From positions 3,022,036-3,086,035 of the forward strand of contig NC_019683.1 of NCBI RefSeq assembly GCF_000316605.1: a stretch of 64,000 nt of DNA. Reading direction: 5' to 3'. Positions within the stretch are counted from its first letter, which is position 1, and every line of letters starts with the position of its first letter. The notes below the pieces were generated by a model. The model ran no database searches. It was given only the letters and a program-made list of their open reading frames with translations, and had not been told where the DNA came from. Shown piece by piece: positions 1 through 64,000 of this stretch. Position numbers and translations under genes: made by a program. This DNA comes from [Leptolyngbya] sp. PCC 7376 (GTDB lineage Bacteria > Cyanobacteriota > Cyanobacteriia > Cyanobacteriales > MRBY01).

Positions 1-3000
1 GCCAATCATCTCAATCAAGCTCAGGATTTACTCAAAACCGCAGCGGAACGATGGCAATTGGTGCGCTTAAATCTACAGGCTGGGCAAGCCGCTAGGGCAG
101 GAACCGCTTATCAAGCTGCTTTTGATTATTTGGCCGAGGGTTTAACGCTTCTATCTGACCAATGTTGGGAGGCAGACTATCCGCTCACCTTAGCCCTTTA
201 TCAAGAAGGGGCGATCGCCGCAGGGTTAGTAGGGGAATTTGAGTATTTAGATCAATGGTCGGGGGTTGCCCTTAAGCACACGCCTAACCTTTTAGATCGT
301 ATCCCTTTCTACGAAGCGCAGATTCAAGCTCTAGTAGCCCAAAAGCAACTCCCTGAGGCGATTCAGCTCGGAATTTCCACCTTAGAAAAATTAGGTTTAT
401 CTTTTCCTCAAACCCCGCAACCAGAGGACTTTCCCCAAGGGATTGCGGCGATCACCCAACAGGTGGGGGAGCGAGACATTGAAGACTTGTTGAGGCTGAC
501 CTCAATGAAAGATCCTCAGAGTCTGGCGATCTTAAGAATCTTATGGCGGCTTTCTGCGGTCTTAGTATTGGCGGCCCCGCAGCTCATGCCCTTCTGTATG
601 TTTCAGGCAGTAGAGCTGTCCATCACAACAGGCAATTCGGTGTTGTCCGCCCCCGTCTATACAACCTACGGCATGATTCTTTGTGGCGCAGTAGGAGATG
701 TCTCAACGGGGTATCGCTTCGGTCAGCTCGGTCTTCAGCTAGTTGAACAGTATCCAGAAGGTAAAGCTCTAAAACCCAAAACCCTTGTACGCTTCAATGC
801 AGGAGTACGACATTGGCAAGACCCGCTCCACGACACCTTAGAGAGTTTAGCCGAGGGTTATCAACTGGCGCTAGAAGTAGGGGATCTTGAATCGGCTGCA
901 ATTTGTGCCGAGGTGTATGGCTATCATGCCTATTTTGCGGGACAAGAGTTGACGCAATTAGAATCCGTGCTGAAAACCTATAGCCAAGGGATTCAGCGCA
1001 TTCAGCAACAAACAATGCTGATTTGGAATGAAGCCTGCCGTCAACAGGTCTTAAATTTGTTGGGTCAATCAGATAAACCCTGTTCATTGATGGGCGAAGC
1101 CTACGATGAGACGGTGAATTTGCCGTTACAACGTACCTATAAGGATGGTTTTGGCCTAGGCATGGTGCATCTCCATAAAGCAATGGCGTGCTACATCTTT
1201 GAGCGATCCACCGAAGCGATTGAACATCTCACCACAGCCGCACAATTTTTGCCTAGTTTTGCGTCTTTTGCCTCAGCTCCTGTCTTTCACTTTTACACTG
1301 CTCTTGCCCAGGTCGCAGTTTATCCCACAGCTCAGGATACCTTAGCCATAGACTTTTCAGAGTCCTTCGAAAAAAGTTATAAGAAACTCCAAGCCTTTGC
1401 TCGCCACGCCCCGACAAACCATCAACATAAGCTGGCGCTAGTCAAAGCTGAACGCTATCGCGTGTTAGGGCAACGTCATGATGCAGTGGATGCTTATCAC
1501 CGGGCGATCGCCGCGGCCAAGGCTAACGAATATATCCAAGAAGAAGCATTAGCCAACGAACGTTTCGCAAAGTTCTATTTAGATTTGGGATGGGAAAAAG
1601 AAGCGGCTGTCTACATGCAAGAAGCTTACTATTGCTATGCCCAGTGGGGAGCTAAGGCGAAAACTGATGCTCTCGAAGCAAGTTATCCAAACCTATTACA
1701 GCCCATTCTGCAACAACGCCATCAGCCACTGAATCTGCTCGAAAATCTACGTTCTATTACCCGACCGCAACTCTCAATCCATGCCTCTAAAACGGCCAGC
1801 TATTCGTCAACTATGGGATTGAATCAAAGTCTTGATTTACTCTCTATTCTGAAGACTTCCCAAGCCTTATCGAAGCTGTTGGATTTTGAGGAGCTCCTCA
1901 CCACATTGATCACAATTATTCTCCAGAATTCGGGTGGCGATCGCTGTGCTCTGATTTTGCAAAATCAGGATAAAACATGGGAGCTTCGCGCGATAGGAAC
2001 CCCTGCAAAGATTCAGATCTATCACCTGCCGATGGATGATCATCCTGAGTTACCGTGCAAGTTGATTCAATATGTGAAAAATACCAAGGAAGTTATCACT
2101 ATTGACGGACTTGAGACGGATTTACCATTGGTCGATGATTATTTGCAGGTCCATCAACCCCAGAGTATTGTTTGTTCCCCCATTCTCTATCACAAACAGC
2201 TGAAGGGAGTTTTGTACGTCAGTAATCAATCAGCTCGAGGCGTTTTTGGAAGCGATCGCCTCTCAATCCTTGATTTTATTTGCACTCAAGCGGCAATTTC
2301 CCTTGAAAATTCTCGTCTGTTCGAGCAACAGAAACAGGCTGAAGCTCGACTCCAACAAAATAATGCTTTTCTAGAAGCCCAGCGAGAGTCTTCCTTTAAT
2401 GGAATTTTAGTGACAGACACCAGCCGCCAGATTAGTGCCTTTAACCAAAGATTTCTCGATATTTGGCGTATTCCCTCAGAAATTTCTCAAACAAAAGAGG
2501 AGGATCAACTCCTCAGGTTCGTATTGTCTCAGCTGGTGGCTCCTCAAGAGTTTCTGGATAAAGTCAACTATCTGTATCAAGAGTCTGAGGTCGTTGGTTA
2601 CGATGAAATCTCGCTAAAAGATGGTCGAATATTAGAACGAATTTCTAATCCTGTCCGATTATCTTCAGGGGAATATTGTGGGCGTATTTGGTCATTCCAA
2701 GATATTAGCGATCGCAAGCGCCTTGAGCAAGATCAACGTCGCCTCAACTCAATTCTGGAAGCTTCTTCGGATTATATTGCCTTGGCAGATGCTCAAGGGC
2801 AATTAATCTGGCTGAATCAAGAATTCAGAACGCTATTTCCGGAGCGAACACCAGAGACTGTCCAGAACTTTACAATCCCTGATCTTCATCCCCAGTGGGT
2901 TAATGACATTATCTTCAAGACAGGTTTGCCCATCGCAATTGAACGAGGAACTTGGTTAGAAGAACTAGCGGTACTCAATGCCGCGGGAGAAGAAATCCCT

Positions 3001-3981
3001 GTCTCTTTGCTGATCATTGCCCATAAATCTGAGCAAGGGGAAGTGAAATATTTCTCGGCAATTATGCGAAACATTAGTCAGCAGAAACAGAATCAACAAG
3101 CACTGATCGAAAAATCACAGGCTCTTGAAGCTGCCTTGCAAGATCTTACTCAGGCACAACTGCAAATAGTGCAAAGTGAGAAGATGTCGGCTTTGGGAAA
3201 TCTCGTGGCAGGGATTGCTCATGAAATCAACAATCCGGTGGGTTGCATTGTTGGGAATGTCGGTGCAGCTCAAGACTATATTGAAGATTTACTCAGTTTG
3301 ATTGATCTTTATGCTCAAGAATTTCCGAATCCGGGGGAATTCATTGAGGAGCACTTGGAAGAGATTGATTTGGAATTTGTGCGGGAGGATCTACCCAAAT
3401 TAATTCGGGCGATGAAAGATGGTGGTGATCGCATCAAGTCCATCAGTCGAAGTTTACGTGTCTTCTCCCGCGCCGATACGGAAACAAAACAACGCTTTAA
3501 TCTCCATGAAGGACTAGATAGTACAGTTCTGATCTTGCGTCACAGACTCAAAGCAAACGGGCAGCGTCCAGCCATTGAAGTGGTCACGGAGTACGGTGAT
3601 ATCCCTGAAGTCGCTTGTTTTCCGGGTCAGCTCAATCAAGTGTTTATGAATATTTTGGCGAATGCAATTGATGTCTTTGATGAGGAAAACCAAGGAAAAA
3701 GCTATCAGGAGATAGAACAATCTCCGAATCAGATTACGATTCAAACCTCAGTGGTAAATGGGCAAGTGCAAATTCAAATCAAAGACAATGGTAATGGTAT
3801 GGAAGCACAAACAATAGAACGGATTTTTGAGCAGGGCTTTACGACAAAAGAAGTGGGAAAAGGAACTGGACTAGGAATGGCGATCGCCCATCAAATTGTT
3901 GTCGAAACCCACGGTGGCAGCCTAGAAGCACAGTCTGAAATCGGCCAAGGTTCTACATTCTGTATTCGATTACCTCTCTAA
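1..3981 (+). CDS. Giant sensor histidine kinase, C-terminal part (5' end outside window)
   Basis: The reading frame is open to the first base of the window, so the start lies upstream; 1326 residues are visible. Residues 1 to about 590 are helical-repeat sequence typical of the segment that follows the kinase and AAA ATPase modules in cyanobacterial trifunctional Ser/Thr kinase-ATPase-histidine kinases. Then come a GAF domain (about 610-770), two PAS domains (about 790-905 and 917-1027), a coiled stretch, and a histidine kinase core: H-box HEINNP with the phosphoacceptor His at about 1074, N-box NILANAIDVF (about 1217), G1 DNGNGM (about 1261) and G2 GKGTGLGMA (about 1287). It should autophosphorylate in the cytoplasm and signal to an unlinked regulator. 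It converges on a REC-adenylate cyclase gene 14 bp away, but convergent genes are not co-transcribed, so partnership is only conceivable. The upstream kinase/AAA domains are inferred from family architecture, not seen. Confidence 0.9.
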   Translation, partial: ANHLNQAQDLLKTAAERWQLVRLNLQAGQAARAGTAYQAAFDYLAEGLTLLSDQCWEADYPLTLALYQEGAIAAGLVGEFEYLDQWSGVALKHTPNLLDRIPFYEAQIQALVAQKQLPEAIQLGISTLEKLGLSFPQTPQPEDFPQGIAAITQQVGERDIEDLLRLTSMKDPQSLAILRILWRLSAVLVLAAPQLMPFCMFQAVELSITTGNSVLSAPVYTTYGMILCGAVGDVSTGYRFGQLGLQLVEQYPEGKALKPKTLVRFNAGVRHWQDPLHDTLESLAEGYQLALEVGDLESAAICAEVYGYHAYFAGQELTQLESVLKTYSQGIQRIQQQTMLIWNEACRQQVLNLLGQSDKPCSLMGEAYDETVNLPLQRTYKDGFGLGMVHLHKAMACYIFERSTEAIEHLTTAAQFLPSFASFASAPVFHFYTALAQVAVYPTAQDTLAIDFSESFEKSYKKLQAFARHAPTNHQHKLALVKAERYRVLGQRHDAVDAYHRAIAAAKANEYIQEEALANERFAKFYLDLGWEKEAAVYMQEAYYCYAQWGAKAKTDALEASYPNLLQPILQQRHQPLNLLENLRSITRPQLSIHASKTASYSSTMGLNQSLDLLSILKTSQALSKLLDFEELLTTLITIILQNSGGDRCALILQNQDKTWELRAIGTPAKIQIYHLPMDDHPELPCKLIQYVKNTKEVITIDGLETDLPLVDDYLQVHQPQSIVCSPILYHKQLKGVLYVSNQSARGVFGSDRLSILDFICTQAAISLENSRLFEQQKQAEARLQQNNAFLEAQRESSFNGILVTDTSRQISAFNQRFLDIWRIPSEISQTKEEDQLLRFVLSQLVAPQEFLDKVNYLYQESEVVGYDEISLKDGRILERISNPVRLSSGEYCGRIWSFQDISDRKRLEQDQRRLNSILEASSDYIALADAQGQLIWLNQEFRTLFPERTPETVQNFTIPDLHPQWVNDIIFKTGLPIAIERGTWLEELAVLNAAGEEIPVSLLIIAHKSEQGEVKYFSAIMRNISQQKQNQQALIEKSQALEAALQDLTQAQLQIVQSEKMSALGNLVAGIAHEINNPVGCIVGNVGAAQDYIEDLLSLIDLYAQEFPNPGEFIEEHLEEIDLEFVREDLPKLIRAMKDGGDRIKSISRSLRVFSRADTETKQRFNLHEGLDSTVLILRHRLKANGQRPAIEVVTEYGDIPEVACFPGQLNQVFMNILANAIDVFDEENQGKSYQEIEQSPNQITIQTSVVNGQVQIQIKDNGNGMEAQTIERIFEQGFTTKEVGKGTGLGMAIAHQIVVETHGGSLEAQSEIGQGSTFCIRLPL

Positions 3982-3995
3982 TCTGCCGAAAAATA

Positions 3996-5162
3996 TTATT
4001 GAGAGGCAGGCGATCGCCCGACGTCAATTAGGCGGTGGGGTAAAGGCTTTTTTGCAGTGGCTGTGACCTCATATAGATCGATGAGCTGTTTCTTGCCACG
4101 AGGTTTCAGCTGATCAAGTAAATGCCATTGGACGGAAATTTCCGAGGTGAGATGTTCGCGGGTTTGGCCACTGACAATCATGTCGCAGTTATACGTTTTA
4201 GTCAGCTCTTCGAGACGAGAAGCTGTATTCACCACATCACCAATCACAGTCGAATCCATCCGAGAAGACGCCCCCACAGTCCCAATCACAGCTAACCCTG
4301 TATGAATGCCAATGCCCATGCGAATTGGTTTAGTCAGCAAAGAATCTTGATAAGTTTCATTGAGAAGTTGCAAATTTTCTGCCATCATCAACGCAGCAAA
4401 AATAGCATCCTCTGCATGGTGACCGTCTCGGTCAAACACAGCCATAATTGCATCGCCCAGAAACTTATCGATAAAGCCATTGTGTCGGGAAATGGCCTCA
4501 TTCATATGCTCAAAAAATCCATTGAGCCATGCAAATGTCTGTTTCGGATCTTGGCCTTCGGCGATCGCCGTAAACTCTCGAATATCACAAAAGAGAATGG
4601 TCAGCTCTTCCTCGCGAGCATTGCCCACTTTAATCGAGTCGACTCCCTCCGGCGCAATGCGTTGTAGAAATTGCTCAGGTACAAATAGCCGAAACTTTTC
4701 CGTTAAATTCTCACTAATATTCCGCGCTGCATCCAGCTGCTGTTGAGCATTTTGTTGCAATTGGCGCTGTCGCATCTCTTGAAGCTTGAGGAGATTGCGC
4801 AACTTTGACAACAGCATTTTGCTATTAATCGGCTTCGTCAAATAATCATCCGACATCATCTCGATGCCTTTTAGACGAGATTCGTCATCATCCAAAGCCG
4901 TTAAAAAAATTACTGGAATCGTACTATAGGCCTCATTTTCGCGGAGATATCCACACACATCAAAACCATTCATCCCTGGCATCATCACATCGAGCAAAAT
5001 GATGTCTGGTGATTCACATTCCACCGCAGCTAAAGCTTCCAGCCCAGATTGAGCCGCATGGGTTCGATATCCCTCCCCGGCTAATAGCTCTTCTAAAAAG
5101 AACAGATTATTCGGTTCGTCGTCTACCAGCAAAATGTACGGTCTGGATTGGTTCGTGGCCAT
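3996..5162 (-). CDS. Response regulator-class III adenylate cyclase fusion (CyaC-like)
   Basis: A 388-residue protein with an N-terminal REC domain (acidic pocket D14/D15, phosphoacceptor D58, T88, K110), a coiled linker (about 125-180) and a class III nucleotide cyclase catalytic domain (about 185-370). Metal-binding Asp residues are D193 (in FCDIREFT) and D237 (FLGDAIMAVF). The purine-selecting residues are K233 and T305, with transition-state N312 and R316. The Lys/Thr pair is the class IIIb signature known from Spirulina/Anabaena CyaC, a group whose members are stimulated by bicarbonate. It should make cAMP under control of phosphorylation by a histidine kinase. There is no transmembrane segment, so it is cytoplasmic. 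The gene faces the large sensor kinase. Bicarbonate control is family knowledge, not shown here. Confidence 0.92.
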   Translation of the reverse strand: MATNQSRPYILLVDDEPNNLFFLEELLAGEGYRTHAAQSGLEALAAVECESPDIILLDVMMPGMNGFDVCGYLRENEAYSTIPVIFLTALDDDESRLKGIEMMSDDYLTKPINSKMLLSKLRNLLKLQEMRQRQLQQNAQQQLDAARNISENLTEKFRLFVPEQFLQRIAPEGVDSIKVGNAREEELTILFCDIREFTAIAEGQDPKQTFAWLNGFFEHMNEAISRHNGFIDKFLGDAIMAVFDRDGHHAEDAIFAALMMAENLQLLNETYQDSLLTKPIRMGIGIHTGLAVIGTVGASSRMDSTVIGDVVNTASRLEELTKTYNCDMIVSGQTREHLTSEISVQWHLLDQLKPRGKKQLIDLYEVTATAKKPLPHRLIDVGRSPASQ

Positions 5163-5404
5163 AGAGAGGATACGTTACGGTAGCAAAAAATTTGGACGAC
5201 ACACTCTGCAATATGCACTTGGCGGCGAATCTCTGTGATCTCAAGCACAGTTTATCTTGATCTCAGACCCTTTGATTCTACCTATATTCACCGTTATTTT
5301 TGTTGAACAGGGGCATTTTTCTGAATTTGGCGATCGCCTCCAATACATTTGACAGTGCTACCCTAAAACAAATCATCCCTTACCGCTGCAACAAAGGTTT
5401 CCCA

Positions 5405-6883
5405 ATGGTTCAAGCTCCTTTGAAAACAACCCCGATCAAAACATTGGCTCAGCTTGCTATCCAACGCATCAAAGAGCTTGGCTGTGAATATGGCGAAATT
5501 CGGTTATGCACCTATCGTCGCCAAAACCTCTGGGCACAAGATCTATCCCTTAAACGCCTCAGCGATAATGAAAGCTCAGGATTTGGGATTCGGGTATTGT
5601 GGCAAGGATCATGGGGTTTTGCGGCGAGCCATCGTAAAACACCACAAGAAATTGAACGGGTTGCGCAACTTGCAGTAGAAATTGCGAAGGGTAGTCACCT
5701 CAGTCAACGGGAACCCGTACGTCTTGTGCCCGTGCCAGCTTACCAAGACCGTTATGAAACGCCGATAGAACTCAATCCTTTCGACATTCCCCTCACTGAC
5801 AAAACCGAATTACTGCTTGATGTCAGCAGTAAGTTACTCGCCCAAGATGACATCATCAAAAAAGCCTATGCCTATCTAGGGTTCACTCAGGAAGATAAGC
5901 TCTTTGCCTCAACGGAAGGCTCACTAATTGAGCAGAGAATTTATCGCAGTGGCGGCGGCATGGGTTGTAGCGCAGTAGCGAAGGGTGATGCCCAAGGCCG
6001 AAAGTTTGAGCGATCGCCTCTCAATAAAGGTTATGAGCATATCCAGCCAGATTTGTTTTATGCCAATTTAGAGCGCATTGCGGCAGAAGCCATTGAAAAA
6101 GTTCATGCCCCAGAAGTCCCCAATGGCAAAGCGACCCTCGTCCTTAAACCTAGCCATTTGTGGTTACCGATCCACGAATCTGTCGGTCATCCCACCGAAC
6201 TAGATCGCGTCTATGGCTATGAGGCGAATTTTGCAGGTACCAGTTTTGCGACAACCGAAAAGCTCAATAATTTTCAGTACGCTGCTCCCTGCGTTAATTT
6301 CAAAGCTGACCGCACCCAGACGGGTGGCCGCAGCACCCTCGGCTATGACGACGAAGGCGTTAAAGCAGAAGATTGGTACGTCGTTAAAGATGGCATTCTC
6401 GTGGACTACCTCACTGACCGCGAAACGGCCTATCGGCTCGGCAGAGAAAGCAGTAATGGTTGCGCCTATGCCGACAACTGGGCCAGTGTTCCAATGGTGA
6501 GAATTCCAAATCTTGGCCTCGAAGCAGGAAAAGAAGGGGGCGATCGCACCGCGACTCTAGACGAAATGATTGCCAACACCAAAGATGGCTACCTCATCGA
6601 TGGGGACGATACCTTTTCCATCGATCAACAACGTCGCAATTTCCAATTCGGAGGAGATGCCGTATGGCGAATTAAAGACGGCCAATTGGCAGGCATGGTC
6701 AAAAATCTTACTTATCAGAGCATGACCACCGATTTTTGGAATAGCGTCACAGCGATCGGCACAGAAGCAGAAAGAGAACAACGCGGCACTTCTTTCTGCG
6801 GCAAAGGTGAACCCATGCAAATTGCCCAAATGACTCATGCCTGCCCACCAATCCAGGTGCAAAACATTAGAATTGGGCGTTAG
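5405..6883 (+). CDS. tldD: TldD family metalloprotease
   Basis: The protein is 492 residues if translation starts at ATG 5405, which follows an AAAGG ribosome-binding-like sequence; the frame stays open to 5300, but the upstream part has no family similarity. It carries the TldD zinc motif HESVGH (H257, E258, H262) and the conserved C-terminal Gly-rich segments typical of TldD/PmbA proteins. In bacteria TldD pairs with TldE/PmbA as a heterodimeric cytoplasmic protease that processes short unfolded peptides and antitoxins; no tldE partner is next to it. HIP1 sites inside the gene match the host genome. Function is inferred from the family. Confidence 0.92.
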   Translation: MVQAPLKTTPIKTLAQLAIQRIKELGCEYGEIRLCTYRRQNLWAQDLSLKRLSDNESSGFGIRVLWQGSWGFAASHRKTPQEIERVAQLAVEIAKGSHLSQREPVRLVPVPAYQDRYETPIELNPFDIPLTDKTELLLDVSSKLLAQDDIIKKAYAYLGFTQEDKLFASTEGSLIEQRIYRSGGGMGCSAVAKGDAQGRKFERSPLNKGYEHIQPDLFYANLERIAAEAIEKVHAPEVPNGKATLVLKPSHLWLPIHESVGHPTELDRVYGYEANFAGTSFATTEKLNNFQYAAPCVNFKADRTQTGGRSTLGYDDEGVKAEDWYVVKDGILVDYLTDRETAYRLGRESSNGCAYADNWASVPMVRIPNLGLEAGKEGGDRTATLDEMIANTKDGYLIDGDDTFSIDQQRRNFQFGGDAVWRIKDGQLAGMVKNLTYQSMTTDFWNSVTAIGTEAEREQRGTSFCGKGEPMQIAQMTHACPPIQVQNIRIGR

Positions 6884-7115
6884 ACTACTTCCCACAATTA
6901 TGGTAAAGCTTCAAAAAAGCGGTGTATTTACGGCAGTTCTAGACTCTTCTTTTTGAGAAGGCTAGTATAAACACGCAGACAAAGGCATCCAAATAATATA
7001 TTCTTTACAGATTTCATAAAAATCATACGTATATTTCACAAACTTAACAAAAACTTCAAAATTGATTTTCGTAGCTTATAACAGGATTTGAAGCCAAATT
7101 AAGGGTGACACAAGT

Positions 7116-7370
7116 ATGTTCAGCAGATTTTTGTCTAATGAGATTACGTACTTCCATGGCGCAAACTATGGTGTCGTAACAGAGTCAATTGCGCTACATC
7201 AACCCGGTTTGATTTTGTTTGATGGCAGATATTATCCAGCAGAATTATTTAAGCCTCTACAGATTGAACTAAAAGTCGGGACTTATGTTTTGGTGTTGGG
7301 AACGAGGGGGTGCCGTCTTGTGGTGGAGAAAGATAAAGCAATTCATGGGCATAAAGACAATGAAGAATAA
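7116..7370 (+). CDS. Small solitary NfeD-type OB-fold domain protein
   Basis: 84 residues with ATG preceded by AAGGGTG. The pattern of Gly, a short strand, FDGRYYPAE, then VGTYVLVLGTRG and LVVEK resembles the C-terminal OB-fold of NfeD proteins, which normally follows transmembrane helices and partners stomatin-like proteins. Here the domain stands alone, with no membrane segment and no stomatin neighbour. It is probably a small soluble protein of unknown role. The OB-fold assignment rests on pattern only and could be wrong; a generic small conserved cyanobacterial protein is the alternative. Confidence 0.6.
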   Translation: MFSRFLSNEITYFHGANYGVVTESIALHQPGLILFDGRYYPAELFKPLQIELKVGTYVLVLGTRGCRLVVEKDKAIHGHKDNEE

Positions 7371-7371
7371 T

Positions 7372-7497
7372 TCATCGTCTATTGCTCCTAATAAAATCTA
7401 AGATCTCGCTATCCAACATTAAAGGTTGCCAAATCGCTGCTTCAGAAGCTATGTCTAAGTCAGTCAGCAGTTTGGCAGCTTTGATATAGACAGTCAT
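7372..7497 (-). CDS. Possible 41-residue small protein
   Basis: A short ATG-initiated frame between the NfeD-like gene and glcF. It encodes a mixed amphipathic peptide (MTVYIKAAKLLTDLD at the start, ending IRSNRR). Composition is protein-like, but no clear ribosome-binding site is seen and I do not recognise a family. It lies 14 bp downstream of the glcF stop on the same strand and could be co-transcribed with it. Confidence 0.3.
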   Translation of the reverse strand: MTVYIKAAKLLTDLDIASEAAIWQPLMLDSEILDFIRSNRR

Positions 7498-7511
7498 TTA
7501 GTATTAAAGCG

Positions 7512-8840
7512 CTATTCTAATTTGACACCACGAATCGAGAAATCGAGTAGCTCCATCGGATGCCATAGCTGAATATCTTTACCTTGTTTTTTGAGATGTT
7601 TTTTAATCTGTAGGCTACATCCAGGATTTGGGGAAACAATCGCCTGTGCGCCTGTTTTGGCAAGATTTCTTGCTTTGCGATCGCCCAACTCATCCGCAAT
7701 TTCAGGCTGCAACAGATTAAACACGCCAGCGCTACCACAACATAATGTGTGTTCCTCTGATTCACAGAGCTGAACATTCGGGATTTGTCGGAGCAGATCT
7801 CGGGGTTGCACGGAAATTTTTTGGCCATGGAGCAAGTGACAAGCATCTTGATATGCAACAGGAAAAGAGCCTGTTGTTACTGGCGATAGCTCGGCAGTTA
7901 AACCAACTTCAACGAGAAATTCCTGTACATCTCGTACTTTTGAGGCAAATTCTTTAGCTTTTTCGGCGTATGCAGGATCGTCTCTAAGAATTCGGCCATA
8001 TTCTTTGAGTGTATGGCCACAGCCTGCGGCGTTGATAATAATGTAATCAACATTTTGATCAGCAAAGCTATCGATCATCTGACGGGCGATCGCTTGAGCT
8101 TGCTCATCTTGGCCTTGGTGAGCTGGCAATGCGCCACAACAGCCTTGACTCGTTGGAATCACCACCTCGCAACCATTAGCAGTCAAAACTCGTGCTGTTG
8201 CCTCATTCACTGGCGAGAAAAATAACCGTTGCACACATCCTAAAATCATCCCCACTCGGTATCGCTGCGCTCCCTGAGCAGAAATAACGGCAGGTAAATT
8301 TTGTTTTGCTTTGGCGAGATTCACCTTAGGCAAAATCATTTCCATCGCCTCTAATCTTGCTGAAATTTTGAGGAAACCCAACTTTCGAACAAGCCACTGC
8401 AACCCAGAATTTTGGTAAAACCACAGCAGCGGCAACAATAACTGCAATCTCGCCGGATAGGGAAATAAATTAAAAATTAGCCATCTAAAGAGGCGATCGC
8501 CCCAAGATCGTTGATAATTTCGTTCAATCTGTGATCGCATCGAGGCCAACAGTTCGTCATAGCTTACCCCCGATGGACAGGCCGACGTACAAGCTAGACA
8601 TCCCAAACAACTATCAAAATGCTTTACCGTGGCTGCATTAATCTCCGCATCCCCCTTGGCGATCGCATCCATGAGATAAATCCGACCACGAGGAGAATCC
8701 ATCTCCGACCCCAACACCCGATAACTGGGGCAAGTATCCAAACAAAACCCACAATGCACACAACTATCAATCTCCTTTTGCTCTGGAGGATGCATCACAT
8801 CAAAGCCAGTTTCAGTTGCTTGGGGTTCAGAAAGGGTCAT
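7512..8840 (-). CDS. glcF: Glycolate oxidase iron-sulfur subunit-like protein (GlcF)
   Basis: 442 residues from ATG 8840 (MTLSEPQ); the frame extends 21 codons upstream but that part is not family-like. Two ferredoxin-type 4Fe-4S motifs occur near the N terminus (CVHCGFCLDTCP and CLGCLACTSACP), followed by two CCG-type cysteine-rich domains (GCVQRLFF...GCCGALP and CHLLHGQ...CCGSAGVF) as in GlcF and heterodisulfide-reductase subunits. GlcF passes electrons from glycolate dehydrogenase flavoprotein subunits in photorespiration. No glcD/glcE is adjacent, which is usual in cyanobacteria. Lactate-utilisation LutA-type proteins are related but shorter. Confidence 0.9.
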   Translation of the reverse strand: MTLSEPQATETGFDVMHPPEQKEIDSCVHCGFCLDTCPSYRVLGSEMDSPRGRIYLMDAIAKGDAEINAATVKHFDSCLGCLACTSACPSGVSYDELLASMRSQIERNYQRSWGDRLFRWLIFNLFPYPARLQLLLPLLWFYQNSGLQWLVRKLGFLKISARLEAMEMILPKVNLAKAKQNLPAVISAQGAQRYRVGMILGCVQRLFFSPVNEATARVLTANGCEVVIPTSQGCCGALPAHQGQDEQAQAIARQMIDSFADQNVDYIIINAAGCGHTLKEYGRILRDDPAYAEKAKEFASKVRDVQEFLVEVGLTAELSPVTTGSFPVAYQDACHLLHGQKISVQPRDLLRQIPNVQLCESEEHTLCCGSAGVFNLLQPEIADELGDRKARNLAKTGAQAIVSPNPGCSLQIKKHLKKQGKDIQLWHPMELLDFSIRGVKLE

Positions 8841-8996
8841 AGCTCGCAGTAATAGGTATTTAGTCACTATAAAAGTTTGTGACCCCAATAAAAAACCTCC
8901 CATCCCTGAGAGGCCGAAGCTTAATTAAATCGTAATAAATGCAACCATCCTCATCAGCTCTCAGCTAGCATTTGCCGAGGAAGAATGGCTCTCTAA

Positions 8997-9608
8997 TTAT
9001 TTGTGGGGAAACGCATAGCCCACACCGAATACAACACCAATATCAGTATTGTCTTCAGCGAAACCAGCATTGACGCTGACATTACCGACCCAGTTTTTCG
9101 CAAAACGATAGTCAACACCAGTAGTTAAGAGAAAATCTGTATCTTCATTGCTACCAGTGTCAAACGCGACGCCACCACCGATGTAAGGTGTAAACGGATT
9201 TTCGACAAAGGGGTCACGGCCACGTAGGGGAAAATCATAGGTAATAGGAACGTTAATCGTCGTGTCGTCACCAATGATTACGCTAGGACGGAGAGAGATA
9301 TTTTTGGTGAGGGCAGCTTTACTAATAACAGTAAAGCCAGTATCTGCAACACCTTGGTCTTCATCACTGAGACCAATATTTGCGCCAACGCCAATATAGC
9401 TATATTTTCCAGTAGCGCTAATTTCAGGGTAACGGTCGCTACCTTGGGCAATTGTGATGGGTTCGCTAGTCAGAGCAGAAGCGGTTACTTGAGTTTGAGT
9501 GTCTGTGGGAACGGAAAATTCGGAAACTTGCTGTGCCTGGGCGGGCATCACACTGATTGTTGCTAAGGCGATCACCGCCACGGGAAGAATGCTTGTAATA
9601 CTTTTCAT
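8997..9608 (-). CDS. Outer-membrane beta-barrel family protein
   Basis: 203 residues from ATG 9608, chosen because GAGGAG lies about 10 nt upstream and a signal peptide begins there (MKSITSILPVAVIALATISVMPAQA, cut after AQA). The mature part has alternating hydrophobic/aromatic strands (YSYIGVGANIGL, PYIGGGVAF, VDYRFAKNWVGNVSVNAGF) and ends VFGVGYAF, as in small eight-strand OmpA/OmpW-like barrels. Function is unknown. It is a single gene with its own upstream region. Confidence 0.75.
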   Translation of the reverse strand: MKSITSILPVAVIALATISVMPAQAQQVSEFSVPTDTQTQVTASALTSEPITIAQGSDRYPEISATGKYSYIGVGANIGLSDEDQGVADTGFTVISKAALTKNISLRPSVIIGDDTTINVPITYDFPLRGRDPFVENPFTPYIGGGVAFDTGSNEDTDFLLTTGVDYRFAKNWVGNVSVNAGFAEDNTDIGVVFGVGYAFPHK

Positions 9609-9741
9609 TTGACGAATAACTCCTCTAAAACACAAAAAAGATTCGTTCTCCTGTTGTTGACGCAGGCGGATCTAGTTCTGTGCCAATTGTATCGGTAGAG
9701 TTGTGGGGTGGAAAATACGGCCGAAACGAGGGAACTGCCCC

Positions 9742-10032
9742 TTATTTCAAGGCGTCGCGTTGCCACTGGCCATAGCGATCGCCATAAAAATCCAAAATAG
9801 CTGTAATTTTTTTGCGATTCTCGTCCGACAGATCTTCGGGATAGTGAATAATCATTGCCCCAATCTGACTTTGGAAATAGTCAAACTCCTGCGATCGCTG
9901 GGTTTCTAGCTCGACCATCACACCAGATACTTGCCGAAGATGGGCTGCCACTTCCCGATAAATAGCCAAGGGCAGTTTCTCAAGTACAAGTTTTTCTGCG
10001 ATCGCCCCAGCGAGAATCTTTTGAGTCACCAT
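9742..10032 (-). CDS. Conserved hypothetical protein, small
   Basis: 96 residues from ATG 10032 (MVTQKILAGAIAEKL); an in-frame extension exists to 10059 but is hydrophobic and unlikely. Soluble, alpha-helical, ends DRYGQWQRDALK. I do not recognise a domain. It is downstream of, and on the same strand as, the PilP-like lipoprotein gene, 130 bp away. Confidence 0.6.
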   Translation of the reverse strand: MVTQKILAGAIAEKLVLEKLPLAIYREVAAHLRQVSGVMVELETQRSQEFDYFQSQIGAMIIHYPEDLSDENRKKITAILDFYGDRYGQWQRDALK

Positions 10033-10162
10033 AAAAACCAAAACACAGCACAACAACACCCAATTTTACCCCTAAAGCAGAAGCCGCCCCAGCAAACTAG
10101 GACGACTTCAAACGAATCAAATTCAGTTATTGCAGCTTTTCAAAGAAAACTACTTTTAACTT

Positions 10163-11017
10163 TTAGCCTTCAGAAGCTTCGGTGTCAGGAGAAGGGGAAC
10201 TATCACGATCGGCAAGAAGCACATCATCAATTTCCTTGTAAACCTCAATGCCCAATTGCTCAAGCACAACGACAGGAGAGTTACGACGGAAATCAACCCG
10301 CTTCACTTTGACTTGACCATCCGCAATCAGATCGCCAACCTGCACATAGCGGCTGTATTCTTCATTTGGCGCTTTCACCATGATGTTATCAACACCATTG
10401 AGCGTCACGACACCAGTAACCTCCGTTTCCTCTGCAAGGCTAGCAGTGGGTAGATCAGGTAATATCGGCGAAAAATCTAGTGCCGAAGAAACAGACCCCG
10501 CATTACTCCCAGAATCAAGCGTAACTAACGTAGCATTATTATTACCGCCGTTATTAGCAACTGGTGTCGGAGTAGAAGGTGCAGACGGCGTACTAGCAAC
10601 AGGTGTGACGCGAGGCACGTTCTGAGGAGGTGCAGCAACAGGCTCAGGAGGTGGCTCCGGCACAAAAGTCACAGAGGTGGGCTTAAAGGTAAAGTCGGCA
10701 AAGGGGTCATTCCGACCTTCAGCAGTCGCATTTCGACGGGCATCAGGGTCAGTGGAGGGAATAAACACAGGGCTTAATCTCGCACCAGAGCCACTTAAAA
10801 GATCTGAAGGTTCGCCTTCCTCTGGTTGTGCTTCTGCTTCAGGAGTTGGCGCTGCTGCGGGCGGCGTTGCGGGTGCGGTGGCTGTAGGTGCTGGCTGCTC
10901 AGTTGCTGGTTGTCCCGAGGTTTCTTCTGCAGGGGTCTCTTCATCCCCACCGGAAGAACAACTTCCCAAAACCACAGTTAGGGCCAGGGCGGGTATAAGA
11001 AGATGGAGTTTACGCAT
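10163..11017 (-). CDS. PilP-like lipoprotein
   Basis: 284 residues. The N terminus is a lipoprotein signal with lipobox LGSC (Cys at about 20). A long Pro/Ala/Glu/Thr-rich linker (about 25-100) spans the periplasm; a GRNDPF motif follows, as in PilP-type pilus lipoproteins, and the C-terminal domain (about 195-265: TGVVTLNGVDNIMVKAPN, VGDLIADGQVKVKRVD) matches the PilP/GspC-like beta fold. PilP bridges the PilMNO inner-membrane complex to the PilQ secretin. No other pil gene is adjacent, so a role in type IV pili is inferred only from domain likeness. Confidence 0.6.
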   Translation of the reverse strand: MRKLHLLIPALALTVVLGSCSSGGDEETPAEETSGQPATEQPAPTATAPATPPAAAPTPEAEAQPEEGEPSDLLSGSGARLSPVFIPSTDPDARRNATAEGRNDPFADFTFKPTSVTFVPEPPPEPVAAPPQNVPRVTPVASTPSAPSTPTPVANNGGNNNATLVTLDSGSNAGSVSSALDFSPILPDLPTASLAEETEVTGVVTLNGVDNIMVKAPNEEYSRYVQVGDLIADGQVKVKRVDFRRNSPVVVLEQLGIEVYKEIDDVLLADRDSSPSPDTEASEG

Positions 11018-11288
11018 GACGGGAAACCTCGACGTTCACGATGCTATGTGGACTGCTTAAACAATAATAGAAAAAATACAGCAGGAAATACGCTTCTTGC
11101 CTGTAGATGCTTTATTAAATACAAAAATATAAAGTTTATTTTTGACTTAAGTTCATCATACCCCGATTTTTTTCAGACATCTGTACTTCCCGTAAAAGCT
11201 TGGGGTTAAGGGTGATGTCTTGGGCTTTCAAGTCTCTCAATATTCGTATTACAGTATGGTCTAGCTACTTAACTTTGCCGGATGCTCA

Positions 11289-11762
11289 ATGATAAAGCTT
11301 TTTAAGCAATACGAAAAACTGATGACCCACTTGCTTATGACAATGTTGGCGATCGCCATCGGCCTTGGCACTCTTGATCTAGGCTGGGTGATTTTTCAGG
11401 ATATTATTGCGCCACCATTCCTCATCCTTGGCACTGATCAGCTGCTGGATGTGTTTGGTCTATTTATGCTGGTGATCATCGGCATTGAGCTGCTAGAGAC
11501 GATCATGAAAACCTATTTGGTTAAAGGTGAGCCCCATTTTGAGGTTGTTCTCTCTGTCGCCATTATTGCGATCGCCCGCAAAGTGATTATTCTCGATATT
11601 AAAACGATCGATAGTGAGAAAATGTTCGGCATTGCAGCAATCATTTTCTCCCTGACCGTCGGCTACTACTTTATGAAGCAAAGTCATAAGAATAGCGATC
11701 AAAAGGTGAAACTCTCCCTAGAAACACAAACAGTGGATCACCAAAACCCTGATTCAGACTAA
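11289..11762 (+). CDS. PsiE family membrane protein (phosphate-starvation-inducible E)
   Basis: 157 residues with four predicted membrane helices (about 14-35, 50-70, 85-100, 110-128). The segment GIELLETIMKTYL followed by VVLSVAIIAIARKVIIL is characteristic of the PsiE family. The family is named for E. coli psiE; molecular function is unknown. No Pho-box was recognised upstream. Stands alone between the lipoprotein gene and a convergent TPR gene. Confidence 0.8.
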   Translation: MIKLFKQYEKLMTHLLMTMLAIAIGLGTLDLGWVIFQDIIAPPFLILGTDQLLDVFGLFMLVIIGIELLETIMKTYLVKGEPHFEVVLSVAIIAIARKVIILDIKTIDSEKMFGIAAIIFSLTVGYYFMKQSHKNSDQKVKLSLETQTVDHQNPDSD

Positions 11763-11794
11763 ATCGCCAGTGAAACGAACAAAGGTTCAAGATT

Positions 11795-12841
11795 TTAGCG
11801 CTGACCAAACTTTACTTCTGATAATTTCTGTTGATAAAACGCCAGACGATCTAACGCACCAAGCTGCTCTGCCATTTCAGCAGCCCTAATTAAAAAGATT
11901 TCAGCTTGTTCAAGATCTCCAAGCTCTGCATAGAGAAAAGCTGCATTTTCAACAGTCTTAAATTCTTCATTCAGGTTATTTTGTTCTCGCGCAAATTTAG
12001 CCCAACGGTTTAGCTCTTTAAAGGCTAAGTCCGTTTGATTCATAGTTTTACGAGTTAAATAACGACCTTCTAGGGCACGAAATTTATTTTCAAAATCCCT
12101 AATATCTTCTGCGGCAAGGAGAGCGTCTGTATAAGCAATAATTGCGCTTTCGCCTTGTCCTGCGTATAGGAAGGCATCACCTAAATTTGTGAGCGTCAGG
12201 GTTTCAGCTGCGGGATTTTTTGCTTCACGGTGGAACAGAAGAGCTGTTTGATACCGTTTAATCGCCTCGCCATATTCTCCTCGTAAAGTCGCAGCTAATC
12301 CGAGGTTGCTAAGACTTAAGCCTGCGGTTAATGCATTTTCTACAGAGCGGGCGATCGCCAAAGCATCGGTAAACACTTCCTCTGCCATGAGAAGATTACC
12401 TTCTTGCAGGAAAAGCGTTCCGAGATTATTTAGCGCAAACATCTGTGCCTGAAGATCGTCGCGATCACGGGCAACGGCTAACCGACGACGAAAGGCATTT
12501 TCTGCTTCAAGGGGTTCACCGAGAGCTACATAGGATTCACCGAGGTAATCATACGTGAGCCCTAAACTTTCTTCATCGCCAAACCGTTGATAGATATTGG
12601 CAGCCTTCAACCAATGAAATACAGCTTTATCGAGTTGACCTTGCTTTTCTGCTTGCTGTCCAAGTCGGAGCTGAAAGTCACCATCTTCCCGTCGGGTTGT
12701 TGTCGCTTCAGAGTTTTGTTTATTACGCCCCTGAGCAAAGGCTGGTGTCGTTCCCAAAATCCCCACACTGCCTAAGCTAATGAGAAGGCAAAGGGTTAAT
12801 AAGAAAGGCAATGTAGAACGAAGGCGGAGCTGGAGCAACAT
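11795..12841 (-). CDS. Secreted TPR-repeat protein
   Basis: 348 residues from ATG 12841; a TTG five codons upstream is less likely. A signal peptide ends near PAFAQG, then six or so tetratricopeptide units follow (for example LGLTYDYLGESYVALGEPLEAENAF, ALNNLGTLFLQEGNLLMAEEVF, LSNLGLAATLRGEYGEAIKRY). TPR arrays bind protein partners; this one should be periplasmic or surface-exposed. No enzymatic domain. Convergent with the psiE-like gene (32 bp). Confidence 0.8.
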   Translation of the reverse strand: MLLQLRLRSTLPFLLTLCLLISLGSVGILGTTPAFAQGRNKQNSEATTTRREDGDFQLRLGQQAEKQGQLDKAVFHWLKAANIYQRFGDEESLGLTYDYLGESYVALGEPLEAENAFRRRLAVARDRDDLQAQMFALNNLGTLFLQEGNLLMAEEVFTDALAIARSVENALTAGLSLSNLGLAATLRGEYGEAIKRYQTALLFHREAKNPAAETLTLTNLGDAFLYAGQGESAIIAYTDALLAAEDIRDFENKFRALEGRYLTRKTMNQTDLAFKELNRWAKFAREQNNLNEEFKTVENAAFLYAELGDLEQAEIFLIRAAEMAEQLGALDRLAFYQQKLSEVKFGQR

Positions 12842-12966
12842 GGTGACTTTTTGCAAAATTTATAGACAGGCGAAATCGCCTTTATCATAGCGACGAAAGA
12901 CGATCATAGCTTACCCATTTTGCCTTGCATCGTATCTTTTTACTTCCATAGGGAAGGCGATCGCCA

Positions 12967-13920
12967 CTAATTAAAATAGGGACGACAAGCCACGGCAATT
13001 TGTTCAATATGACGTTCATCAGTGCCACAACAGCCTCCCAAAATATTGATATGGGGTAGCTGTTTAAGAATTTCGGTATGGTCAGCGCCCAATTCCATAG
13101 GGTTACCAATATCTAATTCTGGCGCTGAATCCAGTTCTTCATGGCTCATTTTTGAAGCGTTAGCCCGTAAGCCTCGAATGCGTTGAATCCACGCAGCATC
13201 AGAATTACTCTGAAAAACATCTCGAAAATGAATGGGATGGGCGCAATTAATTCCGTAATAAGCCGTGTAACTTTTGGTCGCGTCATCAACAGCTTTAATT
13301 GCATTTTCCAGGGTTTCACCGCTGGGTAACTTGCCATCTGTCTCGACTGTAAAGAAGATAACCACTGGGATTGTTGCCTGTTGGGCAGCTAAGACAACTC
13401 CAATGACCTCATCAACATAATTCATCGTAAAGGCACTAACGAAATCGGCGTTTGACTCTGCAAAGGTATTGATTTGTTCTTGGTGATAATCCTTCGCTTG
13501 TGCTGCCGTCATCGCATCATCAATAGCATAGCCATCACCCCTTGGCCCAAGACAACCACTGATCACAAAAGGTTGTTCAGCTTCCAAATCCCCACGAATT
13601 TTTTCCATGAGCGTAATTAGTTCAAGGTTGGCAGCTTTTAATGTTTCTGGTGTGTAATCGAGGCGATCGCCCCAATCCTTATTCGCACGCCATGTGGGGG
13701 CTTCGAGAATAAAACCTGCATTAAATTTCTGGGCGATCGCCGCATAATTCCGAAAATATTCTTCAATAGCAGCCCGACCCAGAGGATTACGCATCAAATC
13801 GAACAAGGCAAAATGAGGCAACTCAAACCCTTTATCAAACAAAAAAGTTGTTTCTGCACCACCGTCAGTTAAGAAAAAACCACCATTGAGCTGAGGCAAC
13901 GACGCACGATATTTACTCAT
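12967..13920 (-). CDS. Homocysteine S-methyltransferase family protein
   Basis: 317 residues from ATG 13920 (MSKYRASLP). The fold starts with LTDGGAETTF, has the substrate-site Asn-Cys (YYGINCAHP) and ends with the zinc-binding GGCCGT, so all three zinc cysteines are present. Enzymes of this family move a methyl group from S-methylmethionine or S-adenosylmethionine to homocysteine, giving methionine. The exact methyl donor cannot be read from sequence. Single-gene unit. Confidence 0.88.
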   Translation of the reverse strand: MSKYRASLPQLNGGFFLTDGGAETTFLFDKGFELPHFALFDLMRNPLGRAAIEEYFRNYAAIAQKFNAGFILEAPTWRANKDWGDRLDYTPETLKAANLELITLMEKIRGDLEAEQPFVISGCLGPRGDGYAIDDAMTAAQAKDYHQEQINTFAESNADFVSAFTMNYVDEVIGVVLAAQQATIPVVIFFTVETDGKLPSGETLENAIKAVDDATKSYTAYYGINCAHPIHFRDVFQSNSDAAWIQRIRGLRANASKMSHEELDSAPELDIGNPMELGADHTEILKQLPHINILGGCCGTDERHIEQIAVACRPYFN

Positions 13921-14036
13921 ATGTCCAAACCAAAATGAGAAAGATATTTTCTTGATCTTGCTCAATCAATTCGACAGCGTCTCAGGGCATTCACAATACT
14001 TTAGGGTTTATTTTTGAGGCAAAGGAATTTTCTGCT

Positions 14037-15304
14037 TTAAGTCGTGACGATGATTGAATACAAAATACCGGCACTAGACAATGGAAGTCCAAAATAAAAT
14101 AGAGAATATGTGGGCAAGATAGCAACCGGAACGCGGTTTTTGAGCAAGGGAAAACTCAGCCAAAGGAGTATGTATATATCCCCAAAAGTTCTGACATAAT
14201 CTCCGTAATACCCTAAGACTGTCAAAGTCAAACTAGAGAAAGCAGTTAAGATCAGTAAGCTACTCAAGCCCAGTTCCTTTTCTTTCCCCCAAGCTAAAAA
14301 ATGACTGATACATAACAAGATTGCAGCGAATAAAATCAGTACAAAACTATAAGTTTCATATATAGATTTGACACTCAGCTCTGTTAATCCAAATTGAAAA
14401 ATATATTGGATTTTTCTAATATCCCCAAAAAAGGAAAATACAAATTATTGGATGCTGCGGTGCCTAAACCAGAACCAACAGCCTGTTTGACATAGAAAGA
14501 CCACAGCAGGAAAGGGATGCAGGCTGAACCTAATTTCACTAATGCCAAACGATCAATGCGTTCCCACAGTGCTGCGACAACTAATGAAATCCATACGATC
14601 AGTAAGGTTTCTCGGGTCAGACAGCCTGCCGCAATGGTGATCGCACTAAAACCATAGGTACGCCGACGGTAGAAGTAGAGGGAAGCAACGAGAAAAGCAC
14701 TACTGACTAACTCTGCGGTTCCAAGGCTCAGAGTAATCCATAAAGCGGGTATCCCTAGGAGCCAAAGTGCATGGTTTGGATTTCTCTCTTGGTCTTCGAG
14801 ATAGACACTGCCAATATAGACAATTGCAACGATAGCTAAATAGTTGACGAATACTAAGGCGTAGGGAATCAGAGCTGTCTTTCCTAATCCGAAAAGATAA
14901 CCGAGAACAGGATAAAAAATACGTCGATATCGATAATTTGGCAGATCAATCGCGTCCACTGTTCCCGGGTGTTGCAAAGCTGGGTCAAACGCCATACTCA
15001 AAAACATTTGACCATCATGGCCCACTTCATCGGGAACAATCAAAGCCGTTTCAAGATTCAAAAAAGGCGATTTGGGAAACTCGGCACCAATACGAAAAAA
15101 ACCAGTTATTTCTCCATTAAAAGCGACACTCCAAAAAAGGAAAATAAGAATAGCCGGGATGAGAAATAATGCTAACCAAAACAGTTTGGATCTAGTTGAT
15201 AACACTGGTATATATAAATCTAAAGGTGTTTTCTGATCGATATCAGATCGAATTCTCTCATGAATCTCAAAGTTCAAGTTCGCTTCTTGTTCGATATTCG
15301 ACAT
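14037..15304 (-). pseudogene. Polytopic membrane protein (glycosyltransferase-like), frameshifted
   Basis: Two minus-strand frames join into one protein. The first part (15304-14384, from ATG at MSNIEQE) has a cytoplasmic N terminus, about eight membrane helices and the motifs GHDGQMF, YRRIFYPVLGYL and TRET, which I associate with GT-C-like bacterial membrane proteins of cell-surface polymer synthesis. The frame ends at TAA 14384, but the neighbouring frame continues without a break (FGLTELSVKSIYETYSFVL..., to 14037) with further membrane helices. One T missing from the T5 run on the minus strand (A-run 14397-14401) explains the switch. This is either a real mutation or a homopolymer sequencing error. 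Intact length would be about 420 residues. Confidence 0.65.
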
Positions 15305-15630
15305 CCTGAACAGAGGCGATCGCCCATAGATTAAGTACACAGAAGCATCATGAAACCACTTCTAAAACTTGAGTTTTCGAGATAAGAGCGATCGCCGAGT
15401 CCGCTTTAATCTAAAAGAATTTTTGCTGCCGTCTCACATTGATCATTACGTTGTCCGATTTTAGGTAATTATCAATATCTTTATTTCTTTTTGATTTTCG
15501 GATCAGAAAATTTCATCCGATCAGTCTTATTGTGTCTAACTCTAAACCGAACAATATCGACCCATACAAGCCGCAACACGTTAAAATCGCACATAGCAAA
15601 AATTTATAAACCTACTCCCACCCTGCCGTC
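15305..15630. other. Gene-free intergenic region upstream of ileS
   Basis: The region separates the divergent membrane-protein gene and ileS. It contains HIP1 copies at about 15319 and 15390 but no ORF, tRNA or repeat that I can recognise. A T-box leader is not expected in cyanobacteria and no T-box core motif was seen. Confidence 0.5.
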
Positions 15631-18522
15631 GTGACAGAAGCAAAGAGCTACAAAAATACCGTAAATCTGCCCAAAACTAGCTTTAATATGCGGGCAAATG
15701 CTGTTCAAAAAGAACCAGAATTGCAGAAATTCTGGCAGGAACAGCAGATTTACGAAACCCTCGCGGCAGACAACCCTGGTAGTACCTTCACTCTCCACGA
15801 TGGCCCTCCATACGCCAATGGCGATCTCCACATGGGTCATGCTCTGAATAAGGTCCTTAAAGATGTCATCAATAAGTACAAGCTCCTCCAAGGCCACAAA
15901 ACTCGCTATGTGCCAGGTTGGGATTGCCATGGTTTACCGATTGAGCTGAAAGTTCTCCAGAGCATGAATGATGAGGTACGTAAGAACTTAACGCCCATCA
16001 AACTTCGCTACAAAGCCCGTGATTTCGCGATCAAGACTCAAAAGAAACAAGCAAAAAGTTTCCAAAGATATGGTGTTTGGGGAGACTGGGAAAACCCTTA
16101 CCTTACCCTTACCCCTGACTATGAAGCAGCACAAATCGAAGTGTTCGGTGAAATGGCGCTTAAGGGTTATATCTACCGTGGTCTCAAACCTGTTCACTGG
16201 AGTCCAAGTTCCCAAACAGCACTGGCTGAAGCCGAACTCGAATATCCAGAAGGTCATACATCCCAAAGTATTTACGTCTCTTTCCCCATCACGGAATTAA
16301 GCGACACAGCAAAAGAAATTCTTGGTGAATATGCGGATAGTTTAGGGGTTGCAATCTGGACAACGACCCCTTGGACATTGCCTGGGAACTTAGCTGTAGC
16401 CATCAACCCTGATTTGGAATATGCAGTGGTTGAAACCGATGGTACGCTTTGCGCTCAAAAATATTTGATTGTCGCAAAGGATTTGGCAGAAACCTTGACT
16501 GAAACCTTTGAATCAGCTCTTTCTATCAAAGGAAGTTTTAAAGGTAATGTCATCGAGCAATGTACCTATCAACATCCTCTCTTTGATCGAAAAAGCCCAG
16601 TTGTTGCGGGTGGTGACTACATCACAACAGAATCTGGTACAGGTTTAGTTCATACGGCTCCGGGTCACGGTCAGGAAGACTATATCACTGGTCAAAAGTA
16701 TGGTTTACCGTTGTTGTCTCCTGTAGATGCAGAAGGGACGTTGACGACCGAAGCAGGTGAGTTTGCAGGTCTCAATGTCCTCAATGGCGCGAACGACAAA
16801 ATTATTGAAGCACTCAAGGGCAAGCAAGCTTTATTAAAAGAAGAGGCTTATCAACATAAATATCCCTACGATTGGCGGACAAAAAAACCGACAATTTTCC
16901 GGGCAACTGAACAATGGTTTGCGTCGGTAGAAGGTTTCCGTGATCAAGCTCTTGCGGCAATTAAAGATGTTCAATGGATTCCAGCTCAAGGAGAGAATCG
17001 CATTACGCCAATGGTGGGCGATCGCAGTGATTGGTGTATTTCCCGTCAGAGAACTTGGGGTGTACCAATTCCTGTTTTCTACGATGAGGAAACCAATGAA
17101 GAACTTCTCAACGAAGAAACCATTAATTACGTTAAAGAGTTGATCGCAAAAGATGGCTCCAACATTTGGTGGCAAAAGCCTGTGGAAGAATTACTCCCCG
17201 AAAGCTATCGCAATAATGGCCACACCTATCGCAAGGGAACTGACACCATGGATGTGTGGTTTGATTCAGGTTCTTCCTGGGCAGCGGTCGCCAAACAGCG
17301 GGAAGGAATGGATTACCCTGTCGACATGTATTTAGAGGGTTCTGACCAGCACCGTGGTTGGTTCCAGTCGAGCTTGCTCACTAGTGTGGCCGTCAATAAT
17401 TGTGCGCCTTATAAAACCGTTTTGACTCACGGTTTTGTGCTGGATGAAAAGGGTTACAAAATGAGTAAATCCGTCGGAAATGTGGTTGACCCAAACATCA
17501 TCATTAATGGCGGCAAAAATCAGAAAAAAGAGCCTCCCTATGGCGCTGATGTGTTGCGTTTGTGGGTTTCTTCGGTAGATTACTCTTCGGATGTTCCTAT
17601 CGGTCAAACGATTCTGAAGCAGTTGGCGGATGTCTACCGGAAGATCCGCAATACAGCGCGTTTTCTCCTCGGTAATATCCATGATTTTGACCCCGCAAAG
17701 AATGCGATCGCCTACGAAGATTTAGCAGAACTAGATAAATATATTCTCCATCAAGCGAGCAATGTTTTTAGTGACGTGACAGAGGCATTTGAGAGCTTCC
17801 AATTCTTCAAATTCTTCCAGAAAGTCCAAAATTTCTGCGTGGTTGATCTTTCTAATTTTTACCTCGATGCCGCAAAAGACCGTCTGTATATTTCGGATAC
17901 AGATTCTCCTCGCCGTCGCAGTTGCCAAACTGTCATTGCCCTAATTCTTGAGATGCTCACTAAGGCGATCGCCCCGGTACTTTGTCATATGGCAGAGGAT
18001 ATTTGGCAAAATCTTCCCTACGAAACTAGCGAAAAATCTGTCTTCGCTTCTGGGTGGTACAAGCTAGACGAGCAATGGGCAAGCGATGAGGAATTATTCC
18101 AGAAGTGGGAGCAGTTACGAGAAATTCGTAACGGCGTTAATCAGGTACTCGAAAAGGCTCGTACCGAAAAAATGATCGGTGCGTCCCTTGAAGCAAAGGT
18201 CTTGATGCGTGATGTTGATGGCAAACTTACTGATTGGCTGACAGCACTAAATCCCAAGGAAAGCCTAAATGACGGCAATCGCGTGGATGAGCTGCGTTAT
18301 CTATTGTTAGTTTCCCAAGTGGAATTCGTCACGGAGACCCTCGACAGTGAGCAATACCAAGACACCATTGAATTAGCCGACGGAAAACTTCAAGTTGCAG
18401 TTCAAAAAGCCGACGGAGAAAAGTGTGATCGCTGTTGGAATTATTCAACCAGTGTGGGTTCTTTTGCCGATGACCCGACGATCTGCGATCGCTGTAATGA
18501 GGCTCTCGTCGCAAAATTCTAA
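15631..18522 (+). CDS. ileS: Isoleucyl-tRNA synthetase
   Basis: 963 residues from a GTG start. Class I synthetase signatures are present: HIGH-type DLHMGHALNK near residue 70 and KMSKSVGNV near 611, the CP1 editing domain between them (TTTPWTLPGN), and a C-terminal zinc finger CDRCWNYS...CDRC. It charges tRNA-Ile and edits misacylated valine. A good hairpin terminator follows the stop. Length and architecture match bacterial type IleRS. Confidence 0.98.
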   Translation: MTEAKSYKNTVNLPKTSFNMRANAVQKEPELQKFWQEQQIYETLAADNPGSTFTLHDGPPYANGDLHMGHALNKVLKDVINKYKLLQGHKTRYVPGWDCHGLPIELKVLQSMNDEVRKNLTPIKLRYKARDFAIKTQKKQAKSFQRYGVWGDWENPYLTLTPDYEAAQIEVFGEMALKGYIYRGLKPVHWSPSSQTALAEAELEYPEGHTSQSIYVSFPITELSDTAKEILGEYADSLGVAIWTTTPWTLPGNLAVAINPDLEYAVVETDGTLCAQKYLIVAKDLAETLTETFESALSIKGSFKGNVIEQCTYQHPLFDRKSPVVAGGDYITTESGTGLVHTAPGHGQEDYITGQKYGLPLLSPVDAEGTLTTEAGEFAGLNVLNGANDKIIEALKGKQALLKEEAYQHKYPYDWRTKKPTIFRATEQWFASVEGFRDQALAAIKDVQWIPAQGENRITPMVGDRSDWCISRQRTWGVPIPVFYDEETNEELLNEETINYVKELIAKDGSNIWWQKPVEELLPESYRNNGHTYRKGTDTMDVWFDSGSSWAAVAKQREGMDYPVDMYLEGSDQHRGWFQSSLLTSVAVNNCAPYKTVLTHGFVLDEKGYKMSKSVGNVVDPNIIINGGKNQKKEPPYGADVLRLWVSSVDYSSDVPIGQTILKQLADVYRKIRNTARFLLGNIHDFDPAKNAIAYEDLAELDKYILHQASNVFSDVTEAFESFQFFKFFQKVQNFCVVDLSNFYLDAAKDRLYISDTDSPRRRSCQTVIALILEMLTKAIAPVLCHMAEDIWQNLPYETSEKSVFASGWYKLDEQWASDEELFQKWEQLREIRNGVNQVLEKARTEKMIGASLEAKVLMRDVDGKLTDWLTALNPKESLNDGNRVDELRYLLLVSQVEFVTETLDSEQYQDTIELADGKLQVAVQKADGEKCDRCWNYSTSVGSFADDPTICDRCNEALVAKF

Positions 18523-18532
18523 ATAATTAGTA

Positions 18533-18557
18533 AGCGGGAACTCCTCCCGCTTTTTTT
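18533..18557 (+). terminator. Rho-independent terminator after ileS
   Basis: AGCGGGA (18533-18539) pairs with TCCCGCT (18545-18551) and is followed by a T tract to 18557. It sits 11 bp after the ileS stop and just before the next gene's start. Confidence 0.85.
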
Positions 18558-18568
18558 ATACTTTTCCA

Positions 18569-19279
18569 ATGGATTTTCAACAATTTTTTTCGTATCTACT
18601 GGCCCCAAATCTGCGCATGCCAATTGGGATTGTATTGGCTTATCTCGGCGCACTTGTTGGTAGTGCAGAATTACTCAGCCGCACCACCAATATGAGTCCT
18701 GAGATGACTCGAAAAATTGTTCATATCGGCAGTGGCAATGTGATTTTAATTGCGTGGTTTGGGAATATTCCGGGAGAAATTGGCATTGCAGCGGCATTTG
18801 TAGCAGGCTTGATCGCATTAACTTCTTATTTTTTACCCATTTTGCCAAGTGTCAATAGTGTGGGTCGCCAGAGCCTTGGCACTTTTTTTTATGCGCTGAG
18901 CATGGGGATTTTAATTTGGTGGTTTTGGTCAATTCAGCAGCCTTATTTTGCGGTGCTAGGCATTCTGATTATGACTTGGGGTGATGGTCTTGCCGCCGTA
19001 ATTGGAAGTAATTTTGGCAAACATCCTTACAAAATTTTTGGCAATAAAAAAAGCTATGAAGGAACCGCCACAATGTTTCTTGTTAGCTTGGTGATCGCCC
19101 TACTCATTCTGTCTACTCTTTCCTTACTCGCCTGGCAACAATTAGTAATTGCTGCAGTTATTGCGATCACCGCAACTTTTCTCGAAAGTTTTGCCCAGTT
19201 CGGCATTGATAATCTATCTGTTCCTGTGGGTAGCGCGGCGATCGCCTTTTACTTGAGTCAATATTTTGTCTCAATCTAA
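18569..19279 (+). CDS. Diacylglycerol/polyprenol kinase family protein, phytol kinase-like
   Basis: 236 residues with six to seven membrane helices. It has the CTP-kinase-type family features RKIVHIGSGN near the N terminus, MTWGDGLAAVIGSNFG and NKKSYEGTATMF. Cyanobacterial members (slr1652 / VTE5 type) phosphorylate phytol or related prenyl alcohols for tocopherol and chlorophyll-phytol salvage. Substrate is inferred from the family. The 3' end overlaps the convergent DUF2993 gene by 4 bp. Confidence 0.8.
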   Translation: MDFQQFFSYLLAPNLRMPIGIVLAYLGALVGSAELLSRTTNMSPEMTRKIVHIGSGNVILIAWFGNIPGEIGIAAAFVAGLIALTSYFLPILPSVNSVGRQSLGTFFYALSMGILIWWFWSIQQPYFAVLGILIMTWGDGLAAVIGSNFGKHPYKIFGNKKSYEGTATMFLVSLVIALLILSTLSLLAWQQLVIAAVIAITATFLESFAQFGIDNLSVPVGSAAIAFYLSQYFVSI

Positions 19280-20004
19280 ATTGCCTTAGGAAAAGAAGTA
19301 ATCTTGGCGATCGCCATCAACTCCAAATTTCCATCAGTAATTCTCAGATTTTTGACACTAAATTCTAAACCGCTAAACATTAATGAGTTCAAATTCAGCA
19401 GCTCCAGAAGAGTATCCTGCAGACTCTCGCACAGCACATCGAACTTCTCATCGCTATCAGAACGTCCAACATTCTGGAAGGCGATCGCCTTTCGGTGGAC
19501 GTCGTAACCAACCGTAAACTCCAGCATCAAATCTTGAGTCACATTAGTATCCTTATGACCTACCACCATCTGTACACTCAATAAATTCGGTGTCGTAAAA
19601 TCGCAGCTCAAATCATTTACCACACAGCCATTATGAGTCGAGACTTGTAACTGGCGATAAAGCGCATCGTTCACATCAGCTGTACTCACACCTAGCAATG
19701 CATTCCCTAAAACAGGTTGACGCAACTGAACATTACCCATCAAAGCTTTAAAAGGATGCACAGAAATATTCTCAATTAACAAGGAAAAATCTGTCGCCCG
19801 AAATCCCTTAGAAGTCACAACATTTTTCCCTTCCATCGCGAATGCAGACACGATTCCTTGGGACAACTCTTGTGGATCAACCTTGACATTCACAGAAAAA
19901 GACTCGGACTCTTTCATCTGACTAGACAATGCTGCAGTTGCGATGCGATTAATCGTTTGTTCGCCCAAGCTGTCGAGATTCTTTAGCATTGTAGTCAGTC
20001 TCAT
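19276..20004 (-). CDS. DUF2993 (LmeA-like) protein
   Basis: 242 residues, beta-rich, with the DUF2993 pattern: an early NRIATAALSSQ helix, the repeated strand segments VNVKVDPQELSQG, GFRATDFSLLIENISVHPFKAL and LQVSTHNGCVVNDLSCDFTTP. In mycobacteria LmeA of this family binds phospholipid; cyanobacterial members are uncharacterised and this one has no evident signal peptide. Convergent with the phytol kinase-like gene. Confidence 0.75.
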   Translation of the reverse strand: MRLTTMLKNLDSLGEQTINRIATAALSSQMKESESFSVNVKVDPQELSQGIVSAFAMEGKNVVTSKGFRATDFSLLIENISVHPFKALMGNVQLRQPVLGNALLGVSTADVNDALYRQLQVSTHNGCVVNDLSCDFTTPNLLSVQMVVGHKDTNVTQDLMLEFTVGYDVHRKAIAFQNVGRSDSDEKFDVLCESLQDTLLELLNLNSLMFSGLEFSVKNLRITDGNLELMAIAKITSFPKAI

Positions 20005-20053
20005 TAATCAATAGCTCCAATAAGATAACGCATTCCCTACCTCATTCCGAACA

Positions 20054-20079
20054 TAAAAAAAGCCTCCACAATGGAGGCT
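20054..20079 (-). terminator. Rho-independent terminator of psbD
   Basis: On the minus strand, AGCCTCCA (20079-20072) pairs with TGGAGGCT (20068-20061) across a 3-nt loop, followed by a T run (the A run 20054-20060). It lies about 22 bp after the psbD stop. Confidence 0.9.
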
Positions 20080-20101
20080 AAACGCTTTAATCAATAGAGA
20101 C

Positions 20102-21162
20102 TTAGAGCGCGTTACCACGAGGAAGAACTTCCTCAGGGAATACAAATTGTTCGTGAATTTGGTCTTGCGGTGCCATCCATGCACGCATTCCTTCGTTCAA
20201 CAAGACGTTCTTTGTATAGAATGTCTCGAACTCAGGGTCTTCCGCTGCGCGGAGTTCCTGCGATACGAAGTCATATGCACGTAAGTTCAACGCCAATCCA
20301 ACAATACCCACAGAGCTCATCCAGAGGCCTGTTACGGGTACGAATAGCATGAAGAAGTGCAACCAACGCTTGTTGGAGAATGCAATACCGAAAATCTGAC
20401 TCCAGAAACGGTTTGCTGTCACCATCGAGTAGGTCTCTTCTGCTTGGGTCGGTTCAAACGCGCGGAACGTGTTTGCCTGCTCACTATCTTCAAACAATGT
20501 GTTCTCTACTGTCGCTCCGTGAATCGCACATAGTAGTGCGCCACCGAGAATACCCGCAACACCCATCATGTGGAAGGGGTTCAGGGTCCAGTTGTGGAAA
20601 CCTTGTAAGAAAAGAATGAAACGGAAGATTCCTGCTACACCAAAGCTAGGTGCAAAGAACCAGCTAGACTGACCCAATGGGTACATCAGAAATACACTGA
20701 CGAATACCGCGATAGGACCAGAAAAAGGCGATCGCGTTATAAGGACGAATACCGACCAGACGAGCAATCTCGAACTGACGCAGCATGAAGCCGATCAGGC
20801 CGAATGCACCGTGCAGGGCGACAAAACTCCACAGGCCACCAATTTGGCACCAGCGGGCAAAAGTTCCAACCAGCTTCAGGACCCCATAGGAAAATCAGGG
20901 AGTGACCGAGGCTAGCAGCAGGGCTAGATACCGCTACAGTCAAAAAGTTACATCCTTCTAGGTAGGAGGACGCTAGTCCGTGGGTGTACCAAGAAGTTAC
21001 GAAGGTCGTACCAGTCAACCATCCACCCGTTGCTAGAAAAGCACAGGGGAAGAGTAAAATACCGGACCAACCGACGAAAACGAATCGATCTCGCTTCAGC
21101 CAATCGTCGAGGACGTCAAACCATCCCCGCTCTTGGGAGGCGCGTCCGACTGCAATAGTCAT
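20102..21162 (-). pseudogene. psbD: Photosystem II D2 protein gene with two +1 frameshifts
   Basis: The start ([21 protein letters not shown]) is preceded by GGAG and the C terminus ([14 protein letters not shown]) is canonical, so the full D2 length is present. Reading breaks twice. Near 20863-20866 an extra T (minus strand ACTTTTGCCCGCTGG instead of ACTTTGCC...) shifts the frame; the expected [24 protein letters not shown] follows in the next frame. Near 20722-20726 a T5 run replaces T4 in AIAFSGP and shifts it again. Between the shifts lies the third-helix region with chlorophyll and quinone ligands, so the product as written is truncated. There is no psbC next to it, so this would be the solitary second psbD (psbD2-type) copy. 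Homopolymer sequencing errors are the main alternative. Confidence 0.85.
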
Positions 21163-21766
21163 AGGGACGAAATCTCCAAATCTAAATTAATGAGTAAATA
21201 TGATTTCAGGTCTACAAGACCAAACTGTGGAAGCTCAAGATAAATGATAAAAACTAGCACAATTGTGAGAAAAATTTACTTTTCTTAACGAACTATTTTA
21301 GGTTAGGAATCAGTTTTTCGCCAGTCTTGCTATGAATTTTGGTAAAATTTCCTTTGTAAAAGGGAAATACTTTGCAAGGCTGTTCTCCAAAAAGATGAAA
21401 GTAAGCACTTAATGAAAGTAAGCATTCATAAAAAAATGAATGATGATATCTTTCTAAAGAGCCACAGCTTTGACTTAATAGTTTTGATTCTTCTCCCTAA
21501 ATATCTCTAATTTGAACTCTTTGTTGATGGATATATTCTCAAATTAGACTTTGAGTCTCCAAAAGGCAGGCCACCACGAGGTGCAGTTGAGATAAATGTA
21601 CTATCCCAAAAACAAAACTGATGTTAATGCCATAGTCTATTGGTTCCCCATCGAGTCCATCGTTGTATTGAGAAGTAGCTCTTGCGACGACATCCAGAGA
21701 ATTTAAATATTCAACTGTTTCCTTGTGTGCGAGAGCAACACCCTTAATCGGTAAAAGCTTACGATA
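21163..21766. other. psbD upstream region, then unassigned sequence
   Basis: The first about 150 bp should hold the psbD promoter and leader (GGAG just before its ATG). The rest is AT-rich with no intact gene. On the plus strand around 21560-21670 short pieces (GRPPRGAVEIN, then in another frame VNAIVYWFP) faintly resemble the N terminus of IS5-type transposases, but the match is too weak to call. Confidence 0.35.
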
Positions 21767-21970
21767 TATATCAGTGGCTGGATAGTTTTAGAATGAGGAG
21801 AGAGTCTGCATCTAGATTAAAAATGCCAGCTGCTGATAGTGATGACCTACGATGTAAAGCCCTTGATGCGGTAGCACGAGGTATCCCGAAAAAAGATGTC
21901 TGTGAAATGTTCGGTATTAGCCTTAATAGTCTGTATCTCTGGATACAACGACTAGAGAAAACATGGAGTC
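21767..21970 (+). mobile_element. IS630 fragment, left end and N-terminal transposase coding
   Basis: It begins with the IS630 terminal sequence TATATCAGTGGCTGGATAG (compare TATAGCAGTGGCCGGATAG at 59393). Coding from 21793 gives a transposase HTH region (ADSDDLRCKALDAVARG, KKDVCEMFGISLNSLYLWIQR) matching the 59450 copy. Similarity stops at about 21970; the reading frame then runs into unrelated sequence and ends at 21999. It is a dead 5' remnant. Confidence 0.8.
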
Positions 21971-22113
21971 AGACCCCCTCGGCAAAGCCGGTGGCTTGAT
22001 GAGTGTGACTGCCTCAAGGGCAGATGACTTTGTCAGAACTTTATTCCCTTGTCCCTAAAAACGAGCGCTTTAGTCTAATGCCTTCTGGTCTCGAATATAC
22101 TTTTTCTCTGACT

Positions 22114-22402
22114 CTATAGCAGTGGTCAAAAGAGTTAAGAGGATGTCTGAAAAGTCTTTATGTTCGATAAATACTGCGTAAATTCCGCCAGGTTGATCGC
22201 CTGAAGTACTTATTTTTACGTGCAACTCATTTCGACAAAAGTTACGGTCAGACCCTTTTCAGACATCCTCTAAGACGTAGCAGAACGAAAAGTCATATCC
22301 ATCGCATCTCTCAGAGATGGAAAGTGTTTGAATTGTTTTCGAATGCGGCTTTTCAACAAAGACCAGCACCACTAAATCTTGTTCAAATCTGGTGAATAAG
22401 GA
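22114..22402 (-). mobile_element. IS630 fragment, right end and C-terminal coding, interrupted
   Basis: Read on the minus strand, 22402-22271 encodes the transposase C terminus (PYSPDLNKI, stop, WCW, then PSLRDAMDMTFRSATS). The terminal end TATAGCAGTGGTCA lies at 22114. A 132-bp MITE-A sits between them at 22139-22270; removing it with one TAA restores colinearity with the right end of the copy at 59393. The DDE glutamate codon is replaced by TAG. The upstream side is cut by the IS982 end at 22403. Confidence 0.8.
22139..22270. mobile_element. MITE-A copy 1 (132 bp)
   Basis: Perfect 16-bp terminal inverted repeats GAGGATGTCTGAAAAG / CTTTTCAGACATCCTC, flanked on both sides by TAA (22136-22138, 22271-22273). 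No coding capacity. Near-identical copies are at 58055 and 60453. The TIR and three-base TNA duplication fit the IS5 family, IS1031-like group. Confidence 0.9.
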
Positions 22403-23365
22403 ACGTGAGTTCTGGATAAGGAAATGAGACTCTAATTGAGTTAGAGAGAAGGTTTCTTAGGCTGATGACAATAGGCAATCAAGCCACACAGCAAATTGAC
22501 GCAGAAGTTCGCTGGACTACGATGTCTAGAGTGCTCAATCTGAGAAATGTTCTTCAGTTGGTCAATCACGGTTTCAATCAAAGCTCGTTTACGAGCGATG
22601 AATGTATCTTGCCAGAGCATCAAGTGATTCTTCATATTGCGGCGAGGTTTAGCAATTAACATCACATCATGTTCTTCTTTGAGATGTTGTGCCAGAGCTT
22701 GGGACACATAGCCCTTATCTCCAAAAACTTTGCCGAATAAATTCCGTAACAGTTCAACGACAGGCTTTCTGTCATCAATATTGCCAGGAGTGATTTGTAC
22801 ATGAAGTAATTCTCCTCGGTCATTAATGACCAGATGGAGTTTGAAGCCAAAGAACCACCCAACAGAGGTTTTACCTCTAGCGGCATGACCGTTAAAGACT
22901 CGATGTTGGGCAATACGGCGATTGTGACAAACTTTGATACTGGTGGCATCAATGAAACTAATGCCTGTGCAATCTCCATAACAGTCACATAAATAGGCAC
23001 ATAGAGGCACTAAGCTGGAGGGCATCCATGCCACAAAGCGTTGATAACTCACTGCTTTGGGAAAGGCTTTTTGCCAATAGTGTCGCACCATCAGGAGATA
23101 GAAATGCTTGAAATTACGATAGTGAGATTGATGAAATGCAATCAGTATCGTCATCACCTCACTCAAGCTTAGGCTTCTAGAACGGTGACGATACCTTTTG
23201 CAAGAGCTAAGTAATTCTTGATGCCACTGAGGTTCAAAGACCTGGCAGAAATCGTCAACGTCACAAAATAAAGCGTCTAAACTAAGCATAGGGGAAAGCT
23301 GTGGATTGGTTTCAACTGCCACGATATGAGCTTTCTTCTTTTCTTTCCTTATCCAGAACTCAAGT
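22403..23365 (-). mobile_element. IS982 family insertion sequence
   Basis: Bounded by inverted repeats: a perfect 19-bp TGAGTTCTGGATAAGGAAA at 22406-22424 and its complement at 23344-23362, extendable to 22403/23365 with one mismatch. It contains one transposase gene on the minus strand. No clear target duplication is visible, perhaps because its left side lies in truncated IS630 sequence. Length about 960 bp is typical for IS982. Confidence 0.88.
22441..23322 (-). CDS. IS982 family transposase
   Basis: 293 residues, uninterrupted. The N-terminal part ([37 protein letters not shown]) and DDE core ([28 protein letters not shown], then [13 protein letters not shown] with the final Glu) match IS982 transposases. 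It catalyses cut-and-paste movement of its element. All three catalytic acids appear present, so the element may still be active. Confidence 0.93.
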
Positions 23366-23457
23366 TAATGAATCATTTCTACAAAAGACATCGCTATCCA
23401 AGCGAGATAATCTGCCATGGCATCTGGCTCATTAGGAGAAAAAATGATGATTCATTA
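23366..23457. repeat. Short segment bounded by 11-bp inverted repeats
   Basis: TAATGAATCAT (23366-23376) and ATGATTCATTA (23447-23457) are exact inverted copies enclosing about 70 bp, wedged between the IS982 right end and the hom stop. It may be a remnant element end or a weak hairpin; no T tract follows. Confidence 0.4.
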
Positions 23458-23464
23458 ATGTTGA

Positions 23465-24775
23465 CTAAAGCACTCGTAAGATACTGGGCACATCTTTAAT
23501 CGCTTCTAAGCTTTTGATTTCATTTAGAGCTTCACGGAAATTTGCCTCGTACACATCGTGGGTCACTACAACGATTTCTGCACAGTCATCTTTTAGGCCA
23601 ATTTGTACAACAGATTCTAGACTCACTTGATGATTACCGAAACAAGTCCCTAGATCCCCAATCACTCCAGGCAAATCTTGCGATAAAAAACGAGCGTAAA
23701 AACGAGTTTTGAGGGTATCGATAGATAAGGTCGGGCTGTAATGTTCGTGGTTGCAGCCTAAGAGGGGGTTTAGTGTTTTTTCGGATTGGTCTCGGACGGT
23801 ATTGTCGGAGTGTAAAAGTCCTAGAACATGGACAATATCGGATACAACGGCACTAGCGGTTGCGCCTGCACCTGCACCAGGGCCATAGAGCATCACTTCA
23901 CCCAAAGGAGAGCCTTCGACGAGAATGGCATTAAAGACGCCATTAACATTGGCGAGGGGATGTTCTTCCGGTACAAGCGTAGGGTGAACGCGTAGTTGTA
24001 ATGCTTCTTCTTCGAGGTCAGGCCGCTCGGCGATCGCCAAGAGTTTAATCACAAAGCCTAGTTTTGTTGCGAACGTAATGTCAGCGGCGCTGATTGAGGT
24101 AATGCCTTCACAATAGACATCTTCTCGCTTAATTCGTCCACCAAAGGCGAGGGATGCCAAAATCGAAATTTTATCGGCCGCGTCACCACCACCCACATCT
24201 GCTGTGGGGTCAGCTTCGGCGTAACCTAAATCTTGAGCATCTTTGAGCACAGCCGCAAAATCAGCGCCATCCTGAGCCATTTTGGTCAAAATGTAGTTTG
24301 TTGTGCCATTGATAATGCCAATAACGCGACTAATATGATTAACGCAAAGAGACTGCTTGAGTGGCGTAATAATCGGGATCCCACCGCCAACAGCTGCCTC
24401 TAATAGGACATAAACACTCGCTTTATTTGCCGCTTTAAAAATTTCTTCGCCATGTTTCGCAATCACTGCTTTATTTGCTGTGACGATATGTTTACCGTTG
24501 GCGATCGCCTCAAGGATGAGTGTGCGGGAAGGCTCTAGACCCCCCAATAATTCCACAACGATATCAACCTCTGGATCAGAGACAATTTCATTGAGATCCG
24601 TGGTGAGACACCCATCGGGCAAATCAATTTTACGAGGCTTATCTAGCGATCGCACCCCAGCCTTTTTGAGAGCGACTTCACCGAGCAGTGGATGACGACC
24701 CTGAGGCGTAAGCAATATTTCTGCCGTCCCTGTACCAACTGTCCCTAAGCCCAATAAACCGATTCCGATAGCCAC
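23465..24775 (-). CDS. hom: Homoserine dehydrogenase
   Basis: 436 residues. An N-terminal NAD(P)-binding motif (GLLGLGTVGTGTAEIL), the catalytic region NGTTNYILTKM and DLGYAEADPTADVGGGDAADK, and a C-terminal ACT domain (about 355-430, FYARFLSQDLPGVIGDLG) are present. It reduces aspartate semialdehyde to homoserine, leading to threonine and methionine; the ACT domain suggests threonine feedback. Monofunctional form, standard length. Confidence 0.97.
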   Translation of the reverse strand: MAIGIGLLGLGTVGTGTAEILLTPQGRHPLLGEVALKKAGVRSLDKPRKIDLPDGCLTTDLNEIVSDPEVDIVVELLGGLEPSRTLILEAIANGKHIVTANKAVIAKHGEEIFKAANKASVYVLLEAAVGGGIPIITPLKQSLCVNHISRVIGIINGTTNYILTKMAQDGADFAAVLKDAQDLGYAEADPTADVGGGDAADKISILASLAFGGRIKREDVYCEGITSISAADITFATKLGFVIKLLAIAERPDLEEEALQLRVHPTLVPEEHPLANVNGVFNAILVEGSPLGEVMLYGPGAGAGATASAVVSDIVHVLGLLHSDNTVRDQSEKTLNPLLGCNHEHYSPTLSIDTLKTRFYARFLSQDLPGVIGDLGTCFGNHQVSLESVVQIGLKDDCAEIVVVTHDVYEANFREALNEIKSLEAIKDVPSILRVL

Positions 24776-24851
24776 AATTTTTCTCTAGCGCAACATCAAT
24801 AAGATATTTTTATTATCGCCTATTAGCTGATCTACGGGAACCAGAACTGGA

Positions 24852-25334
24852 CTACTTTACCTGTGTCAGTTGCAAGCTGTAGGGATGAAATTCATTGTCT
24901 TGGCGCGAACCAACCCAAACTTCGTAAGGCCCCGGTTGCCATTCACCAGCAATCACTGGATCTTGATCCGAAGAATCGTCGTTACACCAAGTGCCACCGG
25001 GTCCACGCACTGCCAAAACTGTATCGCCAGTACTTTCGACGGCCAGTTTTAAATAATTAAAATATGTTTTGAGTTCAATACGATGATCGGCTCGTTCGTC
25101 GATATATCCTAAACAAGCCCCAGTAGGAGTTTGTTGAACCCCGAGCTGGGTCATCGCTTTGGCATCTCCGCCACTAACTCCTTGGAGTGTATACGGATCT
25201 GGGTTAAACCCAGATCGAAGGGCCACACTCTCAAATACAGACTGCTTTGAGGCATCCTGGGCAACTGCAGGGGCGATCGCCACACCTAGACCCATTACTC
25301 CTAATATTGTTGTTGCAAATATCCGGCGCATCAT
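24852..25334 (-). CDS. Secreted hypothetical protein with PPC-like fold
   Basis: 160 residues. Signal peptide ends at APAVAQ. The mature part has two cysteines likely paired (ACLGYID, GGTWCNDD) and the segment DTVLAVRGPGG...GEWQPGPYEVWVGSRQ, which resembles bacterial pre-peptidase C-terminal / periplasmic beta-sandwich domains. Conserved cyanobacterial type, function unknown. The start could be either of two consecutive ATG codons. Confidence 0.65.
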   Translation of the reverse strand: MMRRIFATTILGVMGLGVAIAPAVAQDASKQSVFESVALRSGFNPDPYTLQGVSGGDAKAMTQLGVQQTPTGACLGYIDERADHRIELKTYFNYLKLAVESTGDTVLAVRGPGGTWCNDDSSDQDPVIAGEWQPGPYEVWVGSRQDNEFHPYSLQLTQVK

Positions 25335-25421
25335 AAAATTTCTTCCGACTCACATCACGATGAAAGACGTAAACCAGCCACTAGGGTTCCACTAGACTTC
25401 CAACACACTAAGACTAATAGC

Positions 25422-25709
25422 TTAACGAGATAACATCACTAACAAACCCTGTTGACCGAGAAGTATTTCCCGTAACAACGTTACAATCCCCACCCAAATC
25501 ACAGGTGAAATATCAATACCACCAAGAGGAGGGACAATTTTGCGAGTTGGCACAAGCAGAGGTTCTGTTGGAAATGCAATTAAACTTAAAGGAAACTTGC
25601 CTAGCTCAGCCTGTGGATACCAAGTCAGCACAATTCGAAAAATAAAAAGTAAGGTAAATGCTCCGAGAAGTAGATTGAGAGCAATCGTGCTAGCCAGTAA
25701 CCAAGTCAT
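25422..25709 (-). CDS. YggT family membrane protein
   Basis: 95 residues with two membrane helices (about 5-27 and 68-85) and the family core FRIVLTWYP, PTRKIVPPLGGIDISPVI. YggT/Ycf19 proteins are thylakoid or plasma-membrane proteins, with plastid relatives (CCB3) in cytochrome b6 maturation. A paralogue lies 2.1 kb away at 27788, on the other side of accC. Confidence 0.88.
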   Translation of the reverse strand: MTWLLASTIALNLLLGAFTLLFIFRIVLTWYPQAELGKFPLSLIAFPTEPLLVPTRKIVPPLGGIDISPVIWVGIVTLLREILLGQQGLLVMLSR

Positions 25710-25816
25710 TAAGCGATCCTCGAAAATACCAAATCAAAAAACGTTAGTCTATCCTAACTTTTCTGGCGGCAGGACTAAAGGAAAATCTTCAATTGGGTTG
25801 GCGATCGCCTCAAGTC

Positions 25817-27160
25817 TTACATCATGTGCTGCTGAATGAAGTTCGTATCAACATCAGCCTCTAGGAAAACAGGATGATTCAGAATTTTTTGATGGAAACT
25901 GATTGTTGTCGCAACGCCAGTAATCGCACATTCCCTGAGAGCACGTTTCATGCGACGGATTGCGGTATCCCGATCAGGCCCCCAAACAATTAATTTGCCG
26001 ATTAGAGAATCGTAATAAGGAGAAATAACGTAGTCGGTATAAACGTGGGAGTCCATCCGCACACCAGGGCCACCGGGGGGAAGATAACCGCTGATGGTAC
26101 CGGGAGTCGGGCGGAAATCATGCTCTGGATCCTCGGCATTAATCCGACATTCGATTGCATGACCACGAAGCTCAATATCTTTTTGGCTATAGCTGAGGCG
26201 ATCGCCCTGAGCTGCCTTAATTTGTTCTGCAATCAGATCAAGACCCGTCACCATCTCTGTCACAGGATGCTCTACCTGAATCCGAGTATTCATCTCCATA
26301 AAGTAGAAATCACCATTTTTATCGACGAGAAATTCGACCGTACCCGCACCAACGTAATTAATTGATTTTGCTGCTTTGACCGCAGCTTCACCCATGCGTT
26401 TACGGAGTTTCGGCGTCAGAATTGCGCTGGGTGCTTCTTCTAATAGTTTTTGGTGACGGCGCTGAATCGAGCAATCCCGTTCACCGAGGTGAACGACATT
26501 ACCGTGTTGATCCGCAATAATCTGAAACTCAATGTGGCGGGGACGTTCAATAAATTTCTCGATGTAAACTCCCCCATTACCAAAAGCGGCTTCTGCTTCA
26601 CCTCTGGCAGAGCGGTATAAACGAGGTAATTCCTCCGGATTTTGCACAAAACGCATGCCCCGGCCACCACCACCAGCTGTGGCTTTAACCATGACGGGAT
26701 AACCCATTTTTTCCGCAATTTCTAATCCTTGTTCCTCCGTTGGCACAAGGCCAGGACTACCCGGAACAGTGGGAACTTTCGCCTTCTGCATTGTTTTTCT
26801 GGCAGTGGCTTTATCACCCATAGCAATCATGGCTTCAGGGGCAGGCCCAATGAATTCAATTTGGTGATCGGCACAAATTTCTGCAAATTTCGCATTTTCG
26901 GCTAGGAAACCGTAGCCAGGGTGAATAGCGTCAGCATTACTACTGAGAGCAGCGGCAATAATATTAGGAATGTTGAGATAACTTTTGCTGCTCTGGGGTG
27001 GCCCAATACAAATACTCTCATCGGCAAGCTGCACATGGAGGGCATGGCGATCTACGGTGGAGTGCACTGCAACTGTTTTGATACCGAGTTCCTGGCAAGT
27101 ATGAATAATCCGTAGGGCGACCTCTCCGCGGTTGGCGATGAGAATTTTTGAAAATTGCAT
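25817..27160 (-). CDS. accC: Biotin carboxylase subunit of acetyl-CoA carboxylase
   Basis: 447 residues. ATP-grasp enzyme with [29 protein letters not shown], the Gly-rich loop [26 protein letters not shown] and [11 protein letters not shown], and [15 protein letters not shown]. It carboxylates biotin on AccB in the first step of fatty acid synthesis. Length matches the stand-alone subunit; accB is not adjacent, as usual in cyanobacteria. Confidence 0.97.
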
Positions 27161-27305
27161 GATGGTTTATTGGCTGTTGCGTCCCACTCTCGATGGGTAG
27201 CCAACATTATCATGGCAAGGGGTGACGCTCGGCAAGCGAGTTTCAGTTGCAGGCGATCGCCTATTGGATATTAAAAAGCTTTAATAACCGAAGTTTGGGC
27301 TGACT

Positions 27306-27581
27306 TTAATAAAGACCGCGGCGGAATTCGTCGGCATCGTCATCCTTCTGATAGGGAGAAGGGGGACGATCTGTACTCCAGGCCCACCAAACTGTTTCAC
27401 ATTCGCATTCATAAAATTCTTGCCAACGGCGACGATGTAAGGAATCGGTGACCGGAGCATAACGGTTAAGCCAAGCGCGTTTTGCTTTGAGAGGAGTTTC
27501 TTGGCAACTAGGACAACAAAAGTCCATGGCATGGGTCGCATTCTGGATCCATTCGGGAGGGAGTAGGCTGAAGGCATCCAT
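27306..27581 (-). CDS. Conserved hypothetical protein with cysteine pairs
   Basis: 91 residues. A CCPSCQ motif near residue 22 and a CEC pair near 60 could form a small zinc site; Trp- and Arg-rich (RRRWQEFYECECETVWWAW). I recall similar uncharacterised small cyanobacterial proteins but cannot name one. Separate unit on the same strand as accC. Confidence 0.6.
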   Translation of the reverse strand: MDAFSLLPPEWIQNATHAMDFCCPSCQETPLKAKRAWLNRYAPVTDSLHRRRWQEFYECECETVWWAWSTDRPPSPYQKDDDADEFRRGLY

Positions 27582-27787
27582 AGGAAAGTTGGTATTTTTT
27601 GCTTAATCTTTCTGGGCTAGTTCTATGGTAGCGGCTGCTTTGGCGATCGCCTTTTGTAAGTCATGTCTTCTTAAAATACTGGAATGAGACACCGAAATTT
27701 ATTGCCAAATCCAAAAGGGGACATTATCGCGAATATCCCCTTTCAAAAGTCGTTTAATTTAGTTTTCGCTGGTGTGACCCAGGAAAT

Positions 27788-28054
27788 TTAAAACAAGGTA
27801 CTGCCGAGTGCACCACCCACAGCTTGTAGCAAAAAGATCGCGACAATCGGCGAGAGGTCAATACCACCTAGAGGCGGAATAAAGGATCGGAAAAAGTTTA
27901 GATAAGGGTCAGTAACAGGAGCTAAAAAACCCATGGCTTGCATCGCCCAATCGGCAGTCTGAAACCAGCTCAGTAAAATTCTTACGATGAGGAGAATAAT
28001 ATAAATTTGGACAAAGTTGCCAAGACTGTCCTGTAGCAATTGTGCGCCGTCCAT
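27788..28054 (-). CDS. YggT family membrane protein (second copy)
   Basis: 88 residues with two membrane helices and the YggT core VRILLSWFQ, FRSFIPPLGGIDLSPIVAIFLL. Related to the 25422 gene but clearly diverged, so an old duplication. It is followed upstream on the same strand by a YtxH-like gene. Confidence 0.88.
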   Translation of the reverse strand: MDGAQLLQDSLGNFVQIYIILLIVRILLSWFQTADWAMQAMGFLAPVTDPYLNFFRSFIPPLGGIDLSPIVAIFLLQAVGGALGSTLF

Positions 28055-28130
28055 AGTGTTAGATAACCGATTAGAGATATGTATTCAGCCTTGATTTTAA
28101 CCGATTATTTCCCGAGCGATAGTTCGGTTA

Positions 28131-28427
28131 TTAGGAATTGGTGTGTTCTTGTCCGTTGGGGGAGTGAATCACTGTCATTTGTTGGCGTACATCGTCGATT
28201 GCTCCATTGAGTTGGGCGATTTTATTTTCGAGGCGACGGCGAGCCATTTCCATATTTTCCTCGGCATCAAATTGGAGTGGCTCTTCTCCCTCGATCCAGT
28301 CTTCGTCACGGCTGGCTGCTTGCTGTTTCACTCGAGATGCGGCGATCGCCCCAGCTACTCCACCAATAACACCACCGAATAGTGCACCCAATAAAAAACC
28401 GCTACCAAATCCAGACCGCTGACTCAT
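28131..28427 (-). CDS. Glycine-zipper membrane-anchored coiled-coil protein
   Basis: 98 residues. A Gly-rich membrane segment (GFGSGFLLGALFGGVIGGVAGAIAA) then an acidic helical coiled coil (about 55-85). This layout is seen in YtxH-like and cyanobacterial hypothetical proteins. Probably a small membrane-anchored accessory protein; function unknown. 76 bp upstream of the yggT-like gene, so possibly co-transcribed. Confidence 0.65.
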   Translation of the reverse strand: MSQRSGFGSGFLLGALFGGVIGGVAGAIAASRVKQQAASRDEDWIEGEEPLQFDAEENMEMARRRLENKIAQLNGAIDDVRQQMTVIHSPNGQEHTNS

Positions 28428-28602
28428 TGTTCTAATCCTTTTATTTCCTCAATATTCTTTCCAGAATAACGGTTGGGATCGCTCTTGCCTAGGGAATTTT
28501 GCAAAGTTTTTGTAAGTCAACTTTTACATAAATTTAGGACTGATTTCGCGGCAATTTTTACGGTCAATCGTTGGCTGCGGTTTTTCGCTCTATTCGGAAT
28601 TA

Positions 28603-29256
28603 TCAGTTTGTCCCAAAGGTGCGATCACCGGCATCCCCTAAGCCTGGAACAATATAACCTTGCTCATTTAGCTCTTGGTCAATAATCGCGGTATAGACTT
28701 GCAATCCTTCGTAGGTTTCGCTTAGAGCCTTAAGAGCAGGAGGCGCTGCTACGGTTGCCACGATCCGAACATTTGCTGGATTTACGCCTCGCTTAATGAT
28801 TTCTGCCATGGCTGCCATGATTGTGCCACCCGTTGCCAACATTGGATCGAGAAGCAAAACACGGGTTTCTTCAGAAAATTCTTCGGGGAGATTATTGAGA
28901 TAACAGCTGGGTTTTAGAGTCTCTTCGTTGCGCTTGTAGCCCAAGTGGTACACCGAGTTAGTGGTGATCGCTTCCTGTGCTCCCTCTAATAGGCTCAAAC
29001 CGGCTCGCAAAATGGGGATCGCGACAATTTCAGCTTGGGGGTGAATTAAAGTCACAGGAGCTGGTGCGACAGGGGTTTCGACGGCAGCTTCTAAGGTTGG
29101 TAGCCAGTAGCGAGAGGCTTCGTAGGTGAGCCATTTACCCAACTCTTTCATCGCTGTTTTAAACAAAGGCGTTGGTGTATTTTTGTCACGGGCGATCGCC
29201 AACCAATGTTTTACGAGGGGATGGTCGGGGACATAAACACGTAATTGCAAGGACAT
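28603..29256 (-). CDS. upp: Uracil phosphoribosyltransferase
   Basis: 217 residues from ATG 29256 (MSLQLRVYVPDHPLV); ten more codons are open upstream from a TTG but are less likely. The PRPP-binding loop LLLDPMLATGGT and the uracil-site C-terminal segment YIVPGLGDAGDRTFGT are intact. It makes UMP from uracil and PRPP in pyrimidine salvage. N-terminal part is slightly longer than in E. coli. Confidence 0.93.
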   Translation of the reverse strand: MSLQLRVYVPDHPLVKHWLAIARDKNTPTPLFKTAMKELGKWLTYEASRYWLPTLEAAVETPVAPAPVTLIHPQAEIVAIPILRAGLSLLEGAQEAITTNSVYHLGYKRNEETLKPSCYLNNLPEEFSEETRVLLLDPMLATGGTIMAAMAEIIKRGVNPANVRIVATVAAPPALKALSETYEGLQVYTAIIDQELNEQGYIVPGLGDAGDRTFGTN

Positions 29257-29425
29257 GGGCAATTTTTCGGCAAATAAATGCGACAAATGAAATGGGGTAT
29301 TTTAAATTAGCATAAGCCTTTGTCTGTCCTGAAAGATTTGCACTTCCTCATCTAGTCCGAGGGCGATCGCCACGACCGTTTAGACAAGCCAATACTTCGC
29401 AACCCTTTGAGAGAAAAGAATTAAG

Positions 29426-29884
29426 ATGCCGCCAGTGCCAAATTATGCCGATGACGAATTTGTAATTACTATTGCGCCACTTTCTTTTGACGAGATGTAT
29501 CGCCGGAGCGAAGATCCTGCCAGTGGTGCGGTGGTTGTGATGAGCGGTACCGTGCGCAATAAAACAGATGGCCAAGCCGTTAAATATCTCGAATATCAGG
29601 CTTATGAACCGATGGCAAAAGTGGTGTTTCAGCAAATAGCCCGCCAAATTCGCAGCCAGTGGCCAGATGTAAATCGAGTTGTGATCCACCATCGCGTTGG
29701 CAAACTTGTGATTGGTGAAATTAGTGTCCTAATTGCAGTGAGCACTCCCCACCGTGCAGAGGCATTTGCGGCTTGTAAATTTGGGATCGATACTTTGAAA
29801 CACAACGCGCCGATTTGGAAGAAAGAGTTTTTTTCCGATGGTGCCAGCGAATGGGTACAAGGTTGTCGCGCTGAAGCAGAATAG
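29426..29884 (+). CDS. moaE: Molybdopterin synthase catalytic subunit
   Basis: 152 residues. Family hallmarks: GAVVVMSGTVRNKTDG, LEYQAYEPMA, HRVGKLVIGEISVLIAVSTPHR, and the active-site lysine region HNAPIWKKE. With thiocarboxylated MoaD it inserts sulfur into precursor Z to give molybdopterin. It converges with moaA, 11 bp between the stops, so both cofactor genes sit together but are not co-transcribed. Confidence 0.95.
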   Translation: MPPVPNYADDEFVITIAPLSFDEMYRRSEDPASGAVVVMSGTVRNKTDGQAVKYLEYQAYEPMAKVVFQQIARQIRSQWPDVNRVVIHHRVGKLVIGEISVLIAVSTPHRAEAFAACKFGIDTLKHNAPIWKKEFFSDGASEWVQGCRAEAE

Positions 29885-29895
29885 TCCTAGCTTTA

Positions 29896-30885
29896 TTACC
29901 CGCCAATTTGAGACATAGTGCGTGAATATTGCCCTAAATCACTACCCATTTCCCGCAACTTAAAATTCACTTCTGGTTTGATATCCAATAGGTGTTGCAC
30001 TTTTTGCTGAAGGATTTCGCTACTGATATTCGTTCTAAGGGCAGTTTTGAGATCAAGTTGATCGGCCTCATTCAGCAAACATGGCCTTAACCAACCATCT
30101 GCTGATAACCGCATCCGATTACAGCGATCGCAGAAACATTCAGACATCTGCGAGATAAACCCAACTGTTCCCTTTGCCCCTGGAATTTGGAAGACATCGG
30201 CAGGCCCATTGCCTTGTATTTCCCCCTCTGTTAATCCCCATCTTTCGCGAATCTGCTGGCGTAGCTCCTCCGACGGAATCCAAGCGCGTTCATCAAATAG
30301 ATCACCATTGCCAATTGGCATAAATTCGATAAACCGCACGTGCCAATTACGATCGAGGGTTAATGCGGTCAAGTCTAAAATCTCGCTATCGTTTACGCCA
30401 GGGATCACCACGACATTTAGTTTGAGGGGATTAAATCCTGCATCATAGGCAGCCAAAATCCCCCGCCAAGTTTGATCCCAACGACTCTTGCCATAATTGC
30501 CAATAATTTGATCAAAGGTTTCTTTATTAAGAGAGTCAAGACTAATATTTAGGCGATTTAAACCCGCTTGGTAAAGATCTACCGCAACTTTTTCAAGTAA
30601 AAAGGCATTAGTTGTCATCGACAAGTCTTCTACCTCCGGCAGTTGGGCGATCGCCTCAACGAGAGAAACGAGATTTGGACGTAGAAGTGGCTCACCACCC
30701 GTTAGCCGAAATTTACGAAAGCCAGTTGGAATAAAGACCTCGCGGATAAGTTTCAAAAGCTCTTCATTACTGAGGAGTTCTGGAGTGAGTAAATACTGCA
30801 ACTCAGCATCATCAGGAATACAATACCGACACCGAAAATTACAACGATCAATTAGGCTAATACGCAAATAATCAACCTTATTCAT
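29896..30885 (-). CDS. moaA: GTP 3',8-cyclase (molybdenum cofactor biosynthesis)
   Basis: 329 residues from ATG 30885 ([10 protein letters not shown]). Radical-SAM cluster motif CNFRCRYC near the N terminus; C-terminal second 4Fe-4S set CFCDRCNR...[14 protein letters not shown] for SAM binding. It converts GTP to 3',8-cyclo-GTP, the first committed Moco step. The usual C-terminal GG is present (QIGG). Confidence 0.96.
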
Positions 30886-31169
30886 ATCGTCGACTGACCC
30901 CAAAAAAATTAATAAAAGTCTATTTCGAGGATACAGAAAATAACAATCCTTTGTCTGACTTAGATGAGACTTTCACAAAAAAACAATGTGTGTTATTTTG
31001 TTCTGATATTTAATTCCTTTAAGACCGTTTTTTTGAATACTTTTTCAGCAAGTTTCTTTACTGAACTTTATGGTGCAGCCAAGCTTCATAGCGTTGTATC
31101 AAAACGGAGTGCGCAAATTTTATGTTTGTTTGCATTCCTTGTTAACTTCACGAGGGATCTCTGCTGAAC

Positions 31170-32783
31170 GTGACCACTACTCCCCTAAATAAAACAACCG
31201 ACACTGACTCTAAAGCAAACAATTTGCAACGACAAATGCTCGTAATTTTAGATTTTGGTTCGCAATATTCTGAGTTGATCGCCCGTAGGATTCGTGAGAC
31301 AGAAGTTTATTCTGAAGTAATTTCCTATCGCACCACTGCAGAACAGTTAAAACAGCTTAATCCCCGAGGCATCATTTTATCGGGTGGCCCTAGCTCGGTG
31401 TATGACGAGTTTGCGCCTGAATGTGATCCTGAAATCTGGAACCTAGGCATTCCTGTACTAGGTGTTTGCTATGGCATGCAGCTCATGGTGAAGCAGCTCG
31501 GCGGCACAGTCGAGCGCGCTGAACACGCAGAATATGGCAAAGCATCTCTTCAAATTGACGACCCGACGGATCTCCTCACTAATGTGGGTGAAGGCTCGAC
31601 AATGTGGATGAGCCATGGTGATTCTTGTGTGAATCTACCTGATGGATTTGAATTGCTTGCTCACACGGACAACACGCCCCGCGCAGCAGTTGCCGACCAC
31701 CAACGTAAGCTTTATGGTGTGCAATTCCATCCAGAGGTAGTACATTCCAAAGATGGGATGGCGCTCATCCGCAATTTTGTATATCACATTTGCGAGTGTG
31801 AGCCGACTTGGACGACAGAAGCTTTTGTCGAAGAATCTATCCGCGAAATTCGTGCCCGCATCGGTGACCAAAAAGTATTGCTAGCTCTTTCTGGTGGTGT
31901 AGACTCCTCCACGCTCGCTTTCTTATTAAACCGGGCGATCGGCGATCAGTTGACCTGTATGTTTATCGACCAAGGCTTTATGCGAAAGGGTGAGCCTGAG
32001 CGGTTGATGGAGATTTTCGATGAGCAATTTAATATTGCTGTTGAGTACATTAATGCCCGCGATCGCTTTATCGATATGCTCGATGGTGTGACCGATCCTG
32101 AGAAAAAACGTAAGCTTATCGGTCATGAATTTATTGCTGTCTTTGAGGAAGAATCGAAGCGTTTAGGGCCTTTCGATTATCTTGCTCAGGGAACGCTTTA
32201 TCCTGACGTAATCGAATCTGCAGACACTAATGTTGACCCGAAAACAGGTGAGCGTGTCGCCGTCAAAATTAAGAGCCACCACAATGTTGGTGGTTTGCCC
32301 AAAGATTTACGGTTTAAACTTGTTGAGCCACTCCGCAAACTTTTTAAAGATGAAGTTCGCAAAGTTGCGGCAAATATTGGCTTACCTCAAGAAATTATTC
32401 GTCGTCATCCTTTCCCTGGCCCCGGCCTAGCAATTCGGATTATCGGCGAAGTGACTTCCGAGCGCCTTAATATTCTCCGGGATGCTGATTGGGTCGTGCG
32501 GGATGAGATTAAAAAGCAAAATGTCTACAGTGATTTTTGGCAAGCATTTGCTGTGTTGCTCCCGATCCGCAGTGTTGGTGTAATGGGTGATAAACGCACT
32601 TATGCCCACCCAGTTGTGTTGCGGATGATCACTAGTGAAGATGGTATGACGGCCGACTGGGCACGGCCTCCCTATGAACTCCTTGAGACGATTTCTAATC
32701 GCATTGTCAATGAAGTAAAAGGTGTAAATCGTGTGGTTTATGACATTACGTCTAAGCCCCCTGGAACCATCGAATGGGAATAG
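31170..32783 (+). CDS. guaA: GMP synthase (glutamine-hydrolysing)
   Basis: 537 residues from a GTG start. Class I glutamine amidotransferase domain ([15 protein letters not shown], catalytic Cys in GVCYGMQLM, His-Glu in [10 protein letters not shown]), ATP pyrophosphatase P-loop ([13 protein letters not shown]) and GMP synthase C-terminal dimer domain ([19 protein letters not shown]). Converts XMP to GMP. Strong hairpin terminator after the gene. Confidence 0.98.
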
Positions 32784-32827
32784 ATTTATTATCAATTGCA
32801 ATTGACTAGAAGATTAAAAGTCTTCTT

Positions 32828-32857
32828 AAGTCCCTCTTATTCAGAGGGACTTTTTTT
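32828..32857 (+). terminator. Rho-independent terminator after guaA
   Basis: AAGTCCCTCT (32828-32837) and AGAGGGACTT (32843-32852) form a perfect 10-bp stem with a 5-nt loop, followed by T to 32857. Confidence 0.93.
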
Positions 32858-32964
32858 GTGCAAAATTACGGCCTGTAAAATGAAAAAGTTCTCAAAAAAA
32901 ATGAGAGCTCAATTATATTTCTGTTCGTTTTTTCGTCTTTATTTTGGCAACTTACAAGAATGTT

Positions 32965-33435
32965 TTAGCGGGATAAATCTCTATAGACAATGGTTTGAAA
33001 AGCAGCGGGTTCGAGGAATGTTTCTCCCCATTTTTCGTCAAAGGCTGCGGTTGGGTCAGAGGCAATAAATTCTTCGAGGGTTTTGCCGCTGGCGATCGCC
33101 GTCAGAGTAGTGGCATGAACTACCCTCAGCATATTGCGATATTCCACAAGTCCTGTACAGTCAGTGATCTCTCCATGACCTAGAAGAATCACTACGCCTT
33201 CTTTACCTAGGTTTTTATTGCCATCTGTATGATCAAAATGCCAGTGAGTATTGATGACAAATTTGATCGGTTCGTCGATGAACTTGGCGATCGCCCCTTT
33301 GATTTTTGCAGTGAGCGGCGTAAATTGGTCATCCACTAAAAATACGCCGTCCTCACCCACCAAAACACCGATATTGCCGCCTCGTCCATACAACACATAA
33401 ATATTTTCGGTGATTGGGACAGTCTCAATTTCCAC
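32965..33435 (-). pseudogene. Metallo-beta-lactamase-fold hydrolase with internal deletion
   Basis: 156 residues in one frame. The N-terminal half has the first metal motif THWHFDHTDGN; the C-terminal end (LGHGEITD, ML.VVHATTLTAIASGKTLEEFIASDPTAAFDEKWG, VYRDL) matches the tail of a larger MBL family. Homologues I know have about 80-100 residues between these parts, with the next His ligand and the bridging Asp. Here GKEGVVI runs straight into LLGHGE. So the centre is lost by an in-frame deletion and the product is unlikely to be an active enzyme. Upstream to 33545 is short unrelated coding-like sequence. Confidence 0.7.
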
Positions 33436-33716
33436 TTGGCTAAAATTCTGGGCAAACTACTGGCACCGCAGTGAGGATTGCAGCAGACCTTAAAATAGTA
33501 GAGCTGATCGCGCTGAATCGACGCAACATAGACAAAGACTCCCACATAATTTTTTAAAGTCTAGTGTGAAGCGATTTTCTAGATTCATACTTTGAGTTAA
33601 AGGTTAATATTCTCTAGGGAGAATGATTTAGTTGATCATGAATCCTCGTTGAAATCTCAATATTTTCTGTAATCAAGTTTGATGTGTTTTAGATTGTTTA
33701 AATTATCTTTTTGCAA

Positions 33717-34877
33717 ATGACTATAGATGTAACAGAACTCCAAAACTTTGCTTTAGATTTTTTACAACAGCGACTCACAAATCCCGACGTCTCTGAGCAA
33801 GAAAAAGTTGATATTGCCCTCGGAATTCTAAAGCTTCAATCTCTCCAGCCTAATGAAGTGAATTCATCCATCGCGAGGAATCATGCTTCAGGAGAAGAAC
33901 TGTCTGGAACGCTCCCAATTCCAGAACTATATACTCTCAGTGAAAGCTGGCAAACATGGCTAATCGAAAACAAGCTTAGGGGAGTCTCGGATCAGAGTTT
34001 AGTAGAGATTTTAACGGGGCAAGGTATTACGCAGGAAACAGCGAATCACGTTGTATTTGCTTTGCCTCAGGAAGTTAGTTTTGCTTATATTCAGCCACAA
34101 TGGCGATCGCTCCAACAGCAAAAATTGATTGCAGAGTTATATCGAGAGAAAGAGCAGACCGCGGATCTTGATATTGACTATCGTAACCAACTTGCCATCG
34201 ATGATTTTAAACGGCATTACTATCAAGCAAATCGCCCTGTTGTACTGACTGATTTAGGTGGCGATCGCCCCTGGCAGACAGCAGAAAGTTTGGCGCAAAC
34301 CTTTGGTGCACATCCCATTACTCCTCTGAAGTTCCCTGAATTATCTTCTTCCGCCAATCTCACCACACTTTCGGAGCGTCCACTGCCCGATACCGTGGGA
34401 GATTATTTGGCGATCGCCGAACCACAGGTCTATATAAATTTCGATCTAATAGAGCTTGGCACAGAGGCGATCGCCAACGCTTACGCTACTTACCCACGAT
34501 TAAAGACTTATCTAAACAGTGAGATTCCTGCCGAAAACCAAATCTTCTTGTGGCTGCAATCAACATTCTCAGCTTTTCCACTCCAAGCGAAAGTCGAGGA
34601 TTTATTGATTGTGCAACTTTGGGGAGAAAGTCATTGGCATCTAGCAGCACCTTGGCAAAGCGAATTTCTTTATGGCGATGAAAACTGGATTAGCTCAATC
34701 GATCTTGAAGACTACAACGAACAGCGTTATCCACTCTGCCCCGAGGCGAAGTTTTACTCACTCACCCTCACCCAAGGCCAAGCACTCTTTATCCCAGCCT
34801 TATGGTGGCAGCAATGCCGTGCTATCGAGACCAGCGGACAACTCTGCTTCCGGAATATACGCACTAAGTTTCCTTAG
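33717..34877 (+). CDS. Cupin-like (JmjC/cupin_8) protein lacking metal ligands
   Basis: 386 residues from ATG 33717. The N-terminal third (about 1-140) is helical and unassigned. The C-terminal part follows the cupin_8/JMJD5-like pattern: NRPVVLTDLGG, a GDRPW segment, IFLWL, VQLWGESHWHLAAPW, RYPLCPEA and GQALFIPALWW. In active 2-oxoglutarate/Fe(II) hydroxylases the iron is held by HxD and a distal His after WW. Here those positions read Q290-A-K292 and Q365, so none of the three ligands is present. It is probably a non-catalytic binding protein or decaying enzyme. No interruption of the frame. Confidence 0.72.
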   Translation: MTIDVTELQNFALDFLQQRLTNPDVSEQEKVDIALGILKLQSLQPNEVNSSIARNHASGEELSGTLPIPELYTLSESWQTWLIENKLRGVSDQSLVEILTGQGITQETANHVVFALPQEVSFAYIQPQWRSLQQQKLIAELYREKEQTADLDIDYRNQLAIDDFKRHYYQANRPVVLTDLGGDRPWQTAESLAQTFGAHPITPLKFPELSSSANLTTLSERPLPDTVGDYLAIAEPQVYINFDLIELGTEAIANAYATYPRLKTYLNSEIPAENQIFLWLQSTFSAFPLQAKVEDLLIVQLWGESHWHLAAPWQSEFLYGDENWISSIDLEDYNEQRYPLCPEAKFYSLTLTQGQALFIPALWWQQCRAIETSGQLCFRNIRTKFP

Positions 34878-34954
34878 CCTCAGAAATGATGCTCTGAATT
34901 CTCAGATTTCAACAAAATCAATATTTCTGAGCGTGATTAGGGCGATCGCCAACA

Positions 34955-34983
34955 GAAAAAAAAGAGCAGTCTCGTAAGACTGC
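34955..34983 (-). terminator. Terminator downstream of psbN
   Basis: GCAGTCT (34966-34972) and AGACTGC (34977-34983) form a stem; read on the minus strand it is followed by a T run (A run 34955-34963). It lies about 80 bp after the psbN stop. Confidence 0.8.
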
Positions 34984-35064
34984 CCCAAAATAATTGAAAT
35001 TTAAACGTTATTTTTCAAAAAAATACTCATAAACCGAAAAAATTAGCCATCGAGAAAATGACGA

Positions 35065-35196
35065 TTAGTCCTCATGATCCTCGAAGGGGTCATCAAGCTC
35101 AACAGAAGGCGGGCCAAAGGCTGTGTACACTGAAAAGCCAGTTACTGCGATCACGACCGCAGCGATACCGATGCTAAGAACTGTTGCAGAATCCAT
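35065..35196 (-). CDS. psbN: Photosystem II assembly protein PsbN
   Basis: 43 residues: [21 protein letters not shown] then [23 protein letters not shown] single membrane helix precedes the diagnostic [16 protein letters not shown] tail. PsbN is a thylakoid assembly factor for photosystem II, not a permanent subunit. It is divergent from psbH (80 bp), the arrangement conserved in cyanobacteria and chloroplasts. Confidence 0.95.
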
Positions 35197-35228
35197 GTTT
35201 ATATCTCAGATTATGATTACTCTTCCCC

Positions 35229-35234
35229 TATAAT
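35229..35234 (+). promoter_or_regulatory. Possible -10 box of psbH
   Basis: A perfect TATAAT 43 bp before the psbH ATG within the 80-bp psbN-psbH divergent gap. No convincing -35 was seen at the usual spacing, so this is tentative. Confidence 0.35.
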
Positions 35235-35276
35235 ATTACGGAACATTACAAAAATCCTTTACGATCTCTGAATCCT

Positions 35277-35480
35277 ATGGCACAGCGTACTCGACTGGGA
35301 GACATCCTCAAGCCTTTGAATTCCGAATACGGTAAAGTTTCCCCCGGTTGGGGTACAACTCCTTTGATGGGCGTATTCATGGCTTTGTTTTTGGTATTTC
35401 TTTTAATCATTCTCCAAATCTACAACTCTTCCTTGATCCTCGATGGCTTTGAGGTTGATTGGACAGCTCTTGGTCTCTAA
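35277..35480 (+). CDS. psbH: Photosystem II reaction centre protein PsbH
   Basis: 67 residues. It starts [21 protein letters not shown], has [10 protein letters not shown] before a single membrane helix ([16 protein letters not shown]) and ends LDGFEVDW. This is the cyanobacterial form, without the phosphorylated plant N-terminal extension. It stabilises the CP47 side of photosystem II and bicarbonate binding. Terminator follows directly. Confidence 0.97.
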
Positions 35481-35519
35481 ATCATTAAATTTAAAACCTT
35501 TATAAAAAATAAATTTAAG

Positions 35520-35543
35520 TCTGGGTCTACCCAGATTTTTTTT
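35520..35543 (+). terminator. Rho-independent terminator after psbH
   Basis: TCTGGG (35520-35525) pairs with CCCAGA (35530-35535), loop TCTA, then eight T. Confidence 0.88.
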
Positions 35544-35646
35544 GTCCATTTTTAGCAGTCAGCAAAGTTTAAGCCGACAGCCCGAATCAACCAATCATCA
35601 TTCTGCTGAAGTTAGTGATCGGTTTAGGGTTATAAGGATTGGATTG

Positions 35647-35832
35647 CTAAGCGACAGAGAAGAACTGATAGGAGCTGGACTGTAAGTTCGCGTAATCTGC
35701 TAACTCCAAATCCTCTTGGAAAATGGTGTCGATCGCCAACATTCGACCATCAGCAGTGAGGAATTTATGGTCTGGTGTCGCTCGAATAATCCCGCCATTA
35801 TCGAGTTGGTACTCAAACATCTGGCGATCGCC
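35647..35832 (-). pseudogene. Orphan duplicate of the DnaE split-intein N-part tail
   Basis: The minus strand encodes 61 residues in frame, starting [21 protein letters not shown] and ending with a stop at 35647. They align with the last 59 residues of the DnaE-N intein at 38676 ([21 protein letters not shown]), including the intein block B HKFLT. The two diverge toward their ends (ADYANLQSSSYQFFSVA against [15 protein letters not shown]). A TAG precedes the similarity, so it cannot be translated as part of dnaE. It begins exactly at a HIP1 octamer. It is either the displaced original tail or a decayed duplicate. Confidence 0.85.
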
Positions 35833-35889
35833 CTACATCAAATAGGGATGAGTATCATATGAAATCAGAGAAAATTATAGTCAGGGCTA

Positions 35890-36521
35890 ATGGTTACAAC
35901 GCTTATACCGATTCATGAACAGCGGGTACTTTTGTGGGGGGTCAGTTGGTCTACCTATCAGGCTCTAGTGTGGGATCTCGCGGAAAACCGAACAAGCGTT
36001 TAACCTACGATAATAAATGGCTAGAGATTATGACCCTTTTACCAGAGCATGAGGCAAATAAGCGGTTATTAGGGCAGATTGTCGAGGCAACAACGGAAGA
36101 ATTAGGGTTAGAGATATATAGTTTGGGTTCGACGACTTGGGGTCGGGAGGATTTGCAGGGAGGTTTCGAACCGGATGAATGTTATTACATTACTTCTGAG
36201 GCGCAGGTTCGGGGCAAAACTCACATCGATCTGATGAGAGATCCACCGCCTGATTTAGCAATTGAGATTGATACCACCAGTAGTTCGCTAGATCGATTAG
36301 CAATTTACGCGAGCTTGGGCATTACAGAAGTCTGGCGTTTTGATGGTAAGAGACTGACAATTTATGTTTTAGAGAATGAAGGATATCAAATTCAAACTCA
36401 ATCAAAAGTATTACCAATCCTCAATCGATCTAAACTCTTAGAACTTTTGGGGAGACGTAACCAGCAAGGAGAAAATTCATTAATTCGAGAATTGCGTAAT
36501 TGGCTTAATCGAAAGATATAG
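35890..36521 (+). pseudogene. Uma2 family (DUF820) endonuclease-like gene, frameshifted
   Basis: From ATG 35890 the frame reads MVTTLIPIHEQRVLLWGVSWSTYQ...AENRTS, then hits a stop. Insertion of one base after about 35997 (AGC|GTTTAACC) rejoins it to RLTYDNKWLEIMTLLPEHEANKRL, continuing to 36521. The core has the family's PD-(D/E)XK-like pattern (GFEPDECYYI, PPPDLAIEIDTTSSS, IYASLGITEVWRFDGK). Uma2 genes are extremely numerous in cyanobacteria and of unclear function. About 210 residues if repaired. Broken as written. Confidence 0.82.
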
Positions 36522-36584
36522 TCGAGTTGTCAATAAGTGCTTAATTAAGTAGGATACAAATAAATATATTTTTCACAGCCAATT

Positions 36585-37511
36585 ATGGGTGAATGGTCAA
36601 AAAAAGTTGGTGAACGGGGAGAGGAAATTGTCCGTGCATTTCTTCGTCATCTAGGCTGGAATAATTGCCAAGAGAATATTGAACTGACGTGCTTAAGAAA
36701 AACAATACATAAAGCAGAAACTCATGGAATAGATTTATTATTTTCTTATCCATCTCCTTTGATTGATGATACCCTTGACAACTTGATAGTATCAGTCAAA
36801 TACACGGCTAACGGCTATCCAACTTCCCCAAACAGTACATTCAAGTCTCATTTTTATGATCTTTCGAAGACTATTGAGTGCTTTAAAAGATCTTCTATTA
36901 GAGAATCTCTTATTCGCAATTTTCAAGTTCAAAACATATCTAATACGAGGGATATCGGAGTTCTTTTTTGGCTAAGCAATGATAGTACGGAAGACAATAA
37001 TGACTTAATATCAAAAATTTGTAATGCACGTGAATTAACGAAATACAACTTTGACACAACATATGTCGTTGATAACCTCAAGGCTGAATTTATACGTGAA
37101 GTAAAGTCTTTTCTAGAATCACAGTATTCAAATGAAAAAATAGAGTTTTTCTATCAAAATACGGGCAAAAACTTTAACTATACTAGCCGTCGGGTTTCTG
37201 GAAACACTTTGCCAGTTGAATGTGTTAATTCTAATATACTTTTATTTCGCATTACATATACAGAAAATAATACGCAGATTCTTGTGCTGACAATACTGGA
37301 CAAGTTTAGTTCTAAGAATTTAAAACGAATGATGGGTCTTGCCCTAGAAATAGGGCAAGGGTTGACAGCAAAAACATTGATTTTATTCCCTGACTATGAT
37401 CCTTTACTACATTCCAATCAAGTAAATGAGGTCAAGCTTAGCTTTGTAGATCAAAGTTTCACAAATTTTCTTGAAGTCAAATCGTATAAACAAAATCTGA
37501 GAAATATATAA
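36585..37511 (+). CDS. PD-(D/E)XK nuclease-like protein, first gene of a two-gene cassette
   Basis: 308 residues. The N-terminal 80 residues carry a plausible restriction-endonuclease-like active site: GERGEEIV (E13/E14), HGIDLLFSYPSPL (D50) and LIVSVKYTANG (K72), in the order E...D...xxK. The rest (about 85-300) is mixed alpha/beta with no motif I can name. The gene ends 3 bp before its partner. The block is AT-rich (18 of 60 bases are G+C at 37981-38040 in the partner) and has no HIP1 site, unlike the flanks, so it looks acquired. It may correspond to the nuclease component of a GAPS4-type two-gene anti-phage system; this is a family guess from memory and needs a profile search. Confidence 0.6.
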   Translation: MGEWSKKVGERGEEIVRAFLRHLGWNNCQENIELTCLRKTIHKAETHGIDLLFSYPSPLIDDTLDNLIVSVKYTANGYPTSPNSTFKSHFYDLSKTIECFKRSSIRESLIRNFQVQNISNTRDIGVLFWLSNDSTEDNNDLISKICNARELTKYNFDTTYVVDNLKAEFIREVKSFLESQYSNEKIEFFYQNTGKNFNYTSRRVSGNTLPVECVNSNILLFRITYTENNTQILVLTILDKFSSKNLKRMMGLALEIGQGLTAKTLILFPDYDPLLHSNQVNEVKLSFVDQSFTNFLEVKSYKQNLRNI

Positions 37512-37514
37512 ATC

Positions 37515-38648
37515 ATGAATGAACAGCCTCCTAATCTTGATCAAATGCTTCCATTTGGAGAAAAGCTGCGTGAACTCATGGTTCAATCTTATGTCAGTCG
37601 TGGAGACTTAAATAATATTTTGAAAAGCAGAGGCATTTTTATTAAAAATACAGAAAAGAGAGATACGATACCAGTCTTGTCGAGTCTTCTTCTGAGTCCT
37701 GAAGAATTTGATCAGCTATGCGATTGTCAAAATATTCGAGAAGACAATCCAAAAATAATCACACAAAGTATCGCTTTTTCAAGTAATGAGTCATTAATAG
37801 ACTGTATACCAGAAACTTTCAGTCTTCATGATTGTTTGGATTTAGAATATGCCCCATATAGAGTTAAGGGAGAACCAAAATTCATCCCTGTTCAAGATAA
37901 TTTAGATCACATTAAAATGAACTTTCAAGTTGAGAGAACAGATTTATCAAAAAGCTGGGCAAATGAGAAAAAAGTTTTTTCGGGCTCTTTGGAAATAAAA
38001 AAAAATGAGGTTGATGAAAATATTCAGATTCTAATAACACATCATCACACTTCTCAAGAGACTAAGGTGATCAGTTCAAAAATATCACGAATTCTAATAA
38101 AAGAATTTAAGGAAGATGGACATATTGACGATCAAAAAAGTTTAGAGAAAATATTATTTTCTTCATTCTCGAATGAAAATAGAATTGCATACTTACTGGA
38201 TATTACAAAGAATCTAGATTCTCCTATGCTCGACTTTTTAGGGATTGTTGATTTGGGAATTTCTCCAGATCCCAAGGTTGAGCTATCACGGGATTTAAAC
38301 TGGATTCAATCTGAAATCAAAAAAATGAAATTAAATGGAGAGAATCTTCATAAAACTTTTTTTGTTTCCAGAAAAGACAATCATAAGTGTCTCGAAATAT
38401 ATCAATTAGATGCTCGATTTAAAATGTTAGATATCAAAGGAATTTCTGGGGAATGTGTTATTTCATTTCTTTTTAGAGACTTTCAAAAGAAGCAAGACAG
38501 AGAATCTGAGTTAGAAGTAGATGTCACCCGGATTTCTTCTGTTTCTCCCTTAAGAGGAATTAGTCAGAACGAGTTGAGAGGTTTTATTTTAAGAGAAATT
38601 GAGCAGAAAAAAATGACTTTATTCGAGAAATACAGAAGCAATAAATAG
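37515..38648 (+). CDS. Large partner protein of the two-gene cassette (GapS4b-like?)
   Basis: 377 residues, soluble. The N terminus (MLPFGEKLRELMVQSYVSRGDLNNILKSRGIF) looks like a helical recognition or oligomerisation module; LLSPEEFDQLCDCQNIREDNPKI follows. The middle and C-terminal parts are beta-rich then helical (RILIKEFKEDGHIDD, ISQNELRGFILREIEQ) with no catalytic motif visible. It is co-directional with the nuclease-like gene, 3 bp apart, so translation is probably coupled. The length and N-terminal pattern remind me of GapS4b, but this is unverified. Its stop lies 27 bp from the convergent dnaE-N stop. Confidence 0.55.
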   Translation: MNEQPPNLDQMLPFGEKLRELMVQSYVSRGDLNNILKSRGIFIKNTEKRDTIPVLSSLLLSPEEFDQLCDCQNIREDNPKIITQSIAFSSNESLIDCIPETFSLHDCLDLEYAPYRVKGEPKFIPVQDNLDHIKMNFQVERTDLSKSWANEKKVFSGSLEIKKNEVDENIQILITHHHTSQETKVISSKISRILIKEFKEDGHIDDQKSLEKILFSSFSNENRIAYLLDITKNLDSPMLDFLGIVDLGISPDPKVELSRDLNWIQSEIKKMKLNGENLHKTFFVSRKDNHKCLEIYQLDARFKMLDIKGISGECVISFLFRDFQKKQDRESELEVDVTRISSVSPLRGISQNELRGFILREIEQKKMTLFEKYRSNK

Positions 38649-38675
38649 AGAATTTCAATTATGAACTTACCATTT

Positions 38676-39005
38676 CTAAGCAACTAATTGGGAACTGGGT
38701 AAATCCGCAGGGGCAAACTCAGCGAGGTTTAAACCCTTTTCAAAGATCTCATCGATCGCCACCATCTCCCCTTCTGTCGTCAGGAATTTATGATCTGGTG
38801 TCGCTCGAATAACCCCACCATTATCGAGTTGGTATTCGAACATCTGGCGATCGCCCCTTTGATGCCACTGTTCAACAGGTTGGGTATAAACAAACCCATT
38901 CTCATCAATACTGTAAACACTGCAAAGTAATTCTTTCTCCACAATCTCTCGAATGGGCAACACACCATATTCAACTGTCACAATGGGCGTTTCACCATCG
39001 AGGCA
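38676..39005 (-). other. DnaE split intein, N-terminal part
   Basis: It codes for residues 782-890 of the dnaE-N product. Catalytic Cys1 follows KFAEY. Block A is [14 protein letters not shown] and block B is ATPDHKFLT with the conserved His. There is no homing endonuclease. Known relatives are the Ssp and Npu DnaE split inteins. Confidence 0.93.
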
Positions 39006-41348
39006 ATACTCCGCAAACTTCACCATTTGATCAAACAGATCCTTTGAAACTTCCTGAGGTACACCATTTTTTGCCGCACCATCAATAAATTTCACCTCAT
39101 GCTTTTTCATTTCGGCGATTTTCTTTTTACCCATCGCTCGGCGCAATAGATCCGCTTCCCCAAGGGAATAGCCCGCCAAATCCTGCGCCATTTTCATGAT
39201 TTGCTCTTGGTAAACGAGCACGCCATAGGTTTCTTTGAGAATGGGACGGAGCAGTTCATGTTGATACCGAATTTCTTCGCGGCCATGCTTACGGTCGATA
39301 AAAATAGGGATCAGACCAGCATCTAGTGGGCCCGGACGGTAGAGCGCCAAAATAGACGAAATATCCTCAATGCCCGAAGGCTTCAGATCTTGCACAATCT
39401 TTTTCATACCATCGGACTCTAGCTGGAAAATTCCTGCCAGTTGGCCTTCTTCAAACAGACCATGGGTATTTTTGATATCTGGGGGTAGTTTTTTCGCTGT
39501 ACCCTTCGCCAAAATTTCTAAAGCTCTCCGTTCATCGAGAGGCAACTGATCTAGATCTAATTCGACATCGCGATGTTTTTGGACGAGGTCAGCAGTTTTC
39601 TGAATGGTGGTGAGGTTACGCAGCCCCAAAAAGTCCATCTTGAGGAGGCCCATCGCCTCCACATCTTCCATGTAGTACTGCGTGATCACAGCACCCTCAT
39701 TGTTGCGCTGCAATGGCACAGCTTCATCGAGGGGATCAGAGGAAATTACGACTCCGGCAGCGTGTACACCAAAGGTTTTATTGGTTCCTTCAATACGGAT
39801 CGCCATATCCAGCCAACGTCGCACACCCGGATCGGTATCATAACGACGCTTAAATTCGGGCTCTGGTGTGTCGTCCGAGATCATTACCTTAAGCTTGGCG
39901 GGCTTACCTCTGGCAACAGGAATCATTTTTGCCATTTCATCGGATTCGGCATAGGGAATATCCAGCACCCGCGCAACGTCTTTGAGCACTGCTTTCGACG
40001 TCATTTTATTAAAGGTAATAATCTGCGCTACTCGCTCTTTGCCATATTTTTCGGTGACATATTCGATCATTTCCTGTCGCCGCTCAATACAAAAATCTGT
40101 ATCAACATCAGGCATTGATTTCCGTTCGGGATTTAGGAAACGTTCAAATAATAAGGTGTGGTGAATGGGATCAATATTAGTAATACCGAGGGCATAGGCG
40201 ACAAGAGACCCCGCGGCTGAGCCACGTCCAGGGCCAACGGGAATGTTATGGTCGCGAGCATATTTGATGTAGTCCCACACCACCAAAAAATAGGTAGAGA
40301 AACCCATCCGCTGCATCATTTTCAGTTCATATTCGAGGCGTTCTTTATAGGTAGGGTCAACTTCGCCGCGAGTTTTGCATTTCATGCGCTCCTTGAGTCC
40401 TTCCCATGTCACTTCTTCGAGATAACTATCAGCAGTGTGGCCGCTAGGGATTGGATAATCGGGAATGCGGGGTTCTCCCAAAATTTTGTAAGGTTGGACT
40501 TTTTCAGCGACTTCTAGGGTGTTAGCGATCGCCTCTTCGATAACTTCGGGGTCTAGGTGATCCTGAAAGAGCATACGCATCTCTTCCGCAGATTTAATAT
40601 ATTCTGTGCCGCTATACCGTAGGCGTTTATCTTCGGTAATCAGTTTGGCAGTTTGGATGCAAAGTAGGGCATCGTGGGCTTCTACGTCGTAGCAAGAAAT
40701 GTAGTGGGAGTCATTCGTCGCGATGATTTTAATGCCAAGCTTGCGGGCAATTTTGACGATCGCCACATTAACAATGCGGTCTTCCTGGGAGCCATGGTCT
40801 TGGATTTCGAGGTAATAGTCATCACCCAATAAATCTTTGTACCATTTAGCCACATCCAACGCTCTCTGATATTCGCCCTTAAGGATGCACTGAGGCACTT
40901 CACCGCCAAGGCAAGCACTAGTCATAATTAGACCTTCATGGTGCTTTTCGATCAGTTCTTTGTTGATACAGGGACGCGCGAAAATCCCTCGGCCTTGGTA
41001 ACCCTCAAGGTGAGAAATCGTGGTGAGTTTAACGAGATTTTTGTAGCCTTGAGTATTTTTGGCGAGGACAACTTGATGATATTTTTTGTGGCGTTTTAAT
41101 TTACCGTTGCTCTGCATTTTGTCGTGGATGTCTGCATTAATCACATACATCTCATTGCCAATAATCGGCTTGATACCCTTGCCACGACAGGTTTTCAGTA
41201 GTTCAATTGCGCCATACATAACGCCATGATCCGTCAGGGCGATCGCTGGCATATTCAGTTCTTGGGCACGCTTAACGAGAGGCTTAATCTGGGACGCGCC
41301 ATCAAGGAGAGAATAATCGCTGTGAATATGCAGACCGACAAAGGACAT
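38676..41348 (-). CDS. dnaE: DNA polymerase III alpha subunit N-terminal half with split-intein N part
   Basis: 890 residues. The PHP domain starts [16 protein letters not shown]; polymerase motifs include [18 protein letters not shown] and [12 protein letters not shown] (catalytic Asp pair), and [12 protein letters not shown]. The extein ends KFAEY at residue 781. Cys782 begins an intein N-part ([18 protein letters not shown], block B TPDHKFLT) that runs to the C terminus, 109 residues. As in other cyanobacteria, the C half with the intein C-part must be encoded elsewhere; trans-splicing then makes the full replicative polymerase subunit. Both ends of the gene are duplicated nearby (35647-35832 and 42777-42964). 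Confidence 0.96.
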
Positions 41349-41425
41349 AAAGGCTAACCAACTCTATATGTAGTGGGTAGTTATCATTTTAGGGTAGGGT
41401 TTGGCGATCGCCACACATAAATATT
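41239..41425. repeat. dnaE-N head repeat, copy at the functional gene
   Basis: It covers the first 36 or so codons of dnaE-N plus about 75 bp upstream. A roughly 95% identical direct repeat is at 42777-42964. The codon-side edge is the HIP1 octamer at 41239-41246. Confidence 0.88.
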
Positions 41426-41733
41426 GTGAAAAAAAACAGGTCTTACGCAACCTAGTGTTCTGTTCCTTAAGTGATCAATATCCAACAAATGCAATGTTTT
41501 ATGATGACCCCGTATTTGAGCCAACAGTCGAACGAAATGGCCAAAGTACAATTTTAGACTTTTCTTAGAATTTATCTTGGCAAAGATACAATTTTCACGG
41601 CATCTTTAATGTTCTCCGGGAAATTACGGAATTAAAGTATTTAAAATTGTGGAATAGAAGATGGTAATTCCACTTTAGAGACTAAAAAAACACGATAACA
41701 ATTTAGTTCTCCCCCATACAGGTGCTTAACGAT
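41426..41733. other. Unassigned AT-rich spacer between dnaE-N and the Ser-repeat gene
   Basis: No gene, tRNA or repeat is recognised. A 24-codon ATG frame at 41494 (MFYDDPVFEPTVERNGQ) exists but is not supported by anything else. It presumably contains the promoter of the Ser-repeat gene. Confidence 0.4.
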
Positions 41734-42651
41734 ATGCCTAATGATTCAGAGAGAAGAGATGACCCTCAAGGTTACTTAGATCTCATCTACCTATTGATAA
41801 ACTCAAAAGTTAAGATTTCATCAAAAAAAACGTCAAACTTAACATGGAAAATCACACTTAATAATCCACAAATCAATTTCAATCTTACTCCGTTCAAGAT
41901 TACGATCAATATCGTGCAGATTGCACTTGTTAGCTTTTTTCTTGGCGGCTTTCTAGCTGTTGTTCTCAACACGAATCATTCTCTTCTACAACAGTCTGAA
42001 TCCTCTGAATCTTCTGAATCTTCTGAATCTTCTGAATCTTCTGAATCTTCTGAATCTTCTGAATCTTCTGAATCTTCTGAATCTTCTGAATCTTCTGAAT
42101 CTTCTGAATCTTCTGAATCTTCTGAATCTTCTGAATCTTCTGAGACGAGAAATCCTTTAGTGGCTCATCTAACTTACTTTGACTCCAATACCTCTATCGT
42201 TTTTGAGGCATGTTTGTTTGATGATGGTTTTTATCAACCTGAGGTTGCAGTAGCTGTCTGCGGGGAAGCCATTGCTTTCAGTGATAGCCAGAGCGATACT
42301 ATGTACAATCATCATGGCCTTTCAATCGGGAGCGTAGCAAACTTATTCGATTTCGATAGTACTTTTGAAGCAGATAATTCTTTTCAGTCTTTTATTGGAT
42401 TCTTAGGAAAAGATGTCGTCCTTGGATGGGACGACATCTTTTCCCCGACTGCCATTGTAACGACAAAACCAACTACCGTTGTCGCTAAGAAACCAACTGC
42501 CGTTGTAATGACCGAACCAACTGCTATTGTCGCGACAAAACCAACTACCGTTGTAATGACTGAACCAACTGCCGTTGTACCCACTCCAACTTTTGTTCTG
42601 CCAATTTGGCTTGGGATATTTGGATCGGCACGCCATCGCAGCAGGAGTTAG
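41734..42651 (+). CDS. Membrane protein with (Ser-Glu-Ser)16 tract and Pro-Thr repeats
   Basis: 305 residues from ATG 41734. Order: polar N terminus, one membrane helix (about 58-80, IVQIALVSFFLGGFLAVVL), a tract of 16 Ser-Glu-Ser units encoded by a nearly perfect 9-bp repeat (41995-42138), a soluble domain of about 100 residues (TYFDSNTSIVFEACLFDDGFY...), then six 8-residue PTxVV repeats encoded by 24-bp units (42445-42588). It looks like a single-pass protein with a flexible stalk. I recognise no family. It lies between two copies of the dnaE-N head and has no HIP1 site. Confidence 0.65.
   Translation: MPNDSERRDDPQGYLDLIYLLINSKVKISSKKTSNLTWKITLNNPQINFNLTPFKITINIVQIALVSFFLGGFLAVVLNTNHSLLQQSESSESSESSESSESSESSESSESSESSESSESSESSESSESSESSESSETRNPLVAHLTYFDSNTSIVFEACLFDDGFYQPEVAVAVCGEAIAFSDSQSDTMYNHHGLSIGSVANLFDFDSTFEADNSFQSFIGFLGKDVVLGWDDIFSPTAIVTTKPTTVVAKKPTAVVMTEPTAIVATKPTTVVMTEPTAVVPTPTFVLPIWLGIFGSARHRSRS
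41995..42138 (+). repeat. 9-bp tandem repeat, 16 units, in coding sequence
   Basis: Units TCTGAATCT (the first ends TCC). All units keep frame, so slippage changes protein length by three residues without frameshift. Confidence 0.97.
42406..42444. repeat. Perfect 16-bp inverted repeat inside the Ser-repeat gene
   Basis: GGAAAAGATGTCGTCC (42406-42421) and its exact complement (42429-42444) enclose 7 nt. There is no T tract, so it is not a normal terminator. It directly precedes the 24-bp repeats. Confidence 0.9.
42445..42588 (+). repeat. 24-bp imperfect tandem repeat, six units
   Basis: Encodes PTAIVTTK, PTTVVAKK, PTAVVMTE and similar octapeptides, with alternating TK and TE ends. Confidence 0.9.
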
Positions 42652-42776
42652 TTTTCTTGCCAAGATCTCTCCTTGAGAATGAAGGAACAGATAATGCTCC
42701 ATACTTCAATCTTAGTAAAGAGACATCTTTTATCAATCAGGCGATCACCTCATACAAGATCCTGAGATCCATCAAG

Positions 42777-42964
42777 GTGATCGCCGGCATATTCAGTTCT
42801 TGGGCACGCTTAACGAGAGGCTTAATCTGGGACGCGCCATCAAGGAGAGAATAATCGCTGTGGATATGCAGACCGACGAAGGACATAAAGGCTAGCCAAC
42901 TCTATATGTAGTGGGTAGTTATCATTTATAGGATAGGGATTGGCGATCACCACGCAGAATATTT
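42777..42964. repeat. Duplicate of the dnaE-N head and promoter region
   Basis: Same orientation as dnaE-N. The minus strand encodes [20 protein letters not shown]... from 42886 down to about 42777, then runs into unrelated sequence. The differences from 41239-41348 that I see in the coding part are synonymous (for example at the Phe and Ile codons). Upstream similarity continues about 75 bp. Non-functional as a gene, but it may keep promoter activity. Confidence 0.88.
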
Positions 42965-42983
42965 GATCAGAAAAACATGTCCT

Positions 42984-43241
42984 ATGCAGCTAAATTATGT
43001 CGTTCTCTATGTCGACAATCTTCAAAAGTCCTTTGAGTTTTACAGCGAACTAGGGTTTGAGTTAACAGCAGAGCAACACGGCGAAGGACCAAAGCATTAT
43101 TCTTTCCCAGTTGGCAATGTCATCTTTGAGATTTATCTAGCCAAAAATAATGCTGTTTCTCATATGCGATTGGGCATTGAAGTAGATATCAATGTGAATG
43201 GGTGGGACGGATCTTTGAGATTTTCGGGGTTAAGAAAATAA
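42984..43241 (+). pseudogene. VOC/glyoxalase-family fragment
   Basis: 85 residues from ATG 42984: LNYVVLYVDNLQKSFEFYSELGFEL, GPKHYSFPVGNVIFEIY, MRLGIEVD. This is the first half of a vicinal-oxygen-chelate fold. After GIEVDINVN the frame goes off-family and stops; a neighbouring frame continues (EWVGRIFEIFGVKKI), suggesting a frameshift, but the usual C-terminal metal-ligand motif is not found. Probably a truncated gene at the edge of the dnaE-head duplication. Confidence 0.55.
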
Positions 43242-43354
43242 TCAACCGTGGCATTACAAGTTTTCTTGAGCAGAGGGGAACCCACTTGATAACTATTTTT
43301 TTCGGTATTTAAACCCAACAAATAGCCTCTGATTTTTCTCGGTAACCACTGCAA

Positions 43355-43612
43355 ATGGCGATCGCATGGCCACTGGATAAAACAGCCTTCAAATTACCTT
43401 TTGGACTACTTCCCAGTGCCGGAAAACCAAGTCTCAGTAACTATTTTTTCTATTACAACTTAGGTATTGAAATGGGTGTGCTATTACCTTTGAGTATATC
43501 TTTGGTGCTTATTAGATCACAAAAAACAACTTGGTGGAAGTGGGGCATTATCGGTTTGTTACTCGCGATTTCGATCTTTTTTATGCATTGGGCATATGGT
43601 CTCAGTCGCTAA
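43355..43612 (+). CDS. Small two-helix membrane protein, hypothetical
   Basis: 85 residues. Two membrane helices (about 36-53 and 62-80, WGIIGLLLAISIFFMHWAYGL). Its start overlaps a HIP1 site. No family recognised; could be the end of a longer disrupted gene. Confidence 0.4.
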   Translation: MAIAWPLDKTAFKLPFGLLPSAGKPSLSNYFFYYNLGIEMGVLLPLSISLVLIRSQKTTWWKWGIIGLLLAISIFFMHWAYGLSR

Positions 43613-43734
43613 AAAGAGGCGATCGCCATTCATGATGTCAGAGCTCATGTTTATGTAGTGTTGTATTTACGTTGTGTTTTCATTTCGATTCTTTTCGCTA
43701 CCATCGAAATAGCGAAGCTCTAGAGGGTCACATC

Positions 43735-44736
43735 ATGGCTAAACCCCAAGTAACAAAGGCAATTCTCCTCAAAGATGTCACCGATAAAGATACGGTTAAG
43801 TGGGTGCAATCCCAGTTGGCAAGTGGTGATTATTTGAAGACTAGCGATGTTGATGGTTTAGTGGGGCCGAAAAGCATTGGCGCTTTGCGAGAATTTAAAG
43901 AAGAAATGCTTTTGGCCTATCCCGAAGCAATTGGAGCAGGAACGATTGATGCCCTCGCGAAATTATCACCAAAACCAGAGGCCGGAGAATTTATTCCGAA
44001 AATCACCAAGGCTATTTTACTTAAAGATGTCACTGATGCTGAAACGGTGAAGTGGGTGCAATCGAAGCTTGTTAATGGTGCCTATTTGAGCCAGAGTGAT
44101 GTTGATGGAAAAGTGGGGCAAAAAACTATTGCTGCCCTACGAAAATTTAAAGAAGAAGGTTTTTTAGCCTATCCTGAAGCCCTTGGTGCTAGTACGATTG
44201 ATGCGTTAGATGAGTTGACACCGAAACACCAGGTTTCTGAGCAAGGCCAAGTTGTTCAATCGAGCTCCAGCGGTAGTACTGGCCCCAAAACAGGTAAATC
44301 CAGAACCTTACCTGTGGTAGGTCTCGTCTATGAAAATCAGATGATTGTGCCCAACAGCAACATTACTTGGGGTGAAATGACCCGGGGTTTTTCGCGATTG
44401 CCAATGTCTACAAGTCAGTTTGGTAGCCAAGAACAAATTGTCAGAAATATGATGGCAACGGCCAAAGCTTTTGGGAAAGTACGACAAAAATTTGGTTCAC
44501 CAATTCGAATTACCAGTGCTTATCGTCCACCGAATCTGAAAATTGGAGCATCAAGATCCCAACATAAATATGCACGGGCTCTAGATGTGCAGCCGATGAA
44601 TGGTAATTATCAGGGCTTATTAAATGCGATTAAGGCTGTGCCTGAGATTAAAGGGGTTGGTATTGCTGGGCCTCGCAAGGGATTTTGGCATATGGATATT
44701 CGACCCATCGCCAGACGAATTACGTTCGGTTATTAA
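43735..44736 (+). CDS. Peptidase M15-type carboxypeptidase with two peptidoglycan-binding repeats
   Basis: 333 residues from ATG 43735, preceded by AGAGGG. Two similar repeats of about 80 residues (TKAILLKDVTD...VKWVQSQL...DVDGLVGPKSIGALREFKEE) resemble peptidoglycan-binding domain units. After a Ser-rich linker comes an M15A-like catalytic domain: ITSAYRPP, SRSQHKYARALDV and GFWHMDIR, giving the zinc ligands His, Asp and His. Expected to cleave D-Ala-D-Ala or peptide cross-links in the wall. There is no signal peptide, so export or a lysis-type role is unclear. Confidence 0.82.
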   Translation: MAKPQVTKAILLKDVTDKDTVKWVQSQLASGDYLKTSDVDGLVGPKSIGALREFKEEMLLAYPEAIGAGTIDALAKLSPKPEAGEFIPKITKAILLKDVTDAETVKWVQSKLVNGAYLSQSDVDGKVGQKTIAALRKFKEEGFLAYPEALGASTIDALDELTPKHQVSEQGQVVQSSSSGSTGPKTGKSRTLPVVGLVYENQMIVPNSNITWGEMTRGFSRLPMSTSQFGSQEQIVRNMMATAKAFGKVRQKFGSPIRITSAYRPPNLKIGASRSQHKYARALDVQPMNGNYQGLLNAIKAVPEIKGVGIAGPRKGFWHMDIRPIARRITFGY

Positions 44737-44769
44737 TTGATATTTTGCTTAGAAAAGGCGATCGCCCCA

Positions 44770-45234
44770 TTATTCCCAACCTTGTTGTACTCGCGTAATT
44801 TTAGCGACCTCTGAGGAGATTAAATAACTCCAATCTCCATTGGAATCTTTAAATTGACGGCGTTCTTGATAGAGTTGCTTGGCTGTGGCGATAATCTGTG
44901 TCTTTTTCACGGCGATCGCCCAAGGTCTTAATATCAGGTCATTTATGGGCAAATTACTCACATGATGGCCGTCGATTTCGTAGATGCGAATAGGGTTATG
45001 GGAAGACAAACATCGATAGGGTTTGATTTGATTTTCAATCTGGGTACAGACAAAACGTTCAACGACTTCGCATAACACCAAACGATTAAAGAAAATCCAA
45101 AAATCGTTGTCTGTATCAATATTTGGAAAGCCGTTATTTTTTAAAGTTGGGATGAGTAGATCACCGTCGTCAAAACCCCATTTACTGAGGAGATGCTCGC
45201 TTTGAAATTCAATCAATGATGAACTATCCGCCAC
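44770..45234 (-). CDS. Hypothetical protein
   Basis: 154 residues from GTG 45234, just after the stop of the upstream ADP-ribosylglycohydrolase gene; the longer frame to 45318 would overlap that gene by 82 bp and is less likely. Soluble alpha/beta, with IPTLKNNGFPNIDTDNDFWIFFNRLVLCEVVERFV. No family recognised. Last gene of the minus-strand run that starts at 50727. Confidence 0.6.
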   Translation of the reverse strand: MADSSSLIEFQSEHLLSKWGFDDGDLLIPTLKNNGFPNIDTDNDFWIFFNRLVLCEVVERFVCTQIENQIKPYRCLSSHNPIRIYEIDGHHVSNLPINDLILRPWAIAVKKTQIIATAKQLYQERRQFKDSNGDWSYLISSEVAKITRVQQGWE

Positions 45235-45236
45235 CG

Positions 45237-46196
45237 TTATACAGTAGTTGCCATACTCAAAAATAGGCGATCGCCTAACGTCAGAATTTCGTCGTGATGG
45301 TGAATCAGTTTTTGCCATTCGTCGGGAATATTGTCTAGGCCATAATAAATACCCGCCAATCCACCGGCGATCGCCGCAGTTGTGTCTGTGTCGTCACCGA
45401 GGTTTACGGCAGCTAAAACTGTGTCCGCATAGTTGCCATTATTGAGGCAGCACCACAGAGAGGCTTCGAGTGTATGGACAACATAACCACTGGATTCAAT
45501 TTCTTCAATCGATAAATTGCCCACAGAACCGAGTAAGACATCCTCGTAATGTTCGAGTTCGTTGTGGTAAATGGAGTTGCTATAAAATTCCTGTGATCGC
45601 CTAATTCCTAATTCATAGGCTGTCGTCAAATCCTGATTTTTTAGAAGCTCAATGGCAATACTCAGATAAATGCCACAAGCGACTAATGAACGGGGATGGC
45701 GGTGGGTGAGAGATGAAATATTGTGGGTGAGATCCAGCAACTCTGCATAGGGCAACATGTCAGCGAAAAAAGCAAGGGGCAAAATTCGCATCAGAGAACC
45801 ATTGCCATTACTGCGTTCATCACTTCCACCCGCTTCTAAGGGACTGACCCCAGACAAAATTTTGCGAATGGCGATCGCCGTAGTTTGGCCCACATCAAAT
45901 GTTTCGCCGTGAGGAGTCCAATAGGATTGCTCTAGCCATAGCCCCATTTTTCGGCCTAGATGTTCTGGCAGCTCATCTCCTAAACCTACTTCGGCGATCG
46001 CCTCCGCAAGACAAAACGTCAAAGAGCTATCATCAGACCAAGTGCCAGGCGGTTGATTATAAGTCCCGAAACCTCGCATCGAAATAACCGGATCACTATG
46101 CCGTTCTTCCCGCGTTGAAAATTCCACCGGAACCCCCAGCGCATCTGCGACACAGACCCCCATTAAACCGCCTTTAATCTGAGCTGCTGTAACCAT
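45237..46196 (-). CDS. ADP-ribosylglycohydrolase family protein
   Basis: 319 residues. DraG/ARH-family motifs: GVCVADALGVPVEFS, GTWSDDSSLTFCLAEAIAE and GDDTDTTAAIAGGLAGIYYG, which bind the two Mg ions. Removes ADP-ribose from proteins or cleaves related substrates. Its start directly abuts the stop of the preceding gene, implying co-translation. Confidence 0.9.
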   Translation of the reverse strand: MVTAAQIKGGLMGVCVADALGVPVEFSTREERHSDPVISMRGFGTYNQPPGTWSDDSSLTFCLAEAIAEVGLGDELPEHLGRKMGLWLEQSYWTPHGETFDVGQTTAIAIRKILSGVSPLEAGGSDERSNGNGSLMRILPLAFFADMLPYAELLDLTHNISSLTHRHPRSLVACGIYLSIAIELLKNQDLTTAYELGIRRSQEFYSNSIYHNELEHYEDVLLGSVGNLSIEEIESSGYVVHTLEASLWCCLNNGNYADTVLAAVNLGDDTDTTAAIAGGLAGIYYGLDNIPDEWQKLIHHHDEILTLGDRLFLSMATTV

Positions 46197-46583
46197 CTAC
46201 TTTGCCTCTGGTAATGTCGCAAAAATTTGTTTGATCAGCATTTGCGTTTTATTTTCGAGCTTCTGCCAATCTACAGCACCTGATGCTTCAAAAAGGTTCG
46301 TGTCGATATCAACTTCGCAACTTTCTCCATTTACTGACTCACTCGGATATTGCACAAAACAGACCTGATAACACAAATCCCAGAGGTTAATATCGTGCTC
46401 CGCTTCCTCACATTTGAGGTGCAACACATAGCCAGGGTAAGGATCTTGAATTTCTTCGTATTCTCCTTCCCAGTCAGAATCTTCCAGTTGATCTCGAAAA
46501 TTATCCACAACCCGAATAAACGCTGGTTGCATCAACAATTGCGCTTGCTCCCATGCCGAATGGGTTTTAAATTTTGGCTTCAT
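46197..46583 (-). CDS. Conserved hypothetical protein
   Basis: 128 residues, acidic, soluble. Contains DPYPGYVLHLKCEEAEHDINLWDLCYQVCFVQY. Overlaps the end of folC by 17 bp and abuts the glycohydrolase gene, so it belongs to that operon. No known family recalled. Confidence 0.7.
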   Translation of the reverse strand: MKPKFKTHSAWEQAQLLMQPAFIRVVDNFRDQLEDSDWEGEYEEIQDPYPGYVLHLKCEEAEHDINLWDLCYQVCFVQYPSESVNGESCEVDIDTNLFEASGAVDWQKLENKTQMLIKQIFATLPEAK

Positions 46584-47811
46584 AGCCCAAGAATTCCCCT
46601 AACAAATACAGTGAACCGCATAACACTACAGTTTCTCCGGTGGCGATCGCCGAATCAAGGGCTTCCGGTAAAGTTTTGTGGGTAAGACATTGTTTCAGCC
46701 CTGGACAAATTAGCTGGGCTAACATCCCCAACTCACTCGGTTTGGCGCTGCTATGACCGCCCACAGGTACAAGATGTAATGTATCTTTCTCTCTCAACAA
46801 CGCGCGAAAAACATTTTGATGATCCTTTGTCGAGAGCATTCCCATCACCCAAGTAACAGGCTGCGATAATCCATCAACATAATCTCGTAAAGCTTCTGCT
46901 GCAACACCATTGTGAGCACCATCAATCAATATTTTCTGACCTTTCCATTGTCGCCATTCAATTCGCCCAGCCCAACTTGTTTGCGCAATCCCTTCTCGGA
47001 GCTGGGCATCAGAAATCTGCCACCCTTGCTTTCGTAACGAATAAATTGCTTCGATGGCGATCGCCGAATTATGGAGCTGAATATCCCCAAGTAGCGGCAA
47101 ATCATACTCAAATCCTTGGTAATTAGCCAATCCAGCTTCTGTTCTGGTCGCCGCTTGAATCCATGTGGCCGGACAATTTACTGATTCCGCCTTTTCCTGA
47201 ATTACCTTTGCCGCAATTTCTGGCACTTCCCCAATTACCGCCGGACAATCTTGTTTCAAAACACCCGCTTTCTCGCCAGCAATTTTGTCGAGGGTCTTTC
47301 CCAATCGTTGCCAATGATCCATCCCAATCGAGGTGATCACAGACACTAGGGGGCGATCGCAGACATTCGTCGAATCTAGCCGCCCTCCTAATCCCACTTC
47401 AATCACTGCAATGTCTACTTTTTCTTGCGCAAAATACACAAATGCGGCTGCAGTAATAATCTCAAATTGGGTAGGTGTTTCATCTTCTGGGGCGATCGCC
47501 GCTTTCACTGTTTCTAAAATAGCGAGTAATCGTTCAGCAGAAATTTGTTGATTATTGATGCACATCCGTTCAGTCCAGCTCACTAAATGAGGCGACGTAA
47601 ATCGACCAACCTTATAGTCTGCCGCCTTCAAAATCGATGATAAATATGCACATACCGAACCCTTCCCATTCGTACCCGCAACATGGGCGATCACCACAGA
47701 ATTTTGAGGATTTCTGAGATTATTCAATAACGTTTGAATCCGACTTAAACCCAGATTGATCCCAAAGTGCTGAAATTGCCCTAATAAATCCGAAACCGCA
47801 GCGTAAGACAT
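46567..47811 (-). CDS. folC: Folylpolyglutamate synthase / dihydrofolate synthase
   Basis: 414 residues. Mur-ligase fold with P-loop HVAGTNGKGSVCAYL, EVGLGGRLDSTN, SITSIGMDHW and GKTLDKIAGEKAGV, and ILIDGAHN in the C-terminal domain. Adds glutamate to dihydropteroate and folates. Next to glycosyltransferase genes by operon position only. Confidence 0.95.
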   Translation of the reverse strand: MSYAAVSDLLGQFQHFGINLGLSRIQTLLNNLRNPQNSVVIAHVAGTNGKGSVCAYLSSILKAADYKVGRFTSPHLVSWTERMCINNQQISAERLLAILETVKAAIAPEDETPTQFEIITAAAFVYFAQEKVDIAVIEVGLGGRLDSTNVCDRPLVSVITSIGMDHWQRLGKTLDKIAGEKAGVLKQDCPAVIGEVPEIAAKVIQEKAESVNCPATWIQAATRTEAGLANYQGFEYDLPLLGDIQLHNSAIAIEAIYSLRKQGWQISDAQLREGIAQTSWAGRIEWRQWKGQKILIDGAHNGVAAEALRDYVDGLSQPVTWVMGMLSTKDHQNVFRALLREKDTLHLVPVGGHSSAKPSELGMLAQLICPGLKQCLTHKTLPEALDSAIATGETVVLCGSLYLLGEFLGYEAKI

Positions 47812-47820
47812 GGAAATTCA

Positions 47821-48930
47821 CTATTCACAGAAGAGTTCATAATACTGCGCTGCAACCCGTTCAGGCTCATGGATCTCGATCGGATAATCTGCTGTTTGTT
47901 CCGCTTCCATAATCCGAATCATCTGCGTCGCCAAAACCTTTGGGTCTCGACTTGTCGCCACAAATTCAGGGCAGTGTTCCATATATTCTGGGATATTCGG
48001 CGGTAAAACTACTGGTCGTTTCAGGGCGATCGCCTCCAAAGCAAACCTTGAAATCGATTCCACAGGCGACAAATTCACACACAAGCTTGCCCCTTTAATT
48101 AAAGCTAAAACTTCTGAGCGTGGCGCATTCCCCAAATACACTACATTTCTTGCTTTGAGACCTTCAAGAACTACTGGATTTTGTGTCTTTAGAAACCCAG
48201 AAAGTACAAGCTTAAGCTGTGGATATTTCGGCGAAATCTCTTCAATAAATATTTTCAGTAAAAGATCAACACCTTTTGATTCTTTCAGCATCCCAGCATA
48301 GAAAATATAAGGCTGATCTGTCAGCAGAAATTTCTCTAAGGTTTCATCTGTAAATCTATCTGCAACAAAAATTTTCTCTTGAGGAATTGGAATATATCGT
48401 ATCTTTTTTGATTTTATCCCTCCAGAAATTAGATATTGAGTAATATTTTTAGAACAAGAAATGACGAGCTTATATTTGTTCAGCTGAGGAATTTCTTTCT
48501 GTGGAAGCAGTACATCTCTAACATCAGCAATGAAATTAATATCTTTGTATAAACTGGTTAGTCGATTAATCACTAGATAGAAAAAATTAATCTGATTATA
48601 GAAGCTGGTATGAACTAAAAAAATATTGCATTTTTGAGGTTTAATCTCTTTCCTTAACTGGAAATATTTAATGTTTTGAAGGATATATTTCCAGATATCT
48701 CGTAACAGCTGTTTATCTTTTCCAGAACGCTGTGGCAATAAACTTACATACTCAAAATTTTGCCATTTCTCTTGAGAACACTGCTGTTCTTTAGCTTTCT
48801 CACTAAAAACACGAAAATCAAGTGGGTATTGTTGCAGTGACTGCAACAGCAATTGATAATAGGTTGCAGCACCTGTCCCGCTACCAAAAAAAATAGGTGT
48901 AATGATTGAAATTTTCTTGTTCTTTTCCAT
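47821..48930 (-). CDS. Family 4-type glycosyltransferase
   Basis: 369 residues with GT-B layout: N-terminal PIFFGSGTGAATYYQLLL, C-terminal donor site YFYAGMLKESKGVDLLLKIF-type segment, GNAPRSEVLALIKGA and SPVESISRFALEAIALKRPVV with the family's E-x7-E. Likely works on surface polysaccharide at the cytoplasmic membrane. Nine base pairs separate it from folC and from the next glycosyltransferase. Confidence 0.88.
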   Translation of the reverse strand: MEKNKKISIITPIFFGSGTGAATYYQLLLQSLQQYPLDFRVFSEKAKEQQCSQEKWQNFEYVSLLPQRSGKDKQLLRDIWKYILQNIKYFQLRKEIKPQKCNIFLVHTSFYNQINFFYLVINRLTSLYKDINFIADVRDVLLPQKEIPQLNKYKLVISCSKNITQYLISGGIKSKKIRYIPIPQEKIFVADRFTDETLEKFLLTDQPYIFYAGMLKESKGVDLLLKIFIEEISPKYPQLKLVLSGFLKTQNPVVLEGLKARNVVYLGNAPRSEVLALIKGASLCVNLSPVESISRFALEAIALKRPVVLPPNIPEYMEHCPEFVATSRDPKVLATQMIRIMEAEQTADYPIEIHEPERVAAQYYELFCE

Positions 48931-48939
48931 TCCAATCTT

Positions 48940-49842
48940 TTAAAGACCTAATATCTGCTTTAGTTTCCGTTGAATACGTGCCGGATATCCAAATACTAAA
49001 CGTGCTGTTTTTTGATCTGTTTCGAGATCCCGAATCACAAAGTCTGGATGTAGTAATGGAAAATCCACAGAAGAAACTGCCATATTAGCAAATATACTTT
49101 TGTTATTTTTTGTACGACTTGCTGCTTCTCCAAAACCAATGTTAGAAATCAAATTAACATTGGGCATGATGGAGAGTCCACTCTGAGTCCAACAAGTGAA
49201 AGACCATTGATAGTCCCATGTGTCTACAGCTTTCTCATACATTTTCTGAAAGATTTTAGAGCGGTATTTAATTGTCAGCCAATCGTTATTAAAAATATCT
49301 TTTAACCAGCCACCGTCTCGGATCTTTGGCCATTGCTTCAAATCAACATCGTAATGTTGCCAAGCTCTTCTCCATGTGGCCCACCCCCAAATATGATAGT
49401 ACTTGGAAAAGTAATAGCTATCTTGCGTCCGGGCTTTACCAAATTGAAAATTATCACCTGAAATCATCATGATACGAGTGTCATGGCGATATTTTTCGAG
49501 TAGTTCTTCGCAAAATGGGAAAAAGCTAGGATCTGGCAAACAATCGTCTTCTAAAATAATCGCTTCTTCAACTTGATCAAAAACCCAATTGATACCGGAT
49601 GAAACGCGTTTTTTGCAGCCAAGATTTGTATCTGAATAGTTGGTGAGAACTTCGCAATCCCAATCGACTTCTTTAATGATGTTTCTGGTGGCAATACATT
49701 TGTCTGCTTCGTCCGGGCGATCGCCCCGAGGCCCGTCTGCAATAACAAGAAGTTTCGGCGGCTGGGCTTGTCGAATAGCTTCAAAAACACGGCGAGTGGT
49801 GTCAGGGCGATTAAAGATGATGAAGGCGACGGGCGTTTTCAT
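48940..49842 (-). CDS. GT-A fold glycosyltransferase-like protein
   Basis: 300 residues. It starts VAFIIFNRPDTTRRVFEAIRQAQPPKLLVIADGPR and has EAIILEDDCLPDPSFF (DxD-like metal site), then YHIWGWATWRRAW typical of family-2-like sugar transferases sometimes annotated as HlpA-like. Transfers a sugar to an unknown acceptor, probably with the adjacent GT4 enzyme. Confidence 0.82.
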   Translation of the reverse strand: MKTPVAFIIFNRPDTTRRVFEAIRQAQPPKLLVIADGPRGDRPDEADKCIATRNIIKEVDWDCEVLTNYSDTNLGCKKRVSSGINWVFDQVEEAIILEDDCLPDPSFFPFCEELLEKYRHDTRIMMISGDNFQFGKARTQDSYYFSKYYHIWGWATWRRAWQHYDVDLKQWPKIRDGGWLKDIFNNDWLTIKYRSKIFQKMYEKAVDTWDYQWSFTCWTQSGLSIMPNVNLISNIGFGEAASRTKNNKSIFANMAVSSVDFPLLHPDFVIRDLETDQKTARLVFGYPARIQRKLKQILGL

Positions 49843-49851
49843 AATGCTCTT

Positions 49852-50727
49852 CTAAATCTGCCACTGGAGTTGCTGACAAAGCCATTGAATCCCTGTGGAA
49901 ACTGTATTGGTATCAACACAGATCAGGTCATGATGGCCTGCACCTTCAATCAATTCCAGACGCTTTGGTTCATTGGCGATCGCCATCAATCTTTCACTCA
50001 TGAAGCTCGGAACGGTGTCATCCACAGTGCCATGACAGAGAAAAATGGGGATATTGAGCAACGGTAATTTTCGACGCGAATCAAAACGTTGGTTCAAAAT
50101 CCAGTTAATCGGAAAAACCTGCATATAGGCTTTGGTGATGGACATTTCTACCATTGAGGCAAACGTCGACTCTAAAAATAGTCCAGCGCAATCATAGCGT
50201 GTTGCGAGTTCTGTGGCGATCGCCCCGCCGAGGGAATGCCCATAAATCAACAAATTTTTGGGTTCAACCTGCTTCTGCTGGAGAAGGAAATGGTAGCCTA
50301 CCGCCGCGTCTTCATAGACCCTGGCTTCATTTGGAAACACTGGAGTGCTCGCGCCATAGCCCCGATAGTTCAGCATTAAGACATTAAAACCGAGCTGGTT
50401 GAGCAGTTTTAAAGTTTCAAAATTGCAATCTTCGTAGCCACTATTGCCATGCAAAAATAAAATGGTTTTGCCATTGCTGTGTTCACCAGGAAACCACCAC
50501 GACACAACATCTTCTGTATCGGAGCTGCCCGTCGCTAATCTTTTCGTTTCGTAGGCGATCGCCAAATCATCTGGAATGGGATTTTCAGGCTGAAACTGTG
50601 GTTCAAAAATAATGCGTCGTTGCACCACAAATAACAGTAAACAGATTCCCAGATAGAGCAGTCCCAAACTCAGGCCGAATTCAGCAAACAAAAGCATATC
50701 AGCAATTCCAAACGACGCATGTATCAT
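49852..50727 (-). CDS. Membrane-anchored alpha/beta hydrolase
   Basis: 291 residues from ATG 50727. One N-terminal membrane helix (about 12-35), then an alpha/beta-hydrolase fold with oxyanion region LFLHGNSG, nucleophile elbow GHSLGG, acid in GTVDDTVP and His in GAGHHDL. Similar to Bem46/ABHD17-type proteins. First gene of the seven-gene minus-strand run; spacing to the next gene is 9 bp. Confidence 0.88.
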   Translation of the reverse strand: MIHASFGIADMLLFAEFGLSLGLLYLGICLLLFVVQRRIIFEPQFQPENPIPDDLAIAYETKRLATGSSDTEDVVSWWFPGEHSNGKTILFLHGNSGYEDCNFETLKLLNQLGFNVLMLNYRGYGASTPVFPNEARVYEDAAVGYHFLLQQKQVEPKNLLIYGHSLGGAIATELATRYDCAGLFLESTFASMVEMSITKAYMQVFPINWILNQRFDSRRKLPLLNIPIFLCHGTVDDTVPSFMSERLMAIANEPKRLELIEGAGHHDLICVDTNTVSTGIQWLCQQLQWQI

Positions 50728-51032
50728 AAACACTCATCTTTCCCTGACCGCAAGCTGACGGACAGTTTGATAAGCGTCCAGATCACCGCAACTTTTGAGC
50801 AATTTTCACTGTAAATATAAATCTGGACTGAGGCCAATCACCTGACGATCACAGCGTTAAATCACTCTGCCCATAAGGTTACTGAAATCCGTCCAACTTT
50901 ATCCTGATGTTTACCAAATATTGACGAAGTATAAGTAATTACCGAGGGGTGGCTCACTAAATTCATGGCAATTTATGTCAGGGTCAGTCTTTCTGTAAGC
51001 GTTCAGTCGTTATTTCATACATAGATTTCATT

Positions 51033-51995
51033 ATGACTAGCCAGCTCTGCTACTTTCCTGAAATGACCCAGCCTTCGGACGCCAAGTCTACGGTGCTTCC
51101 TCTCAAGCGTAAGGCGAAAAAAGAAGAGACGGTAATTCGCTATTTTCCAGAGCTAGAAGACGCGGAAGCCCAGGCTCGTACTTCAGCAGGAAGAATGACG
51201 GCAGCAAAACTGACACCCCGAATCCATGAAGCTTTAAATTCTGATGAATCCTATATTGCGGCGATCGCCCAAATTGGGACAGGAAAAATAGATGCGAAGA
51301 AACAGGCAGAACTCCTCAGAAATGTCGTTGCGGCAACGGTCAGAGCTACAATCACCGAAGTCCAAACTGCTCCTGAAAAATTCCAACTGGACTATCCAAA
51401 GTCTCCTTGGTTACCTGGCTACCTAAAGCAATTGACGGCTCCTCTACTTGAGAAGACGCCAGACCCAGAAGTGGCATCTTTTGAGAAAGATCGTCTTATT
51501 AAATTTCAGAAAATTGGTCAATTATTAAAGCGCACCCGTGAAAAGCGTGGCCTCTCCCATAATCAACTCAATCATCTCACCCATATTTTGACATCGCATA
51601 TCGTAGCGATCGAAGCAGGTGATTTTAAATCTCTGCCAGAGCCTCTCTACGTTAAAGGGTTTATTCATCGTTTAGGGGATGCTCTCGGGCTTAATGGGAA
51701 GGCGATCGCTGCGACATTCCCCATGCCAAAGCCTCCCGAATCCCGTTACAAAACTGCAAAAAAAGCACAAGATACTTGGACAACGGAAGCGGGTCGATAT
51801 ATGGGCTATACAGCGCTAATGATGGGTGCTGTCAGCGGTTTATCTTGGAGTCTTCAACAGGCTCAAAAGTCAGTTCAACCCGCGCCGCAGCCTGTTACAC
51901 CTCCATCAAATAATCAAGCAGCTGATGAAGTGGCGCCCCAAATTGTGCAAACCGATGCAAAAATCTCTCCACCAGAGATGATGCGCATGCCTTAA
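51033..51995 (+). CDS. RodZ-like helix-turn-helix membrane protein
   Basis: 320 residues. Residues about 1-155 are not family-assigned. An HTH_25-type domain follows (about 165-235: IGQLLKRTREKRGLSHNQLNHLTHI, IEAGDFKSLPEPLYVKGFIHRLGDALGL). Then one membrane segment (about 262-280) and a short Pro-rich tail. RodZ links MreB to the membrane in cell-shape control. The HTH and anchor fit, the long periplasmic domain is missing. Confidence 0.75.
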   Translation: MTSQLCYFPEMTQPSDAKSTVLPLKRKAKKEETVIRYFPELEDAEAQARTSAGRMTAAKLTPRIHEALNSDESYIAAIAQIGTGKIDAKKQAELLRNVVAATVRATITEVQTAPEKFQLDYPKSPWLPGYLKQLTAPLLEKTPDPEVASFEKDRLIKFQKIGQLLKRTREKRGLSHNQLNHLTHILTSHIVAIEAGDFKSLPEPLYVKGFIHRLGDALGLNGKAIAATFPMPKPPESRYKTAKKAQDTWTTEAGRYMGYTALMMGAVSGLSWSLQQAQKSVQPAPQPVTPPSNNQAADEVAPQIVQTDAKISPPEMMRMP

Positions 51996-52041
51996 GTTTT
52001 TGGATTCTCACGTCAGGTGATCGCCATCCCAATTCGCGAAA

Positions 52042-52143
52042 TATAGCAGTGGTCATTTAGTTTGATACGTCATGTGAACCTCAATCCTGAGCCTGTCTGC
52101 AAAACCATTATGAAGTGTCTTAATCTATCTGGCGACTGCTATA
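52042..52143. mobile_element. MITE-B copy 1 (102 bp, IS630-type ends)
   Basis: Ends TATAGCAGTGGTCATTTAG and, inverted, TATAGCAGTCGCCAGATAG, both like the IS630 ends at 59393 and 22114. TA is the likely target duplication. A second copy lies inverted at 60350. No coding capacity. Confidence 0.85.
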
Positions 52144-52380
52144 AGACCTGATGAGGTTTTATTCTGGCAGTAAACAAGTCTCTAGCCACAGTTCAAACAC
52201 ATTACGGTTACAGGAGCCTTCTACTGTAAAGGGAGCAAACAGTTTGCCTTGACTCCATGCCGCAATCATATTGACTCTGCCGCGACGATTTTCGGACTTG
52301 AGGTCGTAGAGCCGTCCACCTTTGGGACTATAGCCATAATCGTAGTTTCCATCTCGCTCATCCATTCCCGACTCATCTGG
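52144..52380 (-). mobile_element. IS630 transposase fragment
   Basis: The minus strand encodes DESGMDERDGNYDYGYSP, RRGRVNMIAAWSQGKLFAPF and WLETCLLPE, the middle of the transposase found at 59829. It then stops (TAA) and a base is lost before MITE-B. Both element ends are missing. Dead remnant. Confidence 0.85.
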
Positions 52381-52384
52381 GTGA

Positions 52385-52875
52385 GAGATTTTGGTGAAGT
52401 TAATTATGAGAAACCAGTCCCAGAATCAGCCGTTGTTGTAGAGCTGGATGAACTATGGCACTTTATCCAAGAGAAAAAAACAAGTTATAAATGTGGAAAG
52501 CATATGACCATCTTACTGGGAGACTCATCGACTGGGAACTGGGAAATCGTGATAGTCAAACCTTGAGTTGCTTACTAGAACGATTATCAACATGGCAAGC
52601 ACTGTCTATTGCACAGATGATTGGAAGCCTTATTAACAGCTATGGGAGGGAGAATCACCCTGATCCTTTTTTATGTCATCAGCAAGAAGGAGACTGTCGC
52701 TATTGAGAGAAATAATTCAGATAATCGTTATTAGTTTGCACGATTTCATCGTTGAGGAAAAGTGGTGTCGAAATCAAAACAGATGGTGGAGCTGACAATG
52801 GGACTATTTGCTAAGTTTAGGGTCAACGGCAGCTTGGATTTGCTGCGTAATTGGCGCTTATCCTTACTCTCTTAA
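52385..52875 (+). pseudogene. Degenerate IS1-family transposase
   Basis: Pieces of one transposase fall in different plus-strand frames: VVVELDELWHFIQEKKTSYKCGK, then AYDHLTGRLIDWELGNRD, YCTDDWKPY-stop, KETVAIERNNSDNRY-stop-FARFHR, and SKQMVELTMGLFAKFRVNGSLDLL before a stop at about 52873. These match IS1 InsAB order (CTDDW, IERNN, FRVNGS). At least two frameshifts and three stops make it inactive. No IS1 terminal repeats were identified. Confidence 0.8.
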
Positions 52876-52926
52876 AACTCTTATTCTCTGATATATCTTG
52901 TCTCAAGATCGAAATTGAGGTCATCA

Positions 52927-53760
52927 ATGCCAGAATTGCCAGAAGTCGAAACCGTTCGCCGAGGTTTAGAGCAAATCACCATCGGTAAAACCATCACTGG
53001 AGCCGAAATTTTTTTATCCAAAACGTTGGCTTCACCTGAAGATCCAGATTATTTTCTTGGTAGTATTCATGGTCTAAAAATTCAGGCTTGGCAACGGTAT
53101 GGCAAATATCTTTTAGGTGAATTATCTGATGGTTCTCACCTTGGAATTCATCTAAGGATGACAGGCAAATTTCTCTGGACATCTCCCGATGAGGAGCTAC
53201 ACAAACACACTCGATTGCGGTTCTTTATTGAGGGCGATCGCGAACTCAGATTTGTTGATATGCGAACCTTCGGTCAAATCTGGTGGGTTCCAGCGAATGT
53301 TGAAGTAAGAACTGTAATTACGGGTTTAACACGTCTTGGTGTTGAGCCATTGTCGGATGATTTTACTGTGGATTATCTGCGGGATAAATGTAAGAATCGC
53401 CAGCGTCCGATGAAAACATTTTTGCTTGATCAGGCGATCATTGCGGGATTAGGCAACATCTATGCAGATGAATCTTTGTTTAAATCGGGTATCTTACCAA
53501 CTCGATCAGCTAAGAGCTTGAAACCCAAAGAACTCAAAAAACTCCACGCTGCAATTATTGATATTCTTGAAATATCAATTGCTCAAGGGGGTACGACCTT
53601 TAGTGATTTTGTGAGTACAACTGGTACTAATGGAAACTACGGTGGTATGGCTTTAACTTATGGGCGTACAGGAGAACCTTGTCGAGTGTGTGGAAATCTA
53701 ATCGAGCGCATCAAAATGGCAGGACGCTCCACGCATTTTTGTTCTGTTTGCCAAACATAA
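52927..53760 (+). CDS. mutM: Formamidopyrimidine-DNA glycosylase
   Basis: 277 residues from ATG 52927, chosen because processing must expose Pro2 (MPELPEVETVRRGLEQ). Contains the helix-two-turn-helix segment AIIAGLGNIYADESLF and C-terminal zinc finger CRVCGN...CSVCQ. It excises 8-oxoguanine and other oxidised purines. IS debris lies immediately upstream, so its promoter may have been affected. Confidence 0.97.
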   Translation: MPELPEVETVRRGLEQITIGKTITGAEIFLSKTLASPEDPDYFLGSIHGLKIQAWQRYGKYLLGELSDGSHLGIHLRMTGKFLWTSPDEELHKHTRLRFFIEGDRELRFVDMRTFGQIWWVPANVEVRTVITGLTRLGVEPLSDDFTVDYLRDKCKNRQRPMKTFLLDQAIIAGLGNIYADESLFKSGILPTRSAKSLKPKELKKLHAAIIDILEISIAQGGTTFSDFVSTTGTNGNYGGMALTYGRTGEPCRVCGNLIERIKMAGRSTHFCSVCQT

Positions 53761-53807
53761 ATTCTGAGTCTTTAAACGAGCAATAACGGTGTGTGAGGAA
53801 AGCTATT

Positions 53808-54392
53808 TTAAGTAGTTAGTGGGTTACGAAGTTTCCAGATGAGACTAGAGGTTAGATTTGTGATGATATGGGCAATGACTGGCACAAATAAGTTTCCGGT
53901 GGCGAGTGCACTAAATCCCAGAACAAATCCAATGACAGTTGCCCAAAGCGCGTAAGACCATTGCTGAGCGCCGCTAATGTGTAAAACACCAAATAATACA
54001 CTCGATAAAGCCAAGGCAATCCATCCCAACCCTAAACCCGGTAGCATAATGCCCCGAAACAAAAACTCTTCACTTAAACCTGGCAATAAACCGAGCCACA
54101 CGACATCTGGTAACTCCAAAGGCTTAAGCACAAACTCTAAGTAAATATCAACGCTATTACGATAGTCTTCCCACAACGCATACAACAGACTACTGGTTGT
54201 TATAATCCCTGCGGCGATCGCCCCACCCTGTAGAAACGCTGTTGGTGTAATTTCCCAGGGAAGTAGTGCTACATTCCCGATCATGCGCCAGAGATTGCCG
54301 ACGATGAACATAAAGAGGGCAGTGATTCCCATTAACAACAAAACTTGTTGACGAGATAAGGGCTCAAGTTGAGGTTGATTAGACTCGTTCAC
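53808..54392 (-). CDS. CPBP family intramembrane metalloprotease
   Basis: 194 residues from GTG 54392 with about five membrane helices. CAAX-protease/bacteriocin-processing motifs: EEFLFRG, LFGVLHIS and HIITNL, which supply the Glu and His zinc ligands. Substrate unknown. Twelve base pairs after the DUF3326 gene on the same strand, so probably co-transcribed. Confidence 0.88.
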   Translation of the reverse strand: MNESNQPQLEPLSRQQVLLLMGITALFMFIVGNLWRMIGNVALLPWEITPTAFLQGGAIAAGIITTSSLLYALWEDYRNSVDIYLEFVLKPLELPDVVWLGLLPGLSEEFLFRGIMLPGLGLGWIALALSSVLFGVLHISGAQQWSYALWATVIGFVLGFSALATGNLFVPVIAHIITNLTSSLIWKLRNPLTT

Positions 54393-54403
54393 AGAAAAAA
54401 TAC

Positions 54404-55477
54404 CTAGATTGCGTTAATGGATGGAACAGACGGCGTTAGGCTCTGAAGATCCAGTCCTGCACGGTGGGCAACAATCATACCAATTGCCTCTAGGTAAGAG
54501 TCTACTCGACAAGCTTGAACCCCGATAGTTTCTGGAAAAATGCTTAATGCGGTGTCATTTTCGTTTACAGCAATGATTAATGTTTTGGTATGGCTAAGGC
54601 TCAGTACAGCACTCCCACCGCAAGCGCTGGCGGGGATCACAAGGCTATCCACTGTGTCTGACCAAATCCCATGATTTTGTAAAGTTGGTGTCTTGCGATC
54701 CACAACAAATTGGGGAGCATGGCTTAAACCTGCGAGCACACAGGGTAAAAAAGTATAACCCAATTCCTCCGCAGCAGTTTTCGGGGATAAATCTGGTTCA
54801 ATGGGGATCGGTGCAAGGGCTGGGGCATGGGCACAGGGAATCTGAAATTTTTTGACCAGGAGATGGGAAATGACAGCTTCAGCACCAGCGAGGCCATCCA
54901 CGCCTTCCCCCTGTCGGTATTGTGCCAATAGTTCACTATCTTCATCGTCAGGAAAACGTGCCACCACGGCGATCGCCTCGACCTTTGCCTGAGTAATTAG
55001 CTTCTCTGCTGCTCGTAAAAGACTGCCAACATTGTCAATCGTGCCCCAACTGGCTCCCGTCTCCGAAAGTTTGAGGTTGACATTGAGAGGCGCATCGGTC
55101 ACCACATAATCCGTCACAGATAAACCTAAAGTGGCGCGACAGGCATCAGCTGCTTGGATATGACGTAATCGCAGCTCTTCTTCGATACCTTGATCAAGGA
55201 TCATGCCCACTCGATTTTGGCGAACTGGACGTAACCCCCAATTCCCTGCTGCAAACTGATCTAAGCCATAGCCCTCAACGTAAAGAGCATTGGACATATT
55301 CCAAAAGAGTTGAGCCCCATTTAAGACATTGGGATGGGTGATCAGGCGATCGCATACTTGAGAAACAAGCCGTGCTGTCGGTAAACCATCCCCTGCATAA
55401 CCTCCAATTTTTGCACCGATTCCCGTTGGGATAATCAACATCGTTGTATAAGGCGATGTACCAGCGACTTGCAACAT
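54404..55477 (-). CDS. DUF3326 family protein
   Basis: 357 residues from ATG 55477 (MLQVAGTSPYTTMLIIPTGIGAKIGGYAGD). The pattern of GIGAKIGGYAGDGLP, FVVDRKTPTLQ and PASACGGSAVLSLS is that of the DUF3326 family shared by cyanobacteria and plants, with unknown function. Soluble alpha/beta. Likely operon with the CPBP protease. Confidence 0.82.
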   Translation of the reverse strand: MLQVAGTSPYTTMLIIPTGIGAKIGGYAGDGLPTARLVSQVCDRLITHPNVLNGAQLFWNMSNALYVEGYGLDQFAAGNWGLRPVRQNRVGMILDQGIEEELRLRHIQAADACRATLGLSVTDYVVTDAPLNVNLKLSETGASWGTIDNVGSLLRAAEKLITQAKVEAIAVVARFPDDEDSELLAQYRQGEGVDGLAGAEAVISHLLVKKFQIPCAHAPALAPIPIEPDLSPKTAAEELGYTFLPCVLAGLSHAPQFVVDRKTPTLQNHGIWSDTVDSLVIPASACGGSAVLSLSHTKTLIIAVNENDTALSIFPETIGVQACRVDSYLEAIGMIVAHRAGLDLQSLTPSVPSINAI

Positions 55478-55619
55478 AAACGAACCCACAAAACAGCCAA
55501 CCAGAAACTTAACACCAACGGTGGCAAAAAACTTTCACAATCAGTTGAAAATCGTTATTTTTCCCAGAATAGAGAACCTTAGAATGGGATAAGATCATAT
55601 ACTCTCGACAACATACACT

Positions 55620-56522
55620 ATGCCTCCCGAATTTAGATTTGAACCCTATACCACGTTCTACAAACCTCATAATGCTTATTGGTTAGCCCGTGCATCTCAA
55701 CTTGCTTATCTCCGCAAAGCAGACAGTCCGGCTCCTGATGGCGACATCATTCTCCGAGAGCTTAAACAATGGCATCCTGGTTTTTCTGAAGTGATTACCT
55801 TCAATAACAAAAGTACCCAAGCTTTTGTGGCGAAAAATGATGGTGGTGGACTGATCGGTTCGCCTGGTTTTGTGATTATTGCGTTTCGAGGTACAGATGA
55901 AGCGATAGATTGGGCGGATAATCTCCGGTTATCTAGTATTGATTTTCCAGCTGGTCGCGATCTGACTCCCCTTGGAAAAATTCATAGTGGGTTTTATAAA
56001 GCATTCCTCGATGTTTGGGACAATAAAGGGCCTGAGGATCAGTTCACGATGAAGGAAGTGCTAGAGCGAGAAGACTACAAGCGCAAGCCTTTCTGGGTGA
56101 CAGGGCACAGCTTGGGTGGTGCTTTGGCCACGGTCTGTTCTTGTCAGTTTGCTTATGATGACACGCCGTTTTATGGCACCTATACCTATGGTCAACCACG
56201 GGCTTGTAAGCGCAATTTAAAGCGTCACTTCGATGCAGAGGCGAAAGGCCGCTATTTCCGATTCCAAAATAATAATGATGTGGTGTCTCGGGTGCCTCAA
56301 CGGTTAGCTGGTTATAGTCATGTTGGTACCTTTGTTTATATCAATCATGAGCAAGGACTAACGTCAGATTTAGGTGCTTGGTATCAATTTACTGACCGCT
56401 TTGAAGGGCTGAAAGAATTTCTGGCGCAAAGGGCTGCCGGTGGAATCTTCCGTGACCATGACATTGTTGAATATATCGAGGCACTAGAAATTAGTATTAA
56501 TCAAAAGCCTGACGGGATGTAA
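55620..56522 (+). CDS. Class 3 lipase family protein
   Basis: 300 residues. Alpha/beta hydrolase with GFVIIAFRGTD, nucleophile elbow VTGHSLGGALA, YTYGQPRACKR, catalytic Asp in NNNDVVSRVP and His in the C-terminal HDIVEYIEAL region. Matches lipase_3 proteins acting on acylglycerols. No signal peptide. Confidence 0.92.
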   Translation: MPPEFRFEPYTTFYKPHNAYWLARASQLAYLRKADSPAPDGDIILRELKQWHPGFSEVITFNNKSTQAFVAKNDGGGLIGSPGFVIIAFRGTDEAIDWADNLRLSSIDFPAGRDLTPLGKIHSGFYKAFLDVWDNKGPEDQFTMKEVLEREDYKRKPFWVTGHSLGGALATVCSCQFAYDDTPFYGTYTYGQPRACKRNLKRHFDAEAKGRYFRFQNNNDVVSRVPQRLAGYSHVGTFVYINHEQGLTSDLGAWYQFTDRFEGLKEFLAQRAAGGIFRDHDIVEYIEALEISINQKPDGM

Positions 56523-56684
56523 CGCGACGGTTCGGGTTTAGTTTATTTCTTTCCTGAGACTCAGAGGGGCGATCGCCGGGAGCGTGAAACCTTTCTGGGT
56601 CTTCTGGTAGGAATTTGTCAGCAGTAAGAGATAAGTGCGATATACTCCTGACTGGAAATCTCGACAGTTTAGTGGCAAAGCATC

Positions 56685-58034
56685 ATGGTAGCGGTAGCAA
56701 TTTTGGCGGCAGGAAAAGGCACTCGCATGAAATCGGATTTGCCGAAGGTGCTCCATCTCCTCGGTGGGCGATCGCTGGTGGAACGGGTGATTGAGAGTTG
56801 TGCTTTGATCGAACCCGAAAGAGTTTGCGCCATTGTTGGTTACCGTGCGGACGAAGTAAAAACAGCTTTAGCCCATCGTCCAGAATTAGAATTTGTCGAA
56901 CAAAAAGAACAGCTCGGTACGGGTCACGCCGTTCAGCAACTGTTGGAGCCATTAAAAGATTTTTCTGGAGATGTAATCGTTCTCAATGGTGATGTGCCGT
57001 TACTGCGCCCTGAGACGATCGCCGACTTTGTGAAAGTCCACCAAGACAATCAAAATGACGCAACCATCCTTACCGCTCAGCTTCCTGACCCGACGGGCTA
57101 TGGTCGAATTTTCTGTGATGAAAACCTTTTAGTCAGCCAGATTATTGAGCACCGCGACTGTACCGAAGAGCAACGCAAAAATACTCGGATTAATGCTGGG
57201 GTTTATTGCTTTAAGTGGGAGACATTGGCGAAAGCTTTACCGCAACTCACCACCAACAACGACCAACAAGAATATTATTTGACAGATGTTGTGCTCCATT
57301 GCGACAAGGTGATGGCGATGGATGTGGATGATTTTCAGGAAATTAGCGGCATTAATGACCGTTTGCAACTATCCAATGCTTATTCGATTTTGCAAACAAG
57401 GATAAAAGAAAAGTGGATGAAATCTGGGGTAATGATGCTCCAGCCGGAAACGATCACCATTGACGACACTGTGCATTTAGAGCCGGACACAATTATCGAA
57501 CCGCAATGTCATCTGCGCGGAACCACCACGGTTCAAGGAGGTTGTCATATTGGCCCTGGTAGCTTTATCGAAAATAGTGCGATCGCCGCAAATTGCAAGA
57601 TTATGTCGAGCTATGTGATCGATAGTGAAATTGGTGCAAATACTCGCATTGGGCCTTTTGCACATCTTCGCGGTAAAGCCGTCGTGGGTGATGGCTGCCG
57701 CATCGGGAATTTCGTAGAAGTGAAAAAATCGGCAATTGGTGATGGTACCAACATGGCGCATCTCTCCTACATCGGCGATGCGGAACTTGGTCAAAAGGTG
57801 AATATTGGCGCGGGTACAATCACGGCGAATTATGATGGCGTCAATAAGCATAAAACTGTGATCGGCGATCGCAGTAAGACTGGTGCAAATAGTGTTCTCG
57901 TTGCGCCGATTAATATTGGTGAAGGGGTAACAATTGCGGCTGGTTCGACGATTACCCGTGATGTGGCTGATGATTGTCTGACAGTTGCGCGGGCACGTCA
58001 AAAAGAGATCGAAGGCTGGAAACTAAAATCCTAA
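56685..58034 (+). CDS. glmU: Bifunctional UDP-GlcNAc pyrophosphorylase / GlcN-1-P acetyltransferase
   Basis: 449 residues. N-terminal uridyltransferase with [18 protein letters not shown] and LNGDVPLL; C-terminal left-handed beta-helix of hexapeptide repeats (about 250-430) with [23 protein letters not shown] and [10 protein letters not shown]. It makes UDP-GlcNAc for peptidoglycan and lipopolysaccharide. A MITE-A lies 20 bp after its stop. Confidence 0.97.
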
Positions 58035-58054
58035 AATCGTTGCATCTTGTCTAA

Positions 58055-58186
58055 GAGGATGTCTGAAAAGTCTTTATGTTCGATAAATACTGCGTAAATT
58101 CCGCCAGGTTGATCGCCTGAAGTACTTATTTTTACGTGCAACTCATTTCGACAAAAGTTACGGTCAGACCCTTTTCAGACATCCTC
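58055..58186. mobile_element. MITE-A copy 2 (132 bp)
   Basis: Same sequence as copy 1, with perfect GAGGATGTCTGAAAAG inverted ends and TAA on each side (58052-58054, 58187-58189). Located just after glmU, where its ends could fold in the transcript. Confidence 0.9.
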
Positions 58187-58297
58187 TAAGCTTATTTTGC
58201 TTGGAGTCAACACCAAACCCATACGCTCTAGATATCCTGAATAAATCATAAAGATAGCTCTTTCCCTAAAGTCAGGTTTTGTATGAATAAATATTTT

Positions 58298-59332
58298 TCA
58301 ACCCGCTGTTTTTATTAAGTTTGTACGTAACTGACCACAGGCTGCATCGGCTTCCAAACCTTTGGAATAACGAACACTTACCGCAATTTTATGATCTTGA
58401 AGAATTTGCTTAAATACATTGATTCGTTTCTTTCCCGGACGCTGAAATTCTTCTTCACTAATGGGATTGTAAGGAATTAAATTCACATGACTTTGAAAGC
58501 CTTTGAGATGTTTGGCGAGTTCGGTGGCGTGCTCCGGTAAATCATTTACCCTTGCTAACAAAATATATTCAAAACTGATGCGACGGTGGGTCATATCCAC
58601 ATACTCGCGACATTCATCAAGGAGCTGGTCGAAATGATAATTCTTGGCGGTAGGAATTAATGTTTCGCGTAATTGTTGGTTAGGGGCATGGAGACTAATG
58701 GCAAAGGTAACTTGCAAATTTTCTGCGGCAAGAGCACGAATTTGATTGGGCACACCAACCGTCGAAATGGTCAGTAAGCGCTGGCCAATACCCACATCTT
58801 TATTGAGACTGTGGACAGATTTAATGACTTGTTCAAGATTCGCTAAAGGTTCACCCATCCCCATAAAAACGACATTACTGACTCGTTGCCCAAAGTCTTC
58901 TTGTACTGTTAAAACCTGATCGAGAATTTCGTAGGCTTCTAGATGCCGAGTAAAACCCATTTTTCCTGTGGCGCAAAATTCGCAAGCCATAGCGCAACCC
59001 ACTTGCGATGACACGCAAACTGTTAAACGCTTTTCTGTCGGGATGCCAACAGTTTCAATGATTAAGCCATCATCAAGTTTGAGAAGATATTTGCGGGTGC
59101 CATCGGGGGCAGTTTTGTAGTGATGGATTTGCGATCGCCCCACGGGATAGTCGGCCATTTCTGCGCGCCATGCCTTTGGGAAAACGGTGATTTCCTCTAG
59201 ATTACGAATACCTTTTTGGTAGAGCCATTGGTAAAGTTGCTTACCGCGATATTTAGGTTGACCTGTACTCTCAATCCATTCTGTGAGTTCCGGCAAACTT
59301 TTACCCAACAGCGCTGATTCGGTCGTGGTCAT
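58298..59332 (-). CDS. rlmN: 23S rRNA / tRNA adenine-C2 methyltransferase RlmN
   Basis: 344 residues. Radical-SAM motif CEFCATG (with CAMACEFC), GMGEPLAN, and C-terminal ACGQLR with the methyl-carrying Cys; second Cys upstream in [10 protein letters not shown]. Methylates A2503 of 23S rRNA and A37 of some tRNAs. Confidence 0.96.
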
Positions 59333-59392
59333 GGCAATAAAAAAGGCGATCGCCCCGTAAAAAGCGTATTAACCTTACTATTCTGGCATAGC

Positions 59393-60349
59393 TATAGCAG
59401 TGGCCGGATAGTTTTAGAATGAGGAGGGAAGTCTGTATCTAGATTAAAAATGCCAGTTGCTGATAGTGATGACCTACAATGTCAAGCCCTTGCTACGATA
59501 GCACTAGGTATCCTGAAAAAAGATGTCTGTGAAATGTTCAGTATTGGTCTTAATAGCCTTTATCTCTGGATACAACAGACTAGAGCAAACAGGAAGTTTT
59601 ACAGAGCCAAAACAGGGTATCAGAAAGGCTATGGTCACAAAATCACAGACTGGGAAGCATTCAAAAGCTTTGTGCAACAGCATCCAGATAAAACCCCGAC
59701 AGAAATGGCAGAGTTGTGGTCGGATGATGTGAGTCGTCGCACCATATCGAGAATGTTGAAGAAGATAGGTTTTACTCGCAAAAAAGGCCTATGGGTATCA
59801 GGAAAGGGATGAACAGAAGCGGGAAGCATTGAGGCAAGAACTAGCAAGATTAAAACCTGAACAAATCATCTACTGTGATGAGTCAGGAATGGATGAGAGA
59901 GACGGTCAGTATGACTATGGCTATGGCCCTGAAGAGGAAAGAGTTTATGACCTCAAGTCAGGAAGCCGTCGCGGCAGAGTCAATATGATTGCCGCATGGA
60001 GTCCAGGCAAACTGTTTGCACCTTTTATTGTGGAAGGCTCTTGTAACCCCCATGTGTTTGAGGTGTGGTTAGAGAACTGTTTGCTACCGGAATTAAAGCC
60101 CAATCAGATATTGATTTTGGATAATGCCACTTTCCATAAGGGAGGAAGGGTTGCAGAAATCCTGGCAAAGGCGAAATGTGAGGTGTGGTATCTGCCTCCC
60201 TATTCACCAGACTTAAACAAGATTGCACAATGCTGATCTTGGCTAAAAAGTCGTATTTGGAAGCAGCTCAGACATAGTCCATCCCTCAGAGATGCCATGG
60301 ATATGACTCTGCGTACAGCAACTCCTTAGCCCTTTTGAGCACTGCCATA
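59393..60349 (+). mobile_element. IS630 family element, full length but inactivated
   Basis: 957 bp from TATAGCAGTGGCCGGATAG to CACTGCCATA (inverted-repeat partner), with TA at both ends. Contains the broken transposase at 59450-60329. MITE-B abuts its right end and MITE-A follows. Confidence 0.85.
59450..60329 (+). pseudogene. IS630 transposase, frameshifted and with stop codon
   Basis: The N-terminal HTH part (59450-59812: DSDDLQCQALATIALG, KKDVCEMFSIGLNSLYLWIQ, then TPTEMAELWSDDVSRRTISRMLKKIGFTRKK) ends in TGA. The DDE part (59829 on: IYCDESGMDERDG, ILDNATFHKGG, YSPDLNKIAQC) is in the +1 frame; reading joins at AAAAAAGGCCTATG (about 59779-59792). A TGA at the Trp of the NKIExxW motif cuts it and the catalytic Glu reads Ala. 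The rest of the C terminus continues in frame to a TAG at 60327. Confidence 0.85.
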
Positions 60350-60451
60350 TATATCAGTCGCTAGATAGATTAAGACACTCCATAATGGTTTTGAAGACAG
60401 GCTCAGGATTGAGGTTCACATGACGTATCAAACTAAATGACCATTGCTATA
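60350..60451. mobile_element. MITE-B copy 2 (102 bp, inverted relative to copy 1)
   Basis: Starts TATATCAGTCGCTAGATAG and ends CTAAATGACCATTGCTATA. Nearly identical, reversed, to 52042-52143. It shares its left TA with the IS630 end. Confidence 0.85.
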
Positions 60452-60452
60452 A

Positions 60453-60584
60453 GAGGTTGTCTGAAAAGTCTTTATGTTCGATAAATGCTGCGTAAATTCC
60501 GCCAGGTTGATCGCCTGAAGTGCTTATTTTTACATGCAACTCATTTCGACAAAAGTTACGGTCAGACCCTTTTCAGATATCCTC
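60453..60584. mobile_element. MITE-A copy 3 (132 bp)
   Basis: Ends GAGGTTGTCTGAAAAG / CTTTTCAGATATCCTC, each with a change from the consensus, so it is the most diverged copy. TAA flanks at 60450-60452 and 60585-60587; the left TAA uses the terminal TA of MITE-B, showing MITE-A landed there. Confidence 0.9.
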
Positions 60585-60641
60585 TAAGAACAAATTCAAA
60601 TAATGAGATTCTTTCAACTTTGCTGAGTATTCAGTATATAA

Positions 60642-60675
60642 AAAAGTACTCGTAAAACAAGTTACGAGTACTTTT
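60642..60675. terminator. Bidirectional hairpin terminator
   Basis: AAAAGTACTCGTAA (60642-60655) and TTACGAGTACTTTT (60662-60675) form a 14-bp stem with a 6-nt loop. It is placed about 75 bp after the stop of the minus-strand PTPA-CTERM-like gene. Confidence 0.85.
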
Positions 60676-60750
60676 AAAAGAATTATTTCTTAGCTCTTTA
60701 GTAATTCCAAGCTATGGAGTAATAGAACGAAAGAGATTTAAGAAAAAGAC

Positions 60751-61581
60751 CTATGCATCATCAGATTCTTCATCTTCTTTCTTCTTTCGGACTGCAGCAG
60801 AACCCATGCCCAATAGAGCGGGGAGGATAGCAGCGGGAGTAGGAACAGCTTTGATTGTGAAGTCATCAAAGACAATACCAGAACAAACATCTCTCTCTGT
60901 ACCAACAAATCCACCACAGGAGCCGGGAGTACCTCCCTCAAAGTCACCCTTAAGAACAAGGGCAAGGCTGTAGTTCATAGGGTTACCGGTGTCTAGTAAT
61001 TCCGTGACAATGGATGTTACATCAAGGCTAACGCTATCTCCAATGCTCGAAGCAGAGAATTCAAAGGGAACGCCTAGACCACCATCGGGAAAGCCTGCGG
61101 TGAGGAAGGGATCAAATAGTAATTGATCAGGTCCAAAACCAGGAAGACCCAATGGCGCAGGTGCAGTAGAACCATCACCTAAAATATTACGACTAAGTTG
61201 TAGTACACCTTCGAAACGGTTGTCGGCATTACTTCCATCGCCTAGACCACCAGTACCGAGACCACCGGTAAAATCAGCAACATTAAAGTTCAATGTTAAA
61301 CTTGAACGCTCATTTTCTTCTAAAGCTAATAGAGGAGCAAGATCAAAGCCAACAAAGCCACGACTTTCATTGAGCGAAAATTCACCGACTTCTACGAGAC
61401 CAGTTCCAGGAGAACTTACACGGACAGTTGGAGCATCTCCAACAATAACCACTCCATTAGTCAGGGTCGTTTGATAGGTAGACTCAAGGACAAGAGCTTG
61501 CGCTTCTTGAGCGGGAACAAGAGCCGTAAATGCAACAGAAGTAGCAGCAGCTATTCCAGCGTTAACTAATAATTTTTTCAT
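60751..61581 (-). CDS. Secreted protein with PTPA/PEP-CTERM-like sorting signal
   Basis: 276 residues. Signal peptide (KKLLVNAGIAAATSVAFTALV..). The mature part is Gly/Leu-rich, likely beta-sandwich. The C terminus has VPTPAAILPALLGMGSAAVRKKK: a Pro-Thr-Pro-Ala motif, a hydrophobic helix and a basic cluster, as in exosortase-sorted cyanobacterial proteins. An acidic tail (EDEESDDA) follows, which is a little unusual. Function unknown; no exosortase gene is nearby. Confidence 0.75.
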   Translation of the reverse strand: MKKLLVNAGIAAATSVAFTALVPAQEAQALVLESTYQTTLTNGVVIVGDAPTVRVSSPGTGLVEVGEFSLNESRGFVGFDLAPLLALEENERSSLTLNFNVADFTGGLGTGGLGDGSNADNRFEGVLQLSRNILGDGSTAPAPLGLPGFGPDQLLFDPFLTAGFPDGGLGVPFEFSASSIGDSVSLDVTSIVTELLDTGNPMNYSLALVLKGDFEGGTPGSCGGFVGTERDVCSGIVFDDFTIKAVPTPAAILPALLGMGSAAVRKKKEDEESDDA

Positions 61582-62617
61582 TGGGATTCTCCAAAATTTG
61601 AGAGCTTAGCTTAAGTGGCAGTGAACAGTTTAATTTCTAATAGGTATCAGACCCTTGAGAAAGTCGAGTTCAGTAAGGTTGAAAATTCACAGAACTCAAT
61701 ACACCCTTATTGACTCAACTTTGCTAAAAAGCAGACGACTATTCAGACCTCTTGATTAATTTCAGAGCCAACGTTAACTAAAATCTACTGGCTACTTCTA
61801 CTTAATCGCTTTGTGAATAGGAATCAAATAGTGTCGAGAACTTGAGTAAGAACTTAATTGAGAAAGTAACTTTTTCAAATCTCACCACTTATTATAGTGC
61901 TATGCCATCTAATATCCTTGCGTGTTCACTCGGAAAAAAGGGTGGATTTGTATGTCATTTCAATAAAGCTATTATGAAGTTTTGATGAAGTTCGATCTTG
62001 GCTTAAATTCAAATTGCCAGGATGCCTATCCTATTTAGCTTTTACATTTTTTGCTGCATTATTCCACAATCGTTGAAAGATGTGTTTAGACGCTAGTACT
62101 TGGCAAAGAAAGTTAGTATTTACTTCTCTATTTCATATTACATTATTTCAAATATGCTGTGTCGCTATATGTGATGTTGAAATTGTTCAAACAATGAATA
62201 TTGTTTCGCACTTTAATTTCTATTGCTATGGGTTTAGAATATTGATTTCTGAAAAGTATTGGAGTAGTGTCGCTATTTCAATTGGTTATTTATTGAGCGA
62301 TTCGCAGATATTTTTTTCAGCGCTGTCATTGCAATATTCTTGCAGTTGCTAATATTTAGCGTTTTTCTCTTACCTTCAGTGAATTATAAAGACTGGCACC
62401 TCATGATTTTGACTTAGCTTCATGCTTGTTGCGTTGGCGATCGCCTCCATCTATCTCTATCTATCAACATATTGAGCTGTAATTTTTGCTTTTGTGACGC
62501 GTGGGTTATTTGAATCGATCACTATCCCTAGTAGACTCTCAGGGCTTCTCAAAATACGTTAATCTAAAGAGAAGAAATACCACAAAACACTTATTATTAC
62601 AGGGTTTTGAGAGTTCC
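61582..62617. other. About 1 kb AT-rich region without a supported gene
   Basis: It should contain the promoter of the minus-strand sorting-signal protein and of the plus-strand permease. A 90-codon frame at 62080 is Cys/Phe/Ile-rich and not protein-like. One HIP1 site occurs near 62437. No RNA gene or repeat recognised. Confidence 0.45.
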
Positions 62618-63499
62618 ATGAGCCAATCCGTTTTTAAAGCAGATACTATATTTTCGCCAGATGCCAAGCTCACCACGGAGCCGAGCAGTAATCTTGCTGA
62701 CTTTGTTCAAGAAACAGTTGCTTTGACTAAACGCCTAGTAATTCAACTACAACGTCGACCATCAACGCTGATTGCTGGGATTATTCAGCCGTTTATGTGG
62801 CTCGTTTTATTTGGGGCTCTATTTTATAAGGCACCACAGGGATTATTTGGCAGCGACATTAACTATGCTCAGTTTCTCGCGCCCGGCATTATCGTGTTCA
62901 CGGCTTTTTCAGGAGCTCTGAATGCTGGCCTCCCTATCATGTTCGACCGTGAGTTTGGCTTCCTCAATCGTCTTTTGGTTGCGCCACTGTCAACTCGTTA
63001 CTCTATTGTTGCGGCTTCGACTGTCTATATTATGGGGCTGACTTTGATTCAAACAGCCGTAATTGTTGGAGCAAGTGCATTGCTCGGTGCAGGTTTACCG
63101 TCTCTCGCTGGTCTAGGGGCGATCGCCGCAGTTGTGTTTTTAATTGTGCTCAGTGTTACTGCTCTCAGCCTTGGTCTTGCTTTTGCGTTACCAGGTCATA
63201 TCGAATTAATCGCTGTCATATTTGTGACAAATTTGCCTCTCCTTTTTGCGAGTACCGCCCTTGCTCCTCTTGATTTCATGGCGAACTGGCTCCAGATTGT
63301 CGCAAGCCTAAATCCTCTAACCTACGCGATTGAACCAATTCGTTACTTATATATGAATGCTGATTGGTCGCTGCAAAGTATTGTTTTTAATTCGCCTTGG
63401 GCAGAGTTGAATTTTGTCACTGTATTAGGTTTGTTAACCGCATTCAGTGCGATCGCCCTCACTCTAATTCAGCCTTTGCTCAAACGTCGTCTAGGCTAA
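62618..63499 (+). CDS. ABC-2 type transporter permease
   Basis: 293 residues from ATG 62618 (MSQSVFKAD); a GTG frame from 62501 is open but lacks support. Six membrane helices with the ABC-2 signature: RRPSTLIAGIIQPFMWLVLFG, FLAPGIIVFTAFSGAL, FDREFGFLNRLLVAPLS and SLNPLTYAIEPIRYL. Similar to daunorubicin-resistance or polysaccharide-export permeases. The ATPase subunit gene is not in the window. Confidence 0.9.
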   Translation: MSQSVFKADTIFSPDAKLTTEPSSNLADFVQETVALTKRLVIQLQRRPSTLIAGIIQPFMWLVLFGALFYKAPQGLFGSDINYAQFLAPGIIVFTAFSGALNAGLPIMFDREFGFLNRLLVAPLSTRYSIVAASTVYIMGLTLIQTAVIVGASALLGAGLPSLAGLGAIAAVVFLIVLSVTALSLGLAFALPGHIELIAVIFVTNLPLLFASTALAPLDFMANWLQIVASLNPLTYAIEPIRYLYMNADWSLQSIVFNSPWAELNFVTVLGLLTAFSAIALTLIQPLLKRRLG

Positions 63500-63541
63500 T
63501 GCTTCAACCACTGAGATTAGTGAATCAATTAAATTAAATAG

Positions 63542-63576
63542 AAAAAAGGGAAGCATAAACTGCCTCCTTTTTTTTA
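63542..63576. terminator. Probable bidirectional terminator between permease and rpe
   Basis: AAAAAAGGGAAGCA and TGCCTCCTTTTTTTT can pair around TAAAC with a small mismatch, giving T tracts on both strands between two convergent genes. Confidence 0.6.
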
Positions 63577-63623
63577 TTTTAAGGATACAAAAAAGATTTA
63601 ATCCTTATTAATAGCTCAAAAGC

Positions 63624-64000
63624 TTATGCTGCAACTGCTTCAGGCTTCTTACTGTTACGAATACCTTCAATTGCATCAGCATAATCATCAGCTTTAAATA
63701 CCGCAGAGCCAGCAACGATTGCGTTTGCACCAGCATCAATAACTTGCCAAGCATTATTAGGCTTAATGCCGCCATCAACTTCAATCCAAGGATCGAGGCC
63801 ACGCTCATCACACATTGCACGGAGCTTTTCGATCTTAGAAACCATAGAAGGAATAAAGCTCTGACCACCAAACCCAGGGTTAACACTCATGATGAGGATA
63901 AGGTCACAAACATCGAGAACATGCTCAATGATATCGAGAGGAGTAGAAGGGTTGAGAACAACACCAGACTTCTTGCCGAGTTCACGAATTTGGCAGAGAG
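63624..64000 (-). CDS. rpe: Ribulose-phosphate 3-epimerase, C-terminal part (runs off window)
   Basis: About 125 residues visible; the start is beyond 64000. Contains [36 protein letters not shown], with the catalytic loop [10 protein letters not shown], then [11 protein letters not shown] and [11 protein letters not shown], all diagnostic for Rpe. Calvin cycle / pentose phosphate enzyme converting ribulose-5-P and xylulose-5-P. Confidence 0.95.

Follow-up and report, generated by a model that had tools for sequence, protein, structure and literature searches.

GAPS4 is an already published system that was reportedly first described on Gamma-Mobile-Trio islands, by Mahata et al. in Nature Microbiology in 2024. 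These islands are the place of its discovery, and residence on one is not a requirement for membership. PD-(D/E)XK effectors are also found in other anti-phage systems: HamA of Hachiman, which works with a helicase, and SduA of Shedu, which works alone. As regards DNA-binding proteins that are relevant here, one study describes a DNA-binding fold shared by lambda RexA, RdgC, IML3 and CHL4 (RexA-RdgC Dali Z 4.4), non-specific DNA binding by both RexA and RdgC, and an exclusion function of RexA for which binding to DNA is not strictly required (PMC11077077). Another study likewise describes a resemblance of Chl4/Iml3 to RdgC (PMC4080450).

Within the window analysed here, the whole 64,000-nucleotide stretch of a cyanobacterial chromosome, the ORF list holds two intact, co-directional genes spaced by 3 bp: gapS4a (36585..37511, plus strand; 308 aa), coding for the predicted PD-(D/E)XK nuclease subunit, and gapS4b (37515..38648, plus strand; 377 aa), coding for its partner and proposed DNA clamp or sensor. 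A first-pass annotation of this DNA had already recognised this layout, had guessed at a link to GAPS4 and had suggested a profile search of both proteins. That search bears out the guess, with both proteins exceeding curated NCBIfam cut-offs over their full length: GapS4a matches NF047933 at 344.4 bits (cut-off 270), residues 1-301 falling on model positions 1-302 of 302, and GapS4b matches NF047934 at 369.7 bits (cut-off 300), residues 12-370 falling on positions 1-355 of 355. We are in very little doubt that the block is a complete, intact GAPS4 pair, and as such it is a further copy of a published system, in a cyanobacterium. It resembles GAPS4 in having both subunits in the same order, with tight spacing and full-length model matches, and differs in its location on a cyanobacterial chromosome and in its sequence, GapS4a being 28-49% and GapS4b 21-48% identical to the other aligned copies (a chimera described below excluded). 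Pfam has no family name for either protein. The 2023 version of PADLOC gave no real match for the pair, its AbiEii hit to GapS4a being weak (E 0.006); a PADLOC scan of nine proteins from relatives returned one weak 'Hp1' row (E 4e-5) and a PHROGs search returned nothing useful. Searches of PDB sequences with the single proteins produced no match for GapS4a and a lone hit for GapS4b (E 0.82), and a profile comparison of GapS4a with GapS4b found the two to be unrelated to each other.

The gene pair was probably acquired laterally. Its GC content is 32.7% against 43.8% in the window, in agreement with the AT-richness noted at first pass, and lower values occur in 320 of the 61,936 sliding windows of the pair's size that fit in the 64-kb window. 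The earlier remark that the block is free of HIP1 sites holds as a count (0 in the pair) but carries little weight as an argument: 2.97 sites are expected (Poisson P ~0.05), and there are two longer HIP1-free gaps in the same 64 kb. No recombinase was recognised among the ten window proteins scanned around the pair, the genome has one copy of GapS4a, and the cassette stretch contains 12 promoter-like sites, compared with a shuffle mean of 12.1.

The right-hand neighbour of the cassette is an intact dnaE-N (38676..41348, minus strand) that carries the N-terminal part of a split intein, and the duplicated dnaE-N pieces reported earlier proved to be real. A duplicate of the 3' end, containing the split-intein N part and retaining its own stop codon (~35647..35833, minus strand; 86% over 105 bp), and a duplicate of the 5' end together with upstream DNA (~42743..42988, minus strand; 91% over 225 bp, 42766-42988) lie on opposite sides of the intact gene, the 5' copy being additional to what had previously been recorded. 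The 3' copy begins no more than 2 bp from a HIP1 site and the 5' copy ends ~12 bp past a degenerate HIP1; the breakpoints of both lie on or close to HIP1 or HIP1-like sites, which gives the impression that such sites took part in the rearrangement. When compared with the dnaE-N end of a congener (G005), the 3' copy matches at 42/59 residues and the intact end at 34/57, which weakly hints that the tail of the intact gene may be the newcomer. Gene order in this congener runs guaA, a cupin gene, psbN/psbH and then a transporter gene (psbH, psbN and the transporter being named by eye); similarity of the window to that contig ends at 35546, just past psbH, and dnaE-N lies on a different contig. The dnaE-N block, a Uma2-family gene and GAPS4 therefore sit at a rearrangement relative to the congener.

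The Uma2-family gene (35934..36521, plus strand; PF05685, E 2.3e-19), a PADLOC candidate of type PDC-S17 (PDLC04943, E 3.4e-37), is positioned between the dnaE-N 3' remnant and gapS4a, directly upstream of the pair. It was considered as a third GAPS4 component and rejected, since inspection by eye of the ORFs around the two remaining copies from cyanobacteria turned up no such gene, and is probably a separate gene outside the system. By eye, the Anabaena copy stands beside psbB and the Leptolyngbya copy between aldo/keto-reductase-type and phosphomannomutase-type genes; judged by such neighbours, GAPS4 in these cyanobacteria looks like a lone cassette and not like part of a defence island. Of the earlier suggestion that the pair might be conserved near defence genes, the first half stands, since the pair recurs, but closeness to defence genes is not general: no other known defence gene was seen by eye beside the three cyanobacterial copies, the Uma2 gene here excepted. 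The occurrence of genes for photosystem proteins nearby (psbB in one case, psbH/psbN ~1.1 kb away here) was also considered and set aside as probably due to chance.

GAPS4 is rare in cyanobacteria, GapS4a being found in 2 of the 386 cyanobacterial genomes sampled, its own included. Scans of two other phyla detected it in 6/395 genomes of the phylum of Maribellus maritimus (Maribellus maritimus and the chimera included; four over the cut-off) and in 1/397 genomes of the phylum of a MAG labelled Helicobacter cetorum, the one being that MAG itself, with 0/14 control genomes positive in each of the three phylum scans. Searching genome contigs with an alignment as query revealed nine GAPS4 loci, namely in Anabaena sp. 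UHCC 0187, Leptolyngbya sp. FACHB-60, Maribellus, Allomuricauda, Flagellimonas, Marinifilum, Silvania and MAGs labelled Thiomargarita and Helicobacter; a single-protein query against the same contigs revealed no loci. Three further loci came from viral contigs and two from plasmids, and phage records contained no match for GapS4a or GapS4b. Three E. coli genomes out of 5,426 complete ones carry the enteric form, annotated as gapS4a and gapS4b. In the one of these three that was examined (L062:8291-11350) the pair occupies a cargo position between tail-fibre assembly and tail-sheath genes, in surroundings that we take for a P2-like prophage. The copy in Marinifilum fragile (L028:8001-10058) is decayed, with interrupted frames.

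GapS4b directly follows GapS4a in 15/15 loci of the first set examined, a set in which L019 and L020 belong to one genome, L028 is the decayed copy, and L029 and L030 possibly represent a single prophage. The two adjoin in all six loci of a second set (where L053 repeats L022, and L048 is the fused chimera) and in two of the four loci of a third, the other two (L059 and L060) being weak chimera-search matches that fit neither profile and were not counted as GAPS4. Pairwise distances among GapS4a and among GapS4b proteins are correlated (Mantel r 0.93, P 0.0001, n = 12 genomes, which remained after three near-duplicates were dropped from the 15). The co-occurrence of both families elsewhere, on which the first-pass annotation had made its proposal depend, is thus seen in other cyanobacteria, Maribellus, Allomuricauda, Flagellimonas, enterics and two MAGs.

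GapS4a is very probably the nuclease effector of the pair, as predicted from its conserved residues and modelled fold. The ordered pattern of E13/E14, D50 and K72 that had been likened to a PD-(D/E)XK active site lies at the positions given, and E13, D50 and K72 are invariant, but E14 is not conserved: it is replaced (by N, K, T and N) in 4 of 15 GapS4a sequences, making E13 or E10 the likelier catalytic acid. E10, E13, D50, S70 and K72 are invariant in 15/15 aligned GapS4a (near-identical rows included, chimera excluded), with S70 occupying the motif position where an acid is usual. The conservation table omits L004, L005, L028, L030, L056 and L058, and L048, its 16th row, differs; the same residues are kept in L004 and L005 and, by eye, in L056 and L058.

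In an AlphaFold2 model of GapS4a (11-row alignment, mean pLDDT 79.5), a predicted catalytic fold spans residues ~1-214 and carries E10/E13, D50 and S70-x-K72, and residues ~163-303 form a further PD-(D/E)XK-like domain that lacks a conserved catalytic pattern. VIA-align matches fall for the most part into two sets, the N-terminal part being matched to the PD-(D/E)XK nucleases Upx (Z 9.1, residues 11-214), McrC (8.0), FokI (7.3), HamA (7.1) and SduA (6.9), and residues ~163-303 to chain E of several RNA polymerases (Z up to 8.5), EndoMS (7.1), Cap4 (6.8) and Avs3 (6.5); by the tool's own note, values near Z 7-9 are also reached by models without a clear match. The matched nucleases and this polymerase subunit (RPB5) have the PD-(D/E)XK-type fold in common. 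The same tool also gives acetyl-CoA carboxylases over the whole model, with rmsd >10, and a Foldseek search of the PDB returned nothing better than E 0.0039, for a PIWI-type protein, which is not of this nuclease class. A structure without a PD-(D/E)XK core had been named as evidence that would count against the proposal; the predicted model is compatible with such a core, the fold evidence being middling and the Z values within the common range. Likeness to HamA and SduA extends to this modelled fold (Z 7.1 and 6.9, respectively), and GapS4a differs from them in pairing with GapS4b and in having the second PD-(D/E)XK-like domain. We read this second domain as silent because the alignment shows no conserved acid-and-lysine pattern in it. 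A PDB profile search also matched GapS4a to sulfotransferases (E 0.005), which was taken as chance because the match covers only residues 170-254 and has no nuclease link.

For GapS4b, an AlphaFold2 model built from 15 rows (mean pLDDT 78.2) predicts N-terminal helices (residues 16-72) followed by two beta-sheet/helix halves, in an arrangement like that of RdgC, Iml3 and CENP-L. Among the 50 VIA-align matches listed, those in which at least 198 residues are aligned are Iml3 (Z 8.6, 198 residues), RdgC (7.8, 231; 7.0, 228) and CENP-L (7.6, 208; 7.1, 207), all with Z in the common range of the tool; the remaining matches listed cover at most 118 residues, mostly within ~76-213, and comprise phosphoglucomutase, kinase-tail and helix-grip folds. 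RexA is absent among these 50. Foldseek placed CENP-N at rank 2 (E 6.1e-4), with an ARO/CYC protein and BMAL1 ranked about as high. A Pfam-A scan of 15 GapS4b members found no RdgC-type family at E 0.1 or better, and the GapS4b profile had no match among PDB chains at E 10. GapS4b thus resembles the RdgC/RexA/Iml3-Chl4 (CENP-L/CENP-N) fold in that its predicted structure aligns over 198-231 residues with Iml3, RdgC and CENP-L, and differs in that these searches found no sequence similarity to it, and in having an extra N-terminal helical part and a nuclease partner. We consider the match to this fold suggestive, not proven, and put the model-based idea that GapS4b may be a DNA-clamp sensor at about an even chance. 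The viral protein that matched the GapS4b model most closely was a 322-residue uncharacterised Caudovirales protein (BFVD A0A6J5Q1Z2, E 2.6e-5), possibly another RdgC/RexA-like protein.

Two natural variants bear on how the subunits may work together. In the MAG labelled Helicobacter cetorum (L025:8001-10106), the a and b parts are joined in one open frame of 701 residues, the a part scoring 313 bits against its NCBIfam model (cut-off 270) and the b part 261 bits, under the cut-off of 300. The chimera (L048:8594-11281, in genome G831 of the Maribellus phylum) is a protein of 895 residues, with its match to GapS4a at 209-489 and its match to GapS4b at 528-892. Its first ~190 residues are endonuclease-like, with the PADLOC label 'Effector, Endonuclease' over residues 1-98 (E 2.9e-14), and E34, D43 and Q57-x-K59, which are kept in all four aligned sequences, are on our reading the putative catalytic residues of this front domain. 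In the GapS4a part, S70 is retained and E10, E13, D50 and K72 are changed to P, H, N and L, respectively. Judged from sequence, the protein appears to be a natural nuclease swap, in which the GapS4a active site has been lost and a foreign endonuclease-like domain placed in front; the simplest reading would be that nuclease activity matters and that another blade can supply it. The full-length chimera is present in 1/346 genomes of its order, and a search of viral contigs did not detect it; of seven plasmid records that match it, five match the N-terminal domain, two the GapS4a part and none both. The chimera stands next to an NA37 gene and to genes for an RT and a PRTase, a pair that matches type III-A retron models.

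The explanation that we favour, and hold as a whole to be likely, is that the locus is a GAPS4 cassette in which GapS4b would sense the state of phage DNA and GapS4a would cut. In this organism the two proteins would form one complex, whose two-halved, RdgC/RexA/CENP-L-like GapS4b clamp would recognise a phage-specific DNA state (free ends, or replicating or concatemeric DNA, for example), and the N-terminal PD-(D/E)XK domain of GapS4a would then cut DNA, with the silent C-terminal PD-(D/E)XK-like domain probably aiding DNA or partner binding. The target may be phage DNA only, or the host chromosome too, as in abortive infection. Both DNA as the trigger and the clamp fold are parts that we infer, and it is here that the closest rival departs: the system and the nuclease would be the same, but GapS4b would sense a phage protein or act as a structural adaptor, its RdgC-like look being a common beta-sheet arrangement. 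We regard this as a serious possibility, at somewhat below an even chance. The Z values of 7-8.6 for GapS4b in the common range, the unrelated single-domain folds that make up most of the VIA-align matches listed, and the missing sequence link between GapS4b and RdgC all speak for it. So does RexA, whose exclusion function is described as not strictly dependent on DNA binding (PMC11077077). Yet the five listed matches that span most of GapS4b all come from one published fold group. A sensor of DNA state coupled to a nuclease would, if generalised, make GAPS4 a modular clamp-plus-blade machine, with an RdgC/RexA/CENP-L-type GapS4b reading the DNA and an exchangeable nuclease, as the swap and the fusion might indicate; this is a tentative view that we place just short of even.

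Two adjacent genes for a nuclease and a partner could also be arranged as a toxin-antitoxin-like module, in which GapS4a would be a toxic DNase silenced by GapS4b and freed on infection. GapS4b is, however, larger than GapS4a, and the fused a-b and nuclease-a-b proteins favour a working complex over a releasable inhibitor, so that we find this arrangement unlikely. Still less probable is that the copy in the window is a silent fossil, retained only through having landed beside an essential gene. It does lie at a rearrangement site beside truncated dnaE-N pieces, its promoter-like sites are no more numerous than in shuffled sequence, and a decayed copy exists elsewhere, in Marinifilum fragile; against this, neither frame is interrupted or truncated, and GapS4a retains every one of the five residues invariant among relatives.

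The cassette itself widens the reach of this recently described system of defence among cyanobacteria, few of which carry a copy. Of wider use are two leads on how GAPS4 may work, a possible RdgC/RexA-type clamp sensor and an apparently swapped nuclease in evolution, which make the signal sensed by GAPS4 directly testable; if the clamp-plus-blade view were true, RexA-like clamps would be a recurrent fold in phage sensing. No published report of a clamp-type GapS4b or of a GAPS4 nuclease swap was found in a literature search that lay mostly outside subscription journals and preprints, and either may be in print; the current GAPS4 literature may also contain the mechanism. Elsewhere in the window, an ORF at 41722-42651 contains ~17 copies of a 9-bp repeat, encoding Ser-Glu-Ser runs, together with a match to a PTPA-CTERM sorting signal.
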